Assembly (NCBI RefSeq): GCF_004102725.1
Contig: NZ_LHQS01000001.1
Coordinates: forward strand, 353,327-417,326
Reading direction: 5' to 3'
Source of the DNA: Methanoculleus taiwanensis
GTDB taxonomy: Archaea; Halobacteriota; Methanomicrobia; Methanomicrobiales; Methanoculleaceae
DNA length: 64,000 nucleotides
Positions 1 through 64,000 of this stretch are shown piece after piece. The stretch's first letter is position 1, and the number at the start of each line of letters is the position of its first letter. A model generated the notes under the pieces. The model was not told where the DNA came from. It worked only from the letters and a program-made list of their open reading frames with translations, and ran no database searches. The position numbers and the translations under genes were made by a program.

Positions 1-4
1 CCGA

Positions 5-79
5 TAGCGAGGGATGGATTTGAACCATCGGTCTACGGGTTATGAGCCCGTCGGGATTTCCTGACTACCCCACCTCGCT
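5..79 (-). tRNA. Initiator tRNA-Met (CAT)
   Basis: A full cloverleaf reads on the minus strand: acceptor AGCGAGG pairs with CCTCGCT, the T arm is GATGG-TTCAAAT-CCATC, and the anticodon loop CTCATAA carries CAT. Two features mark it as the initiator rather than the elongator: the A1-U72 terminal pair and three consecutive G-C pairs (GGG/CCC) next to the anticodon loop. The 3' CCA is not encoded. A TATA-like stretch on the minus strand near 119-127 would fit as promoter. Confidence 0.95.
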
Positions 80-171
80 CCTTATGGCATCAGAGCTATA
101 CCTTATTGGCCGTGTCATGTTATATAGGTTACTGCATTCCTGTTTCGTATGCCTCGCATTTCTCAACACTC

Positions 172-178
172 ATAAATA
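172..178 (+). promoter_or_regulatory. TATA box for leaderless thioredoxin gene
   Basis: ATAAATA lies about 27 bases before the ATG at 202, the normal distance between a TATA box and the transcription start in archaea. No Shine-Dalgarno sequence precedes that ATG, so the mRNA is probably leaderless. This supports the internal start over the upstream in-frame ATG at 106. Confidence 0.55.
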
Positions 179-201
179 GATCCTCCTCCTTACCCCCACG
201 T

Positions 202-621
202 ATGGAGGAGAAGAAGACCGGGGACGATGATCTTGCGCGTCTGCGGGAGCAGCGGCTCCGCCAGATGCAGGAGACTGCGCTTCGGAAGCGGGAAGGAGCC
301 GTTATCGACCTCACTGATGTGAACTTTGCAGAGACGATCCGGCAGCACGCTTACGTCGTCGTTGACTTCTGGGCAGAGTGGTGCGGCCCGTGCCGGATGG
401 TATCGCCGACGATCGAAGACCTTGCGAGGGAGTATGCCGGCAGAGTGACCTTCGGCAAGTGCAACGTCGATGAGAACCGGTGGGCGGGAAGCAGTTTCGG
501 GATATCGGCGATACCGACGCTTCTCTTCTTTGCAAACGGTCAGGTCGTCGACCGGATCGTCGGGGTGCAGTCAAAAGCCGTCATCCAGTCGCGGATGGAC
601 CGTTCGTTCTCGTCGCTCTGA
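202..621 (+). CDS. Thioredoxin with N-terminal extension
   Basis: This is a cytosolic thiol-disulfide oxidoreductase of 139 residues. The active site WCGPC is at residues 60-64 and the cis-proline (IPT) is near 105, so the thioredoxin fold covers about residues 33-135. The first 32 residues are charged and probably helical, rich in Arg, Glu and Gln, and are extra compared with the usual 105-110 residue thioredoxin. The start at 202 is chosen because a TATA box sits 27 bases upstream and the longer form from 106 would place the TATA box inside the gene. It stands alone, convergent with the symporter gene. The partner reductase is not in the window. Confidence 0.93.
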   Translation: MEEKKTGDDDLARLREQRLRQMQETALRKREGAVIDLTDVNFAETIRQHAYVVVDFWAEWCGPCRMVSPTIEDLAREYAGRVTFGKCNVDENRWAGSSFGISAIPTLLFFANGQVVDRIVGVQSKAVIQSRMDRSFSSL

Positions 622-641
622 TCCGGGCACAAAAAAAGGTG

Positions 642-2219
642 TTATGAGGTTTCGGCATGGCCCGGGGCTCCTGCGAGGCTCCGGTCGATCAGCCAGCCTG
701 CCGTCAGCGCCGCGGTTGAGAGCGGCAGTGCAACGACCAGCGGGTCGATGACCGGCCATGGCATCGGAAGGAGGCTCTCCACGCCGAAGAGGAACTCCGC
801 AAGGCCGAGCACCGCCGACTCTTTGATGTGGACAAAGGCGGTCCAGAAGAACCAGACGACCGCACCCGTCACCACGCTGTACTTTGCGCCCCGCAGCGAC
901 GGCCGGTCGGAGAAAAGGGCAAGGGCGTACGCCGGGAGGAACGCGGCGGCGCCGAGACCCATGAACATCGCCGTCGCGCGGGCGATGATGCTGCCGGGCA
1001 TGACGTAGGCGAGCAAGACCGAGACGACGATCATCGCAAGGGTAGCGAGCTGGATTGTTCGCATCGACGGCTTTTCGCTCCGGGTATGCTGCCAGATGTC
1101 GTATCCGAGGCTCGTTCCCATGGTATGGAAGAGCGAACTGAGCGTGGACATGGCGGCGGCGAGGAGTGCCAGCATGAAGACGACGATGAAGAGGTCGGGC
1201 ATCGCCGCGTTGATGTAGAGCGGGATGATCGTATCGATATTTCCGGCGGTCGCCGCCTGCATGGCGATCTCGCCCTGTGTCTCTGAGAAGTAGACGTTCG
1301 TCAGCGGCCCGACGGTGAAGGCGACACCGGTCATCATCAGGATGAACGGCCCGCCGACGAGCACCGCCCGGTTGATGGATCTGCTGTCTCTGACGGTCAT
1401 GAATCGCACGGCGAGCTGCGGCTGGGCGAGGACACCAATCCCGACGCCGAGGATGAGCGTCGTCACCAGGGTGTACCAGAGGGATGACCCGAACTCCGGC
1501 ATGGATGTCCACCCGGTCATCCCGGCGGCTGCAAGGGAGGCGGGAACCTCTCCCGAGAGTGCGTCGAGAGCCGCGTGAGCGTTCGTAACGCCGCCGAGGA
1601 GCAGGTAGGTGAGTACGAGCAGCGCCGTCATCCCGATGAGCATGATCGCGCCCTGGAGGGCGTCGGTGTACATGACCGCGATCAGGCCGCCGACCACGAC
1701 GTAGAGGGCGACGACTGCGGCGAAGGCGATGAGGGCGGTGTCGTAGGGGATCAGCAGGGTGCTGGTGATGAACTGCGCTCCCCCGATCAGGATGGCGGCC
1801 GTGTAGAGCGGCATGCCGACGACGATCAGAAGGCCGGTGAAGGTCTGCATGAAGGGCGAGCCGTAGCACTTCCCCATCAGATCCGGGAAGGTGACCGCAT
1901 TCAGGCGCTGCCCGATCCGCCGCGTTCTCTTCCCGAAGACCACGAAAGCGATGAGGACTCCGACGCCGATACAGAGGACGGTCAGCCACATCAGTCCCAT
2001 GCCGAGCTGTGCCGCGACGCCCCCGAAGCCGATGATCGCCGAGGTGGAAATGAAGGTGGCGCCGTAGGAGAGTGCGAGGACGACCGGATGGATCTTCCTT
2101 CCGGCGACCATGTAGTCGTCGTGGCCTTTGGTCCTTCTATATCCGAGGTACCCGAGGCCGATGACCAGCAGGAGATAGGCGCCGGTCACCAGAGCGAACG
2201 TAAGCGTATCAACTGCCAT
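642..2219 (-). CDS. Sodium:solute symporter (SSS family)
   Basis: A membrane carrier of 525 residues in the sodium/solute symporter family (PutP/PanF-like), with roughly 13 hydrophobic helices. The N-terminal helix is followed by the typical GRKIHPVVLALSYGATFIS stretch, in which the SSS family places part of the sodium site. The substrate cannot be read from sequence; proline, pantothenate and small organic acids are all known for the family. The start ATG at 2219 overlaps the end of the upstream 41-residue gene by 11 bases, pointing to translational coupling. An ATG at 2228 is the main alternative start. The small upstream gene matches the accessory protein that accompanies such symporters in methanogens. 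Confidence 0.9.
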   Translation of the reverse strand: MAVDTLTFALVTGAYLLLVIGLGYLGYRRTKGHDDYMVAGRKIHPVVLALSYGATFISTSAIIGFGGVAAQLGMGLMWLTVLCIGVGVLIAFVVFGKRTRRIGQRLNAVTFPDLMGKCYGSPFMQTFTGLLIVVGMPLYTAAILIGGAQFITSTLLIPYDTALIAFAAVVALYVVVGGLIAVMYTDALQGAIMLIGMTALLVLTYLLLGGVTNAHAALDALSGEVPASLAAAGMTGWTSMPEFGSSLWYTLVTTLILGVGIGVLAQPQLAVRFMTVRDSRSINRAVLVGGPFILMMTGVAFTVGPLTNVYFSETQGEIAMQAATAGNIDTIIPLYINAAMPDLFIVVFMLALLAAAMSTLSSLFHTMGTSLGYDIWQHTRSEKPSMRTIQLATLAMIVVSVLLAYVMPGSIIARATAMFMGLGAAAFLPAYALALFSDRPSLRGAKYSVVTGAVVWFFWTAFVHIKESAVLGLAEFLFGVESLLPMPWPVIDPLVVALPLSTAALTAGWLIDRSLAGAPGHAETS

Positions 2220-2334
2220 TACTATCATCAAGCCCTGTATTCCAGTTCAGAATGCCGTACACGATACACGCAAGCGTAAGGCCGATAGCAAGCACATATG
2301 CAGACCAGATAGCGGGATCAGTAATTCCGAGCAT
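2209..2334 (-). CDS. Symporter small accessory protein, 41 aa
   Basis: A 41-residue open frame starts with ATG at 2334 behind a clear Shine-Dalgarno GGGAGGA. The protein opens MLGITDPAIW, runs through one transmembrane helix (about residues 11-30) and ends in a short acidic tail after NWNTGL. Its size, single helix and position directly before an SSS carrier match the symporter small accessory protein family known from anaerobic archaea and bacteria. The function is not established for the family; assisting assembly or activity of the carrier is an inference. Its stop codon lies inside the symporter start region (11-base overlap), so the two are almost certainly co-translated. Confidence 0.85.
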   Translation of the reverse strand: MLGITDPAIWSAYVLAIGLTLACIVYGILNWNTGLDDSNGS

Positions 2335-2683
2335 AATAGTCCTCCCGGTAACGGATTACCGGATCAATCCACGGGAACACAGCGTCGTGCTGGTTCCCTA
2401 TCTAAAGCTAAAGAAAAAGGCGAATGCGTTCTGCACGTCGGTGCAATAGGGGTTCACGCCGGAATGAGCCATCGGTGAATATCCCGCTTACCATAGGGTA
2501 TCCGGATATTTAAAATATCGTGATCCATGGCCGCTCTCCTCTTCAGCGTGTTACGTTCCGTGTACTTTTTACATACCCGGGCCGACACCTCTCCGTGCAG
2601 AACCTGGCGGGGGAAGGTTATGTGAGATCCGGGACGATGTGGCAGTATGGTGCCGTCTCCCTTGGGCTGGGCACGGTGAGGGC
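2335..2683. promoter_or_regulatory. Divergent intergenic promoter region
   Basis: This stretch separates the symporter operon (minus) from the gate-domain gene (plus). It holds two perfect inverted repeats. CCGGTAA/TTACCGG with a 4-base spacer, at 2345-2362, lies next to the Shine-Dalgarno of the accessory gene. The palindrome GATATTT-A-AAATATC at 2505-2519 can serve as a TATA element in either direction. No convincing coding sequence was found here. Confidence 0.5.
2345..2362 (-). promoter_or_regulatory. Inverted repeat next to the symporter operon ribosome binding site
   Basis: Seven-base arms CCGGTAA and TTACCGG with spacer cgga. On the minus strand the second arm runs straight into the GGGAGGA ribosome binding site of the accessory protein. 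It could be an operator, or an mRNA hairpin that limits ribosome access. Confidence 0.45.
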
Positions 2684-3640
2684 GTGAGCGATCTCTTCGG
2701 CGCGACCGCCTCTCTTGCATTCGACCTCCTCGTCCGAACCGTCCCGGTTGTCGTGCTCGGGGTCTTTGCCGCTGAGGTGCTGATCGCTCTCCGGATTACC
2801 GATACGATCGCCCGGGCTGCCCGCCCGGTCACGTCGTTTGCGCATCTTCCGGGCGTCTGCGGCACGAGCTTCATGATGGCATTTCTTTCGTCGCATGCCG
2901 CGGACGCGATGCTCATGGACCATCTCCACAACGGTCGGATCGGTCGGCGCGAGCTCCTTATCGCCGCACTCATGAACTCGTTCCCGGGTGTCGTCATGCA
3001 CTGGCGTTACCTGCTCCCGGTCTACGTGCCCCTGCTCGGCACCGTCGGGCTCGCTTACTTCATCATCCTGATGGCGATAGGCCTTGCGAAGACCGGTATC
3101 GTCATGGTTGCGGGGCATTTCCTCCTCCCGGCTCCGGAAGGACAGGATACGGCTCTGCCTTTGGCGGTCGGCGGGAGAGGTTCAGGATGGGAGGTGCTCG
3201 ACGCTGCATGGCAGTCGGCGAAAAGGACACTCCGACGTATCCTCCCCATCATGATCCCGACGCTCATCATTGTTGCGTTTCTCATCGAGCTCGGCGTGTT
3301 CGATGCGATATCGTCGTACCTGAGCGATATCAGCACCTACTTTCCCGTGCCGGTCGGGGGGCTTTCGATCATCGCTGCGAAGTTCGGTTCCTTCGTCGCC
3401 GCTGCAAGCGTCGCATCGGCTCTGCTTGTGGCAGGCGAGATCACCGGCCGGGAGGTGATCATCACCCTGCTCGTCGGAAACCTCCTCTCGAGTTTCGTTC
3501 TCGCTCTGCGCTGGTTCGGGTCGTTCTACATTGCCATCTTCGGCCCCCGGCTAGGCACCGAGATCATGATCTACTCGACAGTCCTCCGGGACGGGATCAC
3601 GCTCGTCGTGATCTTCCTCCTCGCCTGGGTCTGGCTGTAG
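2684..3640 (+). CDS. Nucleoside recognition (Gate) domain membrane protein
   Basis: A multi-spanning membrane protein of 318 residues with about 8-9 hydrophobic helices, resembling the archaeal nucleoside recognition/Gate domain proteins (SpmA/FeoB-gate fold). Seen in the sequence are a conserved-looking SSHAADAML stretch followed by a loop ending in GIGRRELLIAALMNSFPG, and a second gate-like half from about residue 190. The transported substrate, if any, is unknown. The GTG start at 2684 is preferred because GGTGA sits four bases upstream; the longer form from 2639 would add residues unlike a membrane protein start. It ends five bases before the convergent sensor gene. Confidence 0.75.
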   Translation: MSDLFGATASLAFDLLVRTVPVVVLGVFAAEVLIALRITDTIARAARPVTSFAHLPGVCGTSFMMAFLSSHAADAMLMDHLHNGRIGRRELLIAALMNSFPGVVMHWRYLLPVYVPLLGTVGLAYFIILMAIGLAKTGIVMVAGHFLLPAPEGQDTALPLAVGGRGSGWEVLDAAWQSAKRTLRRILPIMIPTLIIVAFLIELGVFDAISSYLSDISTYFPVPVGGLSIIAAKFGSFVAAASVASALLVAGEITGREVIITLLVGNLLSSFVLALRWFGSFYIAIFGPRLGTEIMIYSTVLRDGITLVVIFLLAWVWL

Positions 3641-3645
3641 GCGGG

Positions 3646-5025
3646 TCAGTAATGCCGGCGCATGAACTCGCGGATCGAGGCCGACTCGATCCACCCTGAG
3701 TCCAGCCTGCTGATGATGGCCTGTATGGTGTATGCCTGCTCGATGATCTTCGTCGAAGCGGGGTTCTCGTCCATGCACGCGAGCCCCACGATCACCTGGA
3801 GGGGGTTACGGATATGGTCGCCGAGGATGGCGAACTGTTCGATGTTCTTATCGATCTGGACATATGCCTCCCGCCTCTCCTCCTCGAGTTCTGAGAGCTT
3901 CAGGGCGGAACCGAGGTCGTTTGCGAGCGTTGCAAGAAGACTTACCTCCTCTGCGCTGAAGCAACCGTTGTTAGTGCGGGCGATGGCGATGACGCCGACC
4001 GGTTCGTTCCCGGCGTTCATGGGGAGTGCCAGAACCTCCCCGATGGTGGCAAACCGTTCGCAGAGGGGTTCATCCTCTGCCGGGTTCCGCGATGCGAGGG
4101 TGCCCGTCCGGTAGGCGGATTCGATGAGGCGGCGCAGTGGACGGTGGTGCGCGATTCCGGCGTACTGGTCGTCCGAGATTGAAAAAAGCGATATTCTCTC
4201 TTCTTTCCCGAGCCAGACAGAGACGATCAGCCCCTCCCGTATGTGCCCGAGCCGGTAGCAGGCCTTGTGAAGGAGGCTCCGCTCGTCCCGTTCCCGGACG
4301 AGGATCCCGGAGAGCTCGCTTGCGCCCCGGAGCAGCAGTTCGGCCTCCCTCCGTTCGGTCATATCGACGACGGTGCAGATGGCGGCGGCCGGGGAGAGGA
4401 CGCCGGCAGAGATCACGACGTACCTGCATGCTCCGCCGCTGGTGACGAACGTCCCTTCGTAGTTCACAATCGCGTTCTCTTTCTCGATCTGGTACATGAA
4501 CTCCCGGAGCTCCCCGTTCTTCTGCCAGATCTTGCGGAGGTTCGCTCCCATCAGGTCTTCGACGCCGTAGCCGAGCATCTCGGCGCATCGCCGGTTCACC
4601 TCAGTGATCCGGAGACTCTCCCGGTCGACGAGGAAGATACCCGCCTGTGAGTTGCCGAAGATCCCGTGGTACTTCTTCTCCTGCTCCTGCATGCGCCCCA
4701 GGAGGTATGCGACGATGCCCGAGATGCCCACCATGGCGACGAACTGAACCGTTCCCTCCGCCAGTGCAACCGTATCAGGGTAGGTGATGAGATAGACAAG
4801 GCCGATGTAGGCCGCGGCGAGTCCTACGGCAAGGTGCAGCCCCCGCTGCCGGTACCGGAATATGGCAAGGAGGATCGGGATATAGAAGAGGTTCGGGAAG
4901 ATGCCGTTGATGCCGTGCGACAGGCCGTATGCGGTTATGGTAAGTGATACGGCCGATGTGATCAGAATCGCGGTGAGCCATCGATCCGGGAGGTACCCGG
5001 CGGCAGGGGTGGGGGGGCGCCACAT
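3646..5025 (-). CDS. Membrane PAS-GAF sensor with H-box but no ATPase domain
   Basis: A 459-residue sensory protein. Four transmembrane helices (about 17-112) are followed by a PAS domain (about 115-228) ending in the typical DMTERREAE linker, a GAF domain (about 235-378), and a dimerisation/phosphoacceptor-like helix with His404 in GDHIRNPLQ. The protein stops about 55 residues later, so the HATPase catalytic domain of a normal histidine kinase (about 120 residues more) is missing. No frameshift is apparent: the stop follows a short helical tail and the next gene on the plus strand ends immediately before it. It may be phosphorylated in trans or signal by another route. The ligand of either domain is unknown. 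Confidence 0.85.
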   Translation of the reverse strand: MWRPPTPAAGYLPDRWLTAILITSAVSLTITAYGLSHGINGIFPNLFYIPILLAIFRYRQRGLHLAVGLAAAYIGLVYLITYPDTVALAEGTVQFVAMVGISGIVAYLLGRMQEQEKKYHGIFGNSQAGIFLVDRESLRITEVNRRCAEMLGYGVEDLMGANLRKIWQKNGELREFMYQIEKENAIVNYEGTFVTSGGACRYVVISAGVLSPAAAICTVVDMTERREAELLLRGASELSGILVRERDERSLLHKACYRLGHIREGLIVSVWLGKEERISLFSISDDQYAGIAHHRPLRRLIESAYRTGTLASRNPAEDEPLCERFATIGEVLALPMNAGNEPVGVIAIARTNNGCFSAEEVSLLATLANDLGSALKLSELEEERREAYVQIDKNIEQFAILGDHIRNPLQVIVGLACMDENPASTKIIEQAYTIQAIISRLDSGWIESASIREFMRRHY

Positions 5026-5160
5026 AATTCTACCTGTGCGGTGGCAATCAATAAGTCCACCGGTATTGTGGCTCTGATGCGGCTCTCGGCGCCCATCAGA
5101 CCCCGGTTAGGGAGAAAGACCCTTCCACCCCGCCCGTTCGGCCGGCAACGCCTCCGCCCG

Positions 5161-6267
5161 CTAGATTTTGATAAGGCGATAATCGCTCTCCCCAAGGCCG
5201 ATCCCCGATCCGTAGGCGATCTGGTATTCGCCGTCCGTGTAACCCCACGTCCCGCGGAATTTATCCTCGCCCGGGGCATGGTGATGTTTCAGAAATGAGT
5301 TCACACATCCGGTCTCGCCGTTGACGAGGTCATAGCTCGCGTGATCGATCGCCACCGGATCGGTGGATGCGAGGATGCCGATATCGGGTACGATTGCCGC
5401 GTCGCTCCAGGGGACGCAGTCACAGTCGGGGGTTATGTCCACGAGGAAGTTAACGTAGCCGACCCGCTGCTCTTTCCCTGCCACGGCACCGAGGGCATAT
5501 TCGACCATTCGCTCGAGGAAAGGCCGTATCTCCGTCGTCCAGTCGAACTCGATCGCTCCCGCAGGGCACGAGCGCATGCAGTCGCCGCAGCCGAGACAGT
5601 GTTCGGGGTTGAACTGTGCTCTACCGTCGGTCATCGTCATCGCCGCCGCAGGGCAGACTTCAGTGCACTTCCCGCAGCCCGTGCAGCCTGCTTCATCGAG
5701 GAGCGGGCGTCCCGCGTGCTGCTCGGCCTTGCCGACGGCAGGAGCGCAGCCCATGGCGAGGTTCTTGATAGCACCGCCGAACCCCGCGAGATCGTGCCCC
5801 TTGACGTGCGAGAGGACGATCATGCTGTCGGCATCGGCGATAGTGCCGGCGATCTTGACGGAGGTGAAGTGCTTCTTCCCGATCGGAACCTCGCCGAAGT
5901 GACCGCCCCGCAGGCCGTCGGCGATGATCATCGGCGCGCCGACGACGGCGTAGTCGAACCCGTGCTCGACGGCGGTGATGATATGCTCGACGGCGTTTGC
6001 CCTGCTGCCCGCATATAGCGTACCGGTGTCGGTGAGGAAGGGCTTTGCTCCCTGCTCTTTCACCCGGTCGACGATCTGCCTGACGAAGACGGGTTTGATG
6101 AAGGTGTCGCTGCCCCGCTCGCCGACGTGGAGTTTGACGGCGGTCAGGTCGCCCGGCCGCACGACACCCGTGAACCCGGCGGCATCGAAGAGGCGCCGTA
6201 TCTTCGTGATTCTGCTCTCGCTGCCGCTCCGTGCGCGGAGACTGGCAAAGTAGACGTCGGCTGTCAT
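5161..6267 (-). CDS. DUF362 protein with two [4Fe-4S] motifs
   Basis: A 368-residue DUF362 family protein with an inserted ferredoxin module. Two complete CxxCxxCxxxCP motifs (Cys195-205 and Cys224-234) should bind two [4Fe-4S] clusters. The flanking parts contain the family's KLHVGERG, TDTGTLYAG and VKGHDLAGFGGAIKN stretches. The role is probably in electron transfer or iron-sulfur biochemistry, but the substrate is not known. The start at 6267 is supported by GGAG ten bases upstream and a minus-strand TATA element (CTTTATAG) at 6305-6312. Its own promoter means it is not simply part of the upstream ABC operon. Confidence 0.9.
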   Translation of the reverse strand: MTADVYFASLRARSGSESRITKIRRLFDAAGFTGVVRPGDLTAVKLHVGERGSDTFIKPVFVRQIVDRVKEQGAKPFLTDTGTLYAGSRANAVEHIITAVEHGFDYAVVGAPMIIADGLRGGHFGEVPIGKKHFTSVKIAGTIADADSMIVLSHVKGHDLAGFGGAIKNLAMGCAPAVGKAEQHAGRPLLDEAGCTGCGKCTEVCPAAAMTMTDGRAQFNPEHCLGCGDCMRSCPAGAIEFDWTTEIRPFLERMVEYALGAVAGKEQRVGYVNFLVDITPDCDCVPWSDAAIVPDIGILASTDPVAIDHASYDLVNGETGCVNSFLKHHHAPGEDKFRGTWGYTDGEYQIAYGSGIGLGESDYRLIKI

Positions 6268-6340
6268 GGATGGAATACTCCTGCATCACTGGGTGCAGAG
6301 CGCTCTATAAAGGTAACTAAAAATGGGCGACGGTTCCCGG

Positions 6341-6660
6341 TCAGCGGAGAACCGAGAGGAGAATGTCCTCGTTCGAGGTGAGGACGGTGATCGCGGGGCC
6401 GCCGCTGCCGAGCACACCCGTGACAACGATCTCTCCGTTGCTCGTGCGAGCGTGACGTAGCCACTTATGTTCTGCGCATCGAGCCTCCCGTTCGTGGTGA
6501 CCGCCGTCAGATCGCCGGTCGTGTCGGGAACCTCTATCCGCCCGTTGGATGCCCGTACGGCCGTTAGGTTCACCCCGGAGGCGACGAGATCGCCGTTCGC
6601 GGTCCCGGCAGAGGTAAGGGCGACCAGCAGCATGAGGAGCATCACCTCCCGCATCGTCAC
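6341..6660 (-). pseudogene. DUF4097-like secreted repeat protein, frameshifted
   Basis: The reading frame from GTG 6660 (or ATG 6654) encodes a signal peptide (MLLMLLVALTSAGTANG), then short repeats of the beta-helical DUF4097/adhesin type: TGDLTAVTTNGRLDAQ and SGYVTLAR. After codon ~70 (near 6450) the repeat continues in the next frame as RTSNGEIVVTGV and ends at TGA 6341-6343 with an ILLSVLR tail. Restoring one base (ACG-GCT-CGC instead of ACGCTCGC) rejoins both parts as GYVTARTSNGEI. It overlaps the ABC permease stop by four bases (GTGA), so it is the last gene of that operon. It is a true frameshift, a programmed shift or a sequencing error; these cannot be told apart here. Confidence 0.7.
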
Positions 6661-7493
6661 GTCACCACTGCCTTTCGGAAGGTCTGCCAGGCGATGACGT
6701 ACATCGCCGTGGTGAAGAGTGCGAGAGCGGCGAACGAGATCAGGATATCTGCCGTCGTGTAGGAGTAGCGGGTGCCGATCGCGAAGAAGTCGCTGCCGAT
6801 GGCGAAGTAGCGGATGCCGGTGACGAGGTAGGTGAGCGGGTTCAAGACCGAGAGCGCCTGCAGAAACGGTGGGAAGGCCGATATCGGGTAGAGGGCGTTA
6901 GAGACGAAGAAGAGCGGCAGCGTCAGGAGCGTGATGACGCCTTGCAGCCCTTCGGGGCTCTCCATCCGCATGGAGATAGTGGAGGAGAGGAAGAGGAACC
7001 CGAGAGAGAAGATGCCGACGAAGAGGAGGATGCCGAGGATGGCGAAGGCGACCTGCAGCGCCGAGTAGCCTTCAAAGAAGGTGACGCCGATGAAGAGCCC
7101 GAAGACCATGATGATCGTCACCTGGATGAAGGACTTGGTCATCCCCGAGAGGCTGATCCCGACCATGATAGCCGTCCGCGGGATGGGGCTTGCCATCATC
7201 TCCCGCATAAGCCCCCAGTTTTTGTCGAAGAGGATGCTGATCCCGCCGAAGAGGCTCGTAAAGAGGGTGGTCATCGCGATCACCCCGGCCGCCATGAAGG
7301 TGAGATATTCGACCGAGAAGACCCCCTCCGGAACCGGGACGGTGCTGGTCAGCTGGTCGAAGTTGCTCGACATCGCGACGCCGAAGAAGGCCAGCCAGAG
7401 CGCCGGCTGAAGGAGCGAGGAGAAGAGGAGCGCCCGGAACCGGGTGAACCGGATCATGTCCCGCCAGTAGACGGTCAGAAACGCCATCCTCAT
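6657..7493 (-). CDS. ABC-2 type exporter permease
   Basis: A permease of 278 residues with six predicted transmembrane helices, in the ABC-2/DrrB family. The characteristic stretch LFFVSNALYPISAFPPFLQALSVLNPLTY, with its membrane re-entrant region, is present near residues 195-225. It pairs with the ATP-binding gene whose stop overlaps this start (ATGA at 7490-7493). The system exports an unknown compound; in this family drugs, lipids or glycans are exported. A downstream secreted repeat protein is translationally coupled to it. Confidence 0.9.
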   Translation of the reverse strand: MRMAFLTVYWRDMIRFTRFRALLFSSLLQPALWLAFFGVAMSSNFDQLTSTVPVPEGVFSVEYLTFMAAGVIAMTTLFTSLFGGISILFDKNWGLMREMMASPIPRTAIMVGISLSGMTKSFIQVTIIMVFGLFIGVTFFEGYSALQVAFAILGILLFVGIFSLGFLFLSSTISMRMESPEGLQGVITLLTLPLFFVSNALYPISAFPPFLQALSVLNPLTYLVTGIRYFAIGSDFFAIGTRYSYTTADILISFAALALFTTAMYVIAWQTFRKAVVT

Positions 7494-8455
7494 CCGCCGC
7501 CCCTCCCCGCTTCACCGGTATCCCGGAGCTCCCTGCCCGTATAGTGGACGAAGACGTCGTCCATGGACGGTTTTTTGAGGTTGACGCTCCGGATGGCGAT
7601 CCCCTCCCGTTGCACCCTGTCCATGACCTCCGGCAGGCAACGGCTGGCGTCCTCGGTGATGGTGACGACGAGGCCGCGGGGCGATGCCATGATATTCCGG
7701 ATGCTCGGAAGATCGCCGAGTGCCTTTTCCGCCGCCCGGTTGTCGCCCGTCTCGAGGTAGATGACGTCCTCTCCGAGGGCGTTCTTGAGGTCGTCCGGGG
7801 TGCCGGTGGTGACGATCTCCCCGTGGTCTATGATACTGATCCGGTCGGAGAGGGTGTCCGCCTCATCCATGTAGTGGGTGGTGAGAAATATCGTTGTCCC
7901 TCCTCTGTTGACCTGCTCGATGTAGTCCCACATCCGAAGGCGCGTCTGAGGGTCAAGGCCGATCGTCGGTTCGTCGAGGAAGAGCACCTCGGGCTGCGTC
8001 ATCAGGCCGCGGGCGATCTCGAGCCTCCGTTTCATGCCGCCGGAGAGGTTCTTTGTCCGCTCGTTCCTTTTTGCGGAAAGTTCCACGATCCCGAGCATCT
8101 CCTCGATCTTCGCCCGCCGCTCGTCCCGCGGGATGCCGTAGAGCCGCCCGTGGAACTCCATCGTCTCCCAGACGGTGAGATCGCGGTCGAGCACCTCGTT
8201 CTGGAAGACGACGCCGATCGATTCCCTGACTCGTGCAGGCTCCTTTGCCACGTCATGGCCGGCGATCCTGACCGTCCCGTGCTGCAGGGGGAGGAGGGTG
8301 ATCAGCACGTTGATGGTGGTGCTCTTCCCTGCACCGTTCGGGCCGAGGAACGAGAAGACCTCACCTTCCCTGACTGAGAAGCTGATCCCCTTCACCGCCC
8401 GGAAGCCGTCGAACGAGTGTTCGAGGTTCTCCACTTCGATAATGTTTCCGGCCAT
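7490..8455 (-). CDS. ABC-2 exporter ATP-binding protein (DrrA-like)
   Basis: The cytosolic ATPase of the exporter, 321 residues. Walker A GPNGAGKS is at 38-45, followed by signature LSGGMKRRLEIARGL, Walker B VLFLDEPTIGLDP and the switch histidine in TTHYMDEAD. The C-terminal section with VNLKKPSMDDVFVHYTGREL is the DUF4162-like tail of daunorubicin-resistance ATPases. The start at 8455 begins the conserved domain directly (MAGNIIEVENL). A start at 8500 would add 15 residues with no family support. The GGAGGG upstream is 14 bases away, longer than usual, so the start is not certain. Confidence 0.92.
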   Translation of the reverse strand: MAGNIIEVENLEHSFDGFRAVKGISFSVREGEVFSFLGPNGAGKSTTINVLITLLPLQHGTVRIAGHDVAKEPARVRESIGVVFQNEVLDRDLTVWETMEFHGRLYGIPRDERRAKIEEMLGIVELSAKRNERTKNLSGGMKRRLEIARGLMTQPEVLFLDEPTIGLDPQTRLRMWDYIEQVNRGGTTIFLTTHYMDEADTLSDRISIIDHGEIVTTGTPDDLKNALGEDVIYLETGDNRAAEKALGDLPSIRNIMASPRGLVVTITEDASRCLPEVMDRVQREGIAIRSVNLKKPSMDDVFVHYTGRELRDTGEAGRGGG

Positions 8456-8513
8456 GTGACCCGGATTCTCCCTCCTGTCCACTACTCTTGCTCGCGGCAT
8501 ATCTCATTTTCCG

Positions 8514-9854
8514 TCAGGTGCCCGCCGCAGTCCCCTCCTCCTGCACCCGCCGGAAGGTGAGCACCCGGAGGGCGAGGAAGAAGACGAGGTAGATGACGCC
8601 GGCGGTGATCAGGAACGCTCCGGCGCCGAACTGTTCGTAGAGGATCCCGCCGGCGATGAGCCCGACGATGCTCGCAAGGCTCCCGGCGCTCCCTGCAACC
8701 CCCTGCACCGCACCCTGGTAGCGCTTTCCGGCGAGTTTCGAAAGCGCCGAGAGGGTCGACGGCCACATCAGGCCGTTGCCGACGGCGATGAAGACGGCGG
8801 CGAGGTAGATGAGGGCGAGATTGCCTGTGGCGAGGAGGATGAAGTTCACTCCGAGGATCGCGCTCCCTGCTACGATCAGGTACCCCTCTGAGATCCGGTC
8901 GGAGAGATGCGAGAGCACCGGCCCCTGGACGAAGGCCATCATGGCGCTGACCGCCGCGAGGTAAAGCCCGAGCGTGGTGGATGTCCACGCGAGCGGGCCT
9001 GCGGCGTAGGCCGGGAAGGCGGTGTAGTAGATGTTGAACCCGAGGAAGATGAGGAAGTAGAGGAGCAGGATGTAGGGGACATGGCTGAGCCGGAAGACGC
9101 CGCGGATGGAGAGGTCGCGCTCCCCCTCCAGCCGGTAGCATTCCTTCTGCTCCTGCCCGAAGGCGGTTCTGATGGCGGTTTTCTCCGGCTTTTCGGTGAT
9201 CGGGCAGGGGCGCCGCTCCGGGAGCCAGACGATAATGATGACGACGCCGATGAGGGCGATGACGAGCGCTACAAGGACGGGCGGCACCTGGCCGTAACGG
9301 GTAGCACCGAGCAGTGCCGCGAGTGCCGGGCCGAGAATGAATCCGACGTTGGACGCGACCGACATCCGGCCGTAGTTCCGGTTCCGCTCCGCGTCAACGG
9401 TGACATCGGCGAGGTAGGCGTTCGCGACGGAGACGTTCCCGCCGGTGATCCCGTCGAGCGCCCGGGCGACGAAGAGAACGAGTAGGGGCAGCGTGAGGGT
9501 GAACGCGCCGAGGAGCCCGGAGTCGACGGCGGCGAGGGGGACGATCGGGAGGAAGAGTGCGGCGAGGAAGATGCACCACGAGGCGAGCGTCCCTGCCTGG
9601 GAGAGGAGGAGGATTTTCTTGCGGCCGTAGACGTCCGACGCCCGGCCGAGGAGCGGGGCGCCGATGAGCTGGAAGGCCGGGTAGGTCGAGCCGAGCAGGC
9701 CGTAGACGAGGGCGTTGCCGCCGAAGTCCGTGACGAGGAAGACGAGGAACGGGAGGACGATCGAAAACCCGAGGCTGCCGATGAAGCTCACCGCAAAGAG
9801 CGGGTAGAGCGTCTTTGCGGGCACGTTTCCGGGTTCGTCGGGTTGCGGTGGCAT
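8514..9854 (-). CDS. MFS transporter (TetA-like), copy 1
   Basis: A 12-helix major facilitator of 446 residues. The motif-A loop GRASDVYGRKK lies after helix 2, and a TetA/multidrug-type motif (ARALDGITGGNVSVANAYLADVT) follows in the first half. A cytoplasmic linker of about 40 residues joins the halves. The gene is a clear paralogue of the one at 13124-14527: the stretches GNALVYGLLxSTYPAFQLxGAP and GNVSVANAYLADVT are shared. The substrate is unknown. The start at 9854 aligns with the paralogue. A perfect inverted repeat lies 8-26 bases upstream of the ATG. Confidence 0.9.
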   Translation of the reverse strand: MPPQPDEPGNVPAKTLYPLFAVSFIGSLGFSIVLPFLVFLVTDFGGNALVYGLLGSTYPAFQLIGAPLLGRASDVYGRKKILLLSQAGTLASWCIFLAALFLPIVPLAAVDSGLLGAFTLTLPLLVLFVARALDGITGGNVSVANAYLADVTVDAERNRNYGRMSVASNVGFILGPALAALLGATRYGQVPPVLVALVIALIGVVIIIVWLPERRPCPITEKPEKTAIRTAFGQEQKECYRLEGERDLSIRGVFRLSHVPYILLLYFLIFLGFNIYYTAFPAYAAGPLAWTSTTLGLYLAAVSAMMAFVQGPVLSHLSDRISEGYLIVAGSAILGVNFILLATGNLALIYLAAVFIAVGNGLMWPSTLSALSKLAGKRYQGAVQGVAGSAGSLASIVGLIAGGILYEQFGAGAFLITAGVIYLVFFLALRVLTFRRVQEEGTAAGT

Positions 9855-9861
9855 GGCGGTC

Positions 9862-9880
9862 GCACCGGGATACCCGGTGC
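9862..9880. promoter_or_regulatory. Inverted repeat upstream of MFS copy 1
   Basis: GCACCGGG and CCCGGTGC, eight-base perfect arms with a three-base spacer, lie between the minus-strand TATA-like element (about 9886-9891) and the start codon at 9854. It is placed as a repressor operator or 5' leader hairpin would be. Confidence 0.4.
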
Positions 9881-10139
9881 GGGTTCATATACTCTTTCCC
9901 GGACACCGGGGAAGATGAGGAAGGTGAAAAGAGGAACGGCGCAGAACCCCTCTCCGTGAAGAGGTATGTGCGGCCGGTATTCGCTGGTCGGGATCGCCGA
10001 TCTCGGGGTGGTTCTGGTGATTACACCGGGGATGGCGCCGCCGCCACCATTGGAAAGTTCGTAGTGAAGCATCTGGAGATGATCAATACCTACCCCGGCA
10101 GCGGGAGAGTTCTCTCCCCCGCCATACACTGTTATCCCC

Positions 10140-12527
<2,388 letters not shown>

Positions 12528-12542
12528 AATTTCCTCAATCGT

Positions 12543-12561
12543 TTAGTTCGAATTTACCTAA
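12543..12561. promoter_or_regulatory. Candidate MarR operator upstream of lonA
   Basis: TTAGTTC-gaatt-TACCTAA is a 7-5-7 inverted repeat with five of seven positions symmetric. Its right arm and spacing are identical to the perfect repeat before marR. It lies 16-34 bases before the lonA start codon, where binding would block transcription initiation or the ribosome site. Confidence 0.55.
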
Positions 12562-12582
12562 CTTTGTGGACGGGCAAAAAAA

Positions 12583-13002
12583 TTATCCGACCTTCTTCAG
12601 AATCCCGATCAACAGTTCCGTCTCATCTTCGTCAAGTGATAAGAGCATCCTCTCGACCATCCTGTTCAGAGCGTTCTGCTCGGCCTGCGCAATCATCCGC
12701 CCCTTCTCGGTCAGGCGGATATACACGATTCTCCGGTCGGCAGGGGATTTTTCCCGGTACGCACACTCCATCCGGACGAATCGATTGATCATCTCTGTCA
12801 CGGTGGGTTTTGAATTTCTGGTAATCTCGGCAAGTCTGCTGAATGTTACATCCCCGTGCTCGTCGATGACCTTCAGATAGGCGATCTGCTTCATCGTCAG
12901 ATCAGATAATCCGCATTCGGAGAAGATCTCGCAAGAGCACTCGTTTTTGATGGTGATCAGGCGGTCAAAAACTTCGCACAGGTGCTCTTTCCTTGCCGTC
13001 AT
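12583..13002 (-). CDS. MarR family transcriptional regulator
   Basis: A winged-helix regulator of 139 residues. It has the MarR layout: an N-terminal dimer helix, a helix-turn-helix (about 55-80, FSRLAEITRNSKPTVTEMINRFV), the wing (about 82-100, REKSPADRRIVYIRLTEKGR) with the family's D-R-R motif, and a C-terminal dimerisation helix. MarR proteins bind short palindromes and release them when a ligand binds or a cysteine is oxidised. A perfect 19-bp palindrome lies 14-32 bases upstream of its own start and a near copy precedes lonA, so autoregulation plus control of lonA is likely. The ligand is unknown. Confidence 0.92.
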   Translation of the reverse strand: MTARKEHLCEVFDRLITIKNECSCEIFSECGLSDLTMKQIAYLKVIDEHGDVTFSRLAEITRNSKPTVTEMINRFVRMECAYREKSPADRRIVYIRLTEKGRMIAQAEQNALNRMVERMLLSLDEDETELLIGILKKVG

Positions 13003-13015
13003 AACCGATACTCTG

Positions 13016-13034
13016 TTAGGTAGGGTTTACCTAA
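13016..13034. promoter_or_regulatory. Candidate MarR autoregulatory operator
   Basis: Perfect inverted repeat TTAGGTA-gggtt-TACCTAA. It lies between a minus-strand TATA-like element (CTTATGAT, about 13034-13041) and the marR start codon at 13002. The same half-site TACCTAA recurs with the same 5-base spacing upstream of lonA. Confidence 0.6.
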
Positions 13035-13123
13035 TCATAAGCGTTGTGGTCAGGTGCCGGGGGCGACAAAAACCGGGAAGATCCCCTCCCTGACTGTTTT
13101 ATCCCGTTTTTCTGCCCTCCGGT

Positions 13124-14527
13124 TCACCCCGGGTACATCCCGTCCTCCGTCTCGGCGGGGCCTGACGGCATCCCGGGAGCGGTCACCTCCGGCGGCTGCC
13201 GGGGGGTGGTCGGCTGGAACCGGAGTGTCCGCAGCGCGAGGAGAAAGACTACGAGTATGATCCCGCCCGAGATGAGGAATGCCGCAGGGCCGATCGCTTC
13301 GTAGAGCACACCGCCGAGGATCAGCCCGACGATGCTCGCGAGGCTCCCGGCGCTCCCCGCGAATCCCTGCACCGAGCCCTGATAGGTCTTCCCGGCGATC
13401 TTCGAGAGGAGTGAGAGGAACGACGGCCACATGATGCCGTTCCCGGCGGCAAAGAGCACGGCACTTGCGTAGATGAACAGCATGTTTCCGGTCACGAGGA
13501 CGGTGAACCCGATGCCGAGGATGACGCTCCCGGCGATGATGAGAACGGCCTCCACGTAGTGTTTCGAGATCCGGGAGAGCACCGGCCCCTGCACCACCAC
13601 CATCATCACGCTGATGGCGGAGTAGTAGATCCCGAGCTCCGCCGCCGTCCAGGCGAGGCTGCCTGCGGCGAAGGCGGGGAATGCGGTGTAGTAGATGTTG
13701 AACCCGAGGAAGATGAGGAAGTAGAGTGCCAGGAGGAAGGGGATATGGCTGATCCGGAAAGCACCCCGGAAGGAGAGTTTCCCCTTGCCTCCGGCGAAGG
13801 AGCAGTCCCGGTGCTCCTGCCCGAAGACCTTCCGGACGCTCCCCGTATCGGGTTTCTCGGCGATAGCGCACCGGTTCGACTCCGGCAGCCAGAACGCGAT
13901 GATCAGCGTGCCGACAACTGAGATCAGGAACGCCGCGATCACCGGGAGGATCTCACCGTAGATTGTGGCACCGAGTATCCCGGCGAGCGCAGGCCCGACG
14001 ATATAGCCCATGTTGGACGCGACCGACATCCGCCCGAAGTTCTGGTTCCGCTCCGCGTCGCCGGTGACATCGGCGAGGTAGGCGTTCGCGACCGAGACGT
14101 TCCCGCCGGTGATTCCGTCGAGCGCTCTCGCGACGAAGAGGACGAGGAGCGGCAGGGTGAGGACGAAGATGCCGAGCAGAGCCGAATCTATCGTTGCAAC
14201 CGGAATGAGCGGCAGGAAGAATGCAACAAGAAAGATTCCCCAGGCGACGAGGGTGCCCACCTGGGAGAGGAAGAGGATCTTCCGCCTCCCGTACATATCC
14301 GACCATCGGCCGAGGATCGGAGCCCCCAGAAGCTGGAACGCCGGGTAAGTCGAGGCGAGCAGCCCGTAGACGAGGGCATTTCCGCCCCACTCCTCCACGA
14401 GGAAGATCAGGAACGTCAGAACGATCCCGAATCCCAGCGTCCCGATGAACGTGACGGCGTAGAGCGGGACGAGCGCCCGTCCCGTGAATGCCTCGGGCGT
14501 TCCGGGGGGCTCGGGCAGTAGCGGCAT
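13124..14527 (-). CDS. MFS transporter (TetA-like), copy 2
   Basis: A 12-helix major facilitator of 467 residues, paralogous over its whole length to the protein encoded at 8514-9854. The shared segments include GRWSDMYGRRKILFLSQ (motif A) and RALDGITGGNVSVANAYLADVT. The C-terminus carries an extra proline-rich tail (PTTPRQPPEVTAPGMPSGP). The ATG at 14527 is chosen because it aligns with the paralogue's start and a TATA-like ATATAT at 14554-14559 lies about 29 bases upstream, fitting a leaderless message; the frame extends to 14578. The substrate is unknown. With copy 1 it brackets lonA and marR. Confidence 0.88.
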   Translation of the reverse strand: MPLLPEPPGTPEAFTGRALVPLYAVTFIGTLGFGIVLTFLIFLVEEWGGNALVYGLLASTYPAFQLLGAPILGRWSDMYGRRKILFLSQVGTLVAWGIFLVAFFLPLIPVATIDSALLGIFVLTLPLLVLFVARALDGITGGNVSVANAYLADVTGDAERNQNFGRMSVASNMGYIVGPALAGILGATIYGEILPVIAAFLISVVGTLIIAFWLPESNRCAIAEKPDTGSVRKVFGQEHRDCSFAGGKGKLSFRGAFRISHIPFLLALYFLIFLGFNIYYTAFPAFAAGSLAWTAAELGIYYSAISVMMVVVQGPVLSRISKHYVEAVLIIAGSVILGIGFTVLVTGNMLFIYASAVLFAAGNGIMWPSFLSLLSKIAGKTYQGSVQGFAGSAGSLASIVGLILGGVLYEAIGPAAFLISGGIILVVFLLALRTLRFQPTTPRQPPEVTAPGMPSGPAETEDGMYPG

Positions 14528-14611
14528 CGATGGCGCTGATGCCGGGAGGAGAGATATATCTTTCCGGCAGGGGTGCACCCCCGCTACGAGGTCGCACCGG
14601 AGTATCGGCTT

Positions 14612-15616
14612 TTACCTCTCCGCCCGGCGGAGGAACTCCCGCACCGTCTTGAGATACTCCTCGCTCTTCTCGAGGTGGTGTTCATGTGAGGCGTCCTCAA
14701 AGACCCGGACCTCGGCACCCGGTACCAGGCTCGCATAGAAGGCGGTCGTCTCAGGCGACGCCTCGTCGAACTCCCCGCAGGTGAAGAGCACCGGGACGCC
14801 GATCCCGCCGAGCTGCGGTGTGCAGTTGTACTCCCGGAGCGTCCCGGTCACCGTAAACTCGCTCGGTCCCCACATCTGCTCGTAGACGGGGTAGCCGAGT
14901 TTCTCGAACGTCCGGTTCAGGCAGTCGGGCCAGGGTTCCATCCGGCAGACATGCCGGTTATAAAAGAGCATCATCGCTTCCTGGTACTCGGGAGACGAAA
15001 ACGTCCCCGACGTCTCGCTCTCGCTGATGGCCGCCCGGGCGCTCCCCGGCAGATCGGCAACATGCTCCTGCTGATCCGCCGCCCAGCGGGCTGCATTCAA
15101 GCAGGGAGCCGACAGCACCAGGCTCTTGACCCCGTTCTGGCCGCTTGCGAGGGTGTAGTACTCCACGGCGAGCGCCGTCCCCCAGGACTGCCCGAGGATA
15201 TGCACCTCATCGAGGTCGAGCGCCTCGCGGACCGCCACAATCTCTGCGACGGAGCGGTTCACCGTCCAGAGTGACGGGTCGTTCGGGCGGTCAGAGTTGC
15301 CGCCCCCGAGCTGGTCGTAGAAGATGATCGGCCGCTCGTCCGCGAGCGCTTCGAGCGGTTCGAGGTAGTCGGAGGACGCCCCCGGCCCGCCGTGGAGCAC
15401 CAGCAACGGAACCCCCTCCGCACCGCCGCCGACAATTCGATACCAGACATTCCCGCCGGGAACCGGGAGGTACCCCTCGCGAATTTCCGTTGTATTCGTC
15501 CCCTTCTGCACGTCGTCCCCTCCGGAACCGGATATCAGGAGTATGGCAGCGGCGAGCAGCAGAGAGATGCCGCACATACCTGCCAGAACTATCGCTTTCG
15601 ATGCATGGTTTGCCAT
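14612..15616 (-). CDS. Proline iminopeptidase-like alpha/beta hydrolase, membrane-anchored
   Basis: A peptidase S33 family enzyme of 334 residues with an N-terminal signal anchor (about 8-29). The oxyanion motif HGGPG is at 75-79, the nucleophile Ser144 is in GQSWG, and the likely acid and base are Asp284 (GEFDEASP) and His311 (ASHEHH), so the triad is complete. Family members remove N-terminal proline or act on small amides and esters. The anchor suggests action outside the membrane. The start at 15616 has GGAGAGG seven bases upstream. Two Cys pairs in the cap region may form disulfides, consistent with an extracellular location. Confidence 0.88.
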   Translation of the reverse strand: MANHASKAIVLAGMCGISLLLAAAILLISGSGGDDVQKGTNTTEIREGYLPVPGGNVWYRIVGGGAEGVPLLVLHGGPGASSDYLEPLEALADERPIIFYDQLGGGNSDRPNDPSLWTVNRSVAEIVAVREALDLDEVHILGQSWGTALAVEYYTLASGQNGVKSLVLSAPCLNAARWAADQQEHVADLPGSARAAISESETSGTFSSPEYQEAMMLFYNRHVCRMEPWPDCLNRTFEKLGYPVYEQMWGPSEFTVTGTLREYNCTPQLGGIGVPVLFTCGEFDEASPETTAFYASLVPGAEVRVFEDASHEHHLEKSEEYLKTVREFLRRAER

Positions 15617-15751
15617 ATCACTGCCTCTCCAGCCGCCACCTGCCGCCCATGCGGCGGATGCTGGCCGGTTCCTGAAATGGGGTGGTCAGGCACCGGAGAA
15701 AAAGAATTCGTTCCGTAGCGACGGCAGGCTCCGGAAAAAGGAGGTGATCCG

Positions 15752-17005
15752 TTACCGGGAAGGGGCGGCTGCGAGTTCAATCTGTGCCCGCCGCGCCATC
15801 TCCTGTTTCACCCGCCGGATACTCCCGGCCTGGTCGAGCTTTGCCATCTCGCCGCCCACCTGTTGCACCGTGTGTACCACGATCTCGCTCGGCACGTCTC
15901 CCGTGTTGACCGCCCGCTGGTAGCCGAAGGTTGCCCAGTCGTCGGGAAGGTCGCTGAGCCGCTCGAAGATCATGTTGTGCGGCATGAGATCGATCTGCTT
16001 CTCGACGATCCGGTTGACGTAGTCTTTGTTCGACTCAAAGACGATCAGCGGTTCAATGACGTCGGTCTGCATGACCTCCCGCATATCGCGCTTCTCGTAC
16101 TTCTGCAAAAGGTCATTGCAGATGGAAAAGTGCGTGATCTCCATCTTCGCGAACTGCTCCCAGATACGTTTGATCCTTGAGTCCGTCTCTGTTTGAGCGC
16201 ATGAGAAGTAGTTGTAGGCTTCAGAGAGCTGGATCAGCGCCATCTTCTCGAGCATCGTTTCGCGCGGATCGCCGAGCAGGCCGTATTGGGTTACGTGCTG
16301 CTCCTCGATCTCCGCGATCTCCGCATAGAGTTTGCGGGCGAGGTCTTCGGGGTACATGAACCCGTGTGACTTGTAGAAGAGCTCGGTCTGCTGCTCGCCC
16401 GAGACGATGGTGATGTAGTTCATCTTCGTCTTGATATCGGCAGAGTCCTTGTCGTAGTGCTTGCGCATGGAGTCGTCGGGGTGGCGGTGCTCGATGCTCG
16501 TCGGCCTGCCCGGTTTCGCCTCGGTCTTGCCCTGGGTGATGAAATCGGGGTCGTTCCCCTCGAGGATCTCGAGCAGGCAGCCGTAGCGGTAGAGGTGATC
16601 GAAGTCCTCGATCAGGGCAAAGTCGAGCACCGATTTGACGTACGGGTCGGGTTCGTTCTTCGCGAGGTTGGCGGTGAGGTCGACCGCCGTCTGCTCGTAG
16701 CCGATCGTCGTCTCGAGCACGGACTGGTCCGCCGGGTTGAGCCAGTTCACCGTCTGCTGCTGCTGCGAGTCTGCTCGCCGGATCATGGCGAGTTTCCGTT
16801 TGATCTCGGGCTCCCCGATCATCCGCTCCATGGCGTGCGAGGTGAGCACGGCGTTGTTCTCGATCCCGTTCATTAGGATGACCCGCGTTCTGGTGTAGGC
16901 GTCGACCGAGCGTTTGTTGTACGGGTCTTTCACCATCTCGTTCCAGCTCATGAACTGCTCATCCATCGATATTCCGTCCATCTCAAAGGGTTTGAATTGA
17001 GCCAT
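15752..17005 (-). CDS. Ferritin-like fold protein, unknown function
   Basis: A 417-residue soluble, helix-rich protein that I cannot assign to a named enzyme. It shows the spacing of a di-metal helical bundle: Glu104 (GYEQTAV), Glu133/His137 (EDFDHLYRYG), Glu234/His237 (EIEEQHVTQYG) and Glu289/His292 (KMEITHFS). The ExxH pairs on separate helices are the hallmark of ferritin-like di-iron proteins such as rubrerythrin and ribonucleotide reductase R2. It is much longer than ferritins and rubrerythrins and lacks a rubredoxin module. The start at 17005 follows GGAGG with normal spacing; the longer frame to 17038 does not. A role in oxidative stress is possible but not shown. Confidence 0.75.
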   Translation of the reverse strand: MAQFKPFEMDGISMDEQFMSWNEMVKDPYNKRSVDAYTRTRVILMNGIENNAVLTSHAMERMIGEPEIKRKLAMIRRADSQQQQTVNWLNPADQSVLETTIGYEQTAVDLTANLAKNEPDPYVKSVLDFALIEDFDHLYRYGCLLEILEGNDPDFITQGKTEAKPGRPTSIEHRHPDDSMRKHYDKDSADIKTKMNYITIVSGEQQTELFYKSHGFMYPEDLARKLYAEIAEIEEQHVTQYGLLGDPRETMLEKMALIQLSEAYNYFSCAQTETDSRIKRIWEQFAKMEITHFSICNDLLQKYEKRDMREVMQTDVIEPLIVFESNKDYVNRIVEKQIDLMPHNMIFERLSDLPDDWATFGYQRAVNTGDVPSEIVVHTVQQVGGEMAKLDQAGSIRRVKQEMARRAQIELAAAPSR

Positions 17006-17288
17006 ACTCGTCTTCCCTCCTCTGGGCATCCCGTTCACCGGATCGGAACTGCGGCGGTGGTCATGGCAGATGCTCCTGACCCCGGGAGCCTGCCCCCCCC
17101 ATACCTGTCAGTATCCATAAACTATTCCCTCCGGGATCGGGTGAGAAGACTGAACGGGCGGAAAGCATGGTGCCGGGCTATTACGGTACGAGAGCGGAGT
17201 GTCGAGATGATTTTAAAAAACGGTAAAAATGCGGCATAGACCGGGCGGTGCCCGGACTCGCATTTCCGTCTGAATTCGGGCGTTTCAC

Positions 17289-17492
17289 CTACAGGCCGAC
17301 CAGGCGCAGGCATGTCCCGACGGTCAGACCCGACATCGCCATGGTGGCGGAGAGGGCCGCGAGCGTCACACCGTTGAGCAGGGGACCGATGGCGATCGGG
17401 GTATATGTCGGGTTGAGGTGCAGGCGTCGTACCGCCCGCACCGGTGTTGCGGTCGGCGAGATGGCTGGTCTGTATCGTTTGATCTTCACCAT
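17289..17492 (-). CDS. Small membrane protein, 67 aa, unknown
   Basis: A basic N-terminus (MVKIKRYRP) is followed by a hydrophobic C-terminal part with one or two membrane segments (TPIAIGPLLNGVTLAALSAT and MAMSGLTVGTCL). A GAGGTGA ribosome site lies eight bases before the ATG at 17492; an ATG two codons earlier is too close to it. A minus-strand TATA element (TTAAATA, about 17568-17574) and an inverted repeat at 17519-17539 lie upstream. The hydrophobic pattern resembles archaeal pilin-type N-terminal domain proteins, but the class III signal is not convincing, so no function is assigned. Confidence 0.5.
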   Translation of the reverse strand: MVKIKRYRPAISPTATPVRAVRRLHLNPTYTPIAIGPLLNGVTLAALSATMAMSGLTVGTCLRLVGL

Positions 17493-17518
17493 ACTCATTT
17501 CACCTCGCACAGTTCTTG

Positions 17519-17539
17519 CATCAGGAAGTACACCTGATG
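17519..17539. promoter_or_regulatory. Inverted repeat upstream of the 67-aa gene
   Basis: CATCAGG and CCTGATG, seven-base perfect arms with a seven-base spacer, lie between a TATA-like element and the start of the small membrane protein. It is a candidate operator. Confidence 0.35.
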
Positions 17540-17766
17540 GTATACGGGGTTTTTTCTCGGTGCCGGTATTTAAGGATTGGTATTCCCCGGCCCGGCGGGG
17601 CACTTCCGGATCTGCTGAAGTGCAGGCCGCAGGCACGGTGCAGGTGATACGTCCGTTCATCCGGCACCTCCGCCGGAAGGCCCCCGGGATGAGGCCGTTG
17701 CGCCTGCGATACCTTTATCTCTAGCAAAAGACGCCCTAATAGCATGGTATTCAGGGAGCACCGCAT

Positions 17767-17931
17767 ATGAACCGCTTGTTACGTTCACTCATCTATGGAG
17801 CCGTAGCCCTTGCCGTCTATTCGGGCATCAGCTTCTGGTTCTCCGGGCGGGTGAACTGGGTGCTCGCCGCCGCAACCGCTATCGGCATCATGCTGGGATC
17901 TTATTTCATCGTCCGGCATCCGGAGACCTGA
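17767..17931 (+). CDS. Small two-helix membrane protein, 54 aa
   Basis: A 54-residue frame starts with ATG at 17767, with a GGGAG site about eight bases upstream. The protein has two hydrophobic segments (about 7-23 and 28-47) separated by the short loop FSGRVNW, a basic N-terminus and a charged end (RHPET). This is the shape of many small archaeal membrane proteins. I do not recognise a family. It lies 75 bases before arcA on the same strand and could be co-transcribed, but the gap holds its own Shine-Dalgarno for arcA and no further clue. Confidence 0.6.
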   Translation: MNRLLRSLIYGAVALAVYSGISFWFSGRVNWVLAAATAIGIMLGSYFIVRHPET

Positions 17932-18006
17932 TCTCCCGGAGCCCGTACGGCGGAGAAAGTTATTTCGGAGCGGCGGATAATCGTCGGAGAAGGGAGGGGC
18001 GAAGAG

Positions 18007-19296
18007 GTGCTCGGCAGCGTGAAGGCGGAGTGGGACAGGCTCCGGACAGTCGTGGTGCACCGGCCGGGTATCGAGATGTTCTTCGGACTCTTGGAGCCGC
18101 ATGATGCACTCTACGAACGGGCGTTCAGCCGGTACGAGGCGCGGCGGGAGCACGAACAGATGGAGTACGTGCTTCAGCGGGAACTCGGTGTCACCGTCCT
18201 GCGGCTGAAGGAGGCCCTCCTTGACGCCGCCGATCGAAGTCCGGAGTTCCGCAAAAAGCTCGTCGACCGGGCGTATGAGACCGTCACCTTCTCAGGGAGC
18301 CGGGAGGATGTCGCGGCTGCGAAAGAGACGTTCTACCGAAATGCCGATGCCCTTGACTCGCAGCACTTCTTCACCCTCCTCCTCATGCATCCACTCATCG
18401 AGCTTGGATCGGGCGGTGTCCGTCTGGACGAGGCGGGGCGCCAGCCGCTTGCGAATCTCTACTTCATGCGGGATCAGCAGGTGGTGACGCCCCGCGGGCT
18501 GATCGCGTCAAGGATGGCAAAGCCGCAGCGCCGGCGTGAGCCCGGGATCACGAAACTCCTCTGGGAAGTCCTCGACCTTCCCATCCTTACCGAGATACAA
18601 TCCCCCGGCACCTTCGAAGGCGGGGATTTCATACCGATGAAGGAGTTTGCACTCATCGGGCTCGGCAACCGAACTGACCGCACCGGGGTATCGCAGTTTC
18701 TCGCCGCCGATCCCGGATTCGACGAGGTTGCCATCGTCCATCAGCCTGCTCATCCGCTTCTCCCGAGCGATCGCCCCGATCCCATGATCACGATGCACCT
18801 TGACACCTACTTCAACGTCGTCTCGAGCAGCGTGGTCATCGGCTCGGAGGCGCTCCTCGAGAAGGCAAACGTCGAGGTTTGCCGCCGCACGGGCTCCGGG
18901 ACGTACGAGTGCACGTCTCCGGCGACCAACCTTGCCGCTTACATCCGGGAGAAGGGGTTTACCGTCATCGACCTCTCGACGCTCGAGCAGCTCTCCTATG
19001 CACCGAACGTCCTCTGCATCCGTGACAGAACCATCCTCACTGTCGAAGGAGAACGTATTATGAAGACCGTCCTTGAAAATCTCGCGGAAAAAGCATCTGC
19101 AGATCCCCACCGCTACGAGTCGCTTCTCTCGCAGGCCATGACCGATTACCGGCGTATCCGGAGCGAGGGGCAGTTCTTCCCCCATAAAAAGGAGTTCTAC
19201 CAGCACGACATCGAGATCTACCCCTTAAAGATCGAGAACCTGACCGGCGGCTACGGGGGGCCTCATTGTATGACAGCCGCCCTCAAGAGGCGGTGA
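18007..19296 (+). CDS. arcA: Arginine deiminase
   Basis: This enzyme converts arginine to citrulline and ammonia in the cytosol, the first step of the deiminase pathway. The protein has 429 residues, slightly longer than bacterial ArcA. Family motifs are visible: the N-terminal RTVVVHRPG, FMRDQQVVTPRG, FEGGDF with the substrate-binding Asp, MHLDT with the catalytic His, and the nucleophile Cys421 in GGPHCMTAAL. GTG 18007 is the start, preceded by GGAGGGG. The carbamate kinase gene follows after three bases. No ornithine carbamoyltransferase or arginine/ornithine antiporter gene is adjacent, so these steps must be encoded elsewhere. Confidence 0.93.
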   Translation: MLGSVKAEWDRLRTVVVHRPGIEMFFGLLEPHDALYERAFSRYEARREHEQMEYVLQRELGVTVLRLKEALLDAADRSPEFRKKLVDRAYETVTFSGSREDVAAAKETFYRNADALDSQHFFTLLLMHPLIELGSGGVRLDEAGRQPLANLYFMRDQQVVTPRGLIASRMAKPQRRREPGITKLLWEVLDLPILTEIQSPGTFEGGDFIPMKEFALIGLGNRTDRTGVSQFLAADPGFDEVAIVHQPAHPLLPSDRPDPMITMHLDTYFNVVSSSVVIGSEALLEKANVEVCRRTGSGTYECTSPATNLAAYIREKGFTVIDLSTLEQLSYAPNVLCIRDRTILTVEGERIMKTVLENLAEKASADPHRYESLLSQAMTDYRRIRSEGQFFPHKKEFYQHDIEIYPLKIENLTGGYGGPHCMTAALKRR

Positions 19297-19299
19297 TGC

Positions 19300-20241
19300 A
19301 TGGCGGAAAGGCGCGTCCTCATCGCACTCGGCGGCAACGCCATCCTGCGGCACCAGGACACCGGCACGGCAGAAGAGCAGTTCGCCACCGTCCGGCGGAC
19401 GTGCCGGCAGATCAGGGAGATTATCGAGGACGGCTATACCGTCGCCATCACCCACGGCAACGGTCCCCAGGTCGGCGATATCCTGCTGAAGAACGAACTT
19501 GCACGGGATACGCTCCCGCCGATGCCGCTTGATATCTGCGGTGCCGAGAGCCAGGGGATGATCGGCTATATGCTCCAGCAGTCGCTGGACCGGGAACTTT
19601 CAGAAGCGGGCCTCTCGATACCGGTCGTCACCGTGCTCTCGCAGACGCTCGTCCGGCGGGACGATCCTGCGTTTGGAAACCCCGCAAAGCCGATAGGGCC
19701 TTACTATACGGCGATGCAGGCATCGCGGCTCTCCGAAGAGAAGGGGTGGCGGATGGCGAACGAAACGGGGCGCGGGTATCGCCGGGTGGTGCCCTCGCCC
19801 GAACCGGTCGCCCTCGTCGAGGCCGATGCCATAAAGACGCTCGTTCGTCTCGGAACAATTGTCATAGCCTGCGGCGGGGGAGGTGTTCCGGTGGTCGCCG
19901 GCGATGCGGGTCTTCGGGGGGTGGAGGCGGTCGTCGACAAGGACCATACGGCCGCACTCTTCGCTGCGCTTATCGGGGCGGACGACCTGCTGATCCTGAC
20001 CGACGTCGAGAAGGTGGCCCGTAACTTTGGCAGGCCTGATCAGGTCGACCTCGACACCCTGACGATCGCCGAGGCAGAGGAGTACCTCCGCGGAGGGGAG
20101 TTCCCGCCGGGAACGATGAGGCCGAAGATCGAGGCGGCGATCCGCTTCGTCGAGTCGGGGGGCAAGCGGACGATCATCACGTCCCTTCCCCGTGCGCGGG
20201 ACGCGCTTGCGGGTCTTGCGGGAACAATCCTCTCCCTGTGA
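19300..20241 (+). CDS. arcC: Carbamate kinase
   Basis: This enzyme transfers phosphate between carbamoyl phosphate and ADP, giving ATP, carbon dioxide and ammonia. The protein has 313 residues, the usual size for the family. Typical motifs are the N-terminal ALGGNAIL, THGNGPQVG, the central IACGGGGVPVV and the C-terminal GTMRPKIEAAIRF. It begins three bases after arcA with a GAGG/GGTGA site inside the end of arcA, so the two form an operon and together allow substrate-level ATP from arginine if an ornithine carbamoyltransferase supplies carbamoyl phosphate. Confidence 0.95.
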   Translation: MAERRVLIALGGNAILRHQDTGTAEEQFATVRRTCRQIREIIEDGYTVAITHGNGPQVGDILLKNELARDTLPPMPLDICGAESQGMIGYMLQQSLDRELSEAGLSIPVVTVLSQTLVRRDDPAFGNPAKPIGPYYTAMQASRLSEEKGWRMANETGRGYRRVVPSPEPVALVEADAIKTLVRLGTIVIACGGGGVPVVAGDAGLRGVEAVVDKDHTAALFAALIGADDLLILTDVEKVARNFGRPDQVDLDTLTIAEAEEYLRGGEFPPGTMRPKIEAAIRFVESGGKRTIITSLPRARDALAGLAGTILSL

Positions 20242-20343
20242 TGCATTCTTATTTTCGCCGATGTAGGGGTGATATTTCTCTGCTGTCGGGAGAGCGAACT
20301 TTTATCTTCCCGACCCCCTATACCGCCCCTCCGGTGAGAAACC

Positions 20344-20694
20344 ATGGCAGAGGTATACGGTAACTTTTGGACTGGAGTTGTGATAGGCTGGATTGTAATG
20401 GTCATTCTCGGGGCTCTGCTCCCGGTGCTCGGCCCGATCATCGGCGGATTTGTAGCCGGCTGGATCGCCAGGGGCGGCGTCTGGGGTGGCGCGAAGGCCG
20501 GGGCGGTTGCAGGCATCTTCGGTGCCATTATCATTGCCGTCATCCTGGTTATCTTCGGCACCGCCCTGCTCGGGGGAGTCGGATTCCTTGCAGGTTTCGG
20601 GACATCTATCGTGATTGTCATCTCGACGTTCCTGTATTTCGGCATCCTCGGCCTCGTCGGCGGCGCCATTGCGGGAGCGATACGGGCAGCCTGA
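20344..20694 (+). CDS. DUF5518 small membrane protein
   Basis: A 116-residue glycine- and alanine-rich membrane protein with four hydrophobic segments (about 9-28, 29-44, 50-75 and 82-112). The pattern VLGPIIGGFVAGWIARGG followed by a second GA-rich pair of helices is that of the archaeal DUF5518 family. The function is unknown. It stands alone behind arcC with a separate GGTGAG-type ribosome site. Confidence 0.8.
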   Translation: MAEVYGNFWTGVVIGWIVMVILGALLPVLGPIIGGFVAGWIARGGVWGGAKAGAVAGIFGAIIIAVILVIFGTALLGGVGFLAGFGTSIVIVISTFLYFGILGLVGGAIAGAIRAA

Positions 20695-20846
20695 TACCGG
20701 TCTGCTCCTGGGTGTGTGAAGATGGAGGGATGGTGCGGATCGATCATCTGCACCGTCCGCTATACGGTTCGGGGTCTGGCGCCATCTTCGCACAGAGCCT
20801 CATTGTCCCCGCAGCAGGTCATAGCCTTGGGGGTGCACCGCTCTCT

Positions 20847-22055
20847 TCAGGCGGCACGATTGAACCCTTGCTGCATCCTACACATCCAGATATACGCGAT
20901 AACGGCCAGGATCTCGACGAACAGGACATAGGCGACGATGTGGATGACAGAGATCTCGTAGAGCACTCCCATCACGACGCTGCCCGTGAACCATGCCGTC
21001 CCGAAGACTGCGTTCAGGATACCGTATGCCTGACCTCGCCGGTCTATTGCGGTGACGTCTGCAATCGTCGCCCGGATAACCGTCTCGTAGATCCCGATCC
21101 CCGATCCCCAGATCAGCGCTCCTGCAAAAACAGAACCGGCGCCGGACGCAAAGGCCAGGATCGAGATGAGCGTGCTGATCACGGGGATGATGATCAGCGT
21201 CCTGACCCCGAAGCGGTCATATATTTTTCCGGTAGCGAGTGCGACGATCACCGAGACGACCATCGCAAGTGCATACAGGAGGGGTATCCCGGCGTCGGGG
21301 AGGATGGCCTCTGCCTTCAGGTGGTATGATATGAGGGGGAAGTTCGCAAACCCGGCCATGCCGAGGAAGATGAACGTTGCGTACGGGAGAAGGTCGGGGA
21401 TCTCACCTGCCGTGCTCCCGGGTGCAGGAGGGGCGCTGCTCGCTTCGAGGCGCCGGGGTTTTGGAACCGCCGTCCGTGCGGCAAAGAGGGTGATGAACAG
21501 GAAGACCAGCGGAACGCCGAGAATAAGAAATCCCTGCCCGTAACCTCCGGTCAGGTAGACGGCGGCCGCCAGGGTTATGGGTCCGATGATCGCTCCGATC
21601 TGGTCGAGGGCTTTGTGCACGCCAAACCCCCACCCGCGCCCCACCGCCGTCGTGGCGTGCGAGAGCATGGTGTCCCGTGCCGGCGTCCGTATGGCCTTGC
21701 CGACCCGTTCGAGAATGATCAGCAGGGCTGCAGCCTCCCAACTTCCGACGAGAGCCAGAAGGGGGATTGCAATGAGCAGGCCGTAGCCGATAAGCGCCAT
21801 CGTCCAGTAGTGGCGGCTCTGGTCGACGTACACGCCTGTTGCAAACCTGAGTGCATAGCCGACAAATTCCCCGAGCCCTGCAACGAGCCCGACGACGGCG
21901 GCACTGGCACCGAGGAGGTCGAGGTAGGGGCCGGTGACACTCCGGGCTCCGTTGGAGACGAGGCTCCCGCAGAGGCTCACAGCGCCGAGGAGGAGGATGA
22001 GCCGGAATGAGATCGCTTTGAGTGCCCCGGAAGAGGGACTCCTGCTGCCAGTCAT
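20847..22055 (-). CDS. MFS transporter (YbfB/drug-efflux type)
   Basis: A 12-helix major facilitator of 402 residues, different from the lonA-flanking pair. Visible features are TGVYVDQSRHYW in the loop after helix 2, RVGKAIRTPARDTMLSHAT (a conserved basic motif of one MFS subgroup) and KIYDRFGVRTL in the second half. The substrate is not known. It is convergent with DUF5518 and divergent from the next MFS gene; the two share a 157-base promoter region. Confidence 0.88.
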   Translation of the reverse strand: MTGSRSPSSGALKAISFRLILLLGAVSLCGSLVSNGARSVTGPYLDLLGASAAVVGLVAGLGEFVGYALRFATGVYVDQSRHYWTMALIGYGLLIAIPLLALVGSWEAAALLIILERVGKAIRTPARDTMLSHATTAVGRGWGFGVHKALDQIGAIIGPITLAAAVYLTGGYGQGFLILGVPLVFLFITLFAARTAVPKPRRLEASSAPPAPGSTAGEIPDLLPYATFIFLGMAGFANFPLISYHLKAEAILPDAGIPLLYALAMVVSVIVALATGKIYDRFGVRTLIIIPVISTLISILAFASGAGSVFAGALIWGSGIGIYETVIRATIADVTAIDRRGQAYGILNAVFGTAWFTGSVVMGVLYEISVIHIVAYVLFVEILAVIAYIWMCRMQQGFNRAA

Positions 22056-22212
22056 CGCCCCCCATTACGAACCCTCTTCTACTTGAGTGTGTATGGCGGC
22101 ATCTCCGGCACGCGTTCCTGCGCCCCTTCCTTTTATACCGAGGGAAGGCATACCTTGAAACACCAGGCAAAAATCCCCGGACAGGGATCTGCGATCAGGG
22201 AGGAGGAGACGC

Positions 22213-23604
22213 ACGGATCAGTCTACGGCACCATCATATTCACGCAGGCTTATTCTGATCCTCGTCACCGCCGCCACGTTCCTAAACCCGTTTACCGGGT
22301 CTGCGATCAACCTTGCCCTCCCCGCCATCGGATCGGAGTTTACCGTCGATGCGGCCACCCTTGCATGGGTATCAAGCTCGTACCTCCTCGCCTCCGTCAT
22401 CTTTCTCCTGCCTGCCGGCCGCCTCGGCGATTCCCGGGGGCGGGTATGGGTTTTCCTCCTCGGCACGGTCATCTACACGGCAGGCTCCCTGCTGACACTG
22501 CTCACCGCATCGATAGAGATGCTCCTTGTCTTCCGGTTCCTGCAGGGGATCGGGGGCGCGATGATCTTCGCAAACAGCGTGGCGCTCATCACTCACCTCT
22601 ACCCCCCCGGTGAACGGGGATATGCCATCGGGATCAACGTAACGGCGGTCTATGCAGGTCTCTCCCTCGGCCCGTTCCTCGGCGGTCTCCTCACCCAGTT
22701 CTTCGGATGGCGGAGCATCTTTCTCGTCACCGCCGTGCTGGCGATACCGGTGCTGCTCTACGCCGGAAAGTTTCCTGCCTTCTTAAACGAGCGGCATCAC
22801 GATCGCTTCGACGTTCCCGGGCTGCTCCTCTCATCGGTCTTCCTCTTCTGCTTCTTCGTCGGGCTCACTCTGGCGACCACGACCGCGGGACTGCTCCTCC
22901 TCGCCGTTTCGCTTGTCCTCGGTATCGCCTTCTATCTGGTTGAAAAACGGCAGCCGTCTCCGCTGCTCCCGGTAACAATCATCGAAGAAAATCGGGTCTT
23001 CGCCTTCTCCAACGCAGCCGCGCTGATCAACTACAGCGCCACCTTTGCGGTGGCGTTCCTCCTTTCGCTCTACCTCCAGTACATCAGGGGATTTGAGCCG
23101 GCGGCAGCAGGCACGCTCCTCCTGATCCAGCCGATCGTACAGGTCTTTGTCGCCCCCATCTCCGGCCGCCTCTCGGACAGGATACTGCCGGGCTACGTCG
23201 CGTCTGCCGGTCTTGCCGTCTCCGCCGTCGGTCTCTTCGGCTTTTCGCTGCTCACCGCGGAGACGCCGCTCGAGGCGATCGCCGCCCTGCTCCTGATCGT
23301 CGGTATCGGCCTCGGCCTCTTCTCCTCCCCGAATACCAATGCCATCATGAGCAGCGTCGAGCCCCGCTCCTACGGCAGTGCATCCGCGATGGTGGCTGCC
23401 ATGCGGTCGCTTGGGATGATGGTGAGCATGGGAACGGTCATGGTGATCTTCGCCGTGATCATGGGTGCAACGACCGTAAGCCCTGCTATCTTCCCGGAGT
23501 TTCTGGTGAGTGTGCAGGTGAGCTTCACCGTTTTCTTCCTCCTCACCGTCCTCGGCATCTTTTTCTCCCTCAAGCGGAATCGGACTGCCGCAACCGAAGC
23601 ATAA
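22213..23604 (+). CDS. MFS transporter (DHA2-like), apparent ACG start
   Basis: A drug/proton antiporter-type major facilitator with about 14 helices, 463 residues. Conserved stretches include NPFTGSAINLALPAIGSEF in helix 1, WVSSSYLLA, GRLGDSRGR (motif A) and RFLQGIGGAMIFANSVALI (motif C-like). The first in-frame ATG is at 22519, which would remove three helices. Going upstream, the frame stays open to a stop at 22156 with no ATG, GTG or TTG. The codon ACG at 22213 lies six bases after a strong GGAGG (22202-22206) and would give MDQSTAPSYSRRLIL as N-terminus. ACG is therefore either a rare start or a mutated ATG. Confidence 0.8.
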   Translation, partial: TDQSTAPSYSRRLILILVTAATFLNPFTGSAINLALPAIGSEFTVDAATLAWVSSSYLLASVIFLLPAGRLGDSRGRVWVFLLGTVIYTAGSLLTLLTASIEMLLVFRFLQGIGGAMIFANSVALITHLYPPGERGYAIGINVTAVYAGLSLGPFLGGLLTQFFGWRSIFLVTAVLAIPVLLYAGKFPAFLNERHHDRFDVPGLLLSSVFLFCFFVGLTLATTTAGLLLLAVSLVLGIAFYLVEKRQPSPLLPVTIIEENRVFAFSNAAALINYSATFAVAFLLSLYLQYIRGFEPAAAGTLLLIQPIVQVFVAPISGRLSDRILPGYVASAGLAVSAVGLFGFSLLTAETPLEAIAALLLIVGIGLGLFSSPNTNAIMSSVEPRSYGSASAMVAAMRSLGMMVSMGTVMVIFAVIMGATTVSPAIFPEFLVSVQVSFTVFFLLTVLGIFFSLKRNRTAATEA

Positions 23605-23721
23605 ATGAGGCTTTGTTGCTTTCGAAGGGTGGAAGCTGTGTAAAATCGAGAGTTCCCGGATAGTCACGCCGATCCAGGATGGGAACGGTTAAACCTCTGC
23701 GTGTCCTGTATCAGATATCGA

Positions 23722-25317
23722 ATGGAGCTCGTGATCGGGAAGATGGGAGACCGTGAGATCGCGGTCGATGCCCAGGAACTTGTGACGGGGCGTACCTGTA
23801 TCATTGCGCAGTCCGGGGCAGGAAAGAGCTGGAGCATTGCCGTCCTCTGCGAGCAGCTCTGCAAGGCCGGGATCGGGTTCTGCCTCATCGATACGGAAGG
23901 GGAGTACTGTTCCCTGAAAGATCGGTTCGACCTGCTCTGGGTGGGTTCGGGCGACGACTGCGATCTGGATATCGAACGGGTCGACTTATCGGAGCTGATG
24001 GAGAACGCCATCCGTTCCGGCACCGCGGTGATCTACGACGTCTCCGAGACGGATATGCAGGAGAAGGTCGCCGGGCTTGCCACCGTTCTTTACGATCTCG
24101 AATCGGGACTCCGAAAACCCTACCTGCTCATCGTCGAAGAAGCGGACAAATTCATCCCGCAATCAGGTGAATCGGTCAAGAAGATCGAGGAGATCTCCCG
24201 TCGGGGCAGAAAGCGGGGACTCGGCCTCCTCGTTGCGACTCAGCGCCCGTCGCTCGTCGTCAAGAACGTCCTCTCGCAGTGCAACAACCAGATCATCGGG
24301 AAACTCTCTATCGAGAATGATCTCAAGGCGGTGAGCGTCTTCTTCGGCTCCAAAAAGGAGGTTGAGGAACTCTCGACGCTTGAGCCGGGGGATTTCTTCG
24401 TGATGGGTGGGCTTATGCGCGAGAAGGTGAAGATGAAGTTTTCGAGGCGGGAGACCGAGCACCGGGGGCTGACACCGACACTCACGCCCGCGAAACCCGG
24501 TCGGCAGAAGAAACCCCGCCCGCCGGTATCACCACCGGTTCAGACAGCCGCTCCCCGCCCGACACCGCCCGCACCGCCCGGGGACGAGGCGATCGTTCCC
24601 GTCCTGATCCGTGAAGAGGCGATCGATATCGCGAAGGGAAAACGAAGGCGCAGGCTCCCGTTCCTCGAGCCTGAAGAGCGAATTGTCACTGCGGAGACGA
24701 TCTACTGGCCTCTCGCCCTCGTCGAGGTGCGCTACATCGGCGGCCTGCTGCGAAAAACGACGAAAACCGCCTCGTTCCTCATCGAGCTCGTCTCCGGGCA
24801 TTTCGCCGCGGTGAGCCGCGGGATGAAGATCCTGCCCGGCGTCGCCGAGCTCGTGGGGCTTGACGAGACGGCGGTGAGAGCGATCGCCCATCTGCCGTCA
24901 GGAGGTTCGACCCTTCCCGAGCTGGAGGCTGATCTACGCCAGCCTCCCGATGTGGTGAAGAAGGCGGTGAAGGAACTCGAGAAGCGGAAGCTCGTCACCG
25001 TGGTGAAGGCACAGGGCGGCGCGACCCTCTACATGCCGCTTCTGCTCCACGAGCTCCCGCGCTTCTCGTCCCTGCGCCAGGTGCTTGAGGTGAAGACAGA
25101 ACCGCTCCGGGAACCGGGGAGGCCGGTTGAGATCCGTGAGGCCGATCTTCGGTCGATTCTCAAAGCGCTTGAGCCGACGCTCGAGATTACGGGGTGGAGA
25201 ACGGTATACTATCCGGTCTACGAGATCCGGTTCGCTTCGGCGGACAGCGAGCGCACGCTCTTCCTTGACGGTATCTCCGGTAAGGAGCTCGGCCTCCCTG
25301 CTCGCCGGGAGCGTTGA
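23722..25317 (+). CDS. DUF87/HerA-like ATPase with C-terminal domain
   Basis: A HerA/FtsK-superfamily ATPase of 531 residues. Walker A is AQSGAGKS (29-36), Walker B is LLIVEEAD (135-142), and [17 protein letters not shown] provides sensor and arginine-finger-like residues. A proline-rich linker (about 265-295) leads to a C-terminal half with a winged-helix-like segment (about 385-440). HerA itself works with NurA in DNA end resection, but no nurA, mre11 or rad50 is nearby. The start at 23722 begins the domain (MELVIGKMG) and has a TATA-like TTAAA about 30 bases upstream, fitting a leaderless mRNA. Confidence 0.85.
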
Positions 25318-25402
25318 CGGAACCGGAGTCTTTATCTGGAGACACGTAAGAACAACAGATTTGCCGACCCGGTATACGCCGGGTTACGGAGAGATGAGGC
25401 AC

Positions 25403-25570
25403 ATGGACAGATGGAAGTGCACGAAGTGCGGCTACGTCTACGACCCGCGGTACGGCGACCGTGACGGTGGGATAGCAGCGGGAACGGCTTTTGAGGACAT
25501 TCCTGAGACCTGGAAGTGTCCCCGGTGCGGCGCTGGGAAGAACAAGTTTGTGAAGATCGAGCAGAAGTGA
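25403..25570 (+). CDS. Rubredoxin
   Basis: A 55-residue one-iron electron carrier. The four iron ligands are in CTKC (6-9) and CPRC (39-42), with the conserved aromatic core YVYDP and [10 protein letters not shown]. It acts in the cytosol, typically with oxygen- or peroxide-reducing enzymes. ATG 25403 gives the standard length; ATG 25394 would add only three residues and cannot be excluded. It lies close behind the DUF87 gene but the 85-base gap contains its own upstream region. Confidence 0.95.
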
Positions 25571-25584
25571 GGGGGTAGACCGGA

Positions 25585-26031
25585 GTGCGGAGAGCGCTGA
25601 TCGGAACCGCCGCCTTCTGCCTGCTCCTGCTCCTTATCTGCAGTCCCGGGTGCATCGGGCAGTCCATTCCGCAGCCTTCGGCGCCGATGCCCGATTTTCG
25701 GGCGGAGTCGGTGGGGTACGACGACCGGATTGTCTTTCGGTTCATCCCGGACACCGGGACTCCTGCAACGTACTTTGTGACCTACGAGATAATCCGGAAC
25801 GGCACCACGGTGCGGTCGGAGACCCAGACCGTCTACAATGCCGTCGATCGGAGCAACCCGATTGCGTTCACCGTCCAGCGCGAACCCGGTGATTCCGTTG
25901 TTATTGAGATCACGATCGTCAACGCGGACGGATGGGAGGTCTATGCGAGCGGGATCACGGTGCGGAGCAGCACGGACGGTGAGAGCGCCGTTACGGGGGG
26001 TGCCGTGACCCCGACACGGACGCGCTCCTGA
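25585..26031 (+). CDS. Predicted secreted lipoprotein, 148 aa
   Basis: A signal peptide (about 1-22) ends in a lipobox-like SPGC, so Cys23 is probably lipidated. The mature part has a beta-sandwich, fibronectin-like look with alternating strands (YFVTYEIIRNGTTV and DSVVIEITIVN) and a Thr/Gly-rich tail. I recognise no named family. The GTG start at 25585 follows GGGGGT by eight bases. It lies 14 bases after rubredoxin and is probably in the same transcript, which may be only coincidental. Confidence 0.75.
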   Translation: MRRALIGTAAFCLLLLLICSPGCIGQSIPQPSAPMPDFRAESVGYDDRIVFRFIPDTGTPATYFVTYEIIRNGTTVRSETQTVYNAVDRSNPIAFTVQREPGDSVVIEITIVNADGWEVYASGITVRSSTDGESAVTGGAVTPTRTRS

Positions 26032-26093
26032 TCTCTTCTGTTCCCGCCGGTTCATGGCAGGGATGTGACCGCAGAGTATCCGTTGGTATCGTT

Positions 26094-27143
26094 TCATGCG
26101 GCAAAGACGTGAACGGCCGAGGCCTTGAACGTAGCGTAGACGTTCTCTCCCACTGCGAGGTTCATAGTGGCAAGGCTCTGCGGTGTGAGGACGCCGGTCA
26201 GGGGCTCCCCGATATCGATGGTGACCCATGAAAACATACCGTTTGGCCGTATATCGGTTATTACTCCCCGGTATGAGTTCCGTGCACCGGATGCAATCGG
26301 CCCGGCCGAGATGATCACTTCTTCCGGTCGTATCCCGACGACGACCTCTCCTTCGATATCGGTCAGTGCGGTAACGGTGATTCGCCCGAGGTCGATGGAT
26401 GCTTCGGTGTCGTGAACGGTTGAGATCCCCCTGATCAAATTCTCCATGCCTGTGAAGTTTGCGATGAACTCCGTGTGCGGCCGCTTGAAGATCTCCTCGG
26501 GTGTTCCCACCTGGACGACCGTGCCGTTCTGCATCACGGCGGCCCGCTCTGCCAGCGCGAAGAGATCTTCAAAGTGATGAGTGATATGGATGATCGTGAT
26601 CTTCGTCCTCCGGTGAATCAAAACAAGCTCCCGGCGCAGCCGTTCGCGGGTGGTGACATCCAGTGCGCTGAGCGGCTCATCGAGGAGGAGGATCCGGGGT
26701 TTGATGACGAGGGCGCGGGCGATTGCCGCCCGCTGCTGCTCTCCGCCGGAAAGAGTGCCCGGATACCGCTCAAGCAGGTGCCCGATACCAAGCATCTCCG
26801 CCGCTTCCCCGACCTGTTTCCGGATTGCCGCCGGGTCGATACTCCGTTGCTTGAGGCCGAATCCGATATTCTCCTCGACTGTCAGGTGGGGAAAGAGCAT
26901 GTAGTCCTGGTACACCATCCCCACCCCCCGTTCCTTCGGCTCCATCCGGGAGATCTCATGCCCGTCCATGGTAATGCTTCCCGCATCGGGAGCGTGGATG
27001 CCCGCGATCGTTTCGAGGAGGATGGTCTTTCCGGCACCGGTAGGGCCGAGGATGATGAAATACTCGCCGTCTGCGATGGAGAGGCTCACGCCCTTGAGGG
27101 CGAAACTCCCGAGGGTTTTTGATAGTTCGGTAATCTGCAGCAC
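26094..27143 (-). CDS. Tungstate/molybdate ABC transporter ATP-binding protein
   Basis: The ATPase of an oxyanion importer, 349 residues. Walker A is GPTGAGKT (about 33-40), the signature is LSGGEQQRAAIARAL and Walker B is ILLLDEPLSALD. The C-terminal 100 residues form a TOBE/MOP-like regulatory domain, which binds oxyanions in ModC/WtpC proteins. GTG 27143 is the start: AGGAGG lies seven bases upstream and the ABC domain begins at once. The frame is open far upstream (to 27443), but that part overlaps the permease gene. It is the last gene of a binding protein-permease-ATPase operon. Tungstate is the commoner substrate in methanogens, but sequence alone does not decide. Confidence 0.92.
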   Translation of the reverse strand: MLQITELSKTLGSFALKGVSLSIADGEYFIILGPTGAGKTILLETIAGIHAPDAGSITMDGHEISRMEPKERGVGMVYQDYMLFPHLTVEENIGFGLKQRSIDPAAIRKQVGEAAEMLGIGHLLERYPGTLSGGEQQRAAIARALVIKPRILLLDEPLSALDVTTRERLRRELVLIHRRTKITIIHITHHFEDLFALAERAAVMQNGTVVQVGTPEEIFKRPHTEFIANFTGMENLIRGISTVHDTEASIDLGRITVTALTDIEGEVVVGIRPEEVIISAGPIASGARNSYRGVITDIRPNGMFSWVTIDIGEPLTGVLTPQSLATMNLAVGENVYATFKASAVHVFAA

Positions 27144-27154
27144 GTGGTTGCCTC

Positions 27155-27967
27155 CTAGAGTATCCTTGTCCCGTCCCCGTAGCGCTCGAAGACCAGGAGC
27201 GAGACGAGAGCGATGCCGATGAGAATGACCGAGGCGGCGATGGCCTCGTTCAGTTCCCCGGTGGATATGTTCAGGTAGACGGCGATCGGCAGGGTCTCCG
27301 TCTTCATCGTTGTAGCGCCTGCCAGGAGAAGTACCGCCCCGAACTCCCCGATGGACTTTGACCAGGTGATGACCAGACCCGCAACCAGCCCCTGTGTCGC
27401 AAGGGGGAGGGTGACCTGCCGGAATGCGCCCCAGTCGGAGCACCCGAGCGTCCGTGCGACGTGCTCGTAGCGGGGGTTGATCGTCTCGAAGGCGGAGCGG
27501 GTGATCCGGATCATGTAGGGTACGTTCACGAAGAACTGCGCCACGACGATTGCGGTTACGGTGTATACTATATCAATTCCCGACGCCCGCAGCACCGTGC
27601 CGACGAGGGAGGGGCCGAAGAAGATCAGCAGAGCGACACCCGCCACGAGCGGCGGGAGCGACAGGGGCAGATTCACGACGACGTTGGCAAGCGATTTGCC
27701 GGGAAATGAGAACCGGGTCATTGCATAGGCGACCGGGACAGCGATGATGATGCAGAGTGCGGTGGAGATCGCTGATGTGATCAGTGAGAGCTGGATGGCA
27801 AAGAGAATCTCTGCAGAGGTGAGGCTCGCAATGAGCTGCGGCAGCGACGGATAGAGAACGAGCCCGGCAATGACAGCGACCATAAAGACGAGCAGGGCTG
27901 TCGAAATCGCAAGAAACGTCGCCGAAAAGATGGTTGGGGTGGAGAATCTCCGATGCATTCTGGCCAT
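27155..27967 (-). CDS. Tungstate/molybdate ABC transporter permease
   Basis: A permease of the ModB/WtpB/CysT family, 270 residues and about six helices. The cytoplasmic EAA-like loop reads ARTLGCSDWGAFRQVTLPLATQGLVAG (about 180-206), followed by GEFGAVLLLAG, both typical of molybdate/tungstate permeases. The start at 27967 (MARMHRRF) is preferred; a GTG at 28024 would sit six bases after the binding-protein stop and add 19 polar residues. It lies between the binding protein and the ATPase, with the ATPase ribosome site inside its last codons. Confidence 0.92.
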   Translation of the reverse strand: MARMHRRFSTPTIFSATFLAISTALLVFMVAVIAGLVLYPSLPQLIASLTSAEILFAIQLSLITSAISTALCIIIAVPVAYAMTRFSFPGKSLANVVVNLPLSLPPLVAGVALLIFFGPSLVGTVLRASGIDIVYTVTAIVVAQFFVNVPYMIRITRSAFETINPRYEHVARTLGCSDWGAFRQVTLPLATQGLVAGLVITWSKSIGEFGAVLLLAGATTMKTETLPIAVYLNISTGELNEAIAASVILIGIALVSLLVFERYGDGTRIL

Positions 27968-28030
27968 CTGCCTAGCCCTGCGGCATCCCGCTCTGTTCTG
28001 CGACCGTGCAGCGAGAGTGGTCACTGCCGC

Positions 28031-28861
28031 TCATGGCTTGATCCCTGCATACGCCGGGTCGGGGTAGGTGGGGAAACCGTGTTTGGCGAATATCGCCTTG
28101 CCCTCGTCGGAGGAGACGAAATCGACAAACTGCCCGGCAAGGTCTGCCTTCTTCGTGAAGGTGGTCGTGCCGATGGGGACGATCAGCGCCATGTTGTCCT
28201 CCAGCGGAAGCTGGATGGCGTCCATCGTCTCGAGGTTCATTTTATCGATGGTGATGAGCGTGGTGTCGGCGGTGCCCATGTTCATCGCTACGACAAGTTC
28301 GTTGATGGTGGGTGCCCGGAGGACAACATTCTCCTCGACTGCGTCCTTTATATCATACTTTTTGAAGAGCTTGTCGCCCGCTTTGCCGATGGCGGTCTCA
28401 TTGATTCCCCCGAGTACGACCTTGACGCCGGACCTGGTGAAGTCCTCGATGCAGGTGATGTTCTTCGGGTTGCCCTTCGCCACGGCGATCACCGGGACGT
28501 GGTAGGCGACGTACTGCGGGTCGTCGCTCACGAGACCTTTGTTCACCGCGATGGCATAGTCCGGCGTGCCTCCGGGCATGAAGACGTCGCCTTTCTGCGA
28601 GAGTTCCATCTGGGTGATGAGCGCTCCGGAGCCGGCATAGGTGCACTCGACGGTAGCGCCGTGTTTTTCACCGAATACGGTTCCGATCTCCTGCATCGGC
28701 GCCTTCAGCCCTGCGCCGGAGTAGACGAAGAGCGTCTCGCCGGGTGACCCGGTGGTCGTGTTATCCGCGGTGACCGTCGACTGGGTGCCGGTGCAGCCTG
28801 CGAACAGGATACAGCCGACGAAGATGGCCGTGAGAATGATAAGGGTGCTGTGTCGTCGCAT
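28031..28861 (-). CDS. Molybdate/tungstate-binding lipoprotein (ModA/WtpA family)
   Basis: The extracellular receptor of the importer, 276 residues. The signal peptide ends in lipobox FAGC and a Thr-rich linker follows. The mature domain opens with FVYSGAGLKAPMQEIG, the oxyanion-binding segment of ModA-type proteins, and contains GSGALITQMELSQKGDVFMPGG. Serine and main-chain contacts in these loops bind tetrahedral oxyanions in the family. ATG 28861 is taken as start; an in-frame GTG lies three codons earlier. A 21-bp palindrome centred 86 bases upstream may control the operon. Confidence 0.92.
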   Translation of the reverse strand: MRRHSTLIILTAIFVGCILFAGCTGTQSTVTADNTTTGSPGETLFVYSGAGLKAPMQEIGTVFGEKHGATVECTYAGSGALITQMELSQKGDVFMPGGTPDYAIAVNKGLVSDDPQYVAYHVPVIAVAKGNPKNITCIEDFTRSGVKVVLGGINETAIGKAGDKLFKKYDIKDAVEENVVLRAPTINELVVAMNMGTADTTLITIDKMNLETMDAIQLPLEDNMALIVPIGTTTFTKKADLAGQFVDFVSSDEGKAIFAKHGFPTYPDPAYAGIKP

Positions 28862-28936
28862 ATGTATCACATCGAATGAAATCAGTCTTGCAATGTTATT
28901 TGGTGAAGGACGCCTATTAAAATTTTATATTTATGT

Positions 28937-28957
28937 TTTACAATTCGGTATTGTAAA
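28937..28957. promoter_or_regulatory. Palindrome upstream of the tungstate/molybdate operon
   Basis: TTTACAAT-tcggt-ATTGTAAA, perfect eight-base arms, 76-96 bases before the start of the binding-protein gene and next to AT-rich sequence suited to a TATA box. It looks like the binding site of a dimeric repressor. Confidence 0.55.
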
Positions 28958-29321
28958 CCATTTTATTTTAATTCCGATCTCGATCCGTTTGCCTTGTCTT
29001 TCAGGTTAAGCTGCTTTTGTATGCCCGTAATCCGGGCTGAATTCGTTGAAATTTCAATCTTCACAGAAGCCTACAAACGGTCGATTTCACGGTGCGGCAG
29101 GAATGCCTCCTTGAGAAATTACTGCTGCCCACATCGCGTTATAGCCCTGTGATTTTGCTGTTTTTCCGGAATCAGAGTGATATAGTCCGGAGAACACTTT
29201 TGCTGAAATCCGGTACCTGAAATCAGTGTTAAAGTCGGAAAATAACGAGAATCCGGCAGCCCTTTAGGATGAGGTGGGGTGTATCCCCTCACCCCGGATC
29301 CCGGAGCATCGTCCGCCTCAG

Positions 29322-29559
29322 CTATCCCGGTACCGCTGTCAGCGCCTGCGCCTTGCGCGAGTGGTAGGCTGCCTTTCCGGCATCGCAATCGCAGGTAGTG
29401 CGGGAGTCAGGGTCGACGCCTATCCGTTTGAGACGACGGCAGTTGACGAGAACACAGGCGATGTTATATTTCTGGAGCGATGTCTCTCTGCACCCTGATC
29501 TCGCCGATGAACTCTTCGATACTGTCTTTGTCGCCCTCCGCGGATTTTCTGGTATACAT
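29322..29559 (-). pseudogene. Possible decayed small ORF
   Basis: From ATG 29559, behind an AGAGG site, a frame encodes MYTRKSAEGDKDSIEEFIGE and stops after 31 codons at 29464. One frame over, the sequence continues open as NIACVLVNCRRLKRIGVDPD to a stop at 29322-29324. A single base change in the AAATATAAC stretch would join the two into about 79 residues. I recognise no family. It may be a coincidence of two short open frames. Confidence 0.25.
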
Positions 29560-29653
29560 TTTCAGGCCTCTCACAGACAACGCCACCAGAATCTGCATGG
29601 AAAGAGAACAGAAGAGAGCATGCTTTTGCAGCGACGGAGATCCGAATAATAAA

Positions 29654-29738
29654 CGCCGAGGGGGAGATTTGAACTCCCGTGGTGCCAAGCACCAGCGGCT
29701 TTCGAGGCCGCCGCCTTCCCGGACTAGACTACCTCGGC
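29654..29738 (-). tRNA. tRNA-Ser (CGA)
   Basis: A cloverleaf with a long variable arm reads on the minus strand. Acceptor GCCGAGG pairs with CCTCGGC, discriminator base is G, the anticodon loop CTCGAAA carries CGA, and the T loop is TTCAAAT. The length of 85 bases and the extra arm fit a serine tRNA reading UCG. No intron, no encoded CCA. Confidence 0.94.
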
Positions 29739-29885
29739 TCACGTCACGGGCTTATTATTTTTCTCTTCGATGCGTATAATGGTATCGAAGCCGGTTGCCT
29801 GCAGGCCGGTCAGGGGCACCCTGCAGGATAAAAAATTGAGGAAGACGAAGTTGATATCTTCCTGTTCGGATATGCGCGGGTAGAA

Positions 29886-31478
29886 TTACTCCATCCGGGG
29901 AGCGCCGCCGGACTGGGTGATCATCATGTCGTCGACACGGATGAGCAGGCTTGCGGTCTCCGCGCCGCTCTTGATCGCCTGGGTCTTCACCCGGAGGGGT
30001 TCGATGACACCTGCAGCCTTCATATCGACGACCTCGCCGGTGTAGACGTCAAGGCCGGCATACCTGTTCCCTTCGGAGTGTGCCGTCTTGAGCGCCACCA
30101 GCTTGTCGATGGGGTCGAATCCGGAATTCTCCGCGAGGGTGCGGGGAATAACCTCGAATGCAGATGCGAATGCCTCGATAGCGAGCTGGGCACGCCCGCC
30201 GATGCCTGCGGCGTAGTCGCGGATCCGGAGCAGGAGTTCGGTCTCCACGGAGCCGCCGCCGACGACGAACTTTCCATCTTCGAGGGCATCTTCGACGACA
30301 CGGGAGGCGTCGTAGACCGCACGCTCAAGTTCGTCGAGGAGCAGCTGCGTGCTTCCCCGAAGCAGGATTGTGACGGCCTTTGCGTTCTGGCAGCCCGACA
30401 GGACGGTGAGGTCGGCATCGCCGAGCTCTTCCACCTTCTCGGCGCGGCCGAGCGTCTCGGGGGCGAGTTCGTCGGGTTTGTTGACGATCGTGGCGCAGGT
30501 TGCACGGGCGGCGTACTTCATGTCCTTCTCAGGAACGTTCTCGAATGCCATGACGCCCTTCTTGCCGAGGTAGAACTGCACGGCGTCGGCGATGCCCTTC
30601 TGGCAGAGCACGACGTTCGCGCCGGTGCCGACGATTGTGTCGGCGAGTCTCTTCAAGGCTTCCTGCTCCTGCTCGGAGAACGCTTTCACCTGGTCTGCGG
30701 AGGTGATCTTGATCTTGGCCTTCATCTGGGTCTTGGTGATCTCAAGCGGCGTTGCAATCAGAGCGACCCGTGCATCCGTGACCGTGCGGGGCATCTGTTC
30801 GCTGATACGCTTCTTGGCGATAACGGTTCCGCGAATAAGCTCCGCGTCGTCCATCCGCTCGCCGACCTGCGTCTTGATCATCACATCGTCTTCATCGACG
30901 ACAATCCTGCCCGAATCGGTCTTCTCTGCAACCTGTGTTACGGCGTCCACGATGATCTCGCTGAGTTTTTCCTTCACCGCTTCGATGGATTTGCCGGTCA
31001 TAGCGGTATCGGCGATCCTGATGAGGTCCTCGCGGTCGTCAAATCCGATCGTGATCGCCAAATCGTCGAGGATCTCCATGGCCTTGTTCATGCCGAGAAG
31101 ATAGCCGTGGGATATGACGGTGGGGTGAATCTCCTGGGTGAGAAGCCCTTCCGCCGCTTCCATCAGGGAACCGACGAGGACGGTGGCGGTTGTGGTGCCG
31201 TCTCCGACTTCGTTGTCCTGCGTCTCTGCGACCTCGACGACCAGCTTCGCGGCCGGGTGCTGCACCGATATCTCATGAAGAATGGTCGCACCGTCGTTCG
31301 TGATCACCACGTCGCCGGAGGGGCTTACGAGCATCTTATCCATGCCCCGGGGGCCGAGCGTTGTGCGTACGGCGGCTGCGAGAGCCTTAGCAGCCATAAT
31401 GTTCGAGCGCTGAGCCTCGTGGCCACGAGTGCGCTCCACATTGTCCCGTAAAATAATAATGGGTTGTCCAGCAAGCAT
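29886..31478 (-). CDS. Thermosome (group II chaperonin) subunit
   Basis: A cytosolic ATP-dependent protein-folding chaperonin subunit of 530 residues. Signature stretches are [32 protein letters not shown] and the nucleotide-binding [12 protein letters not shown]. The C-terminus ends SGGAPRME, without the long GGM repeat found in some subunits. ATG 31478 follows GGAGG; a TTG one codon earlier is possible. A minus-strand TATA box lies at 31520-31527, giving a 5' leader of roughly 20 bases. Other subunits are not in the window. Confidence 0.97.
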
Positions 31479-31519
31479 CAATAAGTCCTCCTTTTACCGT
31501 AAGGTTTGAATTGAGGTTC

Positions 31520-31527
31520 TATATAAA
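31520..31527 (-). promoter_or_regulatory. TATA box of the thermosome gene
   Basis: TTTATATA on the minus strand, about 42-49 bases before the ATG at 31478. The expected transcript start near 31497 leaves room for the GGAGG ribosome site. Confidence 0.6.
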
Positions 31528-31599
31528 CCGATCGATGGGGTACCGGCGTGCAGAGTCCGGGAGGCGGGTGCACTCCTTCTGAAAATATATCGGGGTTTT

Positions 31600-32220
31600 T
31601 TAGTCAAGCCTTGCGATCCTGAAGAGAGAATGCACCGGGACACCTTCGATCTCACGGATGCCGCGTTTGTCGAAGAGCACCCAGATGGCAAGCGGGGTCG
31701 CGCCGTGCCGGCGGAGATACTGGACAGCCTCGGCGAGTGTCCTGCCGGTCGTTATCACGTCGTCGATGATGATACACCGCTGGCCGCTCACCCCTGCAAA
31801 GGTTCCGGAAAGAGAGCCGGCCGGGTTTTCGCCGCGGCTGTGCTTGGCAGGATGATAGATGGCAATATTCAGCCCCTCCTCCGCGGCGATGAGTGTAGCG
31901 AGCGGCACTCCGGAGATCTCGACACCGACGACCACGTCGGGGAGGTCGGGGACGGTGTGGGACTGCCCCCGCCCGGTATCGGCGAGATACATGAAGCGTT
32001 TGAGCATTACCATCGCCATATCGTTCAGGAGCGCTGCCTGCCCGCTCACCGCCGTCCAGTCGATATGGACGTCTTTCGGAACATCGGCGTCCTTCGGCTG
32101 GGTAAGCAGCCAGGTGACCGTCTCCATGGAGAGGCTCAGCTCATCGGCGATCTGGTTTGGGCTATGCGCCTCTGCCTGGAGTGTTTTGGCCTTTTTTATC
32201 ATCTCATCGAGCGAGGACAT
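31600..32220 (-). CDS. gfcR: GfcR-like regulator with HTH and phosphoribosyltransferase domains
   Basis: A 206-residue protein annotated in archaea as orotate phosphoribosyltransferase-like. Residues 1-50 contain a helix-turn-helix ([20 protein letters not shown]). From about residue 60 a type I phosphoribosyltransferase fold follows, with PRPP loop [13 protein letters not shown] at 149-161. In haloarchaea the GfcR homologue is a transcription regulator rather than a biosynthetic enzyme, and the domain order here agrees. Binding of PRPP or a nucleotide as a signal is an inference. It is the last gene of the prs-rtcA-nob1-gfcR run, 21 bases after nob1, so the PRPP-making enzyme is in its own operon. 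Confidence 0.88.
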
Positions 32221-32241
32221 GGAAAAGAGATTTCCGGCGAT

Positions 32242-32697
32242 CTATTTAAGTTTTCTTTTAATTGCTGCCCCGCAGACCGGGCACTCGCCCGCCTCGCGGT
32301 AGAAGCGGCCGCATCCGCTGCACCGGAACCGCCACCGGATCGGCCGTGCCGAACGCTGGTGGATGCTCCGGGTGGAGATCTTCAGGCGGTGGGCGACGTT
32401 CTGGACGGCGAAGTCGTCGGTCACCAGGACGGCGGCGAGTTCAAGCGCGAGAGCGAGGATCTCCCGATCGGTTCCGGAGAGTCTCTCCGCATCCCCGCAC
32501 TCCGCCGCCGCCGTCTCCACAGCGCTGCGGTAGTGTTCCTCCGGCTCCCTGACGACGAGTCCGGTGGCAAGGAGTGCCTCATAGCGGCATTTCGATCGGA
32601 GATCGACGAGTTCGGCGACGACTGAAGGTGTGGTATACGCTTCTCCGGTGATGGAGAGGTCTGAGAAGAAGACCGAGGCGTCGAGGACGGATCTCAT
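32242..32697 (-). CDS. nob1: rRNA maturation endonuclease Nob1
   Basis: A PIN-domain nuclease that trims the 3' end of 16S rRNA in late small-subunit assembly, 151 residues. Likely metal-binding acids are Asp6, Glu29, Asp77 and Asp94/95. The C-terminal zinc ribbon has Cys126, Cys129, Cys139 and Cys142 (CSGC and CPVC). This PIN-plus-ribbon order is that of archaeal Nob1. Its start overlaps the rtcA stop by four bases (ATGA), showing translational coupling. Confidence 0.93.
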   Translation of the reverse strand: MRSVLDASVFFSDLSITGEAYTTPSVVAELVDLRSKCRYEALLATGLVVREPEEHYRSAVETAAAECGDAERLSGTDREILALALELAAVLVTDDFAVQNVAHRLKISTRSIHQRSARPIRWRFRCSGCGRFYREAGECPVCGAAIKRKLK

Positions 32698-33680
32698 GCT
32701 TCAAACTCCGTGAGCGCGGTGCTCCTGCGACAGCGGACGGGGCAGCCGAACTCTTCGAGGAGCCAGCAGACCGTCTCTGCATGGAGCGAAAGCGTGTGGG
32801 TGCTGTACGCTCCGCCGTACGCCGCGAGGTAAACGAGGAGCTGGTCGGCGAGGTAGATGTCTACGGTTCCGGGCTGCTCGAGTTCGCGAAGCAGCCTTTT
32901 AGCGGCCGTCATCCCGACATTCTCTGCGGGAAGTCCGGGGCGTCCGAGTGCAATGCCCCCTTTTGCTCCCGCCCATGCGGTAACGGAACTCCCCGTGCTC
33001 GCACCGTCCCTTCGTGCGTCGAAGGTTGCCGGAACTGCTGAGATCCCGGCTTCAGCGAGTGTCTGCAGAGCGGCATCGGCCTGCCGTCGTGCGACGTGGT
33101 CGGGGAGGCCCGCCGAGCAGGAGGCGACCCCGCAGGACGGGCAGTCGCCGCCCGGCGTTACCGGGGAGAGGCGTGACGGCTCGACCCTGGCCGTGACCCG
33201 CCCGCCGCCACGGGGAAAGTAGCCCCGGTCTTCTATCTCGATAGTGACGTTGGCACCGTGACGCCTGAGGACCTCTGCAAGCACGTGGTCGACGTACTCG
33301 ATCGTCGGGCTCCACGCCACCTCGGTCCCGCCCGTAACGGTCAGGCTCCCGCCGACAGAGAGTGCCACCGGGAGCCAGGCCTGCAGGACGAGCGGGATGC
33401 TTCCCGCCGTATCGATCTGGATGGTAACCTCCTTCCGGGTGGGCTTTCCAGGAGAGAATACGATTCTTTCGCTCCCTGGTACGAGCCCTTCCGTCTGGGC
33501 GTCGGTCACCGCCGCCACCGCGGCCACCGCAGCGATGTGCTGTGGGGCAAGCCCGGGGTTCTTTCTCCCCGCACGTATCCGCTCTATCGTAACCGGTGTT
33601 GCCGAGAGTGCCGAGAGTGCGACGGCGGTACGGAGGATCTGGCCGCCCCCTTCCAGGTGTGATCCGTCGATAGTCAGCAT
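32694..33680 (-). CDS. rtcA: RNA 3'-terminal phosphate cyclase
   Basis: This enzyme converts an RNA 3'-phosphate to a 2',3'-cyclic phosphate using ATP through an adenylyl-histidine intermediate. The protein has 328 residues. Family stretches are the N-terminal DGSHLEGGGQILRTAVALSA, RAGRKNPGLAPQH and the C-terminal AYSTHTLSLHAETVCWLL, which carries the nucleophilic histidine of the family. It overlaps prs by seven bases at its start and nob1 by four at its end. The setting with Nob1 points to stable-RNA processing. Confidence 0.95.
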   Translation of the reverse strand: MLTIDGSHLEGGGQILRTAVALSALSATPVTIERIRAGRKNPGLAPQHIAAVAAVAAVTDAQTEGLVPGSERIVFSPGKPTRKEVTIQIDTAGSIPLVLQAWLPVALSVGGSLTVTGGTEVAWSPTIEYVDHVLAEVLRRHGANVTIEIEDRGYFPRGGGRVTARVEPSRLSPVTPGGDCPSCGVASCSAGLPDHVARRQADAALQTLAEAGISAVPATFDARRDGASTGSSVTAWAGAKGGIALGRPGLPAENVGMTAAKRLLRELEQPGTVDIYLADQLLVYLAAYGGAYSTHTLSLHAETVCWLLEEFGCPVRCRRSTALTEFEA

Positions 33681-34522
33681 TGCCGGAGCCTTTCTGCGAT
33701 TGCGCTCGCTGCAGAGATACAGCTCGTGGCGTTTTCGTAGGTATCGCTTGATGCGACCGAAGCGACTCCTGCTGCCCGGAGCCGGGCGTAGGCACCGCTC
33801 GAAAGGACGCCGTGGACACAGACAGCGTGAATGGCAGTCGCTCCCTGACCGTAAAGCATCCCTGCAGCGGTGGCGAGCGTACCGCCGGTGGATATGATGT
33901 CATCGACAATAACAACCTCCCGGGAAGCGGCGGGGAGACTCTTCGGCTCCATCCTGACCGTATCGCCGGAGAGACGCGTCTTCTCGAGGTGATCGGTGTC
34001 CCACCCGCCGACAGCAGCTACCTCCGCCGCAAATGCCGCCGCACCGTCATCAGGTGCGAGGATCAGGGGGTTTCTGACCCCGAGCTCGCGGATATACCCG
34101 CCGATCGCCGGGGCGATGGATATGTTCGTCGCCGGGGCATCGAAATACTGGAGCACCGCCGGATCATGGATATTCACGACGCAGATCTGATCGACGCCCC
34201 GGGAGAGTGCCCGTGCGACTGCCCGGGCACTGATCGGCTCTCCGGCGGTGAACCTCTTGTCCTGCCGGGCGTAGCCGAGGTAGGGCAGCACGAGGGTAAT
34301 CCGGGAGCTGTCGCATGCGTCGATGGCGAGCAGCGTCTGCACGAGGGCATCGTTGTCGACGACGCTTGAAACGATGATCGTCTCCTCGTCTGTCTCTCCC
34401 GTCCGGAGGTATAACTCGCCGTCCGGAAAGCGGTTAAATTTCGTATCGAGAAGCTGATACCCCGTAATCTCTGAAACTCTTGCTGCAAGCACCTGAGACC
34501 GTTCTGTACTGATAATCTTCAT
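33674..34522 (-). CDS. prs: Ribose-phosphate pyrophosphokinase
   Basis: This enzyme makes PRPP from ribose 5-phosphate and ATP for nucleotide and histidine synthesis. The 282-residue length fits the archaeal class. Motifs are FPDGELYLR near the N-terminus, PYLGYARQDKRFTAGEPISA (the ATP and phosphate loop) and the PRPP motif VVIVDDIISTGGT. The start at 34522 has GGTGA three bases upstream and a minus-strand TTTAAGTA element close by. It heads the four-gene operon that ends with the PRPP-domain regulator gfcR, and it is divergent from lonB. Confidence 0.95.
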   Translation of the reverse strand: MKIISTERSQVLAARVSEITGYQLLDTKFNRFPDGELYLRTGETDEETIIVSSVVDNDALVQTLLAIDACDSSRITLVLPYLGYARQDKRFTAGEPISARAVARALSRGVDQICVVNIHDPAVLQYFDAPATNISIAPAIGGYIRELGVRNPLILAPDDGAAAFAAEVAAVGGWDTDHLEKTRLSGDTVRMEPKSLPAASREVVIVDDIISTGGTLATAAGMLYGQGATAIHAVCVHGVLSSGAYARLRAAGVASVASSDTYENATSCISAASAIAERLRQC

Positions 34523-34564
34523 TCCTCACCCTTTGCTGAAAGTACTTAAACTATCATGAATAAA

Positions 34565-34573
34565 TTATATAAG
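34565..34573 (+). promoter_or_regulatory. TATA box of lonB
   Basis: TTATATAAG, about 31-39 bases before the ATG at 34604. It supports that start over the in-frame ATG at 34556, which lies upstream of the TATA box. Confidence 0.6.
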
Positions 34574-34603
34574 TACCATGGCAGCAAAGAGGTAAACTCG
34601 ACG

Positions 34604-36547
34604 ATGGATTCAACCACAACGCAAGATATTCCCGACATTGAGCTCACGAACGATGAGCTGGCTGATATTGACGTCTTTGCCGGCCTCGAGATGAGCGCAT
34701 CGTCCGATATCGAAGTGCCCCCAAAGCTCATCGATCAGGTCATCGGTCAGGAGCATGCCACCGAGGTCATGAAGAAGGCTGCAACCCAGCGGCGGCATGT
34801 GATGATGATCGGTAGTCCGGGAACCGGAAAGTCCATGCTCGCCAAAGCGATGGCCGAACTTCTCCCGAAAGAGGAGATGCAGGACATCCTTGTCTACCCG
34901 AATCCCGAAGACTCGAATAATCCGATAGTCCGGACCGTACCTGCCGGAAGAGGAAAACAGATCGTCAACGCCCACAAGATGGAGGCGCGAAAGAAACTCC
35001 AGATGAGAAATACCCTCATCATGCTCCTCCTCATCGGTATCGTCGGCTACGCGCTCATCACCTACCAGTGGCTGATGGGCATTATCGCAGCGGCATTCGT
35101 CTTCATGGCGCTGCGCTACTCGACACCACGCGAGGAGGCGATGGTGCCGAAACTGCTGATCAACCACGATGCGAGCAGTATCGCGCCGTTCATTGATGGA
35201 ACCGGGAGTCACGCAGGAGCGCTCCTCGGCGACGTCCGGCACGACCCGTTCCAGAGCGGCGGGCTTGAGACGCCGTCGCACGACCGTGTCGAGGCCGGAG
35301 CCATCCACCGGTCACACGGTGGTGTCCTGTTCATCGATGAGATAAACACGCTGACACCCCACTCCCAGCAGAACCTGCTGACCGCGCTGCAGGAGGGCAT
35401 GTTCCCGATCACCGGTCAGAGCGAACGCTCGAGCGGAGCGATGGTGCGGACCGAGCCGGTGCCGTGCCGGTTTGTAATGGTGGCGGCAGGCAACCTCGAT
35501 GCCGTTCAGGGGATGCACCCCGCACTCAGGTCGCGTATCCGGGGGTACGGATACGAGATCTACATGAAAGAGTCGATGGAAGACACCCCTGAGAACCGCC
35601 GCAAGTTCATCCGGTTCATCGCGCAGGAGGTCAAGAACGACGGGAAGATCCCGCACTTCGACCGGAGCGCGATCGTGGAAGTGATCCGCGAAGCGCGCCG
35701 CCGGTCGAACCGGAAAGGCCACCTGACCCTCAAGCTCCGTGATATGGGAGGCCTTATCCGGGTCGCAGGCGATCTCGCCCGCCAGGAAGGCGCTGATTTC
35801 ACCAGTGCAAAGCATGTGATCGCCGCAAAGACGACCGCACGCTCCATCGAGGATCAGATCTCCGACGAGTACATCCGGAGAAGCCGCGACTACGATATTA
35901 CGGTCGTCGAGGGCAATCAGGTTGGCCGGGTAAACGGTCTTGCGGTGATGGGTTCCGACAGCGGGTCGGTGCTCCCGATCATGGCGGAGGTCACCCCGAG
36001 CCAGGGTGCCAACGGCAGCGTCATCGCCACGGGTCTCCTAAAGGAGATCGCCCAGGAGTCGATCAAGAACGTCAGTGCGCTCATCAAGAAGTTCACTGGC
36101 AAAGACATCCGGAACATGGATATCCATATCCAGTTCATCGGCACCTACCAGGGTGTCGAGGGCGACTCCGCCTCGGTCAGTGTCGCCACCGCCGTCATAA
36201 GCGCCATAGAGAATATCCCCGTCCGCCAGGACGTCGCCATGACCGGTTCGCTCTCGGTGCGGGGCGACGTCCTCCCCATCGGCGGCGTCACCTACAAGAT
36301 CGAGGCTGCGGCAAAGGCCGGGATCAAGAAGGTGATCATCCCGCGGTCGAACCTCGACGATGTTCTTATCGAAGAGCGGTACCGCCAGATGGTGGAGATC
36401 GTTCCGGTAGGTCATATCGAAGAAGTCCTCCAGAACGCTCTCGTCCCGGAGAACCGCGACGGTTTCCTCTCGAAACTGCGGAAGATGGCGGCGGTTCACC
36501 AGACGCCGGGACTCTTTGACCAGAACGTCGGTCACACACCGGTATGA
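34604..36547 (+). CDS. lonB: Membrane-anchored ATP-dependent protease LonB
   Basis: The archaeal-type Lon of 647 residues. Walker A GSPGTGKS is at 70-77. Two transmembrane helices (about 134-151 and 154-171) are inserted in the AAA+ module and hold the protease at the membrane. Walker B is [10 protein letters not shown]. The catalytic dyad is Ser522 (GDSAS) and Lys565 (GGVTYK), again 43 residues apart. It is the essential housekeeping protease of most archaea and controls membrane proteins and lipid enzymes in haloarchaea. GAGGTAA precedes the ATG at 34604. The tldD-pmbA pair follows after six bases. This organism thus has both LonB and LonA. Confidence 0.96.
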
Positions 36548-36553
36548 TGCCGT

Positions 36554-37879
36554 ATGGAACCACGCTACTATGATATCAGGTGCGTGCGTGGGGAGATCAC
36601 CTCGGTCGAGATCGACAACGGCGTGATCGAGTCCGCAGGCACATCCTTTTTTGACAAAGCCGTTGTGCGGGCGCTCGGCCCCGCCGGGTGGGGCATTCTC
36701 ACGCTCGACCATGTCGACCTCGGCTCCCGCCGTGCCCGGAACGATATCATCGCAGCGGCGATGCGTCTTGCCGGAATTACGGAGGATCGGGTTGATCTTG
36801 CTCCTGCGCCGCACGGCGTTCTCGCATCCCCGCCGCTCCGCGAAGATCCCCGGAACGTGGATCTTGAGGAGAAGACCCGTCTCCTTGCAGAGATCGAATC
36901 GGCCGCACGCCTCCCCGAAGTGGTGAATACTCGTGCCCGGTACACGGAGGGAATCGATCAGGTCAGGTTCCTGGACTCGAGCGGCAATGAAGCGTCTTAC
37001 GAGATCGTCAGGAGCGGTTTCTCCGTTCTCGCGGTGGCCTCCCGAAACGGCATGATGCAGATGGGCAGCGAACGCGACCATATTAGCACCGGGTTCAACC
37101 TCCGGAACAAGCAGGAACTCGGGCGGAAGGCCGCCGAGACGGCCGTCGCACTCCTCGACGCGGGACTTGCGAAGGGTGGGGCGGTAAACGCCGTTCTCGA
37201 CCCCGAGCTCGCCGGCGTTTTCACGCACGAGGCGGTCGGCCATGCGAGCGAGGGCGACCTGATCCGGGAAGGAAACTCCGTCCTGAAGGGAAGGATCGGG
37301 GAGACGATCGGAGCTCCCGGGCTCGTCATCGTCGACGATCCCTCCCTCCCCGAGTTCGGGTTCGATCCGGTCGACGCCGAGGGTGTGGCACCCGGCAGAA
37401 CCGAGATCATCAGGGACGGTGTTCTTACCGCCTACCTCCACAGCCGGGAGACACTCGCCTCCGTTGGTGACGGTATCGCCGGGCATGCCCGGGCGGAACA
37501 CGGGGCGCCTCCCCAGGTCAGGATGAGCAACACCTTCATCGAGAACGGGGATGCGACCCGGGACGAGATCCTCGCCGAATGCAGAGACGGTATTCTGCTG
37601 ATCGGCTCCCGCGGCGGTCAGGTCGATCCGGGCCGCGGTGTCTTCCAGTTCAATGCCGAGTTCGGCTACCTCATCGAGAACGGCGAAACGACCCGGATGG
37701 TCAGGGATGTCTCGCTCTCCGGCGAGATCCTGAAAACACTTCACGACATCGCCCTTATCGGGAACGACCGGAAGATGCACCCCGGATACTGCGGGAAAGG
37801 CGGGCAGACCGTCCCGGTCAGCGACGGGGCGCCGCATCTCCTGCTCAGAAACGCCATGGTCGGAGGGCGCGGATCATGA
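36554..37879 (+). CDS. tldD: TldD-type metalloprotease
   Basis: A cytosolic zinc protease subunit of 441 residues. The HExxxH motif HEAVGH is at 225-230 and binds the metal in the TldD family. In bacteria TldD and TldE form a heterodimer that degrades unfolded peptides through a narrow channel. The gene starts six bases after lonB, and its stop overlaps the pmbA start by four bases (ATGA), so the pair is probably co-translated with lonB in one operon. Confidence 0.94.
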   Translation: MEPRYYDIRCVRGEITSVEIDNGVIESAGTSFFDKAVVRALGPAGWGILTLDHVDLGSRRARNDIIAAAMRLAGITEDRVDLAPAPHGVLASPPLREDPRNVDLEEKTRLLAEIESAARLPEVVNTRARYTEGIDQVRFLDSSGNEASYEIVRSGFSVLAVASRNGMMQMGSERDHISTGFNLRNKQELGRKAAETAVALLDAGLAKGGAVNAVLDPELAGVFTHEAVGHASEGDLIREGNSVLKGRIGETIGAPGLVIVDDPSLPEFGFDPVDAEGVAPGRTEIIRDGVLTAYLHSRETLASVGDGIAGHARAEHGAPPQVRMSNTFIENGDATRDEILAECRDGILLIGSRGGQVDPGRGVFQFNAEFGYLIENGETTRMVRDVSLSGEILKTLHDIALIGNDRKMHPGYCGKGGQTVPVSDGAPHLLLRNAMVGGRGS

Positions 37880-39168
37880 AGGCCGAGTTCTTGATAGACG
37901 ATATCATCCGGGAGGGGGAGCGCTCTGCAGATGAGGTGGAGGTCTTCTTCACCGAAGGGAGGAGCATCTCCGCCGAGATCAAGCAGTCCATTATCGGGAC
38001 CGCCGAAGAATCGAGGGGCTGGCGGATCGCCATCCGCACCATCAAGGACGGGCGGATCGGCGTATCGAGTACGGGCGATCCCGGACGATGGAAGGAGTGC
38101 CTTGCCGCCGCCCTTGCAAGCGGGCGTATTGCCACGCCGCAGGACTGGCACGGTCTCCCGAAACCCACGAATATGACGAGCACCGCTCCGTCGTCCGATC
38201 CCGATCTTATCGTCGAGCCTGAGCGGGCATCTGCGTTCATCGCCGGGCTCCTCGAAGGAGCGGCGGAGTATCCGGTCGACGTAGCTGGCGGAGGCGCCGA
38301 TCTCTCCCGCTCGTACATCGCGATCGCAAACAGCAACGGTGTCCGTTACGGCATGGAGCGGACGTATGCCGGGGTCTCGCTTGAGGCGATACGGGAGCAG
38401 TCCACCGGATACGAATTTATGGCCTCTCCGTTCGCTGCCGATATCGATCCCCGGTGGGTCGGTGAGCAGGCGGCGTTCCTCGCCTCGCACTCGGTCGGCG
38501 GGAAGGATATCGCTACCGGACACTACGATCTCATCCTCTCGCCGGTTGCCGCCGCTCAGCTCATCGGGACGGTCCTCGTCCCCGCACTATCGGGGCGGAA
38601 TGTACAGGCGGGCCGATCGCACCTCGCAGGAAAGATCGGTGAGCAGTGTGCGGACGAGATGCTCTCCATCTACGACGACCCGTTCACGCGGGGCATGGGG
38701 AGCACCTGTTGGGATGCCGAAGGCGTCCCTGCCCGGCGGCTCGACTACATCAGTGACGGCGTTCTCCAGTGCTTCGCCTACGACTTAAAGACGGCGTACC
38801 GCTACGGCGAGGAGTCCACGGCAAGCGCCGTTCGCTCCGGTGGGGAAGGATCGCCCTCGATAGGCGTCCACAATCTGGTGGTGGACGGCCCTCGGACGAC
38901 GGTCGACGATGCGCGGGCGATATTCATTAACTCGGTCGTCGGGGCTCACACGGCAAATCCGTTCTCCGGCGACTTCTCTCTCGAGATATCGAACGCATAC
39001 TGGGTGGAGGACGGAGAGCCCGGCGATCCTATCCGGACGGCGATGTTCGCGGGCAACGTCTTTGAGATGCTCACCGGAATTGCAGGACTCGGAAATGATT
39101 CCCGAATTGTCGGACGGCTCATTATCCCATCCATACGGTTAAATAACCAGCAGATCATTGGTAAATAG
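37876..39168 (+). CDS. pmbA: PmbA/TldE family protein
   Basis: The partner of TldD, 430 residues. It lacks the HExxxH motif, as expected for the inactive TldE/PmbA half, and carries the family's SIGVHNLVVDG and GAHTANPFSGDFSLEISNAYW stretches near the C-terminus. ATG 37876 overlaps the tldD stop (ATGA). The frame is open further upstream to 37579, but that part lies inside tldD. Confidence 0.95.
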   Translation: MKAEFLIDDIIREGERSADEVEVFFTEGRSISAEIKQSIIGTAEESRGWRIAIRTIKDGRIGVSSTGDPGRWKECLAAALASGRIATPQDWHGLPKPTNMTSTAPSSDPDLIVEPERASAFIAGLLEGAAEYPVDVAGGGADLSRSYIAIANSNGVRYGMERTYAGVSLEAIREQSTGYEFMASPFAADIDPRWVGEQAAFLASHSVGGKDIATGHYDLILSPVAAAQLIGTVLVPALSGRNVQAGRSHLAGKIGEQCADEMLSIYDDPFTRGMGSTCWDAEGVPARRLDYISDGVLQCFAYDLKTAYRYGEESTASAVRSGGEGSPSIGVHNLVVDGPRTTVDDARAIFINSVVGAHTANPFSGDFSLEISNAYWVEDGEPGDPIRTAMFAGNVFEMLTGIAGLGNDSRIVGRLIIPSIRLNNQQIIGK

Positions 39169-39170
39169 TG

Positions 39171-39434
39171 ATGATAGAAGCGATCATCGCTATTGTTCTC
39201 GCCGTAGCCATTGCGGCGGCGATCTACTTTCTGCTGAAAAAGGCCATGAGTCTCGTGATAAACGCGGTTGCCGGGCTTATCACGCTCTATCTGCTGAATG
39301 TCTTTCACGTAATGAGCTGGTTTGGTGCGCCCGATATTGAGATCAATCTCGTGAGCGTGCTGGTCTGCGCATTCGGCGGGCTGGCCGGAGCGTTACTCCT
39401 CGTTCTGCTCCACCTGGTTGGAATTACCATATAA
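39171..39434 (+). CDS. BofA family small membrane protein
   Basis: An 87-residue membrane protein with three hydrophobic segments (about 3-22, 27-50 and 58-83). The pattern of a charged KKAMSLVINAVAGLITLYLLN stretch followed by a C-terminal helix matches the pro-sigmaK-processing inhibitor BofA domain, which is widespread in archaea although the sporulation role is not relevant there. It begins two bases after pmbA (or overlaps it if GTG 39168 is used), so it belongs to the lonB-tldD-pmbA operon. A role in regulating a membrane protease is tempting but not shown. Confidence 0.8.
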   Translation: MIEAIIAIVLAVAIAAAIYFLLKKAMSLVINAVAGLITLYLLNVFHVMSWFGAPDIEINLVSVLVCAFGGLAGALLLVLLHLVGITI

Positions 39435-39608
39435 TCCCCTCTTCTCCTGCCTCCCTGCTCTCGCGAGAAAGATCCCTCTGAACGACAGAGAGGCGATCAC
39501 GGGGGGGTTTCGTCTCGTCATAGTGGGTCGGCACAAGGCGGAACGGAGAAGGGGCCTGTCGGTTCTTTAAGGGAAGAATCAAAAAAGCGGAGTGCTGCCG
39601 CATCACCC

Positions 39609-40109
39609 CTATTTGGCGTGCATCAGCCGGAGTGCTGCGGCAAGCAGGACGACTGATAGCGGGATCACGAGTGTCGTCCAGGTCATGGCATGAGTGCCTT
39701 CGAAGATGACGAACTCAAGGACGTTCACGAAGAGGATGACGATGATCAGCTGGGCAAGCGACGTTTTGAGGTGCCCGATGCTGTCCACCCGAAGCCACCG
39801 GGGTACCTTCTCCATCTCGTCCCCGTCGATATGCCTGACACAGAGGTTGAAGACGCCGAAGCAGAAGATCAGAAGCACCAATCCGAAGAGAAATGCGTCC
39901 ACGGCGTCGACGATCATGAACATCGCGGCTGCGTCATGTGTTATGGTCACTCCTTCCTTGACGGTCACCTCGTGACCCTGCAGGTAGTAGGAGAATCCGG
40001 TGAGGGTTCGCTCCGCCCCGATGACGAACATGAGCACCGCGGCAAAGAACGAGGCCACGACGGCGATGATGCTAATGTATCGGAAGTGGTAGATCGGTTC
40101 GGTTTGCAT
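39609..40109 (-). CDS. YqhA family (UPF0114) membrane protein
   Basis: A 166-residue membrane protein with four helices (about 9-28, 63-87, 118-132 and 142-162). The central segment IVDAVDAFLFGLVLLIFCFGVFNL and the following cytoplasmic stretch with WLRVDSIGHLKTSLAQLIIVILFV are typical of the UPF0114/YqhA family. The function is unknown. It is a single gene facing the BofA-like gene. Confidence 0.82.
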   Translation of the reverse strand: MQTEPIYHFRYISIIAVVASFFAAVLMFVIGAERTLTGFSYYLQGHEVTVKEGVTITHDAAAMFMIVDAVDAFLFGLVLLIFCFGVFNLCVRHIDGDEMEKVPRWLRVDSIGHLKTSLAQLIIVILFVNVLEFVIFEGTHAMTWTTLVIPLSVVLLAAALRLMHAK

Positions 40110-40172
40110 GGAAGAGATCTATTCTTTTATGGATATAGCCGTTATGATGCAATTTTAAGGGAAGAGAGGCGA

Positions 40173-40868
40173 TTAAAAGACATTTGCCTCGGAATAGACC
40201 ATTACCTGGTCGGCCAGGATCTCGAACGGTTTGATCTCGCGGGAGTGTGCTGACCGGCGCATCTTCACCACCTCGAGAGCCAGATGTACCTCCGCGATAT
40301 TTGTCGGACGGACGTACCGAAGGAGGATCACCGTATCGGAGAGGTACTCGATAAGACCGTATTTGCTCGTGAACTGGTTGTTCTTATCGGTCTCGCTCGT
40401 GAGGAGGAAGGTGCATGTCTCGTCCCGCATCGTCTCGATGAACTTGAACATCTCCTTTCGCCTGACCGACTCGTCCTCAAAGAGCCCCTCGAAGAGTGAT
40501 ATCGGATCGATGACGACACGCCCCGCCCCGACGCTCTTGATGAGCGAGGGCAGTTCGCTCTTGATGCTGCTGATAGCAATATTGAAATCGGTTGGATCGA
40601 GTCGGATGAGGAAGAACGAATCCTGATACTGATCCATATCCCATCCTTTCTGCGCCATCGTGGCGCGGAGGAAGTCTTCACGCTCCTCGAGGCTGATGTA
40701 AATGACCTTCTCGCCTTTCGCAAGCCCTTCGTATACGAACTGGAGGGCGACCGTTGTCTTCCCGGTTCCGTAGGTGCCGACGACGGCACAGATGCTGTGC
40801 TCGAGGAGGCCACCCGATAGCATGGCATCGAGGCCTTCGATCCCGAGTTTTACCCGCTGCTGTTTCAC
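40173..40868 (-). CDS. KaiC/RadA-fold ATPase with intact Walker A
   Basis: A single RecA/KaiC domain of 231 residues. Walker A GTYGTGKT is at 31-38, a KaiC-type EE pair is in YISLEERED (about 58-66), and Walker B is RVVIDPIS. A single-domain KaiC-like protein next to pilus motor genes resembles the archaellum protein ArlH (FlaH), but no archaellum genes are seen, so this is only analogy. The start is GTG, overlapping the stop of the upstream gene by four bases (GTGA). The two RecA-like proteins are therefore made together and may form a mixed complex. Confidence 0.82.
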   Translation of the reverse strand: MKQQRVKLGIEGLDAMLSGGLLEHSICAVVGTYGTGKTTVALQFVYEGLAKGEKVIYISLEEREDFLRATMAQKGWDMDQYQDSFFLIRLDPTDFNIAISSIKSELPSLIKSVGAGRVVIDPISLFEGLFEDESVRRKEMFKFIETMRDETCTFLLTSETDKNNQFTSKYGLIEYLSDTVILLRYVRPTNIAEVHLALEVVKMRRSAHSREIKPFEILADQVMVYSEANVF

Positions 40869-41704
40869 ACGACCACCCGTATGTTCCTGACCTCAAATCC
40901 ATTCGCTGCCGAGATCTTCACGGCGAATTTCACGAGATCACGCTCCTCGAGGTACGGCATGACGCCCTGAAATTTCTCGAAGTACATGATCCGCTGCCGC
41001 CGCTGTGCACCGACATCCTCCCACCGGAACAGGATCAGCGCATCGGTACAGTCCGCTATCTCGATCTCCTTTGATTCCTCCAGGATCCCGGCGGTGAGCA
41101 GGAGATATATCGTCGAGTTCCAGCGTTTTGCAACCCTCTGAAGCCCCCGAAGGAAGGCGATCAGGGTATGCCAGTCCGCATCGTTCATATATGTGGTGGC
41201 GATATCGGTCAGCGAATCGAGGATGATAAGGCTGTTCTGCTGTTTTGAGGAGAGGACATGGGAGAGGTCGGCCAGGATATCTCCGTTCTCTTTCCGCTGC
41301 TTCTTCTGAAGGCGGGAGAAGATGTCTCCGTCCCCGTACCACCCCGGAGGAACGATACTGGCGTCAAAGTAGAGCTCGGAGAGATCGTCGAAGACAACCT
41401 CCTGCTGCAGCAGGTCATAGCTCCCGGGGTTGAAGGAGAGGGTGATATCGTTGAGCACATCCTCCCGCATCTTGGTGAACGTGATGTACGCAATCTCGGC
41501 AGGGAGCAGCGCATGCTGATTCTGCCCTCCGCCGTTTGCCTTCAGGAGAGAGAGTGATACGATCGAGCTGTGTGCAAACTCACTGTTTCCTGCACCGATC
41601 TCACCGAGAAGGAGCACCACCGAGCCCGGAGGGATCCCGCCGTCGAGAACCGGATCGAGCGACGATAGTCCGGTAGGCATCCGTACGCGGAGGTGGTCCT
41701 GCAT
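40865..41704 (-). CDS. RecA/KaiC-fold protein with degenerate Walker A
   Basis: A 279-residue RecA-like domain opening RMPTGLSSLDPVLDGGIPPGS, the usual KaiC/RAD55 beginning. The phosphate loop reads GEIGAGNSEF at 34-43, with Asn40 in place of the essential lysine. A Walker B-like stretch NSLIILDSLTDIATTY is retained. It probably binds nucleotide poorly or not at all and may act as a regulator of the intact ATPase encoded just after it (GTGA overlap). It is divergent from the pilus ATPase operon. Confidence 0.8.
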   Translation of the reverse strand: MQDHLRVRMPTGLSSLDPVLDGGIPPGSVVLLLGEIGAGNSEFAHSSIVSLSLLKANGGGQNQHALLPAEIAYITFTKMREDVLNDITLSFNPGSYDLLQQEVVFDDLSELYFDASIVPPGWYGDGDIFSRLQKKQRKENGDILADLSHVLSSKQQNSLIILDSLTDIATTYMNDADWHTLIAFLRGLQRVAKRWNSTIYLLLTAGILEESKEIEIADCTDALILFRWEDVGAQRRQRIMYFEKFQGVMPYLEERDLVKFAVKISAANGFEVRNIRVVV

Positions 41705-41791
41705 AACTCATCTAGTATATGAGAATGGTGCTATAAAATATTCTGATTCTTTCCGTAACTCCGGAAAGTATGGAAAAATTCATCTGTCTGG

Positions 41792-41799
41792 TATAAAAG
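41792..41799 (+). promoter_or_regulatory. TATA box of the pilus motor operon
   Basis: TATAAAAG, preceded by a purine-rich element, about 165 bases before the ATPase start at 41962. This implies an unusually long 5' leader of about 140 bases, in which I see no clear structure. Confidence 0.45.
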
Positions 41800-41961
41800 A
41801 ATGGATATTATTATAGAGGCGATCCCACAAACAGATACCATACGGAAACGGCCCGGTGCCGTGCAGGATCACGGGTCATCCGTTCAGCACGGGAGAGATG
41901 CCCGCTACCTCTTCTGGGAGGGTTCTGTTCACCCGGTCACTGACAACCAGGCGGAGAAGAG

Positions 41962-43860
41962 ATGTCAATGTTGCGAGACGACGAAACCAGACGGATTCCG
42001 GAGGAAACTCTGGAACAGATCTCTCCGCTTCAGGCCGACGGCCTGACGGAGTTATCCGGGACTATCGGAGGGGAAACGGCTCCGGTGCCGTCCGGTACGC
42101 CGGAGGCACCGCCCAATCATCGCCGGGAACTTGGCGACCTCACACTGCCCGATACCGGGAATATAGCACCGGCAGAGATCCTCCGGTACCTCGAGCCCTC
42201 GGATGCGGCTCTCTCACGGAGAAACCCGGCGGCGTTCCTGAGCGAAGCCGTCCGGAAGTTCCTGCCGGCCGGCCGGCCGGCCATACCGCCCGTATCGGCT
42301 CTTCGGAGACCTGTGGGTCTTATTGAGGAGTACAGTCCGGCGAAGCACGGCTACCTGGTTCACGCAGAGGTGCCCGCAGACTACGAGGAGAAAGAGCGCT
42401 ACTGGGTCGCGGAGGGATGCTCGGAGGTCTGCATCGCGCGCAACAAACAGACAAATCAGGATGAATACCTTCTCTTCGAGCCGGTGCTCTCCCACTTTGA
42501 GTACGATCTCCTCGAACGGCTCTATGAAGATCTGCGGGATGTCCTGATCCTCACCGAGGAGGAGATGGCCACCGACCGGCGGCGGGTGCTCTTTGAGAAG
42601 GTGCAGACGCTCCTGAAAGAGTACGGCCTCACCCTTGAAGAGTCGTCGCTCTTCAAACTGCAGTACTACATCCTGCGGAACTTCCTTGGGTGGTCGCGGA
42701 TCGATGCGCTGATGAAAGACCCCCAGATCGAGGATATCTCCTGCGACGGCATCGGCATTCCGATCTTCCTGTACCACCGGCGGTACCGCAACATCAAGAC
42801 GAATATCACCTTCGAAGAGTCGGCCTTAAACTCGCTTGCCATCACCCTCGCCCAGCGGTCGGGCAAGCATATCTCCATAGGTAACCCGATGCTTGATGCG
42901 ACGCTCCCCGATGGCTCCAGGCTGCAGCTGACGCTCGGGACGGAGGTCACCACCCGCGGCACCTCGTTCACCATCCGGAAGTTCCGCGAGGTGCCGTTCA
43001 CCCCCGTCGAGCTGATCGAGTCGAATACCTTCGATGTCGATGCACTGGTCTACTTCTGGATGGCTATCGAGAACAACCGGAGCCTGCTCTTTATCGGGGG
43101 AACTGCATCCGGCAAGACGACCTCGCTCAACGCGGTCTCGCTCTTTATCCCGCCGCTTGCGAAGGTGGTCTCGATCGAGGATACCCGTGAGATCACCCTC
43201 TACCATGAGAACTGGATCGCGAGCGTCACCCGCGAGTCGGTGAGCGAAGGGCTTGGTGCGACGATCAGCATGTTCGACCTCTTAAAGGCGGCTATGCGCC
43301 AGCGGCCGGAGTACATCCTCGTCGGTGAGGTTCGCGGCCAGGAGGCGCAGACGCTCTTCCAGGCGATGAACACCGGCCACACGACCTTCTCCACCATGCA
43401 CGCGGGCGTTGTGGACGCGGCAATCCACCGGCTTGAGAGCGCTCCGTTGAACGTTCCCCGGAACATGATCCAGGCGCTCGACATCGTCAGCGTCCAGGCA
43501 CTCATCTACCAGGGCAGGGAGCGGGTCAGGCGCTGCCAGGAGATCGTCGAACTCGCCGGGATCGATCCGATCACCGGTAACCTGCAGGTAAACAACGTCT
43601 TTGAGTACGACCCCGTCTCCGATACTTTCTCCTTCACGGGCAGGTCACGGATCTACAACGAGATCATGGAGTTTCGGGGATGGACGAGGGAGCAACTCGA
43701 AGGCGAGATCGCCGTGCGCCGGCAGATCCTTGAGGCGATGCGAATTCAGGGGATCACCGACTACATATCCGTCTCCCGGATCATCCAGGCATACTCCATC
43801 GACAGGAAGACGGTGCTCGAGCATATCGACGACCTCTCCAGCGTCGGCAGGATGGGATGA
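41962..43860 (+). CDS. Type II/IV secretion ATPase (archaeal pilus motor)
   Basis: A GspE/PilB-superfamily ATPase of 632 residues that powers assembly of type IV pilus-like filaments. A long, poorly conserved N-terminal region (about 1-230) precedes the motor domain. Walker A GGTASGKT is at 379-386. It is followed by the Asp-box IEDTRE, Walker B-like EYILVGEVRG and the His-box MNTGHTTFSTMHA. The start at 41962 follows GGAG with normal spacing. The platform protein gene begins directly at the next base after the stop. No prepilin or prepilin peptidase gene is in the window. Confidence 0.93.
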   Translation: MSMLRDDETRRIPEETLEQISPLQADGLTELSGTIGGETAPVPSGTPEAPPNHRRELGDLTLPDTGNIAPAEILRYLEPSDAALSRRNPAAFLSEAVRKFLPAGRPAIPPVSALRRPVGLIEEYSPAKHGYLVHAEVPADYEEKERYWVAEGCSEVCIARNKQTNQDEYLLFEPVLSHFEYDLLERLYEDLRDVLILTEEEMATDRRRVLFEKVQTLLKEYGLTLEESSLFKLQYYILRNFLGWSRIDALMKDPQIEDISCDGIGIPIFLYHRRYRNIKTNITFEESALNSLAITLAQRSGKHISIGNPMLDATLPDGSRLQLTLGTEVTTRGTSFTIRKFREVPFTPVELIESNTFDVDALVYFWMAIENNRSLLFIGGTASGKTTSLNAVSLFIPPLAKVVSIEDTREITLYHENWIASVTRESVSEGLGATISMFDLLKAAMRQRPEYILVGEVRGQEAQTLFQAMNTGHTTFSTMHAGVVDAAIHRLESAPLNVPRNMIQALDIVSVQALIYQGRERVRRCQEIVELAGIDPITGNLQVNNVFEYDPVSDTFSFTGRSRIYNEIMEFRGWTREQLEGEIAVRRQILEAMRIQGITDYISVSRIIQAYSIDRKTVLEHIDDLSSVGRMG

Positions 43861-45801
43861 ATGAGGTTTCAGCCAGTATCCAGGCTCCGGCAGGGGATCC
43901 ACTGGTGGGTAACCCGCGACCCGATCCGGTATCGGAGTCTTCGTGCGGATATGATCGCGGCCAACATCGGCATGACCGTCGATCACTACCTCCTCCGTGC
44001 GGTCGCGATAGGCATGCTGGTGGGTGCAGTCTGGGCGGTCATCGGCTTTCTTGCGGCAAACCTCTTTCTCACTCCGCTTCTCTCGATCCGGGTGTATAAC
44101 GTCTTCAATATCGCACTCCCGTCGCTCGTCCCTGCCGACATCTCGTTCGGGTTCCTCCGGGTAATCGCGACGGCTGTCATCTTCCTCGTCGGTCTGTACC
44201 TGACGTATGCCTTTCTTATCCGGTATCCCTCGTTCCAGAAGAGCAGCCGGGCGACCAAGATCAACCTCCTCCTCCACAACGCCGTCTCGTACATGTACGC
44301 CATGCGGCGGGGTGGCGCTCACATGATGGTCATATTCCGCTCGGTCGCGGAGAACTCGTCGATCTACGGCGAAGTCTCTCATGAGTTCCGGAGGATCGTC
44401 CGGGACACCGACTATTTCGGCTATGATATGATCACCGCCATCAAACATCTCCAGGAGACGACGCCTTCCGAAAAGATGCGGGATTTTCTCCAGGATCTCA
44501 TCTCGGTGATCGACAGCGGCGGCGACGTCCTCGAGTTCCTCGGAACCCGGGTCAGGATGTACCAGGAGGAGGCGAGGTTCGAGCAGAAGACCTTCCTCAA
44601 TACGTTGCAGCTCGCTGCCGAGTCGTACGTGACTCTCTTTGTGGCAGGCCCGCTCTTCATCATCATCATCATGGTCGTCATGGGGTTCATGGGCACCGCG
44701 CCGATCATGGAGCTCTCGGTCGTTACCTATCTGCTCATTCCGCTCGGTTCGCTCGTCTTCATCCTCTTCATCGATATGATCTCGATCAAGGGAGAGAATG
44801 TCGAGCGGTACATCGGAACAAAGTGGCTGCACGAGTTCTCCGATATCAGAACCGAGGAGCGGGAGGGGGAGGATGCCCTCTTTGCGCAGCTCGAGCGCTA
44901 CGACCGGTTCCGGAAGGTGCGGGGATTTCTGCGTCACCCCTTCCAGACGTTCCTCATCGAACCGAACCGGACGTTCTACGTCACCGTGCCGATCGCCCTC
45001 GTCTACATAGTTTATACCATCCTCTCGACACCGCAGTATGCCGACATCGAGATCGTCATTGATATCATCGACGACCACCTCGCCTTTGCCGTCCTGATAA
45101 TCCTCCTCCCCTTCGGCATCTTCTACCAGCTCTGGCGGAACAAGGTCATGGGTATCGAAGCGGGAATCCCCGACTTTCTCGATCGCCTCTCCGGGATCAA
45201 CCAGGTAGGACTGACGCTCGCGCAGGCGATCTCGATCCTTGTAAAGGCGAACCTCGGCGTGCTCACCTACGAGGTCAAGCGGATCAAACGGGATATCGAG
45301 TGGGGCGCCAACATCAACGAGGCACTGATCCGGTTCGAAGAGCGGATCCGCACCCCGGCCATCGCCCGCACCGTGACGCTGATCACGAAGGCCAGCCAGA
45401 TGACCGGTGATATCGGTGAGGTCCTGAACATCGCCGCCCGGGATGCAGAGATGTCGGAAGTATTGAAGAGAGAACGCTTCGCAGAGATGTTCATCTACAC
45501 TGTGATCGTCTATCTCGTCTTCTTCGTCTTCCTCTTCGTTGTGGTCGTCATCGACAGCCAGTTTCTCTCGGTGCTGGCGGATATCGATACCCAGGGACTC
45601 AAGGGTGTCGGCGGCGCTATTCAGATGGGGAATGCACCTATCATGACCTTCGAACGTCTCCTCTACCACACCTGCCTGCTCCAGGCACTCTTCTCGGGAC
45701 TGATCGCAGGAGAGATGGGCGAGGCGTCTATTCGGGCGGGTATCAAGCATGCAGCGGTCATGATCGTCATTACGATCGCCGTCTTTACGATCTTCCTCTG
45801 A
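43861..45801 (+). CDS. Type II secretion F-domain membrane platform protein
   Basis: A membrane protein of 646 residues with two T2SSF domains, as in archaeal TadC/PilC-like platform proteins. The first domain is around residues 140-260 and the second around 420-560; transmembrane helices surround each (about 45-70, 95-120, 250-300, 380-430 and 540-640). It anchors the filament and transmits force from the ATPase encoded immediately upstream (zero-base gap). A hairpin that may end transcription follows its stop codon by three bases. Confidence 0.92.
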   Translation: MRFQPVSRLRQGIHWWVTRDPIRYRSLRADMIAANIGMTVDHYLLRAVAIGMLVGAVWAVIGFLAANLFLTPLLSIRVYNVFNIALPSLVPADISFGFLRVIATAVIFLVGLYLTYAFLIRYPSFQKSSRATKINLLLHNAVSYMYAMRRGGAHMMVIFRSVAENSSIYGEVSHEFRRIVRDTDYFGYDMITAIKHLQETTPSEKMRDFLQDLISVIDSGGDVLEFLGTRVRMYQEEARFEQKTFLNTLQLAAESYVTLFVAGPLFIIIIMVVMGFMGTAPIMELSVVTYLLIPLGSLVFILFIDMISIKGENVERYIGTKWLHEFSDIRTEEREGEDALFAQLERYDRFRKVRGFLRHPFQTFLIEPNRTFYVTVPIALVYIVYTILSTPQYADIEIVIDIIDDHLAFAVLIILLPFGIFYQLWRNKVMGIEAGIPDFLDRLSGINQVGLTLAQAISILVKANLGVLTYEVKRIKRDIEWGANINEALIRFEERIRTPAIARTVTLITKASQMTGDIGEVLNIAARDAEMSEVLKRERFAEMFIYTVIVYLVFFVFLFVVVVIDSQFLSVLADIDTQGLKGVGGAIQMGNAPIMTFERLLYHTCLLQALFSGLIAGEMGEASIRAGIKHAAVMIVITIAVFTIFL

Positions 45802-45804
45802 GCG

Positions 45805-45827
45805 AAACCCTGTCCTCGACAGGGTTT
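45805..45827 (+). terminator. Stem-loop after the pilus platform gene
   Basis: AAACCCTGTC-ctc-GACAGGGTTT: ten perfect pairs with a three-base loop starting three bases after the stop codon. It is followed by TTTTATAT, which can also be the TATA box of the next gene (45825-45832). The hairpin therefore separates the two transcription units. Confidence 0.6.
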
Positions 45828-45865
45828 TATATCCTTCTGGTCAACCATGGTACTGGTGATATCTG

Positions 45866-46021
45866 ATGTGTAGTACCGGTGGTGGACCTGACGTCGAATG
45901 GAACGACCGGCTGAAGGGGAGCAGGAAGTATCGGTGCAGGGACTGCGATCAGTCGTTTGAAAGCCCGAGTAAGCGGCCGATGTGCCCGAGCTGCCAGTCC
46001 GAGGACGTGGAAGCTGTCTGA
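45866..46021 (+). CDS. Zinc-ribbon protein, 51 aa
   Basis: A 51-residue frame starts with ATG 45866 behind GGTGAT. The sequence MCSTGGGPDVEWNDRLKG is followed by a basic segment and the cysteine pairs CRDC (25-28) and CPSC (41-44), spaced as in a small zinc ribbon. Such mini-ribbons occur in archaeal nucleic-acid-binding proteins, but I cannot name a family. A TATA-like TTTTATAT at 45825-45832 is about 34 bases upstream of the ATG. Confidence 0.75.
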   Translation: MCSTGGGPDVEWNDRLKGSRKYRCRDCDQSFESPSKRPMCPSCQSEDVEAV

Positions 46022-46048
46022 AGCTCCACCGAAGTATCTGCCCCGCAT

Positions 46049-46546
46049 ATGCCGGATCGAATGCACGTACCCCTCGGTGAGGGTCTCCTCCTGATCCGGG
46101 GAGAACACTCTTTTTTGCTGATTGGAAAAGCGGGTCGGCGGTACGCCCTTCGCTTCGAGACCTTCGAGAAGGAATACTCCGAGACGGTGGAGCCGGACGA
46201 TCTGATCGTCGTCTCGGGGCCGGAAGGCGGCTCCGTAGAGGCGGCCGGTATGCTGCTTGAACTCGTGCGGGGGAATCACATTCCGCTCGTCATCCTGCCG
46301 AAGGGTCACCCGGGTTCGAAGCGGCTCAAGATGGTCGTTTCGGTGGCTCCGGAGATCCTGCTCGCCTGTGACATCCAGCGCGGGACGCATCCCGAGCAGC
46401 ATCTGCTCTGTTCGTCCGGCGAACTTGCTGGAATGCGTATCTCCGGAGCGGAAGGCGGTGTCGAGATCGAGCGGATGCCGCCGTGTACGACTGTCGAATA
46501 CTGGGAACCGGGCAGATATTCAGGGGACAAACAACAATATATATAA
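46049..46546 (+). CDS. Uncharacterised protein, 165 aa
   Basis: A soluble protein of about 165 residues that I do not recognise. It looks alternately alpha and beta: strands such as SFLLIGKAG and DLIVVSGPEGG, then helix VEAAGMLLELVRG, then strands HIPLVILPKG and LKMVVSVAPEILLACD. There is a conserved-looking glycine-rich turn (GPEGGSVEAAG). The start may be ATG 46049 or the in-frame ATG 46061. Its stop codon forms part of the TATA box of the following ATP synthase operon, so the two are adjacent but separately transcribed. Confidence 0.65.
   Translation: MPDRMHVPLGEGLLLIRGEHSFLLIGKAGRRYALRFETFEKEYSETVEPDDLIVVSGPEGGSVEAAGMLLELVRGNHIPLVILPKGHPGSKRLKMVVSVAPEILLACDIQRGTHPEQHLLCSSGELAGMRISGAEGGVEIERMPPCTTVEYWEPGRYSGDKQQYI
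46538..46546 (+). promoter_or_regulatory. TATA box of the ATP synthase operon
   Basis: TATATATAA, about 46-54 bases before the ahaH start at 46592. Its last three bases are the stop codon of the upstream gene. The predicted transcript start near 46570 leaves a short leader containing the GGAGG site. Confidence 0.6.
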
Positions 46547-46591
46547 GTTCAATTTCATCAAATATTCATAGGCCGTGAGAAGGAGGGTTTG

Positions 46592-46921
46592 ATGAAGACC
46601 GAGGTCCTGAAGAGCATCAAAAAAACCGAGGAAGAGTATCAGGCGATGATCAGTGCTGCGCAGGCGGAGAGGAAGAAGAACCTCTACGATGCGGAGATGG
46701 AAGCTGAAAACCTGATTCTGAAGGCAACAACCGATGCCGAGGAATACAAGAAGCAGCGTCTTGCCGCCGCACGGGGACAGGCGCAGCAGAAGTATACTGA
46801 GATCGTCAAAAAAGGAGAGCAGAGCGCCGAAACACTGAAAGCGGAAGGCAGCAAGAAACTCGATACTGCTGTCGATTATATCGTTTCACGTTTTAAGGAG
46901 CAGCTGAATGTTACGGCCTGA
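46592..46921 (+). CDS. ahaH: A-type ATP synthase subunit H
   Basis: A peripheral stalk subunit of 109 residues, almost entirely coiled coil (about 1-90) with the Ala/Glu/Lys-rich heptads typical of AhaH. It pairs with subunit E to hold the catalytic head against rotation. ATG 46592 follows GGAGG; a TTG one codon earlier is possible. It opens the nine-gene synthase operon and overlaps ahaI by 14 bases. Confidence 0.9.
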   Translation: MKTEVLKSIKKTEEEYQAMISAAQAERKKNLYDAEMEAENLILKATTDAEEYKKQRLAAARGQAQQKYTEIVKKGEQSAETLKAEGSKKLDTAVDYIVSRFKEQLNVTA

Positions 46922-48872
46922 ACGGATGCGCAGGCTGCTTATTGCAGCTCCGAAAGGGCAGATCGATGCCGTGATCGCAACGCTCTACCGACACAATGCC
47001 TATCATATCGAAGACTTTGTGCCGGAGAGTGAGGCGGCCGTCCCGGTCAAGATCGGTATGCCCCGTCCGGGAGCAAGCGAAGCAGCTTCAGCGCTGATTA
47101 AACTCAGAGCCATCGAGAATGCATGCGGGATCAACCCCGATGAAGTGGTGACCAAGCAGAAGATTCCCGCTTCAAAGATACGATCCATCATCGAGCGTGA
47201 TCTCCCCCCCCTTCAGCATGAAGTGGAGGAACTCCTCGCCGAGCGGTCGAGACTGGAGACGAAGCAGAAAGAGCACGAGCAGCGGGTCCGCGAGCTCGAG
47301 CCGTTTGCCGCGATTCCTCTCGAGATGGAGATGTACCGCGGATACGAGCGTTTTTCCGTTTTTGCAGGGCACATCGCAAAGGATGTTCAGATTGCCGTTC
47401 CCCATGAGAAATATTTTTCAGACAAGGTCTCCGGCAACATCATCGTTGTGATAGTCCAGAACAGCGATCGCGAGGCGGTTGAACGCACGCTGCTTGATGC
47501 AGGTTTCCAGGCAGTCCCGATACCGGATGAGACCGGGTCTCCAAAGAGCCGCATCGATCACTACGGCGGAGAGATCAAGCGGCTTGAAGGCGAAATTTCA
47601 AGCATTAACCGGCGTATTCAAGATATCAAAATCCAGCACAGTGCAACTCTGGTAGCATGCGATGAACTACTCACGGCTGATGTAGAGCGGGCGGAAGCCC
47701 CGCTACGGTTTGCTACCACGGAAGAGACGTTCGTCACGGAAGGATGGGTGCCTGCGGCCGGTGCAGAGAAGGTCAAAGAGGCACTCGTCAGCGCCACCGG
47801 CGGGAAAGTCTACGTCACGGAGCTGGAGATTGAGCACCCGAACGATGTGCCGGTCGAGTATCAGAACCCGTCGTTTGCGAAGCCGTCGCAGCTGTTCATG
47901 GATCTTTACTCCCGCCCCAGGTACACCGAGGTTGACCCGACCCTGATGGTGTCGATAGTCTTTCCGATCTTCTTCGGATTTATCCTCGGTGATGTCGGAT
48001 ACGGATTGATCCTGCTCCTGCTTTCGCTCGGCCTGCGGAGAATCTTCACGTCGGCAGAGGGGCGTCAGCTCCTGGTCTCGCTGCGGAACGCCAGTATTGC
48101 CAGTATTATCTTCGGCGTGCTATACAGCGAGTTCCTTGGGTTCGCGCTTCCCTGGGCACCGTTCATCTACAGCCGCCACCTCAATATCGGCGCTCACGCT
48201 TCGGAGCACGGAGCGCAGGTTGCGGAGCTCTTGATAGTCACTATCTGGATTGGTATCCTGCACATCACGCTCGGACGCGTTCTTGGAATTCGCAACGCCA
48301 GGAGTGTGTACCACGGCAAACACGCGAAGCAGGCAATGCTCGCGAACGCCGGATGGCTCGGCGTCATGTGGGGTATTATCCTTGCTATCTGGTCCATGTA
48401 CGCGATTCCGCTGATGCCCGATCTCTCGGGGCTTCCTGCGCTCGTCATGGGTCTGAATGCGGCGACCATTCTTGGTGCCGTGCTCTTGCTCGGAGGCATT
48501 ATTGCCATCGCCCAGGAGAATGTACTCGAAGTCATTGAAATCCCGACTATCATCAGCCACGTGCTCTCCTATGCACGTCTGGCCGCGGTGGGACTCTCGT
48601 CGGTCGCCATCGCAATGGTGGTCAACTACATTGCCATTGGCATGATGATCGAGCCGCAGCTCGAAGAAATCACCGTCGTCGGTGTTCTCATCATCATCGT
48701 CGGTATTATCGTCTTCCTCCTCGGCCACACGCTGAACACGGCGCTTGGTATCCTTGGCGGCGGACTGAACTCGATTCGTCTTCACTATGTCGAATTCTTC
48801 ACCAAGTTCTACAAAGGTGGAGGAAAGAAGTACAATCCCTTTGGAATGGAACAGAAGTTTACGGAGGAATAA
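46908..48872 (+). CDS. ahaI: A-type ATP synthase subunit I (subunit a)
   Basis: The membrane stator that carries the ion half-channels, 654 residues. The N-terminal half (about 1-330) is soluble with long coiled-coil arms; the C-terminal half has about eight helices. The segment [22 protein letters not shown] near residue 545 contains the essential arginine of the family (YAR). It overlaps the end of ahaH. Together with the c-ring subunit K it forms the ion path. Confidence 0.95.
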
Positions 48873-48874
48873 AA

Positions 48875-49132
48875 ATGGTAGATTTTGGAACAGCGGAACT
48901 TACTCTTGAAATGATTCAGGCATCGCAGGTTGGTCTCAAGGCAGTTGGTGCAGGTCTCGCAGTAGGCCTTGCCGGCGTCGGTACTGGTCTCGGTGAGATG
49001 GGTATCGGTGCTGCCGCAGTCGGTGCTACGGCAGAGAACAAGGATATGTTCGGTCTGGCACTGCTCTTCACGGTTATTCCTGAGACTATCGTCATCTTCG
49101 GTCTTGTGGTCGCACTGCTGCTTCTGTTCTGA
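48875..49132 (+). CDS. ahaK: A-type ATP synthase subunit K (c-ring)
   Basis: An 85-residue proteolipid of the rotor ring. Two transmembrane helices (about 19-49 and 57-84) form a hairpin. The ion-carrying Glu70 lies in [10 protein letters not shown], and a second acidic residue, Glu41 in GLGEMGIG, lies in helix 1. Whether protons or sodium ions are used cannot be decided from this alone. GGAGG precedes the ATG with normal spacing. Confidence 0.95.
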
Positions 49133-49143
49133 TGGAGTGAACC

Positions 49144-49722
49144 ATGGGACTTGAAGCTGTCGTCGATGAGATCAGGGAAAAAGGGCGAAGAGAGGTAGAG
49201 GCGATCCGTGCGGAGACCCGCAAAGACGTCGACGAGATTCTGCAAAACGCCCAGAGGCGTGCAGAATCCATCAAAATCGCCGCTGAGGAGGACGCTGAGC
49301 GCCAGGTGGCTCACATCGTGAACCAGGAGGTCTCCGCGGCCAACCTCATCGTCAAGCGTCAGGTCTTGAACGCCCAGAAGAAACTCCTTGATCAGGTCTA
49401 TCAGGCCTCACTAGCCGCTGTCAGGGATCTCCCGGCAGACTTTCATGCGAAGGCTCTTGCCGGACTGCTCGAGCAGGCAGCGAAGGAGATCGACGAGGGT
49501 GTGGTGCACTGCAATGAGCGGGATATCCCGGCACTGCAGGATATCATCTCCTCATCAAAGACCCTGACGGGCTACAGCGTAGGTACGGCGGTCGATATCC
49601 CCGGCGGTATCATCGTCGAGAGTACGGATGGCGAGCTGCAGATCGACTACAGTTACCGGACGTTTCTGAATGATGTATGGGAATCAGAGCTGAAGGATGC
49701 ATCTGATATCCTGTTTGGGTGA
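49144..49722 (+). CDS. ahaE: A-type ATP synthase subunit E
   Basis: A peripheral stalk subunit of 192 residues. The N-terminal half is a long coiled coil (about 10-90, KGRREVEAIRAETRKDVDEI) that pairs with subunit H, and the C-terminal half is the globular domain that caps the catalytic head. It lies in the standard place between K and C. Confidence 0.94.
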   Translation: MGLEAVVDEIREKGRREVEAIRAETRKDVDEILQNAQRRAESIKIAAEEDAERQVAHIVNQEVSAANLIVKRQVLNAQKKLLDQVYQASLAAVRDLPADFHAKALAGLLEQAAKEIDEGVVHCNERDIPALQDIISSSKTLTGYSVGTAVDIPGGIIVESTDGELQIDYSYRTFLNDVWESELKDASDILFG

Positions 49723-49734
49723 GGAGGCTCGGAT

Positions 49735-50790
49735 ATGGCAGAGATAAGTAGCGGATCGGCGCAGTACATCTACGTCTGCACCCGTATGCGGGTGCGGCGT
49801 TCGCAGTTGATACCGCGTGAGGATTATCTCCGCATGCTGAATATGAGCCTGCCTGAGATCACCCGGTTTATCGAAGATACCGGATACAAGGCCGAGATCG
49901 ATGAGCTTGCTACCGCATTCTCCGGTATCGATCTCGTCGAGGTGGCCTTAAGCTGGAACCTTGCCAAGGAATACCAGAATATCCTGAACATCACGCCCGG
50001 AAACTTAATGCGGTTCACTGCGAGCTACCTCCGGCGCTGGGATATCCAGAACGTCCTCACTATTCTCCGCGGGAAAGCCCAAGGTACTTCCGCAGGGAAG
50101 ATCCGTGAGGTTCTGATCCCTGCCGGTGCCCTCGATCGGGTGTTCCTCGATCGTCTGCTCGTGGAAGACTCCCCCGACCGGATCGTCGAGGCGCTCAAGA
50201 GCACGCGGCTCTACCCGGTGCTGGAGCGGGAGTTTCCGCGTGCTGTCGAGACAGGTTCGTACGCCCGCCTTGAGAACGAGCTCTACAAGGGCTACTACGA
50301 ACGCCTCCTCGCCGAGACGAAAGGCGAGGTCAAGGGCGGCCGGGTCTTCAGGAATTACGTGCAGCTCGAGATCGATATCCGGAATATTCAGAACCTCTTC
50401 CGTCTTCGCTCGCAGCGTGTCACGGAAGATGTGCGGGATATGATGATCCCCGGCGGTTCGTTTACGGTCGATGAGCTGCAGCGGCTCGCTCTCATTGAGG
50501 GCCGCGATGAGTTCATTGATGCGGTGAAGAAACAGGTGTCGCTCCCTTCGCTCCTCAACACACTCGAGGAGCTTCGGGGCGTCCGGCCGATCCGCGAGGC
50601 GGAGACCGGGCTCACCCGGGTTCAGCTGGAGCAGATGGATCGGATGTCCAAGAGATATCCGATCTCGATCACTCCGATCCTGGCTTACCTCGAGCACAAG
50701 AAGTACGAGGTTGCAAACCTGCGTGCACTTGCGCGGGGTAAGGAGGCGAACCTCCCGAGCGAGCGGATACAGGACTATCTGGTGATGTAA
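49735..50790 (+). CDS. ahaC: A-type ATP synthase subunit C
   Basis: A central stalk connector of 351 residues, homologous to the eukaryotic V-ATPase d subunit, which links the rotor shaft (D and F) to the c-ring. It is helical throughout with three similar segments. The gene ends directly at the start of ahaF with no gap. Confidence 0.93.
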   Translation: MAEISSGSAQYIYVCTRMRVRRSQLIPREDYLRMLNMSLPEITRFIEDTGYKAEIDELATAFSGIDLVEVALSWNLAKEYQNILNITPGNLMRFTASYLRRWDIQNVLTILRGKAQGTSAGKIREVLIPAGALDRVFLDRLLVEDSPDRIVEALKSTRLYPVLEREFPRAVETGSYARLENELYKGYYERLLAETKGEVKGGRVFRNYVQLEIDIRNIQNLFRLRSQRVTEDVRDMMIPGGSFTVDELQRLALIEGRDEFIDAVKKQVSLPSLLNTLEELRGVRPIREAETGLTRVQLEQMDRMSKRYPISITPILAYLEHKKYEVANLRALARGKEANLPSERIQDYLVM

Positions 50791-51093
50791 ATGGAGATCG
50801 CAGTAATCGGAAACAGCGAGTTCATCCTCGGGTTCAGGCTTGCCGGCGTGCAGAAGACGTACGCCGCCGAGACCGACGAGCGGCTGATCGACTACATCAA
50901 CCGGGTGCTTGGAGATAAGGAAGTAGGTATTCTCGTCCTGGAAGGCAAAAATATGGAGCGGATCCCCCAGAGGCTCCGCACCACTCTTGAAAACTCCGTC
51001 AAACCGACCGTGATCACGATCGGTGGAGGCGAGGGAGGCCTATCCATGCGAGAGAGAATAAAGAGATCGGTGGGTGTTGATCTGTGGAAGTAA
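50791..51093 (+). CDS. ahaF: A-type ATP synthase subunit F
   Basis: A small central stalk subunit of 100 residues with an alternating alpha/beta fold: [18 protein letters not shown], then IGVLVLE-like strands. It associates with subunit D and regulates catalysis in the family. Its end overlaps the GTG start of ahaA by ten bases. Confidence 0.94.
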
Positions 51094-52847
51094 AAGAGAA
51101 AGCAAGTGAAAAAAGAGGAAAAGGTGTCCTGAAGCGGATTTCAGGCCCTGTGGTCACCGCGACCGGCCTTGACGCACACATGTACGACGTGGTGAAGGTC
51201 GGCGACGAGGAGCTGATGGGGGAGGTCATCAAGATCCAGGGTGAGAACATCATCATCCAGGTCTATGAGGACACCTCCGGCATCAAGCCCGGCGAGCCGG
51301 TCGAGAACACCGGCCTGTCGCTGGCGGTCGAGCTCGGCCCCGGTCTGCTGACCAGTATCTACGACGGTATCCAGCGTCCCCTTGAAGTGCTTGTCGACAA
51401 GATGGGCAACTTCATCGAGCGTGGTGTCTCCGCACCGGGTCTCTCTCACGAGAAGAAGTGGGAGTTTAAGCCGCTTGTGAAGCCGGGCGACATGGTCGCC
51501 CCCGGCGAGATCATCGGCGAGGTTCAGGAGACGAACATCGTTCACAAGGTCATGGTGCCGCCGAACATGAAGGGCGGGAAGATCAAGAGTATCACGTCCG
51601 GCAGCTATACCGTCGATGAGACGGTCTGTCTACTCGAGGACGGAACCGAGATCACCATGCTCCAGCGCTGGCCTGTCCGTGTCCCGCGGCCGGTCACCGA
51701 GAAGATGAACCCGGATATTCCGCTGATCACCGGTCAGCGCATTCTCGACGGTCTCTTCCCGATCGCGAAAGGCGGAACGGCCGCAATCCCCGGCCCGTTC
51801 GGCAGCGGCAAGACGGTCACCCAGCAGCAGCTTGCGAAGTGGTCCGATGCCGAGATCGTGGTCTACATCGGCTGCGGTGAGCGCGGCAACGAGATGACCG
51901 AGGTTCTGACGGAGTTTCCGGAACTCGAGGACCCGAAGACTGGTAAGCCGCTCATGGAGCGGACGGTGCTGATCGCAAACACCTCGAACATGCCCGTCGC
52001 GGCCCGTGAGGCATCCGTTTACACCGGCATTACCATCGCGGAGTACTTCCGCGACATGGGTTACGACGTCTCGCTGATGGCGGACTCGACCTCGCGCTGG
52101 GCGGAAGCGATGCGTGAGATCTCGTCCCGTCTTGAGGAGATGCCCGGTGAGGAAGGGTACCCTGCATATCTTGCAGCCCGCCTCTCGGAGTTCTACGAGC
52201 GCGCCGGTCTTGTCGAGACGCTAAGCAACAAGAAGGGTTCGGTCTCGGTTATCGGTGCGGTTTCGCCGCCCGGCGGTGACTTCTCTGAGCCGGTTACGCA
52301 GAACACCCTCCGTATCGTGAAGGTCTTCTGGGCACTTGACGCCAAGCTCTCGCAGCGCCGTCACTTCCCGGCCATTAACTGGTTAAACTCCTACTCGCTC
52401 TACCTGGACACGCTCCACGACTGGTACGACCGTGAGGTCTCCCCTGAGTGGAACCCCCTGCGTTCCTGGGCGATGGAAGTCCTCCAGAAGGAGGCCGAAC
52501 TCCAGGAGATCGTCCAGCTGGTCGGATCCGATGCGCTGCCCGACGAGGAGCAGATCACCATCGAGGTCGCAAGGATGATCCGTGAGATCTTCCTCCAGCA
52601 GAACGCCTACGATGCGGTCGATACCTTCTGTCCGATGTCCAAGCAGTACGACATGATGAAGGCGATCAAGACCTATGCCGATCTCTCCCGTGCCGCACAG
52701 GCGGCAGGCGCGACCCCGCAGCAGGTCATCAGCGTGAAGACAAAGAACGAGCTTCCGCAGATCAAGTTCATCAAGGACTACGAGCCCGTTCTTGCGAAGA
52801 TAATGAAGGACATGGAAGCTGAATTCAACACACTGAGGGCGGCTTAA
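51084..52847 (+). CDS. ahaA: A-type ATP synthase subunit A (catalytic)
   Basis: The catalytic subunit of 587 residues. The phosphate loop GPFGSGKT is at 237-244, and the non-homologous insert of A subunits lies at about 110-190. Conserved stretches include [12 protein letters not shown] and [18 protein letters not shown]. The start is GTG 51084, inside the end of ahaF; no other in-frame start fits. No intein is present; A-subunit genes in some archaea carry one at the phosphate loop. Confidence 0.97.
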
Positions 52848-52848
52848 C

Positions 52849-54234
52849 ATGAAGGAGTACAGAACGGTAACACAGATTGCGGGCCCTCTTGTCTTTGTCG
52901 AGAAGACCGAACCGATCGGCTACGGTGAGCTTGTCAATATCTCCCTCGCCGACGGAACGATGAAGCGCGGGCAGGTTCTCGATACCAGCGACGACCTTGT
53001 CGTGGTGCAGGTCTTCGAGACCACTGCAGGTATCGGCAGGGACAGCGGTATCCGCTTTACCGGCGAAACGATCAAGATGCCGGTGGGTAAAGAGATGCTC
53101 GGCCGAATCCTCTCCGGAGGCGGTAAGCCGATCGACGGCGGTCCTGATATCGTCCCTGAGAAGCGCCTCGATATCACCGGCGCTGCCATCAACCCCTATG
53201 CCCGGAGTTCTCCGGAGGATTTCATCCAGACCGGTATCTCCACGATCGACGGCACCAACACCCTCGTCCGTGGTCAGAAACTCCCGATCTTCTCGGGATC
53301 CGGTCTCCCGCACAACGATGTGGCACTGCAGATCGCCCGTCAGGCGAAGGTGCCCGGCTCGACGGAAGAGTTTGCCGTGGTCTTCGCTGCTATGGGTATC
53401 ACCCGTGAAGAGGCGAACGTCTTCATGGCCGACTTCGAGAAGACCGGGGCACTCGAGCGTGCCGTCGTCTTCTTAAACCTTGCAGACGACCCGGCGGTCG
53501 AACGTATCATCACCCCGCGGCTTGCGCTCACGACCGCAGAGTACCTGGCGTTCGAACTTGGTTACCACGTGCTGGTTATCCTGACCGACATGACCAATTA
53601 CTGCGAGGCGCTCCGTCAGATCGGTGCCGCCCGTGAAGAAGTGCCCGGTCGTCGTGGGTATCCGGGATACATGTACACCGACCTTGCCAGCATCTACGAG
53701 CGTGCCGGTATCATCAAGGGCGTCAAGGGCTCTGTCACCCAGATCCCGATCCTGACGATGCCCGGTGACGATATCACGCACCCGATCCCCGACCTGACCG
53801 GGTACATTACCGAGGGTCAGATCGTGGTCAACCGTGAGCTGCATCGGAAGGGTATCTATCCGCCCATCAACGTGCTGCCGTCCCTCTCCCGTCTGATGAA
53901 CCTCGGCATCGGCAAGGGCCATACCCGTGAGGATCACAAGAAGGTCTCCGACCAGCTCTATGCAGCCTACGCAGAGGGTAATGATCTGCGAGGCCTTGTC
54001 GCTATCGTCGGTAAGGACGCGCTCTCGGAGCGCGACCGGATGTTCCTCGAATTCGCCGATCTCTTCGAAGACCGGTTTGTCCGTCAGGGTCTCTACACCG
54101 ACCGGACGATCGAGGAGACGCTCGATGTCGGCTGGGATCTGCTGGCGACGCTGCCCGAAGAGCAGCTCGTGCGTATCGACCGCGAACTGATCCAGAAGTA
54201 TCACCCGAAGTACCGGAAGAAAGTGCAGGGGTAA
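52849..54234 (+). CDS. ahaB: A-type ATP synthase subunit B (regulatory)
   Basis: The non-catalytic nucleotide-binding subunit, 461 residues. In place of a Walker A lysine the loop reads [10 protein letters not shown], the normal state for B subunits. The sequence [32 protein letters not shown] is strongly conserved in the family. It starts one base after ahaA ends. Confidence 0.97.
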
Positions 54235-54240
54235 GTATCC

Positions 54241-54870
54241 ATGGCGCTGCGAGACCTCAAGCCAACCCGTTCCGAACTGATCGCCATCAAGCGGCGGATC
54301 AAACTCTCGGAGCGTGGCTACAACATCCTCAAGATGAAGCGCGATGGACTGATCCTTGAATTCTTCAAAGTGCTGCAGCAGGCGAAAGACAGCCGCGGCG
54401 CAATGCAGGAACGCTACGAGAGGGCGGTCGAGATGATCGCCCTCGCCAATACCGTCGAGGGTGCGATCGGTGTGAAATCCGCCGCATTCTCGGCGGCGGA
54501 TGCTCCGCAGATCACGCTCAAGAGCAAGAATATCATGGGTGTGGTCGTGCCGGAGATCGAATCCTCATCCGTCCGGAAGAACCTGACCGAGCGCGGATAC
54601 GGCGTGCTCGGCACGTCGTCGGTCATTGACGAGACGGCGGAGGCGTTTGAGGAGCTGCTCGAGAGCATCATCGAGGCGGCGGAGATCGAGACGACGATGA
54701 AACGGCTGCTCGACGAGATCGAGAGCACCAAGCGGCGTGTGAACGCGCTGGAGTTCAAAGTCATCCCCGAACTCTCCGAGGCCAGAGACTTCATCAAGAT
54801 GCGGCTCGATGAGATGGAGCGCGAAGAGCTCTTCCGCCTGAAAAAGATTAAGGCTCGAAGTTCCTCATAG
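54241..54870 (+). CDS. ahaD: A-type ATP synthase subunit D
   Basis: The rotor shaft subunit of 209 residues, mostly two long antiparallel helices with a small beta-hairpin. The stretches PTRSELIAIKRRIKLSERGYNILKMKRD and TKRRVNALEFKVIPEL are family hallmarks. It starts six bases after ahaB and is the last recognised subunit gene here. A separate G gene, found in some Methanosarcina operons, is absent. Confidence 0.95.
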   Translation: MALRDLKPTRSELIAIKRRIKLSERGYNILKMKRDGLILEFFKVLQQAKDSRGAMQERYERAVEMIALANTVEGAIGVKSAAFSAADAPQITLKSKNIMGVVVPEIESSSVRKNLTERGYGVLGTSSVIDETAEAFEELLESIIEAAEIETTMKRLLDEIESTKRRVNALEFKVIPELSEARDFIKMRLDEMEREELFRLKKIKARSSS

Positions 54871-54887
54871 AGTACAGGTGATGTCCG

Positions 54888-56102
54888 TTGGAGATCGGCA
54901 CAATAGGTGATGCGGGGAGTCGGAGCGGAACGGTCATGCTCCGTGTCGACTTCAACTCCCCTATCGATCCCTCTTCTCAATTCATTCTTGACGATAAACG
55001 ATTCCGGGAGCATCTACCGACGGTTCAGGCGCTCGAAGATACAAAACTCGTCGTCCTCACGCACCAGAGCCGCCCGGGAAAGAAGGATTTTACCACCCTC
55101 GAGGCGCATGCGGAGAAACTGGAGCGGCTCGCCGGCCGGGCTGTTACCTACGTCGACGATATCTTTGGGCCTGCTGCACGAGAGACGATCCGCAACATGA
55201 AGCGGGGAGATATCGTGATGCTCGAGAACCTCCGGTTCAATGCCGAAGAGAATCTGACGCTCAAACCGGAGGAGGCAAAAAAGACTATTCTTGTCCGGAA
55301 GCTGGCTGGGATGGCGGACTGGTACGTGAACGACGCCTTCGGAACGGCGCACCGCTCGCAGCCCTCTATCGTGGGGCTGCCGCTCGCCGTAAAGACCGTT
55401 GCCGGCCTCCTGATGGAGCGTGAGGTCGCTTCTCTCTCCCGCGTCTTTACGGGTGCTCCGCGCCCGGTGACGTTTGTTCTCGGCGGGACGAAGGTGGATG
55501 ACTCCGTCGCGGTTGCGGAGAACGTGCTCTCGAACGGGATAGCCGACCGGGTGGTCGTGACCGGTGTCGTCGCGAACATCTTCCTGATGGCACAGGGTTA
55601 CGATATCGGCAGGCCGTCGACCCAGCTCATCGAGCAGCTCAAGTACTGCGGCGAGGTGGCGAGAGCCCGGCAGCTGCTGGCGGCGTATCCGGAGAGCATC
55701 CTGGTTCCGGAGATGGTTGCTGTCCGGGAAAATGACGCGCGGGAAGAGTACCCGGTCGATGCAATTCCTGCCGACGCACCGGTGCTCGACCTCGGTGCCG
55801 ATTCGGCTGCAACGCTTGCGGCACGAATCCGGGAATCGGGAACGGTTGTGTTGAACGGGCCTGCCGGACTCTTTGAAGAGGAGGCGTTTGCGGCCGGGAC
55901 ATTCGAGATCGTCAGGGCAGCGTCCACTGTAGAGTTCTCGGTGGTCGGCGGCGGTCATACTGCGGTCGCCATCGAAAAACTCGATCTCGAGAATGCGTTT
56001 ACCCACATCTCAACCGGTGGCGGGGCATGCATCGAGTTCCTGACCGGGAAGAAACTCCCCGCCATCAGGGCGATGGAGATGTCGCGGGAGATTTTCGGGT
56101 GA
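54888..56102 (+). CDS. pgk: Phosphoglycerate kinase
   Basis: This enzyme interconverts 1,3-bisphosphoglycerate and 3-phosphoglycerate with ADP/ATP; in a methanogen the main direction is gluconeogenic. The protein has 404 residues, with the conserved RVDFNSP start, HQSRPGKKD, ENLRFNAEE, NDAFGTAHR, the ATP site GGTKVDDS and the hinge NGPAGLFE. The start is TTG 54888 with GGTGA six bases upstream. It follows ahaD by 17 bases and may be read from the same transcript. Confidence 0.95.
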   Translation: MEIGTIGDAGSRSGTVMLRVDFNSPIDPSSQFILDDKRFREHLPTVQALEDTKLVVLTHQSRPGKKDFTTLEAHAEKLERLAGRAVTYVDDIFGPAARETIRNMKRGDIVMLENLRFNAEENLTLKPEEAKKTILVRKLAGMADWYVNDAFGTAHRSQPSIVGLPLAVKTVAGLLMEREVASLSRVFTGAPRPVTFVLGGTKVDDSVAVAENVLSNGIADRVVVTGVVANIFLMAQGYDIGRPSTQLIEQLKYCGEVARARQLLAAYPESILVPEMVAVRENDAREEYPVDAIPADAPVLDLGADSAATLAARIRESGTVVLNGPAGLFEEEAFAAGTFEIVRAASTVEFSVVGGGHTAVAIEKLDLENAFTHISTGGGACIEFLTGKKLPAIRAMEMSREIFG

Positions 56103-56160
56103 TAGTGCTCACCCCATTCTCTCTCTCCGGTCGCGGTGGACGATGAGGAGTCGGCGACAG

Positions 56161-57060
56161 ATGCGTTCTCTATCTGCACGGCCTTTTCTGAAATGGGCGG
56201 GGGGGAAGGGGCAGCTTCTGGCTACGCTGATGCCCCGGCTTCCGGCCGATCTCGGTTCCGGGTCGGTCCGACGGTACGTCGAGCCCTTTCTCGGGGGAGG
56301 AGCGGTTTTTTTTGCAGTCGCAGAGGCTTATTCCCCTGAAGAGAGTTTCCTCTTCGACGTGAACAGAGAGCTCGTGCTCACCTATCGTGCTGTGCAGCAG
56401 GATGTCGAAAGGCTAATTGAGGAGCTTCGTGCCCTTGAAACCGCTTACCTGCCGCTCTCCGACGACGAACGACGGGGATTTTATTATGGTCTGCGGGACC
56501 GGTTCAACCGGGCTGAAGGTTCTACGGAGTCTACGCCCGTTTCCCGGGCTGCAGAGTTCCTTTTCCTGAACCGAACCTGTTTCAACGGCCTCTTCCGGGT
56601 TAACTCGCGCGGCCGGTTCAATGTCCCCCCGGGACGCTACCAGAACCCCCGGATCCTCGATGAGGAGAATCTCCGGGCGGTCTCCGGACTCCTTGCACGG
56701 GTGACGATCCGGCAGGGTGACTTCACGGAATCGCTTCCTGTTGTCGATGAGCAGACTTTCATCTACATCGACCCGCCGTACCGGCCGCTCTCGACAACCG
56801 CGAAATTCACGTCGTATGCCTGCGATGCGTTCACCGATGCCGATCAGATCCGGCTCGCGGAGTTCTGCAGGAAGGCCGATGCTGCCGGTGCCCGGTTCAT
56901 GCTCAGCAACTCCGATCCCCGCAATACCGATCCCGATGATTCGTTCTTTGACGACCTTTATAGCGGCTTTTCTATCAGCCGGGTCTCTGCCCGGCGCGCC
57001 ATCAACAGAAACCCGGATGGGCGGGGCAGCCTCACCGAGATCGTCGTGACCAACTTCTGA
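56161..57060 (+). CDS. D12-class adenine-specific DNA methyltransferase
   Basis: A Dam-family N6-adenine methylase of 299 residues. The AdoMet motif FLKWAGGKGQLL is near residue 9, FLGGGAVFF follows, FLFLNRTCFNGLFRVN lies in the middle, and the catalytic DPPY is in IYIDPPYRPLS. No restriction endonuclease, specificity subunit or mutH-like gene is adjacent, so it appears solitary. GATC is the likely but unproved target. The start at 56161 begins just before the domain; ATG 56143 adds six residues and is equally possible. Confidence 0.88.
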   Translation: MRSLSARPFLKWAGGKGQLLATLMPRLPADLGSGSVRRYVEPFLGGGAVFFAVAEAYSPEESFLFDVNRELVLTYRAVQQDVERLIEELRALETAYLPLSDDERRGFYYGLRDRFNRAEGSTESTPVSRAAEFLFLNRTCFNGLFRVNSRGRFNVPPGRYQNPRILDEENLRAVSGLLARVTIRQGDFTESLPVVDEQTFIYIDPPYRPLSTTAKFTSYACDAFTDADQIRLAEFCRKADAAGARFMLSNSDPRNTDPDDSFFDDLYSGFSISRVSARRAINRNPDGRGSLTEIVVTNF

Positions 57061-57530
57061 CTCGCGGAGCGGCACGTCTCTTGAGAGGTATGCTGAAAGA
57101 AAGGGTGTGGGGTAGAGACCAGCCCCGGGAGGTACCTGTGTGGCCCGACGTTGAACTGAAGATCCTGTTCTCTCTGAGTTGGTGTGTGGTGGGGGTCCCT
57201 GAACACTGATGTACCGATCGTACATCGGATTGCTGGATTGGTAGTGGTATTGAACTCTGTTGATGACCGTATCACTGGTTTAGGGTGTGGAGACTGAAAT
57301 ATGCGGGTCTGGTCGTACCCCGGATCATTATCTATATCTTGAGTTATATAATGGTGATCCGTTATTATATTCCTTTATATTTAACTTAAAATAAAAAAAT
57401 GGGGCTTGAAAAGTGCCCTTTTGAAGTAAGGGCACTTTTCAACGAACTGCCTCCCGGGCTAAGGCATTTATAGTCTCCCGGGCAGTCCCGGCCTCCGGGA
57501 GAGCGTTCCGGACGCGCCCGGTTGTGCTGC
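57061..57530. other. Convergent intergenic region with strong hairpin
   Basis: The region lies between the ends of the methylase and DUF89 genes. No coding sequence is supported. From about 57320 to 57400 it is very AT-rich, with TATA-like elements in both directions, and then carries a 13-bp perfect stem-loop at 57406-57442. A second GC-rich patch follows to 57530. Confidence 0.5.
57406..57442. ncRNA. Candidate structured RNA or terminator
   Basis: TTGAAAAGTGCCC and GGGCACTTTTCAA form 13 perfect pairs around an 11-base loop. A TATA-like TTTATATTTAAC about 25-30 bases upstream on the plus strand would place a transcript start just before the stem. Either a small RNA begins here, or the hairpin ends transcription from one of the two converging genes. 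Confidence 0.4.
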
Positions 57531-58388
57531 CTACTCGCGGAGCAGTGCTATCCGTGACCCGACGGGGACGCCCACATCCCGGGCAATCGGTTCGCATTTC
57601 ACCGACATCATATGAGCGACCGGCGGGAGATCGGTATAGTCGGAGAGCGATTCGTAGTTCGCCATGCCCTTGGCGATGATGATCGTACAGCGGTCGAGTG
57701 CATCCGCAAGATCAGAAGGCATGATGTCGAGATTCAGGCCGAGCTCCGCGGTGCCGTTGCTCGTCGTTGTCAGAAGATCTGCCCGGCGGTCGATGCCGAG
57801 GTCGCGCGCGTCTGCGAGCGTTGCATCGTTCAGGATAGGTGCTCCCCGGACGGCGAGGATGACCTCGGCACCGTGCGCTTTGAGGTAGTCGACGAGAAGG
57901 GCATCAAATACGATCTCGCCGCAGTTATCGGCGAGATAGACGACACGGGAAGTGAGCGCTTCTATTGCATCGGTATCGTCGATCGTAAACCCGGCCGAAA
58001 ATTCCCACCTGAAGAACTCGACGAAGTTGTCGGTGACCGTATGTGCCATCGATCCGTAATCCAGAGTATTGCCGATAACAGCGGCGAGCGCGCGGTCGCG
58101 GAACGTCGTGAGCTCTCCCCTGACCTGCCTGCACACGGCGATGGCGTCACTGTTGTTGGTTTGTTTCAGCAAACGGTAGGGATCGGCATCTCCGACCATA
58201 CGGTAGGCGAGCCGGTGAACCTGGCTTGCGATCACCGGTGCCGGAACGGGCAGGTCTTGCAGGGTGGTAAGCAACGTACGGCAGGCATCGACGGTCTGCC
58301 TGATTCGATCCTCATCCGCTGTCACCAACCGTGATTCGTATGCCACGCGGGAAAGGAGGCACTCGGTGCATCCGGGTTTGAATCTCAT
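57531..58388 (-). CDS. DUF89 family protein (ARMT1-like)
   Basis: A 285-residue protein with the DUF89 fold. Conserved-looking stretches are the N-terminal CTECLL, GNTLDYGSMAHTV, YLADNCGEIVFDALL and AVRGAPILNDAT. DUF89 enzymes are metal-dependent phosphatases thought to remove damaged sugar phosphates; archaeal members often carry the N-terminal cysteine pair seen here (CxxC at 8-11). The physiological substrate is not known. Confidence 0.88.
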   Translation of the reverse strand: MRFKPGCTECLLSRVAYESRLVTADEDRIRQTVDACRTLLTTLQDLPVPAPVIASQVHRLAYRMVGDADPYRLLKQTNNSDAIAVCRQVRGELTTFRDRALAAVIGNTLDYGSMAHTVTDNFVEFFRWEFSAGFTIDDTDAIEALTSRVVYLADNCGEIVFDALLVDYLKAHGAEVILAVRGAPILNDATLADARDLGIDRRADLLTTTSNGTAELGLNLDIMPSDLADALDRCTIIIAKGMANYESLSDYTDLPPVAHMMSVKCEPIARDVGVPVGSRIALLRE

Positions 58389-58429
58389 GATAGTACTGAT
58401 CGAACCCTGAGCAACAAAAAAGGTGTTAA

Positions 58430-58503
58430 TGGGGCCACTGCGATTTGAACGCAGGTCAGAAGACCCCCAGTCTCCTAGGATGGCCAGGCTACCCTATGGC
58501 CCC
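58430..58503 (-). tRNA. tRNA-Pro (GGG)
   Basis: The minus-strand cloverleaf has acceptor GGGGCCA pairing with TGGCCCC, discriminator A and T arm CTGCG-TTCAAAT-CGCAG. Setting U33 at its conserved place gives the anticodon stem GGAGA/TCTTC and loop CTGGGGG, hence anticodon GGG (proline, CCC). A shift of the stem by one base would give TGG but breaks a pair and loses U33. Confidence 0.88.
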
Positions 58504-58568
58504 TCCCTTATAGTTTGGATCTGAATAGCTTATGTAGTTTCGCTTCTGAAACGGTGAAAGCGTGGTGA

Positions 58569-58766
58569 TTAGATCTTCATCATCTTGTACTCTTCCACGC
58601 TACGGGTCAGCTGTTCAAGTTCGGTTCCGGTAACTTCCATTCTGCTGCTGATCTCTTCCACTTCCTTGAGGAGCTGCTTGATCCGCACGTACATCACGTA
58701 CATGATGAACAGCAGGCTGATGATGATAAGTGAAAGGATCACGATCATAATGCTGTCGATTGTCAT
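58569..58766 (-). CDS. Small membrane coiled-coil protein, 65 aa
   Basis: An N-terminal transmembrane helix (about 5-27, IMIVILSLIIISLLFIMYVMYV) is followed by a cytoplasmic helix with heptads of Leu/Ile/Glu (about 29-60, RIKQLLKEVEEISSRMEV). GGAGATAACC precedes the ATG. It follows minD by two bases and is almost certainly co-translated with it. No family is recognised. A membrane-bound coiled coil beside a MinD-type ATPase suggests an adaptor for MinD, as MinE, MinC or MipZ partners work in bacteria, but this is inference. Confidence 0.75.
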   Translation of the reverse strand: MTIDSIMIVILSLIIISLLFIMYVMYVRIKQLLKEVEEISSRMEVTGTELEQLTRSVEEYKMMKI

Positions 58767-58768
58767 GG

Positions 58769-59548
58769 TTATCTCCTGAATAGCGTTCGAGCAAGCCGCT
58801 CGACAAATCTTTCTCTCCTTTCTTCGACGGGTTCGTTATATTCGATCCCGGCAAGCGTTGCAGCTATACGCCGAAATGCCACGGCTGAAGGTGAATCCGG
58901 ATACTTGATCACGATCGGGGTCTTGTAGGTCGAGGAGCGGCGTACGTTCGGGTCTTCGGGGATCACATCGATGATCGGCACACCAAGAACCTTCTGGATC
59001 TTCTGTTTGGAGAGATCGGTGTTTTCAAGGCTTGCCCGGTTGAGAATGGCACCTCTGACGGTTCCGCCGACCATCTCGGTCAGAATCTTGACTTTCAGGG
59101 CGTCGACGAGCGAGGAGATCTCGGGATTGACCACCAGGATGACCTCGTCGGCGACGGCAAGCGGGATGACCGCATCGCTGCCGAGTCCGGCGGGGGCGTC
59201 GAGGAGCAGGTAATCGCAGCGGCTGACGAGATCGCGCATCACATCCTTCAGTCGCTGGGGGTCTGCCTCCTGGAATCCCTTGAGCGAGATCCCGCTCGGC
59301 ACCACTTTCAGCCCGTGCGGTCCGTCATAGATCGCATCCTGAATCTTTGCTTTTCCCGCGAGCACTTCGTGCAGGGTGATCGATGCATTCTCAAGGCCGA
59401 GCACGAGCCCGAGGTTTGCCATCCCCACGTCGACATCGACGATGTACGTCTCCTTTCCGTAGTAAGCAAGCGCTGTTCCGAGATTTGCAGTGACTGTTGT
59501 TTTTCCTGTCCCGCCTTTACCGGAGGCGATTGTGAAGGCTCTGATCAT
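58769..59548 (-). CDS. minD: MinD/ParA-type ATPase
   Basis: A deviant-Walker A ATPase of 259 residues. KGGTGKTT is at 11-18 with the two lysines of the MinD/ParA class, and DVDVGMANLG follows. The C-terminal tail VEERRERFVERLARTLFRR is amphipathic and basic, as in MinD membrane-targeting sequences. Archaeal MinD proteins position polar structures such as archaella or chemoreceptors in haloarchaea rather than the division site. The partner gene at 58569 is co-translated. Confidence 0.92.
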   Translation of the reverse strand: MIRAFTIASGKGGTGKTTVTANLGTALAYYGKETYIVDVDVGMANLGLVLGLENASITLHEVLAGKAKIQDAIYDGPHGLKVVPSGISLKGFQEADPQRLKDVMRDLVSRCDYLLLDAPAGLGSDAVIPLAVADEVILVVNPEISSLVDALKVKILTEMVGGTVRGAILNRASLENTDLSKQKIQKVLGVPIIDVIPEDPNVRRSSTYKTPIVIKYPDSPSAVAFRRIAATLAGIEYNEPVEERRERFVERLARTLFRR

Positions 59549-59997
59549 CTCATTCCCGTCTCATGGAGAGATCGAAGTGATACCATATAGTAGTTTCTAA
59601 ATGAGAAAGGGGATTTAACAACTCCATATCTTTTATTGGCGGCTTTTTTCTCTCCGTTTCGGGTTTTTTCTGCTGAAGTGATCCGGGGGTGCAGGCAACC
59701 GTTGTACACGCGGCGCCGATACGGTGCCCGGCCGGGGCGTGCGCTCTCCCGGAGCAGGAGAGATGATCCGCCGGGAGCCATCAGTACGGGAAAATTATAT
59801 CACCCAGCATCGCTACCGTAACGCCGCCGCACCGGCCATTGGGATGTGCCATGGTGCCGAAGGATCCGCGGGCGTGCCCCTCTGCCGGGAGCCGGGCCTA
59901 AAACGAAGGAGGGGGCGTGATACGGGTGTATTCGATTCGATATTGATATATGGTGCGAGGTGTATATGTCCTTGTATAACGCTTGGGGTTTATCCGT
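59549..59997. promoter_or_regulatory. Divergent promoter region between minD and the roadblock gene
   Basis: About 450 bases with no supported gene. A minus-strand TATA-like CTATATG at about 59584-59591 suits minD. On the plus side GTATATG (about 59961-59967) lies about 30 bases before the roadblock ATG, fitting a leaderless message. The rest is featureless apart from moderate GC. Confidence 0.45.
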
Positions 59998-60375
59998 ATG
60001 ACTGACCATCCACCCTCGAAAGAGAAGGCTCAAACGTACATCGAGGAGATCCGATCCATCAGCGGTGTGGTTGCCTGTGCTCTTGTATCGCAGGATGGCT
60101 TTGTTATGGGCAAGTATTTCCGGGATAACGGGCAGACTCCCTCGCTGTTCGCAGCAATGAGTGCAACGATTTTTGCGTCGGCAGAAGCTGCTGCGAGTGC
60201 TGTTCACATCAGTTCCCCCTCGTCGATCGTGGTCACTACGGCGGACGCCACGATTCTGGTCGTATGTGTAGGAAATGAAGCACTCATCACGGCGGTTGTT
60301 GAGAAGACCGCGGATCCTGCAGCGGTCAGTGAGCAGCTTGCGACGGTTGCAGCCAGGATTGGGGAGGAACTATAA
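59998..60375 (+). CDS. Roadblock/LC7 domain protein
   Basis: A 125-residue single-domain roadblock protein: N-terminal helix (KEKAQTYIEEIRSISG), strands CALVSQDGFVMG, the long central helix rich in Ala (FAAMSATIFASAEAAASAV) and strands SSIVVTTADATILVVCVG. In bacteria MglB-like roadblock proteins control the small GTPase MglA and cell polarity. No GTPase is nearby. The stop overlaps the response regulator start by one base (TAATG). Confidence 0.88.
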   Translation: MTDHPPSKEKAQTYIEEIRSISGVVACALVSQDGFVMGKYFRDNGQTPSLFAAMSATIFASAEAAASAVHISSPSSIVVTTADATILVVCVGNEALITAVVEKTADPAAVSEQLATVAARIGEEL

Positions 60376-61007
60376 TGTATACGATACTGGTCGTTGATGA
60401 TAGTCCGATGATCGTCGACGTATTCGTGACGATGCTTGAGCGGGGAGGATATCATCCGATAACGGCGTACAGCGGGGAAGAGGCGTTATCGGTCTTACGG
60501 GAGGCCACGCCCGATCTGATTCTGCTCGATATCATGATGGAGCCGATGGACGGGTGGGAGACGCTCGAGAACCTCAAAGGCAATCTTTCGACGAAGCATA
60601 TCCCCGTTCTGATGCTGACGGCAAAACCCCTGACGCCGGAAGAGGCGAAGGAATACGGGGTATATATTGAAGATTACATACTCAAACCGACGACGCATCA
60701 CCAGCTCTACGACGCGATAGAGCATGTTCTCCAACGCCGTCACTCCATCACTGCGGATATCGAGCGTGCACGGCAGGCCGGTGTGGATCAGCGGATCATC
60801 GACGAGTATGAGCGTCTCAGCAAGAGCGTGGATATCAACAAACGTCTCCTGAAGATCCTCGAGACCACCTACAGCATCAAGGATGCAAAGGTGGGGATGG
60901 GTGAGAATATCACGCGTGCCATCAAGAGCATGGCGACCAGTATCAAGCTGCAGGAAGAACGCCTGCACCAGATACGGGGCGAGTTCACCGTCTTTGCAGA
61001 GCAGTAA
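60375..61007 (+). CDS. Response regulator with helical C-terminal domain
   Basis: A 210-residue protein. The receiver domain (1-122) has the acidic pocket Asp8-Asp9, phosphoacceptor Asp52 in LLDIMM, Thr82 and Lys104, so it should be phosphorylatable. In place of a DNA-binding domain, residues 125-210 are helical and probably coiled coil (IIDEYERLSKSVDINKRLL and IKLQEERLHQIRGEF). I do not recognise that domain. It is co-translated with the roadblock protein, which suggests that phosphorylation is coupled to that protein. No histidine kinase gene is next to it. Confidence 0.88.
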   Translation: MYTILVVDDSPMIVDVFVTMLERGGYHPITAYSGEEALSVLREATPDLILLDIMMEPMDGWETLENLKGNLSTKHIPVLMLTAKPLTPEEAKEYGVYIEDYILKPTTHHQLYDAIEHVLQRRHSITADIERARQAGVDQRIIDEYERLSKSVDINKRLLKILETTYSIKDAKVGMGENITRAIKSMATSIKLQEERLHQIRGEFTVFAEQ

Positions 61008-61022
61008 CTCCGTTTTTCCTTT

Positions 61023-61472
61023 TTATTCCCCTTCCGCCCTGTCGGAGCCGAAACGCCGCTCCTGCTTCCCTATGTAGACGATGGCGATCGTCAGGACGAG
61101 GATGGCGACGATGGTAAGCGCCACATCGGCTGCCTCTACGGGTTCGACGCCGAATGTCAGGATGCGCCGCACCATGGCGGTCATGGCGGCGATCAGGATG
61201 GGGGTGACCTGGAGCCGGTTGGTTTTGAAGTAGAGCGTGACTGTGTCCAGGAGCTCGATGATGATGATGGTGACGAGGAGCGCGTGCAGCACGGCAAGGA
61301 CGCCGAGCGTGGTGTTCTTCGTTGTGAAGACTTCAAGGATGAGCAGCGCTACATCATAGAGCGATAGTATTGCGAGGATGGACAGCGCGATGGCAATTGC
61401 GAGGTAGATCCCCAGCGTCACGTTCGACAGGGCCGAAATAATCGTATTGATATGGTGGTTTTTTATCGCCAC
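61023..61472 (-). CDS. PsiE family membrane protein
   Basis: A four-helix membrane protein of 149 residues in the phosphate-starvation-inducible PsiE family (helices about 17-40, 46-67, 75-95 and 110-138). The stretch HALLVTIIIIELLDTVTLYF and the EPVEAADVALTIVAIL segment are typical. The GTG start at 61472 is supported by GGAGTGA four bases upstream; the frame extends to 61604 but without a ribosome site. An inverted repeat over a TATA-like element lies at 61514-61537. The function of the family is not known. Confidence 0.85.
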   Translation of the reverse strand: MAIKNHHINTIISALSNVTLGIYLAIAIALSILAILSLYDVALLILEVFTTKNTTLGVLAVLHALLVTIIIIELLDTVTLYFKTNRLQVTPILIAAMTAMVRRILTFGVEPVEAADVALTIVAILVLTIAIVYIGKQERRFGSDRAEGE

Positions 61473-61513
61473 AGGATCACTCCTGAATGAGCGTTCTCTG
61501 AAGAGTAGAACTC

Positions 61514-61537
61514 CCGGAATGGCATTAAATATTCCGG
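61514..61537. promoter_or_regulatory. Inverted repeat over the psiE-like promoter
   Basis: CCGGAAT-ggcattaaat-ATTCCGG, seven-base perfect arms. The spacer and right arm hold the minus-strand TATA-like AATATTTAAT, 42-65 bases before the GTG start. Its placement over the TATA box suggests a repressor site. Confidence 0.45.
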
Positions 61538-61614
61538 TACGTCGGGAAACCGGATTCGGACATAAAGATTTATATGATAATACGGTGAATGATAAGATAC
61601 GCACCTGAGTAAAG

Positions 61615-61623
61615 TTTTTATAC
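61615..61623 (+). promoter_or_regulatory. TATA box of tRNA-Lys
   Basis: TTTTTATAC, about 41-49 bases before the mature 5' end at 61664, leaving a short 5' leader for RNase P to remove. Confidence 0.5.
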
Positions 61624-61663
61624 TTTTCTTGCGTTGTAATAATGCTATGATGGCATACGCGCG

Positions 61664-61737
61664 GGGCCTATAGCTCAGTTAGGTAGAGCGCCTGGCTTTT
61701 AACCAGGTGGTCGGGGGTTCAAATCCCCTTGGGCCCG
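61664..61737 (+). tRNA. tRNA-Lys (TTT)
   Basis: Cloverleaf with acceptor GGGCCTA/TGGGCCC, anticodon stem CCTGG/CCAGG, loop CTTTTAA (anticodon TTT), T loop TTCAAAT and discriminator G. No intron and no encoded CCA. It precedes the RNA polymerase operon. Confidence 0.96.
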
Positions 61738-61816
61738 TTGCCATGGGCGTTGATCTGTGGTTTTTGTATAGGTGATGCATCTGATATGTGACTCTTTCGT
61801 CAGCGGGGTATAATGG

Positions 61817-62068
61817 ATGAGCACCTCATTTGACGTAATCAAACACTCGATGGTTCCTGACCATCAAATTATGAGCGAAGAAGAGGTAAAGACGTTACTC
61901 TCCACGTATGAGATCTCTTTGGAGCAACTGCCGAAAATCTACCATGACGACCCGGCAGCCAAAGCTATCGGGGGCAATATCGGGGATGTTGTTCGGATAG
62001 TCCGTGAGAGCCGGACTGCGGGCAGAGCGGAGTCGTACCGTCTCGTTGTGAAGAGACCGAAGAAATAA
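61817..62068 (+). CDS. rpoH: DNA-directed RNA polymerase subunit H
   Basis: Archaeal RpoH (eukaryotic Rpb5 C-terminal domain homologue), 83 residues. The motif [19 protein letters not shown] and the C-terminal [20 protein letters not shown] are family hallmarks. The subunit contributes to the downstream DNA clamp. It opens the RNA polymerase operon; rpoB2 begins 41 bases later. Confidence 0.96.
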
Positions 62069-62109
62069 ATCCTGGCCGGGAGCTGATTCATCTGATAGAC
62101 AGAAGTGTA

Positions 62110-63651
62110 TTGTCTAGAGCTTATTTTTCGCGGGAACACGTAGCAAGACATCAACTGGATTCTTATAATAATTTTCTCCTGCACAATCTTCAGAAAGTTG
62201 TGGACGAGCAGCGCGTCATTGAGACCGACATCGAGACGCGTGGAAAGGGGAGAGAAGCTGTATGGGTCGAACTCGGGACGATCGAGGTGAAAAAGCCGCT
62301 CGTCCGGGAGGCGGACGGTTCGCAGTCCGAGCTCTTCCCGAGTGAAGCGCGCCTCCGAAACCTCACGTATGCCGCACCTATCCAGCTCGATATGACGCTT
62401 GTCCAGGGTGACGAGCGTCAGGAAGGGATCGTAACCACCATCGGCCAGCTGCCGGTGATGATCGGTTCTGCCGCCTGCAACCTCCATGGAATGACCGACG
62501 ACGAGCGGACCGAGCAGGGTGAAGACCCGCTCGACCCGGGTGGCTACTTCATCGTCAACGGTACAGAACGGGTCCTGATGACGCTCGAGGACCTCGCATC
62601 CAACAAGATCATGACCGAGTTCACCGAGCGCTACAACGAGCGGATCTACGTTGCCAAGGTATTCTCGCAGTACCGGGGTTACCGCGCGCTCGTTATCGTG
62701 GAGCGGAACCGCAAAAACCTGCTTGAGGTCTCCTTCCCCTCGGTAGCCGGTCACCTGCGGTTCATCGATCTGATGCGGGCGCTCGGCCTTCCCGGCGACC
62801 ACGACATCGTCGAGGCCGTCTCTACGGACGAGGAGATCCTTACGTTCATGATGCAGAACCTGGAAGAGAGCGACTGCGATACCGTCGAGGAGGGCGTCAT
62901 GTACGTCGGCAAGAAACTTGCTCCGAACCAGACGCGCGATTACCAGCGGAAACGTGCGGAGTTTGTCCTTGACAACTACCTGCTGCCGCACCTCAACTAT
63001 CTGATGCCGATCGGCCTCAAAGAGGAGGATCCCGGCTACCGACAGACGGTTGAAGAGGTCAGGCTCGCAAAGGCGCACTTCCTCGGCCGTATGGCAGAGG
63101 CCTGCTTCGATCTCGTCCTCGACCGGCGGCGCATCGACGATAAGGATCACTACTCGAACAAGCGCTTAAAACTCGCCGGCGACCTTATGGAAGACCTTTT
63201 CCGTATCTCGCTAAACCGCCTCACGAGGGATGTCAAGTACCAGCTCGAGCGCGCCAGCATGCGGCACCGCGACCTCTCCATAAGCACCGCGGTCCGCGCC
63301 GACGTCCTTACCGAGCGCCTGCTCCACCCGCTCGCCACCGGTAACTGGGTGGGCGGCAGGACGGGTGTCTCGCAGCTCCTCGACCGTGTCGATCACATGG
63401 CCGTGCTCTCGCACCTGCGCCGTGTAATCTCTCCCCTCTCCCGTTCGCAGCCTCACTTCGAGGCGCGTGATCTGCACCCCACCCAGTGGGGGCGTATCTG
63501 TCCGAGCGAGACACCGGAGGGTCCGAACTGTGGTCTCGTAAAGAACTTCGCCCAGATGGTCGAGATCAGCAAGGGCGTTCTGGATGAAGAGGAAGTGAAG
63601 AATATTCTGTTTGATTCGGGTGTCATCGCCCTCCGGAGGGAGACCATATGA
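62110..63651 (+). CDS. rpoB2: RNA polymerase subunit B''
   Basis: The N-terminal half of the split second-largest subunit, 513 residues, covering the lobe and protrusion. Clear stretches are HQLDSYNNFLLHNLQKVV, GGYFIVNGTERVL, SSAxRAD-like STAVRADVLTERLL and GRICPSETPEGPNCGLVKN at the C-terminal end. The apparent start is TTG 62110. The stop overlaps the rpoB1 start by four bases. The split B''/B' arrangement is typical of methanogens and a few other euryarchaea. Confidence 0.95.
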   Translation: MSRAYFSREHVARHQLDSYNNFLLHNLQKVVDEQRVIETDIETRGKGREAVWVELGTIEVKKPLVREADGSQSELFPSEARLRNLTYAAPIQLDMTLVQGDERQEGIVTTIGQLPVMIGSAACNLHGMTDDERTEQGEDPLDPGGYFIVNGTERVLMTLEDLASNKIMTEFTERYNERIYVAKVFSQYRGYRALVIVERNRKNLLEVSFPSVAGHLRFIDLMRALGLPGDHDIVEAVSTDEEILTFMMQNLEESDCDTVEEGVMYVGKKLAPNQTRDYQRKRAEFVLDNYLLPHLNYLMPIGLKEEDPGYRQTVEEVRLAKAHFLGRMAEACFDLVLDRRRIDDKDHYSNKRLKLAGDLMEDLFRISLNRLTRDVKYQLERASMRHRDLSISTAVRADVLTERLLHPLATGNWVGGRTGVSQLLDRVDHMAVLSHLRRVISPLSRSQPHFEARDLHPTQWGRICPSETPEGPNCGLVKNFAQMVEISKGVLDEEEVKNILFDSGVIALRRETI

Positions 63652-64000
63652 AGATGTCACGTGTCTTCGTCGACGGCGCACTCATCGGCCTCGTGGAAGA
63701 CCCGGTTGCCCTCGTTGCGAACATCAGGCGCATGCGCAGGCGCGGTGAGGTCTCGACGGAGATCAACGTCTCGTATAAAGAGTTCAATAACGACGTCATC
63801 GTTCACACCGACCGCGGACGGGCTCGCCGCCCGCTGATCGTCGTCGAGAACGGCAAGACGCAGGTCGCCCCCGAAGATATCGAGCGGCTTCGGGCCGGCG
63901 AGATAGACTTCAACGACTTTGTGAGGAGAGGCGTCATCGAGTTCATCGATGCCGAGGAGGAGGAAGACCTCTTCATCGCCATCACCGAGGATGTCCTCAC
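63648..64000 (+). CDS. rpoB1: RNA polymerase subunit B' (partial, runs off the window)
   Basis: The first 117 codons of the C-terminal half of the split B subunit: SRVFVDGALIGLVEDPVALV, then EVSTEINVSYKEFNNDVIVHTD, RGRARRPLIVVENGK and DFNDFVRRGVIEFID. The gene continues beyond 64000. ATG 63648 overlaps the rpoB2 stop (ATGA); ATG 63654 is possible. The catalytic lysine and zinc motifs would lie in the missing part. Confidence 0.94.
   Translation, partial: MKMSRVFVDGALIGLVEDPVALVANIRRMRRRGEVSTEINVSYKEFNNDVIVHTDRGRARRPLIVVENGKTQVAPEDIERLRAGEIDFNDFVRRGVIEFIDAEEEEDLFIAITEDVL

Follow-up and report, generated by a model that had tools for sequence, protein, structure and literature searches.

How is a bacterial-type Lon protease controlled in a methane-producing archaeon? 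The question is raised here by lonA, which follows a gene for a MarR-family regulator in the window (the whole 64-kb stretch of DNA that was analysed), and by two similar inverted repeats placed just before the two genes. From these repeats, an earlier note had proposed that one MarR protein represses both itself and lonA. Our analysis indicates that marR-lonA is very probably a conserved two-gene control module, in which MarR would repress its own gene and lonA through two operators.

marR and lonA are a conserved gene pair

Both genes are carried by the minus strand, marR (12583..13002) coming first and lonA (10140..12527) second, with a gap of 55 bases in between. The marR product is a MarR-family winged-helix regulator of 139 aa. 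It matches PF01047 with 45.7 bits (cut-off 24.6), and its AlphaFold model (mean pLDDT 84.5) displays a predicted MarR fold, the best PDB matches of which are all MarR proteins (MepR, MexR, FabT and ST1710; E about 1e-8). At the sequence level, its best solved relative is FabT with a distant similarity of 49.8 bits, and its closest named relatives are found in Methanoculleus species, which assigns the window to a methanogen of this family. The protein presumably acts as a dimer on an inverted repeat. More specific identities were rejected for FabT (NF050133, 63.9 bits for a cut-off of 200), for a DtxR/IdeR iron repressor (PF01325, 20.8 bits, below the cut-off of 26) and for MsvR. The latter carries a V4R domain behind its DNA-binding domain, and no V4R-type Pfam match is present in this protein of only 139 aa.

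The lonA product is a full-length bacterial-type Lon protease of 795 aa, with LON, AAA and Lon_C domains, a TIGR00763 match of 843.7 bits (cut-off 608) and the PKDGPSA catalytic-serine motif that defines LonA (PMC2605481). In a 2008 survey, Lon from Methanosarcina acetivorans and M. mazei clustered with a bacterial Lon and lateral transfer was suggested (PMC2605481); methanogen lonA is probably an acquired gene.

The pair is flanked by two TetA-like MFS transporter paralogues (13124-14578 and 8514-9854, both on the minus strand), which are 64% identical. The second one has directly downstream a gene for a DrrA-type drug-resistance ABC ATPase (7490-8500, minus strand; TIGR01188, 354 bits for a cut-off of 312). 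No Rfam RNA element was found in 12300-13200, and a search for sigma-70 promoters, which are not expected in an archaeon, was also negative.

The association of the two genes extends far beyond the window, since lonA lies directly behind marR in about 130 methane-producing archaea. Class and phylum searches, covering Methanomicrobiales and Methanosarcinaceae, yielded 135 MarR copies, 132 of which have lonA next on the same strand with a gap of 55-239 bases as aligned, while the remaining three stand in fragmented assemblies. Among 232 genomes of the class, 97 contain MarR, 103 contain LonA and 95 contain both (Fisher p about 1e-52, without correction for phylogeny). The phylum sample of 393 genomes contains 72 MarR and 76 LonA proteins; there, the pair is not found outside Methanomicrobiales and one additional family, taken to be Methanosarcinaceae because the named loci belong to Methanosarcina and Methanomethylovorans. 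Four genomes of the phylum search have LonA only: G139 and G189 are fragments, G125 corresponds to a contig end, and only G133 is a genuine case. The rarity of lonA without its regulator suggests that unregulated Lon has a cost. In a separate case (G193:C1:2604243-2606623), marR is intact but the LonA behind it is split between two overlapping reading frames, which is possibly due to a frameshift or a sequencing error.

Two similar putative operators, almost confined to the marR-lonA locus

The predicted marR operator (13016..13034, minus strand) reads TTAGGTAAACCCTACCTAA, or TTAGGTAGGGTTTACCTAA on the plus strand, and ends 13 bases before the marR ATG (positions -14 to -32). Its predicted counterpart at lonA (12543..12561, minus strand) reads TTAGGTAAATTCGAACTAA on the coding strand and TTAGTTCGAATTTACCTAA on the plus strand, and ends 15 bases before the lonA ATG (positions -16 to -34). 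Sequences, places and distances to the start codons are exactly those given by the earlier note. Pattern searches allowing two mismatches retrieved these two sites only, both in the 64-kb window (with TTAGNTMNNNNNTACCTAA) and in the whole 2.75 Mb genome (with TTAGGTANNNNNTACCTAA). In 100 shuffles of the window, the operator pattern was matched 0.4 times on average and twice at most; none of them reached the observed count, which places the two sites far beyond chance.

To evaluate conservation, we took from each of 110 loci 60 bases upstream of marR and the 70 bases that follow its stop codon. Allowing two mismatches, 109/110 marR upstream regions and 95/110 marR-lonA gaps contain the half-site pattern TTAGKTNNNNNNNAMCTAA, compared with about 2% for shuffles, and the operators are kept over three or more families. 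A lack of conservation in relatives, which would have contradicted the earlier note, was not observed. The 15 loci that lack the lonA operator count against our main explanation. In relatives, the consensus reads TTAGGTAAAnCCTAACTAA at marR and TTAGGTAAATnCnAACTAA at lonA, with half-sites of the type TTAGKT...AMCTAA and an information content of about 1.6-2.0 bits for positions 1-5 and 14-19 at both sites. Both repeats are present in the window as initially described; the marR repeat of the window, a perfect palindrome, is a local variant from which the consensus of the relatives differs. Besides, matrices were built from the marR sites or from the lonA sites of other families, leaving out the family of the window; with each of them, the two sites of the window rank first and second (22-37 bits versus at most 5.5 bits elsewhere in the 64 kb). 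The lonA-site matrix ranks the marR operator second and, reciprocally, the marR-site matrix ranks the lonA operator second.

The co-occurrence of repeat and gene pair that the initial proposal implied is found across genomes, as the motif is specific to the marR-lonA locus and the two genes go together almost one to one. In 40 genomes of the family, the exact operator matches, among the matches listed, are all located at marR or lonA. Similarly, a 20-base version of the pattern applied to 18 genomes from 11 genera matched at the marR-lonA locus only, except for one stray site in G363. A wider regulon was sought by pattern searches in the own genome and in relatives, and no further consistent sites were found. 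As judged from sequence, marR-lonA looks like a two-operator regulon. Some loci display variations of this arrangement. In L075 and L137, the operator is doubled before marR, with an intact copy further upstream and a degraded copy beside the gene. In Methanosarcina-like loci (L135-L146), the lonA leader is long (about 75 to over 150 bases) and carries repeats that resemble GATAAT. The gap of L135 contains a further operator copy, TTAGGTTAATTAAAACTAA, located a long way downstream from the first one.

The restricted distribution of the operators bears on what MarR may control. The presence of two paralogous transporters of the drug-efflux type around marR-lonA could mean that MarR serves these MFS genes and that lonA is incidental. 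However, no operator precedes either MFS gene, and neither of them is found near marR-lonA in 18 relative loci, whereas lonA is next to marR in all of the 18 named loci. The transporters were rejected as targets, this explanation being scarcely credible. It is also highly improbable that another regulator, for instance of the DtxR type, binds both sites with MarR as a mere neighbour. DtxR-type sites look like TTAGG...CCTAA and the motif resembles such boxes, but it is almost confined to marR-lonA whereas metal regulators usually have several targets, and the operator decays where marR is missing. The latter situation is found in G133 (L132, G133:C6:188700-189760), where lonA is present with no MarR match. 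There, a TATA box and TCAGGCAAACACTAACTAA stand before lonA; this region is apparently the former marR promoter, now fused to lonA and with its operator in decay. Such decay upon marR loss fits with MarR keeping the operator conserved. In G139 (L134, G139:C1:826300-827400), marR is also missing and what looks like its former promoter is present in a more decayed form; the LonA match covers residues 8-331 only.

Operator position, T-run and mode of control

Immediately upstream of the marR operator, a TATA-like stretch (13035..13041, minus strand) reads CTTATGA in the window and TTTATAG or TATATAA in relatives, and probably functions as the TATA box of the marR promoter. The upstream consensus at marR, CACAACCTTTATAG or AAAACTATATAA, stands flush against the operator consensus. 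In most loci, the TATA core begins 7 bases upstream of the operator, whose own end lies 12-17 bases from the ATG in nearly all cases. Transcription in archaea begins some 25 bases downstream of the TATA box, and the marR operator therefore fills the space between TATA and start site, which is a position for a repressor. MarR bound just downstream of the TATA box would block TBP, TFB and RNA polymerase, because its site spans from the TATA edge to the expected start site, and marR would be self-repressed. Some MarR proteins are activators, such as the autoactivator RovA, and MarR might likewise activate lonA or both genes. However, an activator is expected to bind upstream of the TATA box, and the location of the marR operator between TATA and expected start site renders activation very unlikely and argues for repression.

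A strong or clear TATA box is not found before lonA across relatives, which counts against MarR repression of a lonA promoter. In the G+C-rich Methanoculleaceae, the block before the lonA operator is 60-100% A+T, right behind an almost pure G+C stretch. In the window, this block (CACAAAG; 12562..12568, minus strand) occupies, according to the A+T profile of the relatives, the place equivalent to that of the marR TATA box. At this location, the likeliest reading is that lonA has a promoter of its own, which would be weak and governed by an operator of the same type. MarR would also bind this related site in the marR-lonA gap, resulting in lonA repression. Conservation, locus specificity, gene linkage and operator position support the claim of the earlier note that one MarR represses both genes, and repression of its own gene and lonA is the most likely action of MarR.

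The gap contains another conserved element. A run of seven T (12576..12582, minus strand) directly follows the marR stop codon, 14 bases before the lonA operator, and is a probable terminator. Most loci have 5-8 T immediately behind marR, as in archaeal-type terminators. The T-run and the lonA operator are jointly present or jointly absent in 100/110 loci (Fisher p 6e-11), the T-run being almost always missing too where the lonA operator is. On the MarR tree, the operator trait changes about seven times with only one well-supported independent T-run/operator pair, a point against our main explanation; because of this single contrast, the association is only suggestive. The T-run possibly divides two transcription units, or a polymerase held over it by MarR could be forced to terminate.

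The second possibility amounts to an alternative mode of control, in which MarR at the lonA operator would mainly stop the marR-derived polymerase over the T-run and cause termination, rather than block a separate lonA promoter. The distance between the active site of RNA polymerase and its front edge is close to 14 bases, and the end of the T-run is exactly 14 bases away from the lonA operator in 67/86 loci, despite a mean identity of only 55-69% for the 14-base linkers and a variable run length. The joint presence or absence of T-run and operator, together with the missing strong TATA box at lonA, points in the same direction. On the other side, an A+T-rich block is present at the TATA place before lonA, nine loci have a lonA operator without a run of 5 T, and the spacing is 8-12 or 44 in some Methanosarcinaceae. 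We consider this alternative as rather unlikely; it does not exclude the main explanation, with which it can coexist.

In the main explanation, where MarR would repress both genes, a T-run terminator followed 14 bases on by an operator would allow lonA to be shut off separately from marR. MarR would block the weak promoter of lonA itself and might, in addition, halt over the T-run any polymerase that reads through. At loci devoid of T-run and second operator, transcription from the marR promoter would extend into lonA, which would remain subject to the first operator. Finally, a signal would release MarR from its operators and Lon would rise. Cys22, Cys30 and Cys80 are conserved in 106, 110 and 108 of 111 MarR proteins, respectively. 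With these three cysteines, a role in thiol or metal sensing is a reasonable guess, and thiol oxidation or metal binding at these residues may constitute the signal. In its boldest form, the model would be an archaeal regulon of exactly two operators, with a thiol-sensing MarR over Lon, a second operator 14 bases behind the T-run, where bound MarR acts as a regulated terminator, and Lon possibly degrading MarR, which would close the loop; this combination as a whole appears unlikely.

Significance and relation to known systems

Knowledge on the control of proteolysis in archaea is scarce. In the present case, a putative closed regulon consisting of one repressor, two operators and one protease can be defined from sequence alone. 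It spans two large methanogen groups, among them the genetically tractable Methanosarcina, and offers a handle on when and why methanogens turn on bacterial-type Lon. It also represents a compact natural system for the interplay between repressor and terminator in archaea. The earlier note knew of no description of MarR control of an archaeal LonA. In the same vein, we found no report of MarR control of Lon in archaea or methanogens in the literature searched, the coverage of which is partial, and dedicated MarR control of Lon appears, provisionally, undescribed so far. Provisionally new are the protease as a target, the closed regulon with two operators, its wide distribution among methanogens and the fixed spacing between T-run and operator, while the mode of action is already known as that of local MarR repressors.

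Indeed, the locus shares with the autoregulated local repressors MarR, MexR, MepR and the archaeal ST1710 a common fold, a palindrome of about 19 bases and the predicted control of both its own and the adjacent gene. It differs from them by a distant sequence similarity and by its target, an AAA+ protease instead of an efflux pump or a catabolic gene, as well as by two operators that bracket marR, the second one standing behind a T-run. FabT, a regulator of fatty-acid synthesis, is the best-scoring named MarR subfamily for this protein, but no fatty-acid genes are present at the locus. Putative cysteine-based sensing in a methanogen is reminiscent of MsvR, a redox regulator for which oxidation sensing via cysteines was proposed and 43 further candidate target genes were reported in M. 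acetivorans (PMC3960522); this large set, compared with the two sites found here, sets the systems apart by description. Finally, a MarR-type regulator and Lon also meet in one circuit in Yersinia, where Lon degrades RovA (PMC2676509). While the protease acts there on the regulator, MarR would here control the transcription of lon.
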